Origin: a virus
IMG/VR virus record: IMGVR_UViG_3300034071_002719
Coordinates: 1 to 27,007 of that record
Strand: one strand, 5' to 3'
DNA length: 27,007 nt
Part shown: piece after piece, positions 1 to 27,007 of the stretch
How positions within the stretch are numbered: the stretch's first letter is position 1
How the letters are laid out: every line of letters begins with the position of its first letter
Position numbers and translations under genes: made by a program
The notes under the pieces: generated by a model
Told to the model about the DNA's origin: nothing
The model's database searches: none
The model's input: the letters and a program-made list of their open reading frames with translations, nothing else

Positions 1-373
1 ACCCAGTCTCAAGGAGCATGTCTGCGCTCTGGATGTCAGAAAGAATGTCTAGCAGCGTATCGTTGTCATAGGTTCCTAGATCAGAGAGTCGGTTGTCTGC
101 CACAAGGATGGCAAGTGCTCGGTCATCATCGCAGTCAACCCAGTAGACAGGAAGATGCGTCATCCCCATCTGCTTTGCTGCCATGTAGCGGTGGTTGCCC
201 GCAAGGATGTACTTGCTAGACTTCTGAACGACGATGGTTCCGAACCACCCGTTCTTCTCAATGCTGGTGATGATTGCACCGATATCACCCTGTCGGGCGT
301 TGCGTGGGTGCGGTGTCAAATCCCCGATGGGAACGTATTCAATAAGCGTTGATGCTGGTTGTGGCTGGGTCAT
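1..373 (-). CDS. ParB-like nuclease-domain protein (3' end outside window)
   Basis: Reading the minus strand from the ATG at 373 gives 124 codons with no stop before the window edge. The visible part matches a ParB/Srx-type N-terminal domain: an opening strand of the kind YVPIGDLTPHPRNAR (about residues 13-27), then GNHRYMAAKQMG, corresponding to the GxxR box that binds nucleotide in ParB-like proteins, then a segment (ALAILVADNRLSDLG) typical of phage ParB-like proteins. In phages this domain often stands alone or precedes a DNA methylase domain; the remainder is not visible, so partition, nuclease and methylase-partner roles cannot be separated. An in-frame GTG two codons upstream (379) is an alternative start; neither has a convincing ribosome-binding site. 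It is the last visible gene of the leftward early operon, 82 bases after thioredoxin. Confidence 0.8.
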   Translation of the reverse strand, partial: MTQPQPASTLIEYVPIGDLTPHPRNARQGDIGAIITSIEKNGWFGTIVVQKSSKYILAGNHRYMAAKQMGMTHLPVYWVDCDDDRALAILVADNRLSDLGTYDNDTLLDILSDIQSADMLLETG

Positions 374-455
374 CGGCACGCCCCCGACCTGCGGCAGCGG
401 GGAGGGAGGGGTGACGGTTCCCAAAAAAATTTTACGCTTCGCTTGGGGGGAATAA

Positions 456-791
456 TCATGAGCAGGGTGGCAGTTCGTCCAGCCTGAACCTTGAGACAAC
501 GGTACGAGCAGTAGTTGCACCAACAATGGATATCGGAGCGAAGTTCTTACCGCGATAGAACAGCAGGGTTGGTACAGACTTGATTTCTAGCAGGGAAACA
601 AGCGATGGGCTCTCGTCAACATTCACCTTGACAATGCGGACGCGATCGCCGTGCGACTTGGCGACTGCATCCAGCTCTTTTGCAATGCCCTTGCATGGCT
701 GACACCACGGGGCCCACAGATCAACAATAACTGGGTCTTTTGAGCCAAGCACTTCGTTCATGAAATCTTTTTCTTTGATGCTCTTTACCAC
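456..791 (-). CDS. trx: thioredoxin
   Basis: A 111-residue protein of normal thioredoxin length. The active site is WCQPC (W29-C33), differing from the classical WCGPC by Gln at the second inter-cysteine position. The preceding strand (VIVDLWAPW), the V-V-D strand (IVKVNVDE) and the cis-proline loop SVPTLLFY (Pro74) are in the expected places. It should be a cytosolic dithiol-disulfide oxidoreductase. Phage thioredoxins can supply electrons to ribonucleotide reductase or act as polymerase processivity factors; neither partner is visible here. The start is GTG at 791, chosen because AAGGAG lies seven bases upstream. The gene is 66 bases downstream of its neighbour and a candidate extended -10 promoter lies in that gap. 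Confidence 0.95.
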   Translation of the reverse strand: MVKSIKEKDFMNEVLGSKDPVIVDLWAPWCQPCKGIAKELDAVAKSHGDRVRIVKVNVDESPSLVSLLEIKSVPTLLFYRGKNFAPISIVGATTARTVVSRFRLDELPPCS

Positions 792-846
792 GCGTAGACT
801 CCTTATGCTAATGCGGCCGCCAACCGCAGGATTGTTTTGGGTCCAG

Positions 847-855
847 ATTGTAGCA
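847..855 (-). promoter_or_regulatory. candidate extended -10 promoter before thioredoxin
   Basis: On the minus strand this reads TGCTACAAT, i.e. an extended -10 (TGn followed by a 5-of-6 match to TATAAT). No good -35 is seen 16-18 bases upstream. It would give a leader of about 50 bases containing the AAGGAG of the thioredoxin gene. The evidence is a sequence match only. Confidence 0.35.
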
Positions 856-857
856 TA

Positions 858-1217
858 TTAGGTCCTACGAATCTTGCCTCGCTGAATTGGCCGAAACATC
901 TTTACATACGATGCAAACTCCACAGGCTCAAGAATTGGTGCGGTCTTATACATGCTCTCAAGCATCATCTGATTCGTTGATTCTGGGTAGTAGAGAAGAA
1001 AGTGTTCGTTTGCTTCGTGGTCAAATCCTCGAGCGTTTTCAATAAAGTCATCCAGCGACATCTGCCAATAATCTCCGTAGATGTCAAGAGTGGACTGATC
1101 AATCCTAATCTCGTCAAACATGATCAGGCGATAGATCCCGCCAGCGCGCAACAAGCCGAGCACTGAGCTCTGCATGAGCAGCGCCAGCAGGACCTTATCG
1201 TTCCTCGGAAGAAGCAT
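858..1217 (-). CDS. hypothetical protein in early operon
   Basis: A 119-residue open frame in line with the operon, 14 bases after the SSB stop codon. I do not recognise a family. The N-terminal third is fairly hydrophobic (VLLALLMQSSVLGLLRAGG), the middle is acidic with many aromatics (YGDYWQMSLDDFIENARGF), and the C-terminus is basic. ATG at 1217 follows the previous gene tightly but has only a weak upstream purine run; Met33 (1121) is a possible alternative. The acidic aromatic middle does not suggest a membrane protein despite the hydrophobic start. Its position between SSB and thioredoxin suggests a part in DNA metabolism, by location only. Confidence 0.65.
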   Translation of the reverse strand: MLLPRNDKVLLALLMQSSVLGLLRAGGIYRLIMFDEIRIDQSTLDIYGDYWQMSLDDFIENARGFDHEANEHFLLYYPESTNQMMLESMYKTAPILEPVEFASYVKMFRPIQRGKIRRT

Positions 1218-1231
1218 CTTCCAATCTGACC

Positions 1232-1624
1232 TTAGAAGGGCAGTTCCGAAAGCGGATCAGGCTCTTGCATAATGGTTGCCTGAACCGGAGCCTCTTCTCC
1301 GCCCGCGCGCTTGCTGCGCGCAAGAACCTGAAGATACTTGCAGTTTACCGACAACTCATTGTGCTCAACACCACTCTTGTCCGTCCAAGAGGAAATTTCT
1401 GGGTTCCCCTCAATGAACAGAAGGTCGCCCTTGTTCACAATCTTTTCGGCAAGATCAGCCTTTGCCTCCCAGCATGTGACGCCATACCACTTGGAGACGT
1501 ACTCTCCGTTGGCGTCTTTCCCTGCTGAAACAGCAACGTTGAAGTTGCTTACATTTCGCCCGCTCTTCGTTGAGCGGAGTTCGGGCTTAGACCCGACACG
1601 ACCAATTAGCTGCACCTTAATCAT
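1232..1624 (-). CDS. ssb: single-stranded DNA-binding protein
   Basis: A 130-residue protein with the OB-fold signature of bacterial and phage SSB: start MIKVQLIGRVGSKPELR, then NVSNFNVAVSAG, then WYGVTCWEAKADLAEKIVNKGD and the strand LLFIEGNPEISSW. The tail after residue about 108 is short and ends in DPLSELPF, resembling the acidic tip through which SSBs recruit partner proteins. It coats single-stranded DNA during phage replication and recombination. The start overlaps the end of the RusA-like gene by eight bases, with purine-rich AAGGTAGG just upstream, so the two are probably translationally coupled. It sits with loader, annealing protein and exonuclease genes as expected for a replication-recombination block. 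Confidence 0.95.
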   Translation of the reverse strand: MIKVQLIGRVGSKPELRSTKSGRNVSNFNVAVSAGKDANGEYVSKWYGVTCWEAKADLAEKIVNKGDLLFIEGNPEISSWTDKSGVEHNELSVNCKYLQVLARSKRAGGEEAPVQATIMQEPDPLSELPF

Positions 1625-2054
1625 TTGTACCTACCTTCCTTACTTCTACGCGCACGCCCGGCAGCCCAGGTGTAATCGCATAGTTCTTAGTGGCCGTCAA
1701 GCGGACGACCTGCGCATCATCATGCCACACCCCAGCATCCGTGCACGCGTCCAAGATCGCTCTGACGAGCTTGTCCGCATCTGGCTTGCTAGTGTGCGCC
1801 ATGCCATATCCCTTCCGTAGCGTTCCAGAGCCATTGAGGTGACTCTTTGGCCGCGAAAGGTAGAAATCAAGAACAACCTCAACGGGGCCGTCAATCGGGG
1901 CCTCCTTGGCAATGTCCTTACGAAGTACAAAGGCGCTAAAGTTGCGCCACTTCTTTAGATTTGGATTGTCGCTTGTCACCACAATCCTGCCGCTGTGGTT
2001 AAAGGCTCGAGACGAACCTTGAGGAACTGGGTCGCCATAGATAAATGTTTTCAT
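1617..2054 (-). CDS. rusA: RusA-family Holliday junction resolvase
   Basis: The 145 residues from Met at 2054 match the RusA family: an N-terminal strand MKTFIYGDPVPQGSSRAF, and the catalytic region KPDADKLVRAILDAC (Asp92, Asp94) followed by VWHDDAQVVRL (Asp112/Asp113). RusA uses a cluster of aspartates to bind metal and cut four-way junctions, giving phages a way to resolve recombination and branched replication intermediates. The frame stays open further upstream. An in-frame GTG at 2114 overlaps the methyltransferase stop (GTGA) and would add 20 residues rich in cysteine (CxxCxCxxC then CC). ATG 2054 lacks a well-spaced ribosome-binding site, so the longer form is a serious alternative. 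The gene ends overlapping ssb. Confidence 0.88.
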   Translation of the reverse strand: MKTFIYGDPVPQGSSRAFNHSGRIVVTSDNPNLKKWRNFSAFVLRKDIAKEAPIDGPVEVVLDFYLSRPKSHLNGSGTLRKGYGMAHTSKPDADKLVRAILDACTDAGVWHDDAQVVRLTATKNYAITPGLPGVRVEVRKVGTND

Positions 2055-2110
2055 ATCATGGGCGCAGCAGTTTCCCTCCGAACACCCAATGCAGGCACAT
2101 GTTGCGCACG

Positions 2111-3454
2111 TCACTGTTGATCTACCGCCACGATACGCCTGCCGATCCACTCCGCAACATTCGCAACCACCCCGTTCCCGCAGCACCTGTATCTGTTGCC
2201 GTCTAGGCCATTTGGCAACAGGGGATCGCTGTCTTCCGCGGCAGAGTTCCCAATAAGAAATCCATTATCTCCGCCAATGTCCTGATTGCCAATGCCGTTC
2301 TTCCAGTCCCGAGCCTGAAGTGATCGGTGCGTCTTCGCGCCAAATGTGTCAACAGATTCAATAACTTGTGTTGCGCGAATGTCTCCAATGTCATAGACAT
2401 TCAGCGTATTGGCAATCCCGTCCTCAACCCACGTTTCTGGGGCTTCTTTTGATTGCGCACGACGAGACTTTCGCCAAGATCTCACTTCTTGCGATTGCTC
2501 CAGTTCGGCGCGATTGTCCAGCCGTCCTCCCAGCCCATCAGCCTCTCGCACTCCACTGGCGTCAGCCTGCGAACCAATGACGAGCTTGTTTCCTTGGGCA
2601 TCGTTGTCGTCTGGCCCGAATCCTCCGCCCATCCCACCCCTTGTGAGGGCTGTGGTAAGGATGAGTTGTCCTGTTTCAACGGTGCTGGTTGCTCCTTTTC
2701 TGTATCTAGCAAGGATTGCCCCAGCGACTTCAGGGCTGTCGTCAACGAAGGGGGGAGTTGCCTGCCACGACGATGCGCTCGCCTTAGAATGCCCGCAGCC
2801 GCCTTCGCACTCAAAGAGAACCTCGCTGGCGCGGTTGGTTCCAAGACTTGCGACAATGAACACTCTATTGCGTCTTTGGGGGACACCGAAGTATCTAGCG
2901 TCCAGAGTTCGCCACGAAACGCCATACCCGAGTTTGTCCACTTCAGAGATGAGCCTGAGGAAATCACGTCCTCCATTTGAAGTGAAGATCCCAGGGACGT
3001 TTTCCAACACCAACCACCGAGGTCGGTATCGTTCCACAAGGTCAAGGAAGGTAAACGCGAGGACCGAGCGCTCGCCCGTGAACCCCTTCCTGCTTCCTGC
3101 GACGCTGAGGTCTTGACAGGGGAATCCTCCTGACCAGATGTCGGCATGTTGCCAATCATCACCGCTGGGGGGCCGGCTTTCAGCGTCAACGGGTCTGCTT
3201 GGTCGTTGAACTTCGTCGGCTGCATGCTGTACAGCGTAGGAAAGCTGATGATTTCTTTCTTCTCCACGACTTGCCTCCCGTGCCGCTAGGGCAACAATAT
3301 CTCCGTGATTGTATATGTTTGGCCAGTGACGCGCCAGTACAGCGCTAGCATACGGGTCGTTTTCGCACAGGCTGATCGTCTCAATACCTGCTCGTTCAAA
3401 TCCTAGGTCAAGACCACCGACCCCGCTAAAGAATGAAGAGTGCGTGAGCCTCAT
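2111..3454 (-). CDS. dcm: DNA (cytosine-5) methyltransferase
   Basis: A 447-residue C5-cytosine methyltransferase. Motif I is FSGVGGLDLGF (residues 9-19, SAM binding), motif IV is GGFPCQDLS with catalytic Cys113, motif VI is ENVPG (151-155), motif VIII is QRRNRVF (193-199) and motif X is GNGVVANVAEWIG (426-438). It probably protects phage DNA from host restriction. Two oddities stand out. Residues about 57-105, between motifs I and IV, form an insertion absent from compact family members. And no motif IX is found in this frame: the typical block RRLTPVECERLMGWEDGWT is encoded at 2515-2571 in another frame of the same strand. A 261-codon gene is nested inside. ATG at 3454 overlaps the loader stop (ATGA). 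Confidence 0.93.
   Translation of the reverse strand: MRLTHSSFFSGVGGLDLGFERAGIETISLCENDPYASAVLARHWPNIYNHGDIVALAAREASRGEERNHQLSYAVQHAADEVQRPSRPVDAESRPPSGDDWQHADIWSGGFPCQDLSVAGSRKGFTGERSVLAFTFLDLVERYRPRWLVLENVPGIFTSNGGRDFLRLISEVDKLGYGVSWRTLDARYFGVPQRRNRVFIVASLGTNRASEVLFECEGGCGHSKASASSWQATPPFVDDSPEVAGAILARYRKGATSTVETGQLILTTALTRGGMGGGFGPDDNDAQGNKLVIGSQADASGVREADGLGGRLDNRAELEQSQEVRSWRKSRRAQSKEAPETWVEDGIANTLNVYDIGDIRATQVIESVDTFGAKTHRSLQARDWKNGIGNQDIGGDNGFLIGNSAAEDSDPLLPNGLDGNRYRCCGNGVVANVAEWIGRRIVAVDQQ
2482..3267 (-). CDS. nested gene inside dcm, other frame, same strand
   Basis: A 261-codon frame lying wholly inside the methyltransferase gene. The start is GTG at 3267, six bases after GGAGG, a better initiation site than most genes here. 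The protein is rich in Ser, Leu and Arg. It has segments I recall from phage proteins encoded across dcm homologues: PTSGQEDSPVKTSAS, SSLKWTNSGM with WTLDTSVSP, and SLSQVLE followed by FSLSAKAAAGILRRAHRRG. The last lies opposite methyltransferase motif VIII. Its C-terminus is RRLTPVECERLMGWEDGWT, normally methyltransferase motif IX. Function is unknown; a methyltransferase partner, anti-restriction protein or shadow conserved through dcm are all possible. Caution: long open frames also occur on the opposite strand here, so openness alone is weak evidence. Confidence 0.5.
   Translation of the reverse strand: MEKKEIISFPTLYSMQPTKFNDQADPLTLKAGPPAVMIGNMPTSGQEDSPVKTSASQEAGRGSRASARSSRLPSLTLWNDTDLGGWCWKTSLGSSLQMEDVISSGSSLKWTNSGMAFRGELWTLDTSVSPKDAIECSLSQVLEPTAPARFSLSAKAAAGILRRAHRRGRQLPPSLTTALKSLGQSLLDTEKEQPAPLKQDNSSLPQPSQGVGWAEDSGQTTTMPKETSSSLVRRLTPVECERLMGWEDGWTIAPNWSNRKK
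3274..3278 (-). promoter_or_regulatory. Shine-Dalgarno sequence of the nested gene
   Basis: On the minus strand GGAGG (within GGGAGG) lies six bases before GTG at 3267. It falls inside the insertion that separates motifs I and IV of the methyltransferase. A site of this quality inside another coding region is what supports the nested start. Confidence 0.55.
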
Positions 3455-4128
3455 TTAACCCCAGATCCAATTCGTGGCCGCTGATCTAGTGCCTCAATAC
3501 GCACCACGCGACCAGTTTCCTGTAGCCTGCTGACTGCTGCCCCGTACCCAAGGTCATCTAATTCATCAAGTGTGCGATTGGAAGTCACAATTGTTGACTT
3601 CAAATTCTGGTATCGGCTCTCAATAAGCACATACAAGCGCTCGGTGACCCAGTCCGTGATCTTTTCCTTGCCGAAATCGTCTAGTACCACTACGGATGCA
3701 CGCTCAAGGGCGAAATCCCAGAGGTCCTGGGCGCGACTTTCACTCAACTTGAAGCTTTCGCGCAGTCTATCCATGAAGATTGGGACGTTAATGAACCGCA
3801 TATTCTGCTCAACCATCGTTTTTGGGTCTCTGTAAATTTCAACTGTCTGCTCCGACATGCGCTCAAGGCCCCAAAGGCGTGCCACTTGGCGCATGGCAGC
3901 AACCGCAAGGTGTGTTTTACCAACGCCAGGTGCGCCAACGAGAGCAAAGCCCTTGTCTTTCGGGTTCTGGAGCCCCGCCCACTCTGTTGCAACCTCATAC
4001 GCCTTTGATGTTTTATCGGAAACAGTGAAATTTGCAAAAGAATGGGCTAGGTAGCGCGGTGGAACTCCAGATTTTGTCAGAATTCCAGTTTCGTATGCAC
4101 TCGTATCAGGACTCAACGTATTCGTCAC
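3451..4128 (-). CDS. dnaC: DnaC/IstB-like helicase loader ATPase
   Basis: A 225-residue AAA+ ATPase. Walker A is GAPGVGKT (65-72), Walker B is VVVLDDFGKE (146-155), sensor I is TSNR (182-185) and a conserved SRLQETG (200-206) supplies the arginine typical of DnaC/DnaI loaders. It should load the replicative helicase onto phage replication origins, working with SSB. The start chosen is GTG at 4128 because AAAGGA sits eight bases upstream; an in-frame TTG at 4155 is possible but less well placed. It overlaps its upstream neighbour by 23 bases and its stop overlaps the methyltransferase start (ATGA), so this is a tightly coupled operon. No helicase gene is in the window, so host DnaB or a phage helicase elsewhere is presumably the partner. 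Confidence 0.9.
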   Translation of the reverse strand: MTNTLSPDTSAYETGILTKSGVPPRYLAHSFANFTVSDKTSKAYEVATEWAGLQNPKDKGFALVGAPGVGKTHLAVAAMRQVARLWGLERMSEQTVEIYRDPKTMVEQNMRFINVPIFMDRLRESFKLSESRAQDLWDFALERASVVVLDDFGKEKITDWVTERLYVLIESRYQNLKSTIVTSNRTLDELDDLGYGAAVSRLQETGRVVRIEALDQRPRIGSGVK

Positions 4129-4510
4129 GACTAAATCCTTTCTCTTTCGGCTCAACCGAGCCCTTCCCGTATCGTTTCTTGTCTGAAAGCTGCTTTAGAT
4201 ACAGTACTGGGTCGCCCTTGGGCTCCTTGACCGCAACAAAGCAGATCGCCGCCATCATTGCCGGAGCTCCACCTGGATAATTCTTGTAAATCGTCGCCAA
4301 ATGAGCGCGTTGACGCTTGTCTAGCGCCTTTCCAGTCACCGCAACCATGAAATCCCCCATCCTGCCTTGCGGATTTTTCTGGACGATCCACTCATGCCAC
4401 TCGGGCATTGTCCGGCCGACTATTCCTTGACCGCCCTGCTCTCCCGAAGTCCCGGAATTATTGTCTTCAGCACTTTTCGCTCTGGAAGTAGCTGTGGATG
4501 ACTTTCCCAT
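4106..4510 (-). CDS. small protein next to the helicase loader
   Basis: A 134-residue protein with two parts. Residues 1-34 are low-complexity Ser/Gly/Thr. Residues 35-134 are compact and basic, with WHEWIV, a helical segment around ATIYKNYPGGAPAMMAAICF and the phrase GDPVLYLKQLSDKKRYG. That arrangement is reminiscent of the C-terminal helices of DnaD-like or other primosomal proteins, and the position directly before a DnaC-like loader fits a primosome role, but I cannot assign a family. ATG at 4510 has AGGGAG 11 bases upstream and implies a 91-base overlap with the exonuclease gene. Met35 at 4408, just after the exonuclease stop, would avoid the overlap and drop the low-complexity part. Confidence 0.65.
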   Translation of the reverse strand: MGKSSTATSRAKSAEDNNSGTSGEQGGQGIVGRTMPEWHEWIVQKNPQGRMGDFMVAVTGKALDKRQRAHLATIYKNYPGGAPAMMAAICFVAVKEPKGDPVLYLKQLSDKKRYGKGSVEPKEKGFSRDEYVES

Positions 4511-5292
4511 TTATCACAAATCTCCCTGTACTCACATGTCGCATGCGCCCATGATGAAGGATTAGGGTATACGCCCTTCTCTTGTGCGTCAAGAAACGCC
4601 CTCACCGAAATATAGAGCTTATCTAGCGAATCTTGACCCCTGCGCGTGACCCTTCGGTCAACATTGGGAGCCTTGGCACTCTTGCTGATGATATTGAACG
4701 TTACCTCTGGGTCATGATCAAAGTTTTCGCGAACAGCCAACACGTAGGCAGTTGCCTGAATGTCTCCATGCTCGCGACCCTCTTCCCACTTCCTTGATGC
4801 GGTTTTGTGCTCAACAACATCCTTTGTTGTCGTGATCATGTCCACCTGTGCCTTCAGCTTAATTGGCAACTTGCCAAGTCGGCTGTGCTTAATCTCAGCA
4901 AACATCGTGCGCTCAACCGCATGAGCGACCCAAGGGTCACCTTCGGTGAGGGCCGCGCGGAGCATCTCTTGTCCCATTGCCTGCTGGCCAATTGGGTCTG
5001 CATCCTTCTCTGACATCCAGTCAACCTTGGCAGATTCAATTGCATAGGTTGTCTTGTACGCCTCATATGCCTTGCCAAGATCGCCCTGCTTCTTTGCCCC
5101 AGCAACTGGCTCGTACCAATGCTGTAGGCCAGAGTGCACGGCGGTTCCCAGCGCAAAGAATGGCGTGGTCTTATCGGTCCAGAGACCTAGGCGATACTTG
5201 TACCACCAGCGCAGCGGGCAAGAGAGGAACTCTCTTAGCTCGCTAACGCTGATATGTTCTGGGTGACGCTCTTCGTAGCGAATCAACTCCAT
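4420..5292 (-). CDS. PD-(D/E)XK exonuclease, Cas4/RecB-like
   Basis: A 290-residue nuclease of the PD-(D/E)XK superfamily (RecB/Cas4/AddB type). It shows SELREFLSCPLRWWYKYRLG (18-37), GTAVHSGLQHW (His53), QVDMITT (Asp151), VVEHKT (Glu161, Lys163) and a downstream Q-x3-Y motif in GDIQATAYVLA, together the metal-binding active site. The C-terminus has H250-x2-C253-x5-C259, with Cys25 near the N-terminus. In iron-sulfur Cas4-like nucleases those positions are four cysteines; here one is His. It probably resects DNA ends for the annealing protein encoded just upstream. ATG 5292 shares its A with the upstream stop (TGATG), which fixes the start and indicates coupled translation. Confidence 0.85.
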   Translation of the reverse strand: MELIRYEERHPEHISVSELREFLSCPLRWWYKYRLGLWTDKTTPFFALGTAVHSGLQHWYEPVAGAKKQGDLGKAYEAYKTTYAIESAKVDWMSEKDADPIGQQAMGQEMLRAALTEGDPWVAHAVERTMFAEIKHSRLGKLPIKLKAQVDMITTTKDVVEHKTASRKWEEGREHGDIQATAYVLAVRENFDHDPEVTFNIISKSAKAPNVDRRVTRRGQDSLDKLYISVRAFLDAQEKGVYPNPSSWAHATCEYREICDKWESHPQLLPERKVLKTIIPGLRESRAVKE

Positions 5293-5882
5293 CAGGCAAA
5301 CTTCGCGCGCTTGTTCTTCCAAGCACTCTGAAGAACGCCACGCTCGTTGTCGCTAAGATCAAGAGACGCAATCTCTTGACCGACCTTCTGCAACTCAGCC
5401 GCATCGTCGGCAGCATCAATTGCTGAGAGCCAGTCCAGCACCACTGGGCTGTCCTTGATTTCTACATCGGCAAAGATATTCTTAGCCGCTGCCACGAGTG
5501 GGTCTACCTTCGGCGCAGATCCGCCCTTAGCGCGAATCTCATCGCCAGAGGCAACCTTCTTGGACGGAAGACCAGCCATGACCAGTGCTCGGCCAGCGGC
5601 GCTCGTCTCGGTGTTTTCCAACTCCGAGCCACGCGTGTATGGCGTACTGCCTGGAATGTTCATGGACGAGTGACCAACGCCTGCTGGCTTCTCGTCTGGG
5701 GCCTCACCGCGGAACGCCTGTGCCTTTACGACAACAAGCTTATCGCTGATTGAGATGATCTCGGTCTCAATGCGAGCGTTTGGATACGCTTCGTACCAAG
5801 CCCGAATGCGGTCTGCTACCTCAACGTAGTCTGCCGCGAATGCCTTGCGCTTCTCTGGCGCTGGTGAATTTCCGTAAGCCAT
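5292..5882 (-). CDS. probable single-strand annealing recombination protein
   Basis: A 196-residue protein resembling phage single-strand annealing proteins of the Sak/Erf-like group. It has YVEVADRIRAWYEAYPNARI (19-38), a beta segment DKLVVVKAQAFRGE, then TPYTRGSELENTETSAAGRA (80-99), matching the common signature ENxETSAxGRAL. The C-terminal third is acidic and helical and may bind SSB or DNA partners. Such proteins anneal complementary single strands during phage recombination, normally with an exonuclease; here the exonuclease start is fused to this stop (TGATG), a strong contextual sign. The start at 5882 has AGGAGG nine bases upstream. The family call rests on motif memory, so moderate confidence. 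Confidence 0.65.
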   Translation of the reverse strand: MAYGNSPAPEKRKAFAADYVEVADRIRAWYEAYPNARIETEIISISDKLVVVKAQAFRGEAPDEKPAGVGHSSMNIPGSTPYTRGSELENTETSAAGRALVMAGLPSKKVASGDEIRAKGGSAPKVDPLVAAAKNIFADVEIKDSPVVLDWLSAIDAADDAAELQKVGQEIASLDLSDNERGVLQSAWKNKRAKFA

Positions 5883-5885
5883 ACT

Positions 5886-6122
5886 TTACTTCCTCCTCTT
5901 AATTTCTTCGCTCTCGCGAAGGTATTCCATAAACAACTCCTGCTCCGGAATGCCGAACAGTTGACTGAAGCGTTGTCGCATCGGTCCACTCATCGGTACA
6001 TTCGCTCTCCGAAGATCGCGAAGGTAATTCTCGTTGCAGCCCATATATTCTGCCAGAAGTTCTACTTTTATGCCAGTGTCATCTACCATCTGCCAAATAT
6101 GCTTGGTGGTTGCGCGCTGCAT
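5886..6122 (-). CDS. small helix-turn-helix DNA-binding protein
   Basis: A 78-residue protein. Residues about 17-41 (IKVELLAEYMGCNENYLRDLRR) look like an XRE/Cro-type helix-turn-helix, followed by helical FSQLFGIPEQELFMEYLRE, as in small repressors. The frame is open further upstream, but ATG 6122 is preferred because GGGAGG lies eight bases before it and the previous gene stops at 6151. It ends three bases before the annealing protein start. Likely a regulator of early or lysis-lysogeny functions; the target is unknown, though the palindrome at 6687-6698 in the operon promoter is an obvious candidate. Confidence 0.72.
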   Translation of the reverse strand: MQRATTKHIWQMVDDTGIKVELLAEYMGCNENYLRDLRRANVPMSGPMRQRFSQLFGIPEQELFMEYLRESEEIKRRK

Positions 6123-6150
6123 CTGGCGCACCTCCCGCCATTTGGCTCCG

Positions 6151-6426
6151 CTAAGACGAGACACCCGGCAGGCCTGGCTCGGAGATCGGACGAACCCACT
6201 CCTCGCAAGCAAGGTTGGCACCCTTACGGATTGCCTTAATCTGCTCTTCTGTATGCGGTGGGATTGAGTCTATGAGCATCTCCTCGAGTCGCTCAAAGAT
6301 CTTCACCACAAGACCTTCCTTCTCGTGCTCGCTACGAGCATCACTCGTTCCCTCGGTGACATTTTTAGCAATGCCAAAGAGTTCCCGACCAAAAACTTCT
6401 AGCCCGAGAACTTCACTTTCCGTCAT
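6151..6426 (-). CDS. hypothetical protein, 91 residues
   Basis: An acidic 91-residue protein with no family I recognise. It is predicted helical (LEVFGRELFGIAKNVTEG; VVKIFERLEEMLIDSI) and has no cysteine pairs or membrane segments. ATG at 6426 has AAAGG six bases upstream and overlaps the end of the zinc-finger/HTH gene by 14 bases, which supports real coupled translation. It is the second gene of the early operon; small acidic early phage proteins often modulate host proteins, but nothing in the sequence shows that here. Confidence 0.68.
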   Translation of the reverse strand: MTESEVLGLEVFGRELFGIAKNVTEGTSDARSEHEKEGLVVKIFERLEEMLIDSIPPHTEEQIKAIRKGANLACEEWVRPISEPGLPGVSS

Positions 6427-6646
6427 TTTTTGCCTTTCCTAGAATCTGGTACGCCCGCTGGCGACTGATTCCAAGCTTTCTAGCCACTTCCACCATGGTC
6501 ATGCCAGACTTTTTTAGGTTCAGTATTTCCTGAGCCCGTACCTCAAGAGTCGCCGCAGCGGATGATGAGCGATGTTTATGGTTGCACCACCAGCACCTTA
6601 CGGCCGCCGCTGAAGCCACCTGCTTCCCACACATCAAACACTGCAT
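6413..6646 (-). CDS. zinc-finger plus helix-turn-helix protein
   Basis: A 77-residue protein with two recognisable parts. C3-x2-C6 and C18-x2-C21 (CLMC, CWWC) form a probable four-cysteine zinc knuckle. Residues about 47-71 (SGMTMVEVARKLGISRQRAY) are a resolvase/sigma-type helix-turn-helix. It is the first gene after the promoter at 6670-6698, with GGAGGGAG a few bases before ATG 6646, so it may control its own operon. The combination suggests a transcription regulator; a role in DNA repair or recombination cannot be excluded. Confidence 0.75.
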   Translation of the reverse strand: MQCLMCGKQVASAAAVRCWWCNHKHRSSSAAATLEVRAQEILNLKKSGMTMVEVARKLGISRQRAYQILGKAKNDGK

Positions 6647-6669
6647 ACGTATCTCCCTCCGTACCCACC

Positions 6670-6698
6670 ATTATGGGGGTCTTTTATTGACATGTCAA
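6670..6698 (-). promoter_or_regulatory. sigma70-type promoter of the early leftward operon
   Basis: On the minus strand: -35 TTGACA (6693-6698), 17-base spacer, -10 CATAAT (6670-6675, 5 of 6). It points into the zinc-finger/HTH gene and probably drives the operon to the left edge. The -35 is preceded by TCAGGGG, and the same 13-base string TCAGGGGTTGACA occurs in the promoter at 7528-7563. Confidence 0.8.
6687..6698. repeat. 12-base perfect palindrome over the -35 box (operator candidate)
   Basis: TTGACATGTCAA is a perfect palindrome containing the whole -35 element. A dimeric regulator bound here would block RNA polymerase. Two HTH proteins are encoded immediately downstream (5886-6122 and 6413-6646). 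Function is inferred from position. Confidence 0.5.
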
Positions 6699-6709
6699 CC
6701 CCTGATAAC

Positions 6710-7030
6710 CTACTTATAGTGCTTTGAGAGGTATTCGTTAAGCCTTGGTCGCCAGACCCGAGATTGCTCCGTCTTCATTCTATGGTGAAGCCCGCAAAGT
6801 AGCACAAGATTCTCGGGTATAGACGGACCCCTTTTCCCAAGACCAGACCCGTTGACGTGGTCAAGCTCCATCGTCGGCTGTGCCTGGGGGCCAAATTGGC
6901 TGCCGCACAGGCCTGGCATTCCTATCAATGGCCCCACGCAGCGAACATCGCGTCGGTAGACCTCCATGTACACCTCTCGGCTGACAGGGTCTTTATGGCG
7001 GATAGTCCGCTTAATCATGGAGCGCTTCAT
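6710..7030 (-). CDS. HNH endonuclease
   Basis: A 106-residue HNH nuclease. The core is ELDHVNG (Asp57-His58), PENLVLLC (Asn74) and CGLHHRMK (His82/His83). C31 and C42 together with C79 and a following residue could bind structural zinc. Basic residues dominate the N-terminus (MKRSMIKRTIRHK). Free-standing HNH proteins in siphoviruses are often required with terminase for DNA packaging; a homing nuclease is the alternative. ATG 7030 overlaps the stop of the upstream nuclease gene (ATGA), so the two nucleases form one unit behind the promoter at 7528-7556. Confidence 0.9.
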   Translation of the reverse strand: MKRSMIKRTIRHKDPVSREVYMEVYRRDVRCVGPLIGMPGLCGSQFGPQAQPTMELDHVNGSGLGKRGPSIPENLVLLCGLHHRMKTEQSRVWRPRLNEYLSKHYK

Positions 7031-7521
7031 GCTGCAACACCAAGCCTTACCCTAAGGAAGTCAAGAAGAGCATTCATGCTTCGCAACTCATCAGATGGGG
7101 CAAAGTAAAAGTTGTATTCCTCGCCGCGATACCTGTCCATCTTCCTCTCCGTCCACCACTTAGAACGATTCGCTGTGTTTAGGCTCAGCATTGCCCCAGT
7201 GACTTGACTTATAAAAACATAGGCAATCGGTTTGACTTCCTTTTCGCACCAGCCATCATATGTGTCAACGATAATTCGTGGAAGCGGGAAGCTTTTCCTG
7301 TCCCATGTGAATTCTTGCTGTATTGATTTGACCTCAATCACTGAACCGTCTGGCAGGATGACGTCTTTTTCTTTTCTGCTAAAGACCCTGCGCTCTTCAA
7401 CGGTCTTAGCTAGGGCAAAATCTGGCACCACGCAGTCAATACCGCGGTCTTGCAGGTAGTCTGCTACAACATAGTTTCTGCTATGTCCTTGCGCAAATGC
7501 AACTGGATAATCGTGTCCCAT
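7027..7521 (-). CDS. PD-(D/E)XK-like endonuclease
   Basis: A 164-residue protein. The phrase EKDVILPDGSVIEVKS gives Asp53 and Glu63-x-Lys65, the arrangement of the PD-(D/E)XK active site. The preceding FSRK and the strand PIAYVFISQVTGAMLSL fit the small restriction-endonuclease-like fold. It could be a phage endonuclease or Holliday-junction-type enzyme. It begins at ATG 7521 with no Shine-Dalgarno sequence; the -10 box of a near-consensus promoter ends seven bases before the ATG, so the mRNA is predicted to be leaderless. It is coupled to the HNH gene through ATGA. Confidence 0.72.
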   Translation of the reverse strand: MGHDYPVAFAQGHSRNYVVADYLQDRGIDCVVPDFALAKTVEERRVFSRKEKDVILPDGSVIEVKSIQQEFTWDRKSFPLPRIIVDTYDGWCEKEVKPIAYVFISQVTGAMLSLNTANRSKWWTERKMDRYRGEEYNFYFAPSDELRSMNALLDFLRVRLGVAA

Positions 7522-7527
7522 CGCCGC

Positions 7528-7556
7528 ATCATATGTGATGAGGGTTGGAGTGTCAA
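7528..7556 (-). promoter_or_regulatory. near-consensus promoter giving a leaderless mRNA
   Basis: Minus strand: -35 TTGACA (7551-7556), 17-base spacer, -10 TATGAT (7528-7533), then six bases and ATG (7521). Initiation seven bases after the -10 would start the transcript on the ATG itself. The upstream flank TCAGGGG is shared with the promoter at 6670-6698. Confidence 0.82.
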
Positions 7557-7563
7557 CCCCTGA

Positions 7564-7713
7564 CTAGGAGGACCTAGCTGCCTTTTTCTGCTTTGCTGGT
7601 GGCCTGCCCTGCGGCGCTCCTCGGGTTGCCTTGTTTTTGTCTCCGGACTCAACTCGCATGACGCGACAAGGAAGGCAGAAGCATGGTTGGTTGTGGTAGT
7701 TCTTGTCCCCCAT
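7564..7713 (-). CDS. 49-residue basic protein with cysteine cluster
   Basis: A complete small gene: ATG 7713, TAG at 7564-7566, 49 codons. It starts four bases after the portal stop, with AAGGA seven bases upstream, lying in the end of the portal gene. The N-terminus carries CFCLPC (residues 11-16), which could bind a metal; the rest is very basic and Pro/Gly/Lys rich (QGRPPAKQKKAARSS). No family recognised. Its tight spacing behind portal suggests co-expression with it; DNA binding is suggested by charge only. Confidence 0.65.
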   Translation of the reverse strand: MGDKNYHNQPCFCLPCRVMRVESGDKNKATRGAPQGRPPAKQKKAARSS

Positions 7714-7716
7714 TGA

Positions 7717-9900
7717 TTAATCCTTGCGCTCGCGCGCCTCAACCTGTCTCATCACCTTATTGGACCAAGACTGGCCAGCGTCACCGCCCCAAAGCGCCCA
7801 CGCAATGCGACCTGCAGATGGGAATCCTTTTTCACCTGGCTTGAACCCTTCGCCCTGCTTGTCAACTTCGTGACGAGCCAAGAAGGCTCGCATCTTGCGA
7901 ACACGCGGAATGGTCATTGTGTTGCTAATAAGCATTCTAGCGGTGGTCTGCCCTGGGCCAATCCCGCCACGACCATACTCTTGTCGCCATGCAAGACCAC
8001 GCTTAGCCTCAGTCTTCACCGCGGAAGGAACATTAAGGCTAATTCCAGAGTAGTCGGCAGCTGCATACTTGTCTGAAACTTCTGATGGCCCGTGGGCATT
8101 AACAACCCCAGCCGCCCTGTATGCATCGCGAGCATCTGCGTCGCTTTCAATTGCCTCAACAACTCGTGCGTTTTCCTTGAGAATCTTAGACATTTTGTAT
8201 TTCTTGAACTGAAGCCCAGCCCCTGCCGGGAAGTCGCTGAGATGCAAATTATCGTAAGGAATGTCATTCTCCTCAAGCCACGCGCGTGTCTCTTCTAGGC
8301 GCTTAATTGATCGTGCGCTAACAATGAAGATAAGATGCGTATCGGACTTCTGACGCAAGTAGCTTGCAACAGTCTCGTTAACCTTGTCGCTGTCGTCTGA
8401 CTCAGTAAGGGCTCCGTCAATTTCTGAAACTATGACGGAGCTTCCAGTCGCCTTAGTCTCGTCAATTTCAATCGTAAGTTTTAGGCTATTCTCAAGGTCG
8501 GATGGGTTTTGATTGGGCGTATTGTTAGATCCTGGATCTGGCTCCATATCTTCTCCATCAGGTGTTTCGGTTGGCTCTGGGGTGGGGGGCTCGTTGACCG
8601 CCGCACTTCCGAACACGACCGCTTCAAGGTATTCATTGTATCTGTCCGATGGAACATAGCCCTTCGGGGTCTGGAACATGATTTGGTCACCAAGTTCCCC
8701 AATGCCATCCTGGCCGCGCTCTCGCAGAGCATCATTGATTCGGAGCCACGGCAGCCCGCCGAGCGCCATCTTGTTGTATTCGGCAATGTTCTGCTGCGCG
8801 GTTCGCCCGATCTCGGTAAAGACAAAGCGAAGGTCGGCGTCGTATCTGGCAACAACCTCTCGAGTTAGGTACTCGGCAATAAGTTCTGCGAGCGGAACAA
8901 TGCCGTTGTCGTAGGTGAACGCAGCGCCAGTCTCTGATGTGCTCTTATTCACATCAAATGAAATGCCGATGTCTTGTGGCTGAACCGCAAATACGGCGCA
9001 AATCTTTCGGGCGAGGTAGACCTGCCACTCCATGAACTGCATGTCGCGGTTTGAGGCAGCGAGTGGAAGCCACTGCATGCCCTTGCCACCGCCAGTTATA
9101 GCAATCTGGCTCTTGCCAGCAACCTCCGCTTCCCAATACGCCTTGAAAGAGTCAACCTGATCTGGCCGCACGCCCTCTCCAAGATGAAGAACACCAGGGG
9201 GCGCGGCCTGCGAAACTGCCTTTGCGTTGTAAGCGGCAGCATCAAGATCGGCAGTAATCGTTTCGGCTAGCACTTCAAGCGGAGAAAGTCCGATTGGGCT
9301 GTATGTAACTGGATTTGCAATAACGACAATCAACTCGTCGTTCCTGTATGACTCAAGTTGCTTGCCGGTGCCGTCAAGCTCATAGTATCGCGGCTTGTTC
9401 TCGTCACGACCGTCCCAAGTCGTATCAAACGCAATGCGGGCCGCGTCTTTGTTCCACAGATAAGCAATCGGATCTGCACCAACCCTAGACCCGACTTTCT
9501 TTTCAATCTCAATTGCGCCTTGGTCTAGAACGAGAATGTCTTCAATCACTGGCTCAATAAATGAGCGCCAAGACTCACCTTTTGGGTTTGGTCGGCGAAG
9601 CAACTCGCGCAGTTTCTGAACAGTTCGTGGGTCTGGGCTGTCGCCAGCGTCAGTTGAAACAATGTCCCACTTTGCGCGGCTGATCTGCTGTCGCCTCAGG
9701 TTGACCGCGGCGCGAATCCACGGATTATTGCGAGACCAGCGCCGCAGCTGATCTGTGCTCATCTTGGTGACCGTGTTCATGCCATAGGCGCCCCTAGCGT
9801 ATGGGCCAGCGTCTGGGACGAGCGAGGGTACTGCCTTCTCCACAGATTCTTGGGCGCCGCCGCCAAAGAGGCGTTGAAAAATTGATCGCTGTTCAGCCAT
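7717..9900 (-). CDS. portal protein fused to HAD-like and further C-terminal domain
   Basis: A 727-residue protein with three parts. Residues 1-430 are an HK97-type portal: NNPWIRAAVNLRRQQISRAK, DILVLDQGAIEI, YSPIGLSPLEVLAETI, the KGMQWLPLAASNRDMQF segment and FAVQPQDIG. Twelve copies form the head vertex where DNA enters. Residues 435-472 are a Pro/Glu/Asn linker. Residues 475-600 resemble a HAD phosphatase: VIVSEIDGALTE (motif I), FIVSARS (motif II), WLEENDIPYDNLHL, KKYKMSKI (motif III Lys) and ESDADARDAY (motif IV). In motif I the nucleophile position is Glu493, not Asp. Residues 620-727 form a basic domain with FLARHEVDKQGEG and IAWALWGGDAG, which I recall at the ends of other phage structural proteins. 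ATG 9900 overlaps the upstream stop (TAATG). Confidence 0.9.
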   Translation of the reverse strand: MAEQRSIFQRLFGGGAQESVEKAVPSLVPDAGPYARGAYGMNTVTKMSTDQLRRWSRNNPWIRAAVNLRRQQISRAKWDIVSTDAGDSPDPRTVQKLRELLRRPNPKGESWRSFIEPVIEDILVLDQGAIEIEKKVGSRVGADPIAYLWNKDAARIAFDTTWDGRDENKPRYYELDGTGKQLESYRNDELIVVIANPVTYSPIGLSPLEVLAETITADLDAAAYNAKAVSQAAPPGVLHLGEGVRPDQVDSFKAYWEAEVAGKSQIAITGGGKGMQWLPLAASNRDMQFMEWQVYLARKICAVFAVQPQDIGISFDVNKSTSETGAAFTYDNGIVPLAELIAEYLTREVVARYDADLRFVFTEIGRTAQQNIAEYNKMALGGLPWLRINDALRERGQDGIGELGDQIMFQTPKGYVPSDRYNEYLEAVVFGSAAVNEPPTPEPTETPDGEDMEPDPGSNNTPNQNPSDLENSLKLTIEIDETKATGSSVIVSEIDGALTESDDSDKVNETVASYLRQKSDTHLIFIVSARSIKRLEETRAWLEENDIPYDNLHLSDFPAGAGLQFKKYKMSKILKENARVVEAIESDADARDAYRAAGVVNAHGPSEVSDKYAAADYSGISLNVPSAVKTEAKRGLAWRQEYGRGGIGPGQTTARMLISNTMTIPRVRKMRAFLARHEVDKQGEGFKPGEKGFPSAGRIAWALWGGDAGQSWSNKVMRQVEARERKD

Positions 9901-10127
9901 TACCTTGCCCTGCTCCTTTGCCTACGAATTGCGTCTGACCATGTGTCCGACAGCATATCATTGTTGACAAATTGTCTCATTTCATTAAGTGTGCAGTTTA
10001 CAATACGCACGCCGTTTGTATAGCCCGTTGTCCTTCTATTAAGCGAGCGCATCCACCAGACTGGGACCACAAACTCGCCGTCAGAAAACTGTACTACCGT
10101 GGTTGAGTCAACGCTCGGGGTCGTCAT
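9900..10127 (-). CDS. hypothetical protein before portal
   Basis: A 75-residue protein of unknown family, overlapping the upstream gene by 20 bases and sharing the A of TAATG with portal, so clearly part of the portal unit. The N-terminal half looks beta-rich (TTVVQFSDGEFVVPVWWMR), the C-terminal half basic and helical ending in RRQRSRAR. A small structural or packaging accessory role is possible; nothing more can be read from it. Confidence 0.65.
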   Translation of the reverse strand: MTTPSVDSTTVVQFSDGEFVVPVWWMRSLNRRTTGYTNGVRIVNCTLNEMRQFVNNDMLSDTWSDAIRRQRSRAR

Positions 10128-10575
10128 CTACCGCTTCCCAATCTGTCTTTTGCCCCACCTTTATGCCCTCAGACATTAACTCATTGTGTATCGCTCGCAT
10201 GATGCTGTCAATATCTGTGTCTGCTGTCTCCTCATCCTCACCCTTCAGCATCTCGTCCACCCGCTGCTGGACTTTGCGGCGCTGGGGGACGCTTTGGCGG
10301 CTTTTGTGGAGGTCGGCATAGCACCACTGGCAGACGTTGTAGCGCTTTTGGCCCCTAGCCCTAGGGATCATTGGTTCAGGCATGAGGTCTGTAACAAGGT
10401 GCTCTGGGCCAGCCAAAATGCCACACGAGGCGCAGCGGGGGTGGGCCTTTCGCCCCTTTTCGTAGGACTCTATGACTGGCTGAATTTGCCTTTGGAGACG
10501 GATCAACGCTCGGGCCAGATCCTTGATCTGTTCGCCAGAGTAGTTAATTTCCCCGCACAGGCGGCACTGATTCAT
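10108..10575 (-). CDS. three-CxxC zinc-binding protein heading the portal unit
   Basis: A 155-residue protein with three CxxC knuckles: CRLC (4-7), CASC (48-51) and CQWC (82-85). Between the first two is a basic helix (DLARALIRLQRQIQPVI); the C-terminal third is acidic (GEDEETADTDID). Six cysteines plus nearby His suggest one or two zinc sites and DNA binding. Position directly before portal is where a small terminase might lie, but I see no terminase signature. The start is ATG 10575. The frame stays open upstream, but that stretch holds the predicted promoter and codes for an unlikely sequence. No Shine-Dalgarno is present; a TACAAT box ends seven bases before the ATG. Confidence 0.72.
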   Translation of the reverse strand: MNQCRLCGEINYSGEQIKDLARALIRLQRQIQPVIESYEKGRKAHPRCASCGILAGPEHLVTDLMPEPMIPRARGQKRYNVCQWCYADLHKSRQSVPQRRKVQQRVDEMLKGEDEETADTDIDSIMRAIHNELMSEGIKVGQKTDWEAVDDDPER

Positions 10576-10581
10576 AATGCT

Positions 10582-10587
10582 ATTGTA
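10582..10587 (-). promoter_or_regulatory. -10 box for a predicted leaderless portal-unit mRNA
   Basis: Minus-strand TACAAT (5 of 6) followed by six bases and the ATG at 10575. The hexamer 17 bases upstream (GCACTT) is a poor -35, so activation by a phage factor is possible. Geometry equals that of the promoters at 7528, 15308 and 19076. Confidence 0.5.
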
Positions 10588-10786
10588 CACCTTAATGTCT
10601 GGTAAAGTGCTGGTTAAGAAACATAAACTTTGCAGCACATAACTTTGCTGACATATTGGTATATACTGCAAGCATAGGGTATATGAAAAGGGGCTAAAAA
10701 CCCCCTGAAAATACATAGAAAAGTCAGGTATTGACGCAGCGTAACATTATATGGTTTTCTAGTAAACCAACAGCTTTGGAGGCTAC
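10588..10786. promoter_or_regulatory. intergenic control region between divergent portal and capsid units
   Basis: About 200 bases without a gene, separating the leftward portal unit from the rightward protease gene. It is AT-rich with several TATA-like strings (for example TATATAC and GGTATATG near 10660-10685). A short inverted repeat AGGGG...CCCCT lies at about 10689-10706. Plus-strand TCAGGTATTGACG at 10724-10736 resembles the TCAGGGGTTGACA of the early promoters, but no -10 at correct spacing follows. The rightward promoter cannot be placed with confidence. GGAGG lies just before GTG 10787. Confidence 0.4.
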
Positions 10787-12850
10787 GTGGACTTTAAGCT
10801 ATACACGAATGCACTGAAGGCATATACGGCCGAAAACGGCGACCTTCACGTGACGGGAACGACGTCCTCAACCATCCGAGACCTGCATGGCGACGAGATG
10901 GCTCTTTCCGCCCTCAAATCCATGGAAGACACGGCAAAGAACAATATGACCGTGTTCCTGAATCACAACTATAACGTCCCAGACGATCTTTTTGGCTCTG
11001 TGACCGACGCAAGAATCGTCAAGCGCTACGACGAAGAAAGTAGCCAAGATGTCTATGACCTTGACGTTGATGTGCGCGTAGTTGGCGAAGACGAAAACCC
11101 CCTTGCAATGAAGACCTACCGGGCCATTAAGCGCGGCGTAAAGCTTGGACTTTCTATTGGGGCCCGAGTTGACAAGGTTTCAAAGAAAAAGAGCAAGGAT
11201 GGCGAAGAGACCTATGTCATTGAAAGCGTAAAGCTTCTTGAGACGTCGGTTGTCGGCATTCCTGCAAACCAGCGCTCATACCTACAGAATGCACTTAAGA
11301 GCCTCAAGCAGGCCGAGCAAGATGGGGAACTTGAGATTGTTGAAAAGGCTACGCCAGAAGGCTTGAGCAAGGGTGACTTTGTTGCCTGGGGCTCCAGCGG
11401 CGGCACAGCCCGAGGTCTCATTGAGCGAATTGTTCGTGATGGCGAAATCAATGTTCCAGATTCAGACTTTACGATTACTGGAACCCCAGAAGACCCAGCA
11501 GCGCTTATTAGCGTGTATCGCCCTCAGGGTGATGGGTGGGTTAAGACCGACAGGCTCGTCGGTCACAAATTTTCTACGCTCCGCAAGATTGAAGCACTCA
11601 AGCCTGCGGAAGACGTTGAAAAAGATGCTATCAAGGCAGCCCCAGATTCACTGCAGGTTGGCAATTATGTCAACTGGCAGATTGGTGATCAGTCTGCCTA
11701 TGGTGAGATTGAAGAAATCATCACTGGTGGTAGCGTTGAGCTTCCTGGCTCGGAAGGGTCTGTTGAAGCATCACCGGAAAACCCGGTGGCAATTATCTGT
11801 GTCTACGCCCCACAGGGCGAAGGCTGGGAAGATAGTGGTGTGTATGTAGCTGTAAAGTTCAGCGCACTCACCCGAAGTAATCCGCCCGTAGAGGCGGAGG
11901 AAGACGAGGAGACAGAAATGTCCGAGACCGAGAAGGATCTCGTCGCCGGGGAGGTCGTTGAGACCGCCGCTGCGGAAGAGGTCATTGACGCGGAGAAGAA
12001 GACCCGCGTAACCGTAACCGTCAGCACGGAAGGCGATAAGCCAGCAGCTGACACAGCCGCTCCTGTTGCAGTAGCAGAGGAGAAGGAAGAGGAAGCAGCG
12101 CCAGAGGAAATCAAGGCTTCTGCCGAGCCGTGCGAATGCCCAGAGGGCGATTGCGGCCCAGGAGAAGTTGTTGAAGACCTTAGCGTGAAGGCCGTAGAGC
12201 CAACACCTGCCCCGGCACCTGCCCCAGCGCCCGTTGCGGCACCTGAGCCAACACCGGCTCCAGAGCCAGTGAAGGAAGAGGCGCCCAAGGCTGCTGAAGA
12301 TAAGTCTAATGTCAGCCCACGCTACAAGAGTGGCGTGAGCGATCAGGTTCTTGCTGGGATCAGCGGAATCCTTGCCGATCTCACCGAAGAGGACCGCGCA
12401 GCGGTTCTTGAAGGCCTTGGCGTCCAGAAGGACGGTGAGGAAGTGGTGGAAGAGGCCCCAATTTCTGATACTGAAGTGACCCTTGAGGTCGTTCAGGAGC
12501 CCGCCCCTGAGGTAGCCGAGGCAGTTGCCGAAGTTGCCGAAGAGGTTGTTGCCGAAGATGCGCCAGCTACTTCTCTGGAGGAAGTCGCAGCCATCGCCAA
12601 GTCGGCACTCGATGCAGCCATTTCTGCGCAGCAGGAGGTCGTTGCTGTTAAGGCAGCCATGACCGATCTGTCTGCAGAAAAGGCCAAGGTTGAGGGGGAG
12701 CTTGCGAAGGCCATGGACCTCGTTGGTCGCATGATCAACGTGCCTATGGGACGCAAGAGCGTTGGAACCAATACTGTTAAGTCCACGAATGGAGAGAAGG
12801 CCCCGTGGCTGGACCCATTCATCGCGCGTCTTCTTGACGCACAGGAGTAA
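10787..12850 (+). CDS. prohead protease-scaffold fusion with two HVA1-like domains
   Basis: A 687-residue protein. Residues 1-175 are an S78 HK97-type prohead protease: RDLHGDEM, FLNHNY with His60, KLGLSIGARVD with Ser123, and LLETSVVGIPANQ with Glu152 form the likely catalytic set and consensus. Residues 192-268 and 285-364 are two repeats of a small beta domain of the HVA1/DUF2945 type (KGDFVAWGSSGGTARG; DSDFTITGTPEDPAALI; VGHKFSTL), the second more diverged. Residues 369-500 are acidic with a Pro/Ala stretch (471-500); 510-687 is helical, with a coiled coil at about 591-640, as in scaffolds. It should direct capsid assembly, then cleave scaffold. GTG 10787 has GGAGG four bases upstream. 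A strong internal start occurs at 11918. Confidence 0.92.
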   Translation: MDFKLYTNALKAYTAENGDLHVTGTTSSTIRDLHGDEMALSALKSMEDTAKNNMTVFLNHNYNVPDDLFGSVTDARIVKRYDEESSQDVYDLDVDVRVVGEDENPLAMKTYRAIKRGVKLGLSIGARVDKVSKKKSKDGEETYVIESVKLLETSVVGIPANQRSYLQNALKSLKQAEQDGELEIVEKATPEGLSKGDFVAWGSSGGTARGLIERIVRDGEINVPDSDFTITGTPEDPAALISVYRPQGDGWVKTDRLVGHKFSTLRKIEALKPAEDVEKDAIKAAPDSLQVGNYVNWQIGDQSAYGEIEEIITGGSVELPGSEGSVEASPENPVAIICVYAPQGEGWEDSGVYVAVKFSALTRSNPPVEAEEDEETEMSETEKDLVAGEVVETAAAEEVIDAEKKTRVTVTVSTEGDKPAADTAAPVAVAEEKEEEAAPEEIKASAEPCECPEGDCGPGEVVEDLSVKAVEPTPAPAPAPAPVAAPEPTPAPEPVKEEAPKAAEDKSNVSPRYKSGVSDQVLAGISGILADLTEEDRAAVLEGLGVQKDGEEVVEEAPISDTEVTLEVVQEPAPEVAEAVAEVAEEVVAEDAPATSLEEVAAIAKSALDAAISAQQEVVAVKAAMTDLSAEKAKVEGELAKAMDLVGRMINVPMGRKSVGTNTVKSTNGEKAPWLDPFIARLLDAQE
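11918..12850 (+). CDS. possible internally started scaffold protein
   Basis: Within the protease gene, ATG 11918 (codon 378) is preceded by GAGGAG with a six-base gap, as good as any start in the window. It sits at the junction between the protease/HVA1 part and the acidic, Pro/Ala-rich, coiled-coil part. Initiation here would give a 310-residue free scaffold in the same frame. In lambda, the scaffold Nu3 is made in this way from inside the protease gene C. GAGGAG could simply encode the acidic run there, so this is an inference. Confidence 0.45.
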   Translation: MSETEKDLVAGEVVETAAAEEVIDAEKKTRVTVTVSTEGDKPAADTAAPVAVAEEKEEEAAPEEIKASAEPCECPEGDCGPGEVVEDLSVKAVEPTPAPAPAPAPVAAPEPTPAPEPVKEEAPKAAEDKSNVSPRYKSGVSDQVLAGISGILADLTEEDRAAVLEGLGVQKDGEEVVEEAPISDTEVTLEVVQEPAPEVAEAVAEVAEEVVAEDAPATSLEEVAAIAKSALDAAISAQQEVVAVKAAMTDLSAEKAKVEGELAKAMDLVGRMINVPMGRKSVGTNTVKSTNGEKAPWLDPFIARLLDAQE

Positions 12851-12856
12851 AAAATT

Positions 12857-14092
12857 ATGAGCGACTCACTTCGCGAGAAGCTGCAGGACGTTCACAAGGG
12901 ACTTGAGTCCCTGAACGACACCGCAATCGTTGCCCGAGATGGTGGCGATAATCTGGACGTCGCCGAGGCTTATGCTGTTCAGCGCGAACTTCGCAAGAAG
13001 TTTGGCAAGATGAACACGTCAGAGCTCGGTGAGGCCCTTGACATTCAGGCAGGTCGCGAGACGGGGAAGCAGGCTTCGGCTGATATCCTCAACCGCCTTG
13101 CGGCAGCAAACCCAAACATTACGAAGTTGCTGGACGCCAGCGGCGGAGCGGCTCTTATCCGACAGGACCTTGAGCCAATCCTCTATTCGCTGTTCGTAAA
13201 GCGCTTCCCATTCTTTGAGCGCATCCGCAAGGAGCCAGCAAACGGCCTCGTGCACGCGTTCAACCAGCAGACCGCTTACGGTGACGCCGTCTTCCAGACG
13301 GAGACCGGCACCGTGACCGATGATGCCGCGACCTACGCTCGCCAGACGACTAACGTCGCCGTGCTTGCGACCCGCCGTGGCATCACGCTGAAGAGCCAGT
13401 TCGCCCTTACGCAGGGTGGCTCGCCTTTCAACGGTCTTTCTTCGGAACTTGGCTCTGGCGTAACCGCCATCGCTGCTAAGCTTCAGAAGACTCTCTTCCA
13501 GGGCAACGCCACGGTCACCTCTGGTGCAGGCGCGACCACTGAGCTCGGCGCGTATGACGCGAACGGGTTTGATGGTCTCCGCAAGCTCTTGGGTTCGGCT
13601 GCTGGACAGGGCGAGATCGTAACGAAGGGCACCGCTGCCTATCTCGATACGATCAATAACGCTGTTGCCGCTGTTCTTGACAACGGTGGAAACCCATCGG
13701 CAATCCTTTGCTCGCCAACGGATTACGCTGGTCTTGTCAACGAGTTGACGAACCTTGTCCGCTACAACGCACCTGCACAGTCCGATCAGGCTGCAGGCGC
13801 TACGTTCGGTCAGGTTGTCACCGCTGCAGGCGCTCTCCCAATCCTTGCGGTTGCGGGCGATTCCATCGGGTCATACACGGTCACTTCGCCGACTACGGCG
13901 AACTACCGCGATATGTACGTCGTTGACGAGGACACGTGGAGCATGCCGTACCTCGGTGCGGACAGCATCACGACCCTTGAGATCCCAGTTGGGGTCAACG
14001 GTGCCCTTTCGCGCCTCTACATCATGTATGTGATGTTCGGCCTTAGCAACAAGGCTCCGCAGTTCAACGCGAAGATTCGCGTTACCGTCTAA
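12857..14092 (+). CDS. HK97-fold major capsid protein
   Basis: A 411-residue major capsid protein. The N-terminal 90 residues are helical and charged, like the delta domain that the protease removes. The body shows typical features: RQDLEPILYSLFVKRFPFFE, TGTVTDDAATYARQTTNVAV, a central LFQGNATV...ELGAYDANGFDGLRKLL, AAVLDNGGNPSAILCSPTDYAGL and the C-terminal IPVGVNGALSRLYIMYVMFGL. It follows the protease-scaffold gene by six bases with AGGAG before the ATG. The gene is distinctly richer in G/C third positions and more codon-uniform than its neighbours, as expected for the most abundant product. A strong hairpin terminator follows. Confidence 0.93.
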   Translation: MSDSLREKLQDVHKGLESLNDTAIVARDGGDNLDVAEAYAVQRELRKKFGKMNTSELGEALDIQAGRETGKQASADILNRLAAANPNITKLLDASGGAALIRQDLEPILYSLFVKRFPFFERIRKEPANGLVHAFNQQTAYGDAVFQTETGTVTDDAATYARQTTNVAVLATRRGITLKSQFALTQGGSPFNGLSSELGSGVTAIAAKLQKTLFQGNATVTSGAGATTELGAYDANGFDGLRKLLGSAAGQGEIVTKGTAAYLDTINNAVAAVLDNGGNPSAILCSPTDYAGLVNELTNLVRYNAPAQSDQAAGATFGQVVTAAGALPILAVAGDSIGSYTVTSPTTANYRDMYVVDEDTWSMPYLGADSITTLEIPVGVNGALSRLYIMYVMFGLSNKAPQFNAKIRVTV

Positions 14093-14112
14093 TCCCTTTA
14101 GGGCTTAGAAAT

Positions 14113-14150
14113 TCAAAGGGCTGGCAGAAATGCCAGCCCTTTGATATTTT
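14113..14150 (+). terminator. rho-independent terminator after major capsid gene
   Basis: A perfect 14-base-pair stem (14113-14126 with 14131-14144), a GAAA tetraloop (14127-14130), then TATTTT. It lies 20 bases after the capsid stop. It separates high capsid expression from the following genes, which then restart from other promoters. Confidence 0.9.
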
Positions 14151-14157
14151 ATAGAAC

Positions 14158-14430
14158 ATGAACAAAAATCTTCACTTTATTGGAGAGATTGCCAAGACGG
14201 TGGCGAGGAGCTACAACCCTAATGTTCGGGTTTTAGTCTCTGGCCCGTATGAGGGCCGGGTTCAACTTCCGGATGGGTACACAGCAAAATTTGACAGCAG
14301 CGGCAGGGCATCAATACCGCGAAAAAGCCTTGGCGCAGCCAACGCAATCGGGATTAGGAAGGTTCCTGCGCCTCGGAAGAGTCGGAAGCGCCGGCGGCAA
14401 CGACCTGAAGGGCAGCCGCATCAAAGGTAA
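14158..14430 (+). CDS. small hypothetical protein after capsid terminator
   Basis: A 90-residue frame. The first 65 residues look like a folded beta-rich domain (VRVLVSGPYEGRVQLPDG; FDSSGRASIPRKSL); the last 25 are Arg/Lys/Pro rich (RKSRKRRRQRPEGQPHQR). The final 77 bases overlap the converging glycosyltransferase gene on the other strand, so the basic tail could be an artefact of antisense coding. No Shine-Dalgarno is visible; the TATTTT at the foot of the terminator lies seven bases before the ATG. A minor capsid or DNA-binding role is possible. Moderate confidence that it is expressed. Confidence 0.5.
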   Translation: MNKNLHFIGEIAKTVARSYNPNVRVLVSGPYEGRVQLPDGYTAKFDSSGRASIPRKSLGAANAIGIRKVPAPRKSRKRRRQRPEGQPHQR

Positions 14431-15235
14431 AGTGCATTGTGCCGTAGTGCCTTGTAACTGCATCTACCTTCATCCAAATCTCCCCGCCAATATCCCTCCA
14501 GTCATGACAGAAGGTAAAGTCCTCCCCGATGAAGAAGTTCTCTTCATCTCTTGAGTAGCGGAAGTACTCAAAGATTTCAGTAGGCATATTCTTTTTGCGC
14601 TCTTCCTCGGTATCGCCATTCGGCTCAAGGTATTTTCTGTCTGGAAATGACTCTTGAAATTTTTCAAATACAGATCGGTGAAGCACCACGCAACCAGTTC
14701 CCACCTTTTCGGCGCGAACGAAATTAAGATCCAATGCGACTTGGTCTAGGTCTTTTGTTGAGTCTTCGTTCACGACAAAGTTTGGGGTTGACAAATAAGA
14801 TGAAAGGTACTCTGGCTGAGCCTGCGGGCCAGCCGCTAGGACGTAGTCCTGCATCCGCTTAAGGTTCGGAGACCTCTTTGAGCACGGAAGGCCAACAAAG
14901 GGCTTGCCGCTCAAGACAGCGGCTAGAACGTCCTGCGCCTGAACTTCAATGTCTCCATCAATCATGACGAGATAGTCATACCCACTTGCCATAAACTTTG
15001 AAATGATTCTGTTTCTTGCAAGCGGAAGGATTGACATCCCCCACACAATGTTCCATCCAAACTTAAGGCCGAACTTTGAGCAGGCTCGTTGAATGTCAAG
15101 CACTGACTTGGTGTATCCCCAGCTTACGCTCCCCTCAAGAGAGGGCGTTGAGACATACACTTTTGGCAGGGCAATCTGCTCTTGCTGCTCTGCTGCCAGC
15201 TGTGCTTCCCTATTTGCTCGTGACTTCTTGCTCAT
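14354..15235 (-). CDS. GT-A type glycosyltransferase
   Basis: A 293-residue protein. The N-terminus is a charged lead (MSKKSRANREAQLAAEQQEQ); then KVYVSTPSLEGSVSWGY begins a GT-A Rossmann-like fold. RNRIISKFMASGYDYLVMID (74-93) leads into the DxD motif Asp93-Gly94-Asp95 that binds metal and sugar nucleotide. GTGCVVLHRSVF and GEDFTFCHDWRDIGGEIW (237-254) match acceptor/catalytic regions, with His263 near the end. It could glycosylate modified DNA bases, virion proteins or host surface polymers; the substrate cannot be read. It is opposite in direction to the surrounding structural genes. ATG 15235 has GGGAGG four bases upstream; the open frame continues further but across the promoter. Confidence 0.85.
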   Translation of the reverse strand: MSKKSRANREAQLAAEQQEQIALPKVYVSTPSLEGSVSWGYTKSVLDIQRACSKFGLKFGWNIVWGMSILPLARNRIISKFMASGYDYLVMIDGDIEVQAQDVLAAVLSGKPFVGLPCSKRSPNLKRMQDYVLAAGPQAQPEYLSSYLSTPNFVVNEDSTKDLDQVALDLNFVRAEKVGTGCVVLHRSVFEKFQESFPDRKYLEPNGDTEEERKKNMPTEIFEYFRYSRDEENFFIGEDFTFCHDWRDIGGEIWMKVDAVTRHYGTMHFTFDAAALQVVAAGASDSSEAQEPS

Positions 15236-15254
15236 GTTACCTCCCTGGCTAAGT

Positions 15255-15263
15255 ACTATACCA
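15255..15263 (-). promoter_or_regulatory. extended -10 promoter of the glycosyltransferase
   Basis: Minus strand TGGTATAGT: TGn plus a 5-of-6 -10 box. No clear -35, as allowed for extended -10 promoters. The predicted transcript has a leader of about 13 bases that contains GGGAGG. Confidence 0.6.
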
Positions 15264-15284
15264 CGCCCGTAGATCGTTTGTGGG

Positions 15285-15313
15285 TGGACTATTGGGGCAT
15301 AAAAGTCCACAAT
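15285..15313 (+). promoter_or_regulatory. rightward promoter, predicted leaderless, for neck genes
   Basis: Plus strand: -35 TGGACT (15285-15290, 4 of 6), 17-base spacer, -10 CACAAT (15308-15313, 4 of 6), then six bases and ATG 15320, with no Shine-Dalgarno. Weak individually, but it has exactly the geometry of the stronger promoters at 7528 and 19053. Confidence 0.5.
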
Positions 15314-15319
15314 CTAGGC

Positions 15320-16231
15320 ATGATCCGAATAACCGTTCCCGTAACAGACATAGCCACGCAGATTGCCACATACAACCGAATTGAGATCGGTCGTGCGGCA
15401 AGCAAGGCTGACGCCGATGCTCGGACTGGTACATGGGTTAGCCTTGGACAGGTGATTACCCTTGTCCCCCTAGTAAGCGCCTATTCCTACGACGACGAGG
15501 GGGCTGCTGACGGACAATTTCACACCTATCGCCTTGCCCACTCGGGCACTGGGGCCACTGGGGGCTGGTCTACCATCAAGGGCAGAACTCTCGGGTACCT
15601 CACGGCCCCCGAGTACCGAGCATACGAACTTGGGGACCTGACAGACGCATCTGGATCAGAGCTAACAGACGCTGCGCTTGATGCCTTTATTGCCACCGCA
15701 TCTAGTCTTGTAGACGCATACGCTGGCTACTCATTTGCCTATCGCCAGAGCACGGAGCGCCACACTTGGCGCCAAAAGAATCGTCGCGTATACCCTCGCA
15801 GCAAGCCGATTGTCTCGGTGGTTTCATTTAAGGTATACGTCAGCAATCAGCAGAATGCAGCGTTTACAGTGCAGGACACTTTCGTTAATGCTGACCAGGG
15901 ATACGTTGAAATTACCAGCCTAGCCAATGTCACCTACTCGCTTTTCCCAGCAATTGTGGCCCTAGGGCTTATTGAGCCAGTTGCGGAAATTACCTATACA
16001 CACGGATATGAGTACACCCCGTCTCAGATAAAAGACGCAGTGGCACTTACGGCAACCGACCTTATTGCTCGAGATTCACTGGCAAAGCAAGGCCTCAACG
16101 GGCTTAGCCGCCTTCGCGTTGGAGAGATGGAAATGTATAGCGATTTGCCACAGGGAGGGGGCCTTGCGCACCCGCTGCCATCAGCCGCATGCGCAATTCT
16201 GGATCAGTATCGTTTTATTTCGGTGAGATAA
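15320..16231 (+). CDS. head-tail connector with N-terminal FN3-like domain
   Basis: A 303-residue protein. Residues about 5-100 resemble a fibronectin-III-like beta domain (YNRIEIGRAASKAD; WVSLGQVITLV; YSYDDEGAADGQFHTYRL; STIKG). Residues about 105-300 look like an adaptor of the HK97 gp6/SPP1 gp15 type: LTAPEYRAYELGDLTDASGS, DAALDAFIATASSLVDAYAG, then a beta block and helical end. The connector binds under the portal and the extra domain could be surface-exposed. Met15 of the longer open frame (15320) is chosen because the promoter geometry ends there and the longer start would lie within the promoter. It is followed directly by the head-closure gene. Confidence 0.75.
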   Translation: MIRITVPVTDIATQIATYNRIEIGRAASKADADARTGTWVSLGQVITLVPLVSAYSYDDEGAADGQFHTYRLAHSGTGATGGWSTIKGRTLGYLTAPEYRAYELGDLTDASGSELTDAALDAFIATASSLVDAYAGYSFAYRQSTERHTWRQKNRRVYPRSKPIVSVVSFKVYVSNQQNAAFTVQDTFVNADQGYVEITSLANVTYSLFPAIVALGLIEPVAEITYTHGYEYTPSQIKDAVALTATDLIARDSLAKQGLNGLSRLRVGEMEMYSDLPQGGGLAHPLPSAACAILDQYRFISVR

Positions 16232-16561
16232 ATGGGTCTTCCGGGATTCGTTACGCCAATACAGCTTAAGCGAACTTCGCAGACTGGGCATAGCGCAGTT
16301 GGTGATCCAGTTGTTACGACCTCTATCGTCTGGACTAAGCGAGGCCACTATCAGGAGGAGCAGGGAACTCACGTTCAGGGGGACACCGGGCCAATTGAGT
16401 ATCAAGTGTTTAAGTTTTGGATTCCATTCCTGACCGGCTCTGATCGTCCAGTGATCACCGACAAGCTTATCGCCGACGGCTATGAATATATGGTCACAGA
16501 GATTGAGCAGGAATCACTGAAGCACCACCTAATTGTTCGCGCACATCGCGTAGAGGACTAA
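16232..16561 (+). CDS. head closure / head-tail joining protein
   Basis: A 109-residue protein in the position of the head-closure gene (SPP1 gp16 or HK97 gp7 type). It is beta-rich with features of that family: an N-terminal VTPIQLKRTSQTGHSAVGDP, VWTKRGHYQEEQG, EYQVFKFWIPF, ITDKLIADGYEYMVTEIEQE and a final LIVRAHRVED. It should form the ring that seals DNA in the head after packaging and receives the tail. It starts immediately after its neighbour's stop (no gap) and its stop shares an A with the next start (TAATG), so the neck genes are translated as a unit. Confidence 0.7.
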   Translation: MGLPGFVTPIQLKRTSQTGHSAVGDPVVTTSIVWTKRGHYQEEQGTHVQGDTGPIEYQVFKFWIPFLTGSDRPVITDKLIADGYEYMVTEIEQESLKHHLIVRAHRVED

Positions 16562-17118
16562 TGGCAAAAGCAACACTAGGTAGCCGCGGAACTATTTCTG
16601 GCCTAGAGTCAAGCATCAGGATGCTTAAAGACCTTACTAAGGCACTTAAAAGCGATGCCTCTCTTGGGGCAATTAACTTGATGCAAGACATTGCATTCAA
16701 GAAGATTGAAGAGGCTGTATACGGAGACAAATACGGCAAAAGCCTAGCGCAGATATTCAGCCGCACGCGACCAAAGACTAAGGGCGGCTACACATCAAAG
16801 AAGAAGGGTTCCGGCACCCCAGTTGACACTGGGAGGCTGCAAAACGCTCTTGTGATTCCAGATGCACCATATGGGATATTTAAGCGCAACCGAGGCTCTC
16901 GTGGTCATTTTAGCGTGACCTATGGCGCAGATCCAGTTGACCCAGACAACGAAAACGAGCGATATTTTGCCAAGGTTGAGCGCAGGTACAAGTTTTTCTC
17001 TGAGGGACTTGATGAGTTTGAAAAACAAGAGACAATGGAAAACCTCGGCAAGGATCTTGCCGAGGTCTTCACGCGTCAGGTCAGAAACCGACTAGCGCGG
17101 CAATTGCGAAGGCGCTAA
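16561..17118 (+). CDS. HK97 gp10-like neck/tail component
   Basis: A 185-residue basic protein. The signature GTPVDTGRLQNALVI (about 80-94) is the PxDTGxL motif of the HK97 gp10 / minor tail family that lies in the head-tail junction. Upstream is a lysine-rich stretch (SRTRPKTKGGYTSKKKGS); downstream are beta strands (GHFSVTYGAD) and a helical C-terminus rich in Arg. ATG overlaps the previous stop by one base. The gene converges on the metallophosphoesterase, overlapping it by four bases (17115-17118), with no terminator visible between them. Confidence 0.78.
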   Translation: MAKATLGSRGTISGLESSIRMLKDLTKALKSDASLGAINLMQDIAFKKIEEAVYGDKYGKSLAQIFSRTRPKTKGGYTSKKKGSGTPVDTGRLQNALVIPDAPYGIFKRNRGSRGHFSVTYGADPVDPDNENERYFAKVERRYKFFSEGLDEFEKQETMENLGKDLAEVFTRQVRNRLARQLRRR

Positions 17119-18332
17119 TCGCAGTTCAAAACCTTTAGGTCGTCCCACCCGCGCTTGCCGACCGTGAGAGTCAGCATTCCGCCTGGGGACTCAATGCCAG
17201 TGATCTCAGTAAACCACTGCGATCCACCGTCAAGCGACGGTGCTTGGATATGTGTTTTTGGACCGTGGGTTGCCACCTGCAAAGAGTGAAAGTGGCCCGT
17301 TAGAAGCAGGCTGGCCTCGCCAGCGGGTCGCTCGCCAAAAGACTGACCCTTCCACCAGTTTGCAATTTTACCAATTGGGTTCTGGCCACCTGATCGTGCT
17401 TGGTGACCGTGGGCAAGCCCAACAATGGTTCCGTGCACGTCAAGCGTGAGGGTTAGATTGGTGCCAGCAATCAAGAAAGACACGTGTTTGTATCTTTCTG
17501 GGTTTGCGGCAAGAATCTCTGCGACCTGCTCAAAAATAGCGAGGTCGTCGTTGTCGCCAAATGTGGTGTATGCCTTGCCGTTCTTTCGGTTCTCACCGTG
17601 ATTGCCAGGCACAGCGGCAACGATTACCCGAGGAGCCAGCTTGGACCAACGCTCAAGCGCCTTTACTAAAAGCCGACGCATAACCTTGATTTGGTCTCGC
17701 CGATCTAGGTCTACCTGGAAGCCCTGCATCGCGTAGTGGCCGTCAGTACTCTCAATGAGGTCGCCAAGCCCAACCACCACTAGCCGGTCTAGGTTCCTGC
17801 CAGCCTTAACGAGCTCCTTCCAGCGAGCCTCTACAAGGTCAATGCCTCGGTTGAATCGTTCAACGACGGCAGCAGATCCACCGCCCTCGCCCTTGCCCAT
17901 CTGTGTGTCAGACACCGCGACAACTAGTGCGGTATCGCCAGTCTCGTCTTCTGAATTTACGGGAACTGGCTTGTGCTTTTTGATCTCTTCAATAAGTTTT
18001 TCAACGTCTGCGTCTGGGCGGTTGCTCCGTGTCCTGATCTGGGCGCGGTAATAGTACATTCGCTGTACGTTTCCCTCGCCAATGTTTGAGTCCCATGTCC
18101 TAAACTGAATCGTGTCGTCAGCAATTTCAAACTGCCCAGGATCAAATCCCCACTCCTTAAGAAGCGAGTCCCAATCTGGTCTCGGCTTGTTCTGCTGCAC
18201 CGTAATTGAGCCAGTCCTTGAGTTTTCATCCCAAGCGACACCAGGCTCCCATCCTTCTGGGTGCTTTCGCTTTGGTCGGCGAGCCTCCTCTATGTCCGCC
18301 TGAACAGCTTTAAGCTTGTCAAATTCGCTCAT
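17115..18332 (-). CDS. metallophosphoesterase
   Basis: A 405-residue calcineurin-like phosphoesterase. The order is an N-terminal 130-residue charged region with WDSLLKEWGFDPGQFEI, then VVAVSDTQMGK (motif I, Asp142, with Gln where most have His), VVGLGDLIES (Asp191), VPGNHGE (Asn244-His245), GLAHGH (His308, His310) and LLTGHFHS (His347, His349). These residues bind two metals. The Asp-x-Gln form of motif I is familiar from phage enzymes. Substrate (nucleic acid, nucleotide or protein phosphate) is not readable. ATG 18332 overlaps the upstream stop (ATGA). Antisense cassette in the plus-strand structural block. Confidence 0.92.
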   Translation of the reverse strand: MSEFDKLKAVQADIEEARRPKRKHPEGWEPGVAWDENSRTGSITVQQNKPRPDWDSLLKEWGFDPGQFEIADDTIQFRTWDSNIGEGNVQRMYYYRAQIRTRSNRPDADVEKLIEEIKKHKPVPVNSEDETGDTALVVAVSDTQMGKGEGGGSAAVVERFNRGIDLVEARWKELVKAGRNLDRLVVVGLGDLIESTDGHYAMQGFQVDLDRRDQIKVMRRLLVKALERWSKLAPRVIVAAVPGNHGENRKNGKAYTTFGDNDDLAIFEQVAEILAANPERYKHVSFLIAGTNLTLTLDVHGTIVGLAHGHQARSGGQNPIGKIANWWKGQSFGERPAGEASLLLTGHFHSLQVATHGPKTHIQAPSLDGGSQWFTEITGIESPGGMLTLTVGKRGWDDLKVLNCD

Positions 18333-18583
18333 GACTGCACACACGAGCACTGCTTGCGCCTGTGGCGATTAACCGTCCAGGGCTTTGCTGACTGACCTTT
18401 GGCCTGTAGCCACGTAGAGATGGTCACAGCATCAATGCTAAAATCACCACAAGCCTGGTCAAGCGCCTCGTTCTCATCTTTGGAGATTGCGGCCTTTACA
18501 GAGGCTACCGTGCAAATGCCACCGACTCGCTTGTTTGCCTGCAACGTCTGGATCTCCCCCAGCAGGTTTGTTACTGAAGACAT
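18329..18583 (-). CDS. small putative DNA-binding protein with RHRR-CxC end
   Basis: An 84-residue protein. After a short helical start, residues 34-68 (ALDQACGDFSIDAVTISTWL and onward) look like a helix-turn-helix, followed by TVNRHRRKQCSC (71-82). I recall this HRR-x2-C-x-C ending from small phage proteins, some annotated as HTH or terminase-related, but no precise family. ATG 18583 is chosen for AAGGAG four bases upstream; a longer open frame would start inside the predicted promoter. It is translationally coupled to the metallophosphoesterase. Confidence 0.65.
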   Translation of the reverse strand: MSSVTNLLGEIQTLQANKRVGGICTVASVKAAISKDENEALDQACGDFSIDAVTISTWLQAKGQSAKPWTVNRHRRKQCSCVQS

Positions 18584-18597
18584 AACTCTCCTTCCCG

Positions 18598-18636
18598 CCG
18601 ATGCATTTAGAACATCGGTACGAATAGAGCATACCA
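18598..18636 (-). promoter_or_regulatory. extended -10 promoter and leader hairpin before the RHRR protein
   Basis: Minus strand TGGTATGCT at 18628-18636 is an extended -10 (compare TGGTATAGT before the glycosyltransferase). Downstream, CCGATG and CATCGG (18598-18603 and 18613-18618) form a six-pair hairpin in the leader, a few bases before the ribosome-binding site. Confidence 0.45.
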
Positions 18637-18644
18637 CACAGCTG

Positions 18645-18680
18645 TGGAAAAGACCCCCCCTGAGCGCTAGATATAAGGGG
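18645..18680 (-). terminator. possible weak terminator after small membrane-protein gene
   Basis: Read leftward, CCCCC and GGGGGG flank a loop of about 16 bases, followed by TCTTTT. It lies 10-45 bases after the stop at 18690. The loop is long and the T-run short, so this is weak. Confidence 0.35.
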
Positions 18681-18689
18681 GAAGTGTTG

Positions 18690-18986
18690 CTATTTTATAA
18701 GAACTAGCACTATAGCCACAGCCGCGCCGACAATGGCAAGCAGGGCTGCTGAGTCTGGGACAAGCCACCTGAAGGCGCTTTTGGCCTGGGCCTCGGTTGC
18801 ATCTTTTGCATTCATCTTGGATACAATTTCGCCGACGTCGCTAAGGATCTTGTCAACCTTTATTTCAATGCTGCCGACGCGTGAGGTCAAGTCTTCCATT
18901 TTTGCGTCCATATGGCCCCTCCAATAGGCAAGAGGCGCGGCATCTTCGGCCGCGCTGAGGTCTGCGGGTATCCGTGGGATGGTCAT
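18690..18986 (-). CDS. small coiled-coil protein with C-terminal membrane segment
   Basis: A 98-residue protein. Residues 28-62 (KMEDLTSRVGSIEIKVDKIL and following) have heptad-like spacing of I/V/L typical of a coiled coil. Residues 77-97 (ALLAIVGAAVAIVLVLI) are a membrane helix ending in Lys. This layout is that of XhlA-like or holin-accessory phage proteins, so a lysis role is possible, but no endolysin is next to it and a superinfection-exclusion or envelope protein would look the same. ATG 18986 has no Shine-Dalgarno; a TAAGTT box lies six bases upstream of it, so it may be leaderless. It is divergent from the tail genes. Confidence 0.7.
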   Translation of the reverse strand: MTIPRIPADLSAAEDAAPLAYWRGHMDAKMEDLTSRVGSIEIKVDKILSDVGEIVSKMNAKDATEAQAKSAFRWLVPDSAALLAIVGAAVAIVLVLIK

Positions 18987-18992
18987 TGCGGA

Positions 18993-19020
18993 AACTTAAC
19001 ACATTTTGGGTAGATGTCTA
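18993..19020 (-). promoter_or_regulatory. candidate leftward promoter of the membrane-protein gene
   Basis: Minus strand TAGACA (19015-19020, 5 of 6), 16-base spacer, TAAGTT (18993-18998, 3 of 6), six bases, ATG 18986. The -10 is weak, but the geometry repeats that of the other leaderless candidates. Confidence 0.35.
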
Positions 19021-19044
19021 GAGCACAATCTTCTATGTAGACAT
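19014..19044. repeat. inverted repeat between divergent promoters
   Basis: ATGTCTA (19014-19020) and TAGACAT (19038-19044) form a perfect seven-base inverted repeat with a 17-base spacer. One arm contains the leftward -35; the other lies just upstream of the rightward -35. Possible operator for a dimeric regulator acting on both promoters. Confidence 0.4.
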
Positions 19045-19052
19045 TTTTAGTC

Positions 19053-19081
19053 TTGAGATAAACACCCAATGAGGGTACATT
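19053..19081 (+). promoter_or_regulatory. rightward promoter, predicted leaderless, for tail genes
   Basis: Plus strand: -35 TTGAGA (19053-19058, 5 of 6), 17-base spacer, -10 TACATT (19076-19081, 4 of 6), then six bases and ATG 19088. No Shine-Dalgarno precedes this ATG. Confidence 0.68.
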
Positions 19082-19087
19082 TCACAT

Positions 19088-19486
19088 ATGGTTGGTGTGT
19101 ATGAGGCTATTTTTACCGCGCTGAGTGGTGACGCCACGCTCCAGACGTTGCTATCTGGCTCAGCTACGGATAAAAGGGTCTACCCCATCACCCACGTCGG
19201 TAGAGCGCAATCCCCGGCAATAAGGGTTGCCGTGATCAATGGCGCGAGCGATGTCGGCCTTCTGGTTGATCGTTTGTCTGTGGATATTTTAGTCTCCAGC
19301 AAAATTAACACCACAGAGCTAAACAACATTTCCGCAAGGGTAGATACGCTTTTAAATCGCAAGCGGCTAGCTGGGCCGTCGGGTTCTGTAATGCATCTGT
19401 GCCGAAAGATCTATGAGTCTGATGGGTACGACAGCACAGAACTTGAATACCAGCGAATCGTTAGGTATCGGATTATCAAGACATAA
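19088..19486 (+). CDS. tail terminator / tail completion protein (DUF3168-like)
   Basis: A 132-residue protein directly before the tail tube gene, the usual place for the tail terminator. It matches the DUF3168/HK97-type pattern: an N-terminal helix VYEAIFTALSGDATLQTLLS, then RVYPITHVGRAQSPAIRVAV, the strand LSVDILVSSKI, helix LNNISARVDTLLNRKRL and closing strand YQRIVRYRIIKT. It would cap the growing tail and join it to the head. First gene of the tail transcription unit, 19 bases before the major tail gene. Confidence 0.72.
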   Translation: MVGVYEAIFTALSGDATLQTLLSGSATDKRVYPITHVGRAQSPAIRVAVINGASDVGLLVDRLSVDILVSSKINTTELNNISARVDTLLNRKRLAGPSGSVMHLCRKIYESDGYDSTELEYQRIVRYRIIKT

Positions 19487-19505
19487 CATATAAGGAGCAA
19501 GAACA

Positions 19506-20117
19506 ATGCTTACGCTTGGTTCTGGCATACTCGAGGTGGCTTACTGGGTGAGCGGTCGCGCAAAGGGGACGGCGGATTATTTCACGTCCACTTCAGGCGG
19601 CTATACCACTGTGTTCTCCATCGGCGAGATCGCCGGCGATGTTGAATTTGACATCAACTATCAGGAGCGAGAGTTCTACGGTCAGTACAACTTCCCGATT
19701 TACAAGGCCCACTTCGGTGGTAAGGTTGAGGCGCGAGCCCGACGGGTTGAGCTGAACGTTAACTCACTCAAGAACTTCTTTAACACTAACGGCACCGCAG
19801 CGTATATCAGCACGGCCGAGACCAGCTCGTTCGTGTTTGATCCAGACGTTGACGGCGGATCGGGTCAGGCAACCACCGCGGGTGCAGGCCTCCCACGACC
19901 GCTGTATGTTCGCTTCACGCACAAGCGCACGGATGACTCGTCCAAGACGGTGAAGATCCACCTTCCAAAGGCGTACACCATGAGCTTGAACATTCCGTTC
20001 ACCCGTGAAGATATCGTCGTTCAGGACGTTGACTTCATGGCCGTTGTGGACACGACCCTCAAGCTTACGAGCGGCGCGACGTCGGCAGAGCCGACCATCG
20101 TCCTCATTGAGGCCTAA
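19506..20117 (+). CDS. major tail (tube) protein
   Basis: A 203-residue protein in the tail tube position, beta-rich and without membrane segments. Features include ISxAGDVEF-like FSIGEIAGDVEFDINYQERE (37-56), a middle strand region KVEARARRVELNVNSL and the C-terminal FTREDIVVQDVDFMAVVDTT, typical of tube subunits of the lambda V/HK97 type. The gene has the G/C-rich third positions seen also in the capsid gene, suggesting high expression. AAGGAG lies nine bases before ATG 19506. A 16-base palindrome covers its stop codon and a strong hairpin follows. Confidence 0.8.
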   Translation: MLTLGSGILEVAYWVSGRAKGTADYFTSTSGGYTTVFSIGEIAGDVEFDINYQEREFYGQYNFPIYKAHFGGKVEARARRVELNVNSLKNFFNTNGTAAYISTAETSSFVFDPDVDGGSGQATTAGAGLPRPLYVRFTHKRTDDSSKTVKIHLPKAYTMSLNIPFTREDIVVQDVDFMAVVDTTLKLTSGATSAEPTIVLIEA

Positions 20118-20130
20118 GGCTTAAGCCTTA
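20115..20130. repeat. 16-base perfect palindrome over the tail-tube stop codon
   Basis: TAAGGCTTAAGCCTTA is perfectly palindromic and includes the TAA stop. It is followed by a second, larger hairpin. Probably part of an mRNA 3' structure. Confidence 0.7.
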
Positions 20131-20136
20131 AAAATC

Positions 20137-20166
20137 TGGTGGGCTGGGGGTTTCCCCAGCCCACCA
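20137..20166 (+). terminator. strong hairpin after tail-tube gene, no U-run on plus strand
   Basis: A perfect 13-pair stem (20137-20149 with 20154-20166) and four-base loop GTTT, very G/C rich. The plus strand lacks a T-run after it, so it may act as an attenuator, RNA-stability end or partial terminator rather than a classical one. AAATCTGG (20132-20139) and CCAGATTT (20182-20189) could pair in an alternative fold. Confidence 0.65.
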
Positions 20167-20206
20167 GCAAGATTCCAAATCCCAGATTTACCCACCACCG
20201 CGGGGG

Positions 20207-20212
20207 TATAAT
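20207..20212 (+). promoter_or_regulatory. isolated consensus -10 box before tail chaperone genes
   Basis: TATAAT occurs on the plus strand about 75 bases before the chaperone start, but no -35 is recognisable 16-18 bases upstream. It could restart transcription after the hairpin at 20137. The rest of 20118-20287 contains no gene I can support; AGGGAG precedes ATG 20288. Confidence 0.35.
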
Positions 20213-20287
20213 CATGTGGCCCAAGGGAGGCGGAGAATCCGCACGGGCATCCATTAAATGTGCGCAAGCACGGAAGTAGGGAGAAAT

Positions 20288-20581
20288 ATGAGCACACTGG
20301 CAGAACTAAAGGCAAGCAAGGCCTTGAACCTTAACGACCTAGCGGAACTTGAAGAAAAGTATGGTCCGCTTGACCAGATTGATCTTGCTCGGTTTGGCGT
20401 CGTCCGAAGGATTTTGTGGCTCGTTATCCGAAAGGGTGAGCCTGGAATCAGCGAAGAGGCTGTTGGCGAGCGATTTACAGTTGAAACAATGCAGGACGAA
20501 GTAACAAAGGTGCTGCAGGCAAGCGGTCTTCTTGGCACCGGCGACAACTCGGGAAAAGCGGAGGCGGCTGGGGAAGCCTGA
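20288..20581 (+). CDS. tail assembly chaperone G
   Basis: A 97-residue protein, mainly helical, between tail tube and tape measure: the position of lambda gpG. Features are LNLNDLAELEEKYGPLDQID and ISEEAVGERFTVETMQDEVT (helical, acidic). It should bind the tape measure during tail assembly and not stay in the virion. ATG 20288 is preferred over an upstream in-frame ATG (20258) because AGGGAG lies at proper distance. Near the end is the slippery heptamer GGGAAAA, placed correctly for a -1 shift into the next frame. Confidence 0.85.
   Translation: MSTLAELKASKALNLNDLAELEEKYGPLDQIDLARFGVVRRILWLVIRKGEPGISEEAVGERFTVETMQDEVTKVLQASGLLGTGDNSGKAEAAGEA
20551..20557 (+). promoter_or_regulatory. -1 programmed ribosomal frameshift site
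   Basis: The heptamer G GGA AAA is in the zero-frame phase required for X XXY YYZ slippage (codons GGA 20552, AAA 20555). Lambda uses GGGAAAG at the same place in its tail chaperone pair. Small stems downstream (GGCT/AGCC; GGCGTC/GACGCC near 20595-20613) could help. Confidence 0.88.
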
Positions 20582-20829
20582 ACTGGGGAGAGCTGATGGC
20601 GTCTTATTCAGACGCCTTTGGCTTCACCCCACAACAGTTTCTCCAACTGACGCTCCCTCAACTAGCTGACTTTGCGGAATTTGCAAAGAAGCGAGACGAG
20701 GAGATGAAACGTCAGAACAAGCCGCAGCCTGGCTCGTCTGGCACCGCTGGGACAAAAACGTCCCTAGAGCAAATGGTATCCCAATTCGGAACACATAAGG
20801 CAAAGGCGGAACTATTAAACAATGGCTGA
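20557..20829 (+). CDS. T part of the GT tail chaperone, made by -1 frameshift
   Basis: After slippage at 20551-20557 the ribosome continues for 90 codons to the TGA at 20827, giving a GT fusion of about 180 residues (90 from G plus 90). The added part begins SGGGWGSLNWGELMASYSDA and contains FGFTPQQFLQLTLPQLADF, the usual T-domain pattern of a helix with a Pro-rich LTL turn, then charged KKRDEEMKRQNK. An ATG at 20596 exists in this frame but has a poor context, and the coding-like sequence begins before it (GWGSLNWGEL), so frameshift expression is the better model. The end overlaps the tape measure start by eight bases. Confidence 0.85.
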   Translation, partial: SGGGWGSLNWGELMASYSDAFGFTPQQFLQLTLPQLADFAEFAKKRDEEMKRQNKPQPGSSGTAGTKTSLEQMVSQFGTHKAKAELLNNG

Positions 20830-23800
20830 GTCTGAAGTACAGCAACTAGAGTTAAGGCTTAAGGCCGCAGTAGAGGGCCTTGATAAGGTCGTTGCCACCG
20901 AGCGCCATCTTACCAATATCCTTGCGCTTTATGAAAAAATTCAGCGCGCAACAAGCCTTGCAAAGGGCCTTGGCGCTATGCCGAGGCAGCCGCTAGAGAG
21001 TCGCGGTGCAAGCGCGAGCAAGGAAGACCTGCGTAGCGGTTTCGGCTCAACAAACTACGCGGATGCTGAATATCAAAAAAATCTTCGCGACTGGAATGCA
21101 AAGCGCGCAGAAATAAACAACGCCATTAGCGAAGCAGCGAACTTTGGCAAGCAGTTCGGAGATGCATTTTCTAGCAGCAGTACTGGTAAAGAGCTTTCTA
21201 ATTTTTCAGATCAGGCAAAGCGTCTAGATCAAGACGGGGGCGCTTACTACAAAACATTTGCTGAGGCGGCAGAAAAACTAGATAAGGCGATTGACACTAG
21301 GCGTGCGTCCAAGGTGGCCGAGCTTGATGAAATTCAAAGAGATTTTGAATATGTAGGCAAGAACAAAAAGAAAGAGATTGTCCCTGGAAGCGGTGGTGCG
21401 CTCAGGCGCGCAGAGCAGGAAGCGGGAAGGGCAGAGGCAGACCTTGCTGCCGCAAGACAACGGCTTTCATCAACAGAAGCAGAATCTTCGCAAAAAAAGA
21501 CTAAGGCCGTAAAAGAAGAAACGAAAGCGGTTAAAGACGCCGCCGACCTTGGGACCGCCGCGTCAAAGAAAATTGCTCAGACCGTCAAGTCCCCAGAAGT
21601 AGCTAGGGCTAAGCAGAGGCAGGTTGAGGCGGTTGCACAAGAGGCTGCTGCCGCACAGGACCTCACCCCAACGCGATCTAGGAAGGCTGGTCCATTCAGC
21701 GAGGCGGAAAAGGCGGCGCAGGCCCAGCGTCTTGCGGTACAGGAAGCCGAGTACCAACAGATTCGTCAGGCTCAAGCCCAGCGCCAAGCGCTGCTTGGTC
21801 AACTTGGCTCAAGCCTGCGCGGCGCTCTTGGGACGGCCGCTCAAAGCCCATTCGGACGAGCGTATGGTCCGACAATCCGAGAGCTTCGCGGCTCGCAGCT
21901 TCCCCTTGCCGACCGAAGACTTACTGGCGCTGGCGCACCAATGGGTGCAGTCAACACACAAGCCCTACAGGCTGCATTCTCATCGTTAGCATCTGCTGCA
22001 GATAGAGCCGCGGCAAACCTATCTCGCATCGCCGCAGCATCAGTTGGCAGCGGGGGAGGTGGCGGTGGTGGTGGTGGTGGTGGTGTGGCTATGCCAGCTG
22101 TCAGCGCAACAGAGGCAGGACTTGCTCGTTCTGTTATTGCGGAGATGCTTGCCTTCCCAAAGGCATGGTCGCAAGTTCACGGTGCAATGCGATTCAACGA
22201 GGCGCAGTTCAATAAAGACTACGACCTTGGCAAGCAGCTTGAGGCAAGGAATCAGAAGGCAACCGCCGCATATAACCGAGCAATTGCCAGTACGGGCAAT
22301 CTTTGGACAAATGCAAGTCAGGGCGCGCGTGGATTTAGAAATGAACAAGATGGAATTCTTGGTCAGGTCAAAAATGTCATTGGCCTTGCTGCTGGCTATC
22401 AAGTACTTCAGGGGATAGCAACTGAGCTTGGTCAAGTCTTTGGGCATCTGAAGGGCGGAATCATCGGCTATAACGCGATGATTGAGCAGGCAACGGTCGG
22501 GTTTACAACGCTCTTCCGTAACCAATACGACCAAGTTATGCAATCTACCACGGCATTCAATGCGCAAAAGGATGCTATTGACTACATCCAAATGGGCTAT
22601 AGCAGCGCAGGTGAAGCCGCAGAGGCCATGATCGGTACGATCAAGGAATTTGCAAACATTACACCGTTCCGATTCCCAGAGCTTCAGGACTCCGCACTTA
22701 GGATGCGCGCATTCGGCTTCGGGATGCAAGAAATTTTGAAGTCAACAAAGAATGCTGAAACTGGGGCACTAGAGTTTTCTGGTGCAGTGGTATCGGTAGG
22801 TAACGCAGTCTCGGCTCTTGGCGGTGGGGCCGATGCGTTCCGACGAATCACATACGCACTCGGCCAAATGAAGCAAGCTGGTCGTGTCTATCAAAACGAC
22901 ATGATGCAGCTGGCTAACGCGGGTATTGGTGGATACAAGTACATTGCAAACGCACTGCGCAGAGAAATTACAAAAGACAACACTGGTAAGCGCGAGGATG
23001 TTAAAGAAGGCTACGCAAAGCTATACGACGAACTAAGCGGAAACGCTATTGAAACGGTTCGCCGGCTTACGACTAACGGCCAGATCTCTGGAGAGGCCGC
23101 CGCCAGGGCAATCATGGACGGAATGAACGAAGAGTTTAAGGGCGGAATGGAGGACCAAAGCAAAACGTTTATTGGTGCCTTGAGCACCGTTGCTGACGTT
23201 TCACAGAGCCTTGTCGCCACCATGTTTGAGCCGATGTTCAAGTCAGTTAGCGACATAACGTATCAGTTTGGACAGTTCCTCCAGACAGACGAGGCCAAGG
23301 CGTTTGCGGCCGAGATGAAAAACGTTATTACAGGAATAAAGGACGCATTTGGTGGGGTTGGGGACACCGTTTCCAGAATTGTAATGGGTGTGTTTAGCGA
23401 TCTTTCCAGCGCAATAGACAAGGCTTCTGGGGCAACGGCTGGATTTGGCAGCGCTGCTGGCGCCGTATTTACATACTTCAAAAATGGAATAGGGGCTATC
23501 GGCGATGCTCTATCTAATACATACGTTCGCCAGATAGCACTTGCCGCCGCGGCAACAAAAACTGTATTTGCCTTCCAGGCCTCCAACCCGTTCCTCTCTC
23601 AGGTAATGCTGCTAATCGCGGCTATTGGGTTAATGAAAACAGCATATGATCAAAATATTGGAAACGTACAGCAAAACTTTGACAAGCTTTACACGTCGGT
23701 TCAGCCCCTTGTAAAGATTATTCAGCAGGACTTGCTACCTGCGCTTGGTGAGTTTGCCGCAATATTTGGTCTAATTGTAGTTGACACTTTGATTGTCGCA

Positions 23801-26491
23801 TTCAAGGCTCTTGAGCCAGCAATAACAGTCATTGTTCGTGCGTTTGCAGAGTTGATAAAAGCGATTGCATCGCTCAAGGCGCCAGTAGCAATTGCAGCTA
23901 TTGCACTAGCAAGCATGTTTGTTGGTAGCAAGATTGTTTCTGGGTTCAGCGCAATTTCCCGAAAGATTACAGAGTTGCTCTTTAAGTACGACCAGCTTGC
24001 AAAGAAGGCTCGAGTTGCCGCGGCCGCCATGGCGGCACCGCCTGGGTACACGGCTGTTGGGGTTGGAAAGTACCGAATGGTCACAGACCCAACTACTGGG
24101 AAGAAGACCAGAGACTATTACCTAACGGGTGAGAGCGAGCTTGTAAAAAAGAATCGCGGCCAGATCGCGATTCAAAACAATGAACCAACGTCCCGCGTTT
24201 TCCCAGGTGCGATGGCGCTTGCGGGAGGACTTCTAAGAAATGTCCCTGGCGCCGTGGGCGGCGGGCTGCTTGCAACTGGGATGCTTGCAGAAATGGGCGG
24301 TGGGGCAAGTAACGAAATAACTTCTCTTGTTAACCAGGTTGGTACAGCGCTCTTTGGTTTTTCAATGCTTCAAAACATTTTCCCTGTTGGAAGTATGGAG
24401 ATTATTAAAAAAGGGCTAAAGGACTTTGGCGATGTACTTAGCGGCAGCATCTCTAAACTGCCTTTTGACAAAATTGCAAATGGTTTTAAGGCGATATATA
24501 ACTCACTTGGGGAACTTGGATACAAGGCTGGCGGGGCTATTGCTGGCAAACTCGGCGCAAGCGCGGCCGCCTCAGCGGTGACTGCTCAGGTTGTGGCGGC
24601 AATTGTTGCCGTTGGCGGCGTTGCAATGATCGTTGCGCTGGCAGTTGCGGCGGCAGCACTGTTCCTAAAAGATCTTCTACCGCCAGAAGGGACTGGTGCG
24701 CCAAGAAAAGGAACTGCGTCATATAACTATCTAACTGGCACATATAACACTGGCGATACATCCGTTCCATACGGGGCTCGCGCACAGGGGGCGGGTATTG
24801 GCCAGCGTAAAGCCCCACGCACAGAAGTCACAAATATGCCGGGCTTTGTTGAATTCCGTGAAGGCGAGCGGAATATGGGCGCTATTGCTGACGAGACGGA
24901 AAGAACCACTAAGGGCGTTGATGCGGTTAACAAGGAGTATGGTCTGCTTATTAACCAGCAGAACAAGGCAATTGGGGGTCAAGAGCTTCTTAACCTAAAG
25001 CTTCAGCGAGCACGCGAAGCCCTTGGAAATGCTACTGAAAAATTCCAGCAGCTTGCAACTGCTTCTCTTGAGCGACTCCTCAATCCAGAAACCCGCGTAA
25101 ATCCATATACGGGGCTCCAAGAGGCTGGGATGTCGGCCGAAGAGTTGCTTGAGATTGAGCAAGAAATGTCAATGGTTGAGTTTACAAACGCTGACGGTCT
25201 TGCTCGCTCGTTTGAGGAGTATAGGGATCTTCTGGTCGCCATCAAGCCGCTTTCAGAGGGCGACCTGACCAATGGCAGGCTTAACCTGAAGGCGGTAAAC
25301 GAACGCCTTAAGATTGAGAAAGAGCGACGCAAAGAAAAAGAGCGAATAAAGGCGCTTGCAGAGGCAGAGTACGACCTCGGCCTTGCTGTGCTTAAGCAGT
25401 ACGACGAATCTGTTAACCCTCTTGAAAGAGCCGTTTCCCTGCGAAACGCGCAGATGAAATACGAAAAAGACACTCAAGACCTGCAAATGCGCGGAATTGA
25501 GAACATGGTTGAGCAGGTGTCTTCTTCTGGGATGTGGACTCAAGCAAACCGAGCAACAAAGAAGCGACTTGAGGATCTTCGTAAGGGCCAAGAGCTTGTC
25601 CTCAATGAAATGCGTGACATGTTTGAAAAATACAATCAGGATGTTGCGTTTATCCTTGCAAACCCAAATCTTTCTGCTGCTGCAAAAGCAGAGAAAATAA
25701 ACGAACTCTTTGCAACCCTACGAACTCGTCTTGGAGAGCAATTTGGGGTTACTGAAAAAGTTCTTACAGATCAACAGGCAATTTTTAACAGCCAGATCGG
25801 CGCTGTTATTGCAGCCGCAAATGCAGCGGGTCAAGTAATACCGGAAATTACTTGGACTCAAACACTCCTTGGGAACGTTAAGGCTGGGCTAGACGGACTT
25901 ATTACAATGATGGAGAGCAAGGCAAAAAGAATTGCTGATTTGATTGCCGCCATCAAGTCAGCTGCAAGCCAGGATACCTCTGCGCCAGCTGGAGATACCG
26001 CTAAGTCAGTAGCTGCAAAGCTAGCAAAGGTTAATTCGCTTCTTCTTTCAAGTGGAAGGATTGGAGAACAAGAGCGAGCTGGATACACTAGGGGTATCAA
26101 CCAACTCAGACAAATGACTGACCTTGATGCAATTAGGATTCAGTACAACAAACTTTACGGTCAGCTTGTACGCGCTGGCGCAACTGATGCAGATTTTCAG
26201 GTTGCTGGGTTTCACCGCGGCGGCGTGATGCCAGCAAACCGTTTTGCGCTTGTTGGCGAGAAAGGCCCAGAGTTGATTGTCCCAGAGAGTCGCGGGCTTG
26301 TGCTGAACAACGGAATCACCAGCCGCATTCTGGGCATGCTTGGGTCGGGTGGAGCAGCGTCAACGTCTAGCAATGTTACAATTAACGTCAACAACCCTGT
26401 TATCAGGAACGAAAACGACATTAGGAAGCTTGCTCAAGAAATTTCTAGGGTTCAGGCAAGCCAGTTTAGGACTGAGGGCGGGAGGCTCTAA
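20822..26491 (+). CDS. tail tape measure protein
   Basis: An 1889-residue tape measure, the longest gene here. Residues 1-340 are charged and Ala-rich coiled coil (EAEYQQIRQAQAQRQALLGQ). A Gly run follows at about 412-422. About 540-800 is the conserved tape-measure region (FANITPFRFPELQDSALRMR; ALGQMKQAGRVYQNDMMQLA). Hydrophobic segments, probably membrane-interacting, are near 925-945, 980-1005, 1020-1040 and 1250-1285. The C-terminus has VGEKGPELIVPESRG (about 1812-1826), a common tape-measure end motif. No peptidase or lysozyme motif was seen. At about 1.5 angstrom per residue the tail should be near 280 nm. ATG 20822 overlaps the T frame; TAA shares its A with the next start. Confidence 0.95.
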   Translation: MAESEVQQLELRLKAAVEGLDKVVATERHLTNILALYEKIQRATSLAKGLGAMPRQPLESRGASASKEDLRSGFGSTNYADAEYQKNLRDWNAKRAEINNAISEAANFGKQFGDAFSSSSTGKELSNFSDQAKRLDQDGGAYYKTFAEAAEKLDKAIDTRRASKVAELDEIQRDFEYVGKNKKKEIVPGSGGALRRAEQEAGRAEADLAAARQRLSSTEAESSQKKTKAVKEETKAVKDAADLGTAASKKIAQTVKSPEVARAKQRQVEAVAQEAAAAQDLTPTRSRKAGPFSEAEKAAQAQRLAVQEAEYQQIRQAQAQRQALLGQLGSSLRGALGTAAQSPFGRAYGPTIRELRGSQLPLADRRLTGAGAPMGAVNTQALQAAFSSLASAADRAAANLSRIAAASVGSGGGGGGGGGGGVAMPAVSATEAGLARSVIAEMLAFPKAWSQVHGAMRFNEAQFNKDYDLGKQLEARNQKATAAYNRAIASTGNLWTNASQGARGFRNEQDGILGQVKNVIGLAAGYQVLQGIATELGQVFGHLKGGIIGYNAMIEQATVGFTTLFRNQYDQVMQSTTAFNAQKDAIDYIQMGYSSAGEAAEAMIGTIKEFANITPFRFPELQDSALRMRAFGFGMQEILKSTKNAETGALEFSGAVVSVGNAVSALGGGADAFRRITYALGQMKQAGRVYQNDMMQLANAGIGGYKYIANALRREITKDNTGKREDVKEGYAKLYDELSGNAIETVRRLTTNGQISGEAAARAIMDGMNEEFKGGMEDQSKTFIGALSTVADVSQSLVATMFEPMFKSVSDITYQFGQFLQTDEAKAFAAEMKNVITGIKDAFGGVGDTVSRIVMGVFSDLSSAIDKASGATAGFGSAAGAVFTYFKNGIGAIGDALSNTYVRQIALAAAATKTVFAFQASNPFLSQVMLLIAAIGLMKTAYDQNIGNVQQNFDKLYTSVQPLVKIIQQDLLPALGEFAAIFGLIVVDTLIVAFKALEPAITVIVRAFAELIKAIASLKAPVAIAAIALASMFVGSKIVSGFSAISRKITELLFKYDQLAKKARVAAAAMAAPPGYTAVGVGKYRMVTDPTTGKKTRDYYLTGESELVKKNRGQIAIQNNEPTSRVFPGAMALAGGLLRNVPGAVGGGLLATGMLAEMGGGASNEITSLVNQVGTALFGFSMLQNIFPVGSMEIIKKGLKDFGDVLSGSISKLPFDKIANGFKAIYNSLGELGYKAGGAIAGKLGASAAASAVTAQVVAAIVAVGGVAMIVALAVAAAALFLKDLLPPEGTGAPRKGTASYNYLTGTYNTGDTSVPYGARAQGAGIGQRKAPRTEVTNMPGFVEFREGERNMGAIADETERTTKGVDAVNKEYGLLINQQNKAIGGQELLNLKLQRAREALGNATEKFQQLATASLERLLNPETRVNPYTGLQEAGMSAEELLEIEQEMSMVEFTNADGLARSFEEYRDLLVAIKPLSEGDLTNGRLNLKAVNERLKIEKERRKEKERIKALAEAEYDLGLAVLKQYDESVNPLERAVSLRNAQMKYEKDTQDLQMRGIENMVEQVSSSGMWTQANRATKKRLEDLRKGQELVLNEMRDMFEKYNQDVAFILANPNLSAAAKAEKINELFATLRTRLGEQFGVTEKVLTDQQAIFNSQIGAVIAAANAAGQVIPEITWTQTLLGNVKAGLDGLITMMESKAKRIADLIAAIKSAASQDTSAPAGDTAKSVAAKLAKVNSLLLSSGRIGEQERAGYTRGINQLRQMTDLDAIRIQYNKLYGQLVRAGATDADFQVAGFHRGGVMPANRFALVGEKGPELIVPESRGLVLNNGITSRILGMLGSGGAASTSSNVTINVNNPVIRNENDIRKLAQEISRVQASQFRTEGGRL
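22052..22085 (+). repeat. GGT-rich simple repeat coding for poly-glycine
   Basis: An imperfect (GGN/GGT) run within the tape measure gene encoding 11 glycines. It joins the N-terminal coiled-coil part to the rest and acts as a flexible hinge. Gain or loss of units keeps the frame. Confidence 0.85.
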
Positions 26492-27007
26492 TGGCTGAAA
26501 TTCGCGTATACATACAGCCTCGGCTTCCTGCTGCCTCCAGTCAAACAACGTTCTATGACTTCAGCAAGCATGTTGAGTTTGACTCCCTTGAGTGGGAGCA
26601 GAACGATCAGGGCAATGCCTCAACAATGCGGGCAAACATCTACAGCATCATGCCCGTCAGCACCACGAACTGGGCATCGTACACAGGGGCGACAGAGGCC
26701 ATCAAGATCCAAAACGCCATAGACGATCAGTTCTACCACCTTGATATCCCCTCTAGGACAGAGATCCAGATTCGCGACGTATCCACGAGCCCGCACACCA
26801 TCCTTTGGGGCGGGGTCGTCACAAGGGTTTCTGAGAACAGAGATGGCGGTGCCATTGTTGGCTCCGTTGAGGCAGTGGATTATACCGCGCTCCTTGATGA
26901 GGCTGTTGCCCTTGAGTTCACGCCGCTTGCAAACTCAACCATCAAGCAGACCATCACTAGCGGCACGTACACGTTTACCCCGAGCTTTGCTGAGAGGACT
27001 GCGGGTC
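26491..27007 (+). CDS. minor tail / distal tail protein (5' part)
   Basis: The gene starts at the ATG sharing its A with the tape measure stop (TAATG) and is open for 172 codons to the window edge. The sequence is beta-rich: MAEIRVYIQPRL, SKHVEFDSLEWEQNDQGNAS, EIQIRDVSTSPHTILWGGVV, GGAIVGSVEAVDYTALLDEA. A gene right after the tape measure normally encodes the distal tail (Dit-like) or first baseplate protein; the YTALLDEAVAL region also resembles domains of phage minor tail proteins with a hub fold. The missing 3' part prevents a better call. Confidence 0.75.
   Translation, partial: MAEIRVYIQPRLPAASSQTTFYDFSKHVEFDSLEWEQNDQGNASTMRANIYSIMPVSTTNWASYTGATEAIKIQNAIDDQFYHLDIPSRTEIQIRDVSTSPHTILWGGVVTRVSENRDGGAIVGSVEAVDYTALLDEAVALEFTPLANSTIKQTITSGTYTFTPSFAERTAG

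Follow-up and report, generated by a model that had tools for sequence, protein, structure and literature searches.

A second gene nested in the +1 frame of a phage cytosine methyltransferase gene: a probable two-polypeptide enzyme of the M.EcoHK31I type

Split C5-methyltransferases and the phage locus

M.EcoHK31I is an E. coli enzyme of the alpha/beta C5-methyltransferase type with the specificity YGGCCR, and in 1995 Lee, Kam and Shaw are said to have described its polypeptides as being of 309 and 176 aa with beta encoded in an alternative frame. The large polypeptide of M.EcoHK31I carries motifs I-VIII, the TRD, and motif X and the small polypeptide carries only motif IX (PMC3404938), and the title of the EcoHK31I paper that is cited there states that the enzyme requires two proteins. 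In M.AquI the small subunit carries the distal variable region, motif IX, and motif X, and fragment complementation of M.SssI, M.HhaI, and M.BspRI has shown that inactive pieces assemble into an active enzyme (PMC3404938). Our literature searches for a gene overlapping dcm in phages found nothing relevant.

The DNA analyzed here, referred to as the window, is a virus record of 27,007 bases that carries a dcm gene of 447 codons and, nested within it and open in its +1 frame, a reading frame of 261 codons that starts with GTG at codon 63 of dcm (Table 1). A preliminary description had reported this frame and its GTG six bases 3' of GGAGG and had placed the start inside an insertion in dcm, and both were borne out, the insertion being a stretch that is missing in most relatives. 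The dcm frame of the window has motifs I-VIII and X and no motif IX; the profile of motif IX matched the +1 frame alone, with 62.3 bits, at the C-terminal end of the nested protein. The helical hairpin of the nested frame overlaps the end of motif VIII of dcm and the segment that follows it. The neighboring genes matched thioredoxin, SSB, a RusA-like resolvase, a DnaC-like loader, an exonuclease, and structural genes, two were without a match, and no restriction endonuclease linked to dcm was recognized among the neighbor genes searched. Elsewhere in the window, positions 20822-26491 hold a frame of 1,889 codons which is overlapped by several long frames on both strands.

Table 1. Features of the overlapping genes in the window
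Feature	Position	Strand	Basis
dcm, alpha subunit, 447 aa (proposed)	2111..3454	-	Pfam PF00145, E=3e-46
Nested gene, beta subunit, 261 aa (proposed)	2482..3267	-	+1 frame, purifying selection, EcoHK31I-like homology
Shine-Dalgarno GGAGG of nested gene	3274..3278	-	6-base spacer to GTG 3267
dcm insertion, residues about 57-105, with nested start and N-terminal extension	3140..3286	-	missing in most relatives (alignment)
Nested residues 7-37, ISFPTLYSMQPTKFNDQADPLTLKAGPPAVM	3157..3249	-	profile match; nested-frame dNN/dNS 0.26
Nested residues 138-192, helical hairpin SLSQVLE...LSAKAAAGILRRAHRRGRQLP	2692..2856	-	pLDDT; nested-frame dNN/dNS 0.38
Motif IX in nested frame, RRLTPVECERLMGWEDGWT	2515..2571	-	62-bit profile match; nested-frame dNN/dNS 0.12
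dcm motifs I-VIII, catalytic large domain	2843..3454	-	Pfam and AF2
dcm motif X, NRYRCCGNGVVANVAEWIGRR	2135..2203	-	45.9-bit X profile match in dcm frame

The window thus resembles M.EcoHK31I in having motifs I-VIII and X on alpha and motif IX on the small polypeptide, and it resembles the EcoHK31I-like locus of E. coli described below in that the small protein is encoded within the large gene, in its +1 frame. It differs from M.EcoHK31I in being phage-borne and in having no recognized restriction endonuclease nearby, although a linked endonuclease is a trait of the EcoHK31I restriction-modification system and not of the enzyme architecture, and its beta is 261 aa compared to 176 aa in the EcoHK31I-like beta, with an extra N-terminal segment. 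With M.AquI it shares the division of a C5-methyltransferase over two polypeptides, but in the window motif X is in the large subunit, that is, in the dcm frame. The fragments of M.SssI, M.HhaI, and M.BspRI were one-frame laboratory constructs whereas the genes in the window are natural and overlapping.

A chromosomal locus (L294) has a dcm of 302 aa and a nested frame of 182 aa with motifs IX and X split as in M.EcoHK31I, and by way of this locus an EcoHK31I-like gene was found in 106 of 5,426 complete E. coli genomes. In three E. coli records (L298-L300) dcm is 309 aa long and the +1 frame, counted from its first ATG, is 176 aa long and contains the hairpin and motif IX; the annotation of these records gives the large subunit only and omits the small one, and in two of the three the next gene is annotated as a NotI-family restriction endonuclease. 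We match this locus to EcoHK31I by its architecture, its NotI-family neighbor, and the lengths of 309 and 176 aa. The nested protein of the window matched the E. coli beta at 37% over 157 aa in BLASTP (E=1e-27) and with a probability of 99.7 in hhalign.

The nested frame in related loci

When the nested protein was used as the query 26 viral loci were matched at 29-96% identity, and a nested profile extended this to at least 585 stretches of viral DNA and 165 of bacterial genomes. Every one of the 166 distinct related loci had the conserved nested core, written SLSxVLE...LSxKAcxGILRRAxxRGKxLP, in the +1 frame of dcm. These 166 loci had been chosen by the nested motif and therefore a second set was chosen by dcm alone; all 77 loci in it with a recognizable motif VIII carried the nested core, always in the +1 frame, this set being the closest 80 relatives and not representative of all C5-methyltransferases. 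The phrase that the preliminary description had quoted from phage proteins is real, since SLSxVLE...LSxKAxxGILRRAxxRGxxLP is the +1 frame core in hundreds of phage loci. The dcm gene of E. coli K-12 has 14 stops in the +1 frame and no nested core. Among the loci that were inspected one by one, no nested homologue without dcm was seen.

The core was also found in dmt of phage P1, in mycobacteriophages, and in one Caulobacter phage. In P1 dmt (L027, 2716-3207) the +1 frame with the core is open for 163 codons, is 50% identical over 67 aa, and is unannotated. P1 Dmt and many other phage orphan C5-methyltransferases are like the window in having an unannotated +1 frame core but unlike it in that the main frame contains both motifs IX and X and the nested frame stops after the hairpin.

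Constraint on the nested frame and its initiation

One explanation for the nested frame is that it is an untranslated by-product of the codon use and conservation of dcm. The window sequence by itself fits this explanation, as its +1 frame remained open in 49% of synonymous shuffles of dcm, openness that is not striking, and as opposite-strand frames are open in it as well. Across 162 loci, however, the +1 frame was open in 98% compared to 20% expected from synonymous shuffling of dcm, whereas the +2 frame and the three opposite-strand frames were open in 0.6%, 14%, 11%, and 4%, respectively, which is about chance level. Because only the +1 frame exceeds chance openness, the opposite-strand frames, about which the preliminary description had cautioned, are incidental and were ruled out as genes, and the nested sense frame is not incidental.

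In a +1 overlap the third positions of dcm codons are the second positions of nested codons. Over the nested core the third-position entropy of dcm was 0.54 bits compared to about 1.7 bits, most of the region upstream being at 1.4-1.8 bits, and the first-position entropy was up to 1.57 bits. Overlap-aware rates, in which changes are counted by their effect in both frames and which the preliminary description had suggested as a check, showed that the dcm-synonymous divergence drops along the gene from 1.68 to 0.26. The nested-frame dNN/dNS fell from 0.91 in control dcm to 0.31 (0.21-0.43) over the core and, in the clade of the window, from 1.00 in the control to 0.39 over the core, the pairs compared being related by descent and not independent, which makes the intervals indicative. 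The constraint on the core persisted when only loci with motif IX in dcm were used. By module, the nested-frame dNN/dNS in the clade was 0.26 in the extension, 0.38 in the hairpin, and 0.12 in motif IX, and between the extension and the hairpin it was 0.92 and 0.58, which indicates little selection there and dominance of the dcm frame. Over nested residues 6-38 it is the dcm frame that is weakly constrained. Both frames are under purifying selection. A chance frame is ruled out by the entropy reversal, the overlap-aware dNN/dNS, and the +1 openness across loci. Against an untranslated by-product stand the dual-frame selection, with nested-frame dNN/dNS of 0.12-0.39 compared to 0.9-1.0 in control dcm, the reversal of third-position conservation, the positioned starts with their ribosome-binding sites, and the conservation of motif IX in the nested frame only, and we consider it extremely improbable.

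A Shine-Dalgarno match of at least 5 bases preceded the nested start in 90 of the 166 loci, the counts for the other two frames being 31 and 6, and about half of the nested starts with such a match cluster 111-114 codons before the core motif. Conservation of GGAGG and GTG, proposed in the preliminary description as a check, was found in part: GGAGG is kept in a relative (L002) where ATG replaces GTG, but several extension-bearing relatives have no clear Shine-Dalgarno before the nested start, nor does the EcoHK31I-like E. coli locus. The idea that the insertion exists to house initiation did not hold, as clade members without the insertion have their nested start at about 113 codons ahead of the core motif, in some cases with a strong ribosome-binding site.

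Another way in which the +1 frame could be read is programmed ribosomal frameshifting from dcm, which would give a dcm-nested fusion. Two loci (L068 and L143) would fit this, as in them dcm stops soon after motif VIII and the nested frame continues through motifs IX and X, although the two could also represent a split of the M.AquI type with an extensive overlap or the result of a sequencing frameshift. What makes frameshifting very unlikely is that the conserved extension is encoded ahead of dcm motifs IV-VIII, where a shift after motif VIII would miss it, that a single fused chain would lack motif X, that the nested frame of L294 is open for only 12 bases upstream of a GTG that has an AAAGGAG site, and that the first codon of the nested frame in extension-bearing relatives switches between ATG and GTG.

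Motif IX, the probable recognition segment, and the proposed enzyme

Motif IX was in the nested frame and motif X in dcm in 27 distinct loci, both motifs were in dcm in 111 loci, and both were in another frame in 13, the rest being incomplete or unclear. The 27 loci form one clade (SH-aLRT 99) of a single origin, and a single clade for all the enzymes with motif IX in the nested frame is not rejected by the tree (p-AU 0.72). No credible match to motif IX was found in the dcm frame near the gene in any member of the clade. In three loci (L114, L145, and L170) motifs IX and X are in the +2 frame relative to dcm, which may reflect separate genes, introns, or errors of assembly.

In 15 clade members the N terminus of the nested protein has the segment ISFPxxYSMQPTKFNDxADPLTxxAGPPAV. 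In clade members without the N-terminal extension this segment instead follows motif VIII in the dcm frame, at 67-72 bits in a profile search in four of them (L012, L046, L047, and L048) and weakly in three more. The segment was in one frame or the other and no locus had both. It is probably a target-recognition segment, an assignment made because it is placed between motifs VIII and X, and the insertion would encode it as the nested N-terminal extension.

The AF2 model of dcm was confident over residues 1-216 and 417-446, that is, the catalytic core and motif X, and its best PDB matches were M.HhaI, M.HaeIII, and DNMT1/MET1. The AF2 model of the nested protein was mostly disordered and was confident for the hairpin and motif IX only, with a mean pLDDT above 90 over residues 151-180, and a Foldseek search with it found nothing below E=0.001.

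The nested protein could also be a phage factor in its own right, with an anti-restriction or regulatory function for instance, that only overlaps dcm and is merely IX-like. This would agree with most of the loci, where dcm is complete and the nested frame is without motif IX and yet the nested core is conserved. It is less easily reconciled with the lack of a motif IX of its own in the dcm of the window's clade, with the occurrence of the recognition segment in one frame or the other, and with the requirement for two proteins in the title of the EcoHK31I paper (via PMC3404938), and we regard it as very unlikely.

The reading that we prefer, and that we think very probable from comparison of the sequences, is that the locus encodes an overlapping alpha/beta C5-methyltransferase of two polypeptides, of the M.EcoHK31I type. 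Frame 0 would give alpha, made up of the catalytic large domain (motifs I-VIII) together with motif X and some of the target-recognition region. The ribosome would enter at the internal GGAGG/GTG and read the +1 frame to give beta, in which the probable target-recognition segment at the N terminus would be followed by linkers, the helical hairpin, and, as the C-terminal element, motif IX. Beta would then bind alpha and complete its small domain, so that neither subunit would be expected to be fully active alone. Translation of beta in the phage of the window, its binding to alpha, and the activity are what we infer. There is strong support for the main point of the earlier proposal, namely that the methyltransferase is assisted by a second protein overprinted on its gene. 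The likely role of the enzyme would be to shield phage DNA from host restriction, because no restriction-system endonuclease was recognized among the neighbors searched.

What is new is the breadth, in that the unannotated +1 frame is also present in P1 dmt and in many methyltransferases of phages whose motif IX is in the dcm frame. We put at about even chances the wider proposal that most phage orphan C5-methyltransferases of this family, P1 Dmt included, are two-gene enzymes whose unannotated +1 beta is made even where dcm is complete, and that evolution can shift motif IX and pieces for recognition from one overlapping frame to the other. Our results suggest that the split enzyme described in a single restriction-modification system of E. 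coli belongs, as one branch, to a phage family that is widespread and whose overlapping gene is omitted by annotation pipelines, and those who clone or annotate dcm by itself from these phages may obtain half of the enzyme. The apparent swap of the recognition segment and motif IX between the frames makes overprinting and enzyme splitting directly testable, and P1 dmt is the obvious laboratory case. In the mycobacteriophages Schatzie (L276, 1348-2871) and Thibault (L277, 1344-3145) a gene for an HNH endonuclease splits both dcm and the nested frame; the Schatzie record mentions an intron, and THIBAULT_104, annotated as a hypothetical protein, is in phase with the match to the nested frame.

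Follow-up and report, generated by a model that had tools for sequence, protein, structure and literature searches.

The window, a virus record of 27,007 bases, encodes a 727-amino-acid phage portal protein (translation of ORF 7717-9900, minus strand) with a HAD-fold domain in its C-terminal part, in which Glu493 stands where the catalytic Asp is expected. In the reading that we favour, to which we give a probability of about 0.6, a head-borne HAD phosphatase module has repeatedly lost its catalytic role and become a part of the portal that binds phosphate or serves structurally. The protein itself is probably best described as a portal whose C-terminal arm bears two modules, first one with a capless HAD phosphatase fold and then a small helical one typical of head proteins. 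The portal ORF is divided as follows.

8611..9900, minus strand: portal domain, residues 1-430 (PF04860 over residues 61-394; phrog_2662 and phrog_12, portal)
8443..8610, minus strand: Pro/Glu/Asn-rich linker, residues 431-486 (read from the translation)
8086..8442, minus strand: predicted HAD-fold domain without a cap insert, residues 487-605 (AlphaFold2 model, Foldseek, VIA-align)
8401..8427, minus strand: motif I, SEIDGALTE, residues 492-500 (translation; the Asp of relatives is replaced by Glu493)
8200..8205, minus strand: putative motif III basic pair Lys566-Lys567 (FKKY; register from a profile alignment to T4 Pnkp)
7720..8064, minus strand: third domain, residues about 613-727, predicted helical (phrog_2859, unnamed, E 1.7e-19)

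The match of the N-terminal part to the HK97-type phage portal family PF04860 (E 1.4e-41, 143.2 bits against a cut-off of 39.1) bears out the portal identity proposed in an earlier note, which was made from the letters of the DNA alone. All of the strings quoted in that note occur in the translation in the order given (SEIDGALTE, IFIVSARS, ENDIPYD, FKKYKMSK, IESDADA, ARHEVD and ALWGGDAG), and the Glu that it reported in place of the catalytic Asp is encoded by GAA (8422-8424); the second motif I Asp, Asp495, is retained. Its placement of the feature needs adjustment, as the start at 7717 takes in the stop codon and the HAD part lies at about 8086-8442. The linker is among the least conserved parts of the portal ORF in codon comparisons. 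We take the portal C-terminus to be on the lumen side, which would place the HAD module in the head lumen.

Structure prediction supports a capless HAD phosphatase fold for residues 487-605. Specifically, the AlphaFold2 model of residues 471-727, predicted from a 39-row alignment, has a mean pLDDT of 88.6, and HAD phosphatases take the top places in the PDB fold lists from both Foldseek and VIA-align, in line with the fold that the earlier note had read from the motifs and proposed to check in this way. At the top of the Foldseek list stands the LNS2 domain of Nir2 (E 2.8e-5), and the T4 Pnkp 3'-phosphatase is also returned (E 6.2e-4, target-normalised TM 0.72). VIA-align superimposes the model on T4 Pnkp (Z 17.6, 119 residues, 1.8 Å), Nir2 (Z 16.5, 129 residues, 2.2 Å) and lipin (Z 14.2, 127 residues, 2.7 Å). 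The first two strands of the predicted HAD model have no cap insert between them, as in Pnkp and LNS2. Capless HADs are linked to action on large substrates. The third domain is missing from the fold lists of this model, which says nothing on its fold.

At the level of sequence profiles, the HAD part matches Pnkp1 and T4 Pnkp. The polynucleotide kinase family phrog_415 is matched significantly over residues 504-600 only (E 2e-7), while phrog_505 is matched over residues 503-553 only; these correspond to positions 187-238 of the 295 in that profile, which belong to the phosphatase. The scores against the Pfam families PF24694 LNS2_PITM1-3 (21.2 bits, cut-off 27.7) and PF08235 LNS2 (13.3 bits, cut-off 32.3) are below threshold, and the window part by itself found no useful match when its sequence was searched against PDB. 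The protein contains no kinase domain of a two-domain polynucleotide kinase/3'-phosphatase, its remainder being portal and phrog_2859. The polynucleotide 3'-phosphatase at which the earlier note had hinted is right at the level of the fold, T4 Pnkp being the top structural match. An unrelated domain is ruled out by two structure predictions and a profile comparison, all of which give HAD; relatives keep the HAD domain, and none was found with an unrelated segment in its place.

Relatives, whose motif I the earlier note had suggested comparing, were gathered by IMG/VR scans, in which several loci are overlapping pieces of one contig. The portal set comprises 120 loci with a near-complete portal and third domain, corresponding to 59 distinct sequences. 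Both motif I Asp residues (DxD) are intact in 38 of the 59 distinct portals, and one or both are gone in 21. Specifically, the first Asp is replaced by Glu in the window and L004, and the second by Gln in L033 and L037 and by Ile in L065; L056, L058 and L059 have Gly at the first position and Glu at the second, and motif I is erased in one clade of 13. The form E-IDG is carried by four other IMG/VR records (L002, L003, L004 and L005), five with the window, which rules out a single-base sequencing error at Glu493. On the portal-only tree, with the root placed at the midpoint only, the intact or broken label of motif I requires at least 5 changes. These changes are probably losses rather than gains, because all 23 inspected HAD-bearing loci outside this portal clade (20 contigs) have DxD.

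The first position of putative motif III is Lys or Arg in 59 of 59 distinct portals, including all 21 with a broken motif I; the register of this motif comes from a profile alignment to T4 Pnkp that is weak (domain i-E 0.11). An Arg that follows motif II and does not vary in 39 aligned sequences is absent from 9 of the 21 broken ones. None of the 59 sequences has a deletion of the HAD domain, the stretch from portal to third domain always being at least 164 residues long. The window and L004 pair in the portal tree as well as in the HAD tree, where most other forks are unresolved, and the data do not require that the window alone has recently acquired a foreign HAD. In three further portals (L016, L019 and L020), which lie on a long HAD branch, DxD is intact and the motif I Thr is changed to Ala (SDIDGALT), which may be an early stage in losing activity. 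A portal with the motif I sequence DIEG (L022:2988-4961) was left out of the 59 with its third domain cut short; its frame stops early inside that domain near the contig end, where a frameshift or assembly error is possible.

The predicted fold is retained in portals that have lost motif I. Aligned to the profile of canonical HADs, the eroded clade scores an hhalign probability of 97.8% (E 1.2e-12), and L055, predicted from 17 eroded sequences, none canonical, reaches a pLDDT of 90.2, with Nir2 and T4 Pnkp on top of its fold lists (T4 Pnkp: Z 13.6, 115 residues, 2.4 Å). Between the window and L004, the HAD domain has a dN/dS of 0.21, the portal one of 0.02 and the third domain one of 0. Four eroded pairs (L048-L052, L056-L059, L052-L051 and L060-L057) give 0.03-0.17 for the HAD domain; synonymous sites are near saturation in some pairs, so these ratios are rough. 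If the nonsynonymous fraction is taken to be 0.76, neutral evolution of the HAD domain is disfavoured at p 2e-4 for the window and L004, and at lower values for the four eroded pairs. These codon comparisons indicate purifying selection on the HAD domain in the window pair and in the eroded pairs. Part of the pattern is, as far as the rates tell, relaxed constraint, because the HAD is the fastest-changing folded domain of the protein and the window lineage changes faster than its nearest DxD-bearing sister, L008 (HAD relative-rate test, p<0.05 with two of four outgroups). The corresponding test of L004 against L008 gives p<0.05 with three of four outgroups for the HAD domain, and once for the portal part.

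A doubtful alternative is that the HAD domain has drifted without a specific role since catalysis was lost, and is retained since the downstream third domain needs translation. Its faster change relative to the portal and third domain is as such drift would predict, and so are window-specific changes such as Gly503Asp at an otherwise constant HAD position and Asn586Ser at a mostly constant one. However, a domain without a role should hardly show purifying selection in the window pair and four eroded pairs, nor a high-confidence fold prediction after complete loss of motif I, and the motif III base present in every distinct portal and the lack of any deletion likewise argue against drift.

The HAD module is also fused to other head proteins. 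It lies between portal and MuF-like parts in L082 and L170, ahead of S78 proteases in L151 and L158, and inside XkdF-type proteases in L152, L156 and L163; the copies of L082, L152 and L163 exceed the Pfam cut-off of PF03767. In the copies fused to portal-MuF, S78 and XkdF-type proteases, DxD is intact. The third domain (phrog_2859, ARHEVDK...WALWGGDAG, ~110 residues) spreads more widely than the HAD: it sits at the N-terminus of S78 and ClpP-type proteases, at the C-terminus of a lambda-type portal, and also on a fusion of capsid and protease (carriers among relatives include L085, L088, L091, L100 and others). A 22-member alignment spans its portal, S78, ClpP-type and capsid fusions, with an identity to the window copy of 53-60% for most members and 27-46% for L151, L152, L156 and L158. 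Neither Pfam nor NCBIfam gave a match to the window copy, and no PDB entry of note matches the family; the module may possibly serve for docking to the procapsid. The HAD and this unnamed helical module are thus cassettes swapped among portal, protease and capsid genes.

Each of 20 records, of unstated completeness, has one HAD place and no second HAD, and phrog_505, the query for a separate polynucleotide kinase, matched only the portal in 14 of the 20 and nothing in 6. Among the matches listed for named phages (30 of 48 and 60 of 114 records), HAD queries found stand-alone genes, mostly annotated as polynucleotide kinase, or no match; in two of the named-phage searches, most of the matches listed fall on the third domain. 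For the portal part, 290 records of named phages matched, none of them above 60% identity; the identity is about 22-27% among the matches listed (40 of 290). A search of genome contigs gave one weak match.

Fusion to a portal, MuF or head protease, as found here for the HAD module, is a mark of virion-delivered head-fused effectors. Passages of PMC9503650 and PMC5512222 interpret Nudix, 2H, ART and InPase domains as host-delivered when these are fused to portal, MuF or serine peptidase, and HAD is not among the portal-fused domains that the passages describe. On this model, the HAD would be cargo that is packaged by its fusion to portal or protease, freed by the head protease and injected. Its active forms would dephosphorylate signalling nucleotides or the ends of nucleic acids, which the Glu form would sequester. 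The swapping of the module among portal, portal-MuF, S78 and XkdF-type proteases, the same kinds of host protein as for the Nudix, 2H and ART domains for which packaging and injection are proposed, speaks for such delivery, but a cleavage site or release of the HAD is a prediction only, the third domain after it would also need to be cut or to leave, and a portal arm in 12 copies is able to act in place. We regard delivery as a serious though unlikely alternative.

Conversion of the module into a non-catalytic part of the portal accommodates these observations as follows. The ancestral HAD module is likely to have been an enzyme whose substrate was large and phosphorylated, for instance the end of a nucleic acid, as suggested by the closest folds and the absent cap, and would have been kept in the head lumen via its fusion to portal or protease. 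In the window phage, the change from Asp to Glu at the nucleophile most likely abolished catalysis: among the residues of a catalytic HAD, the nucleophile Asp is lacking (Glu493), while Asp495 and, in a weak register, the motif III Lys566 are in place. The module would now most likely be a non-catalytic phosphate-ligand-binding or structural domain of the portal, like Nir LNS2, because the fold and a basic phosphate-site residue are retained. The earlier note had left the choice between a binding domain and an altered enzyme; the former, or a structural role, is favoured and the latter loses ground, since Asp loss recurs and the fold and basic residue persist. That the domain is still active, with Glu493 or another residue as nucleophile, is highly improbable: Asp495, the motif II Ser and the motif III Lys are retained, and the exchange of Asp for Glu is conservative and takes a single base change from either Asp codon, but related lineages lost the Asp outright or substituted the second Asp, other conserved positions also changed in the window lineage, and we know of no HAD with a Glu nucleophile.

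Two known proteins are close in fold. The T4 Pnkp 3'-phosphatase, the closest solved structure, is likewise a capless HAD of a phage; it differs in being a separate repair enzyme with an intact DxD and without portal or third domain, and its identity to the window domain is about 20%. Nir/PITPNM LNS2, a lipin-like pseudo-phosphatase and the top Foldseek match, resembles the window domain in lacking the motif I Asp and keeping the second Asp and a nearby Lys. According to passages of PMC12419160, SIDGS replaces DxDxT in Nir LNS2, the pocket is kept and phosphatidic acid is bound, and the nearby Lys is required for lipid binding in Nir1 LNS2. Nir LNS2 differs in that it senses membrane lipids in eukaryotes, has an Ig-like part at its N-terminus and an amphipathic helix, and is not fused to a head protein.

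More speculatively, and with low probability, the repeatedly converted HAD would sense phosphate, with pseudo-phosphatases arranged as a ring on the portal within the head lumen. They would bind DNA ends, nucleotides or some phosphorylated partner, leave it uncleaved and perhaps report on packaging, the module still being an active enzyme in relatives and head proteases. The portals form a natural series at one fixed site of a virion protein, from an intact DxD through single substitutions to total loss of the motif, along which an enzyme would become a non-enzyme. With this series it becomes testable whether portal- and protease-fused enzymes act catalytically in the host or as binders within the head.

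Enzyme fusions to portal and protease are a known class. The head-fused phage enzymes (Nudix, 2H, ART, PBECR and InPase) share the fusion to portal, MuF or head protease and are discussed as active effectors in passages of PMC9503650 and PMC5512222, whereas catalysis appears to be repeatedly lost here. A HAD_like label already exists on one relative, UniProt A0A6J5R7M5, 'HAD_like domain containing protein' of an uncultured Caudovirales phage (722 aa), where the HAD is known from the database label only; with 75% identity over 251 aligned columns, it is evidently a relative of this very portal protein. The UniProt 'Prohead protease' entry A0A6J5R419 matches both the HAD and the third domain. 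In the open-licence literature searched, we found no report of the HAD-portal fusion or of its loss of catalysis, and recurrent loss of catalysis with retention of the fold appears undescribed there.

Two other head genes lie on the strand opposite to the portal gene, the S78 protease gene being divergent from it.

10787..12850, plus strand: S78 prohead protease with Hva1_TUDOR domains (PF04586 E 5.1e-9, PF11160 E 3e-9)
12857..14092, plus strand: SU10-like major capsid protein (PF17236 E 9.7e-11)

The portal lies on the strand opposite to the protease, and to the capsid gene where seen, in 111 of 111 readable loci, repeated contig pieces included. Hva1_TUDOR is another domain common to portal and head protease, being present in the protease of the window and, in the relative L147 (106-2760), inside the portal, between the portal core and the HAD. 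Furthermore, two genes run antisense within the plus-strand structural block of the window: a weakly glycosyltransferase-like gene at 14354-15310, minus strand (phrog_1574, phrog_2456), and an exonuclease-like gene at 17115-18350, minus strand (phrog_284).
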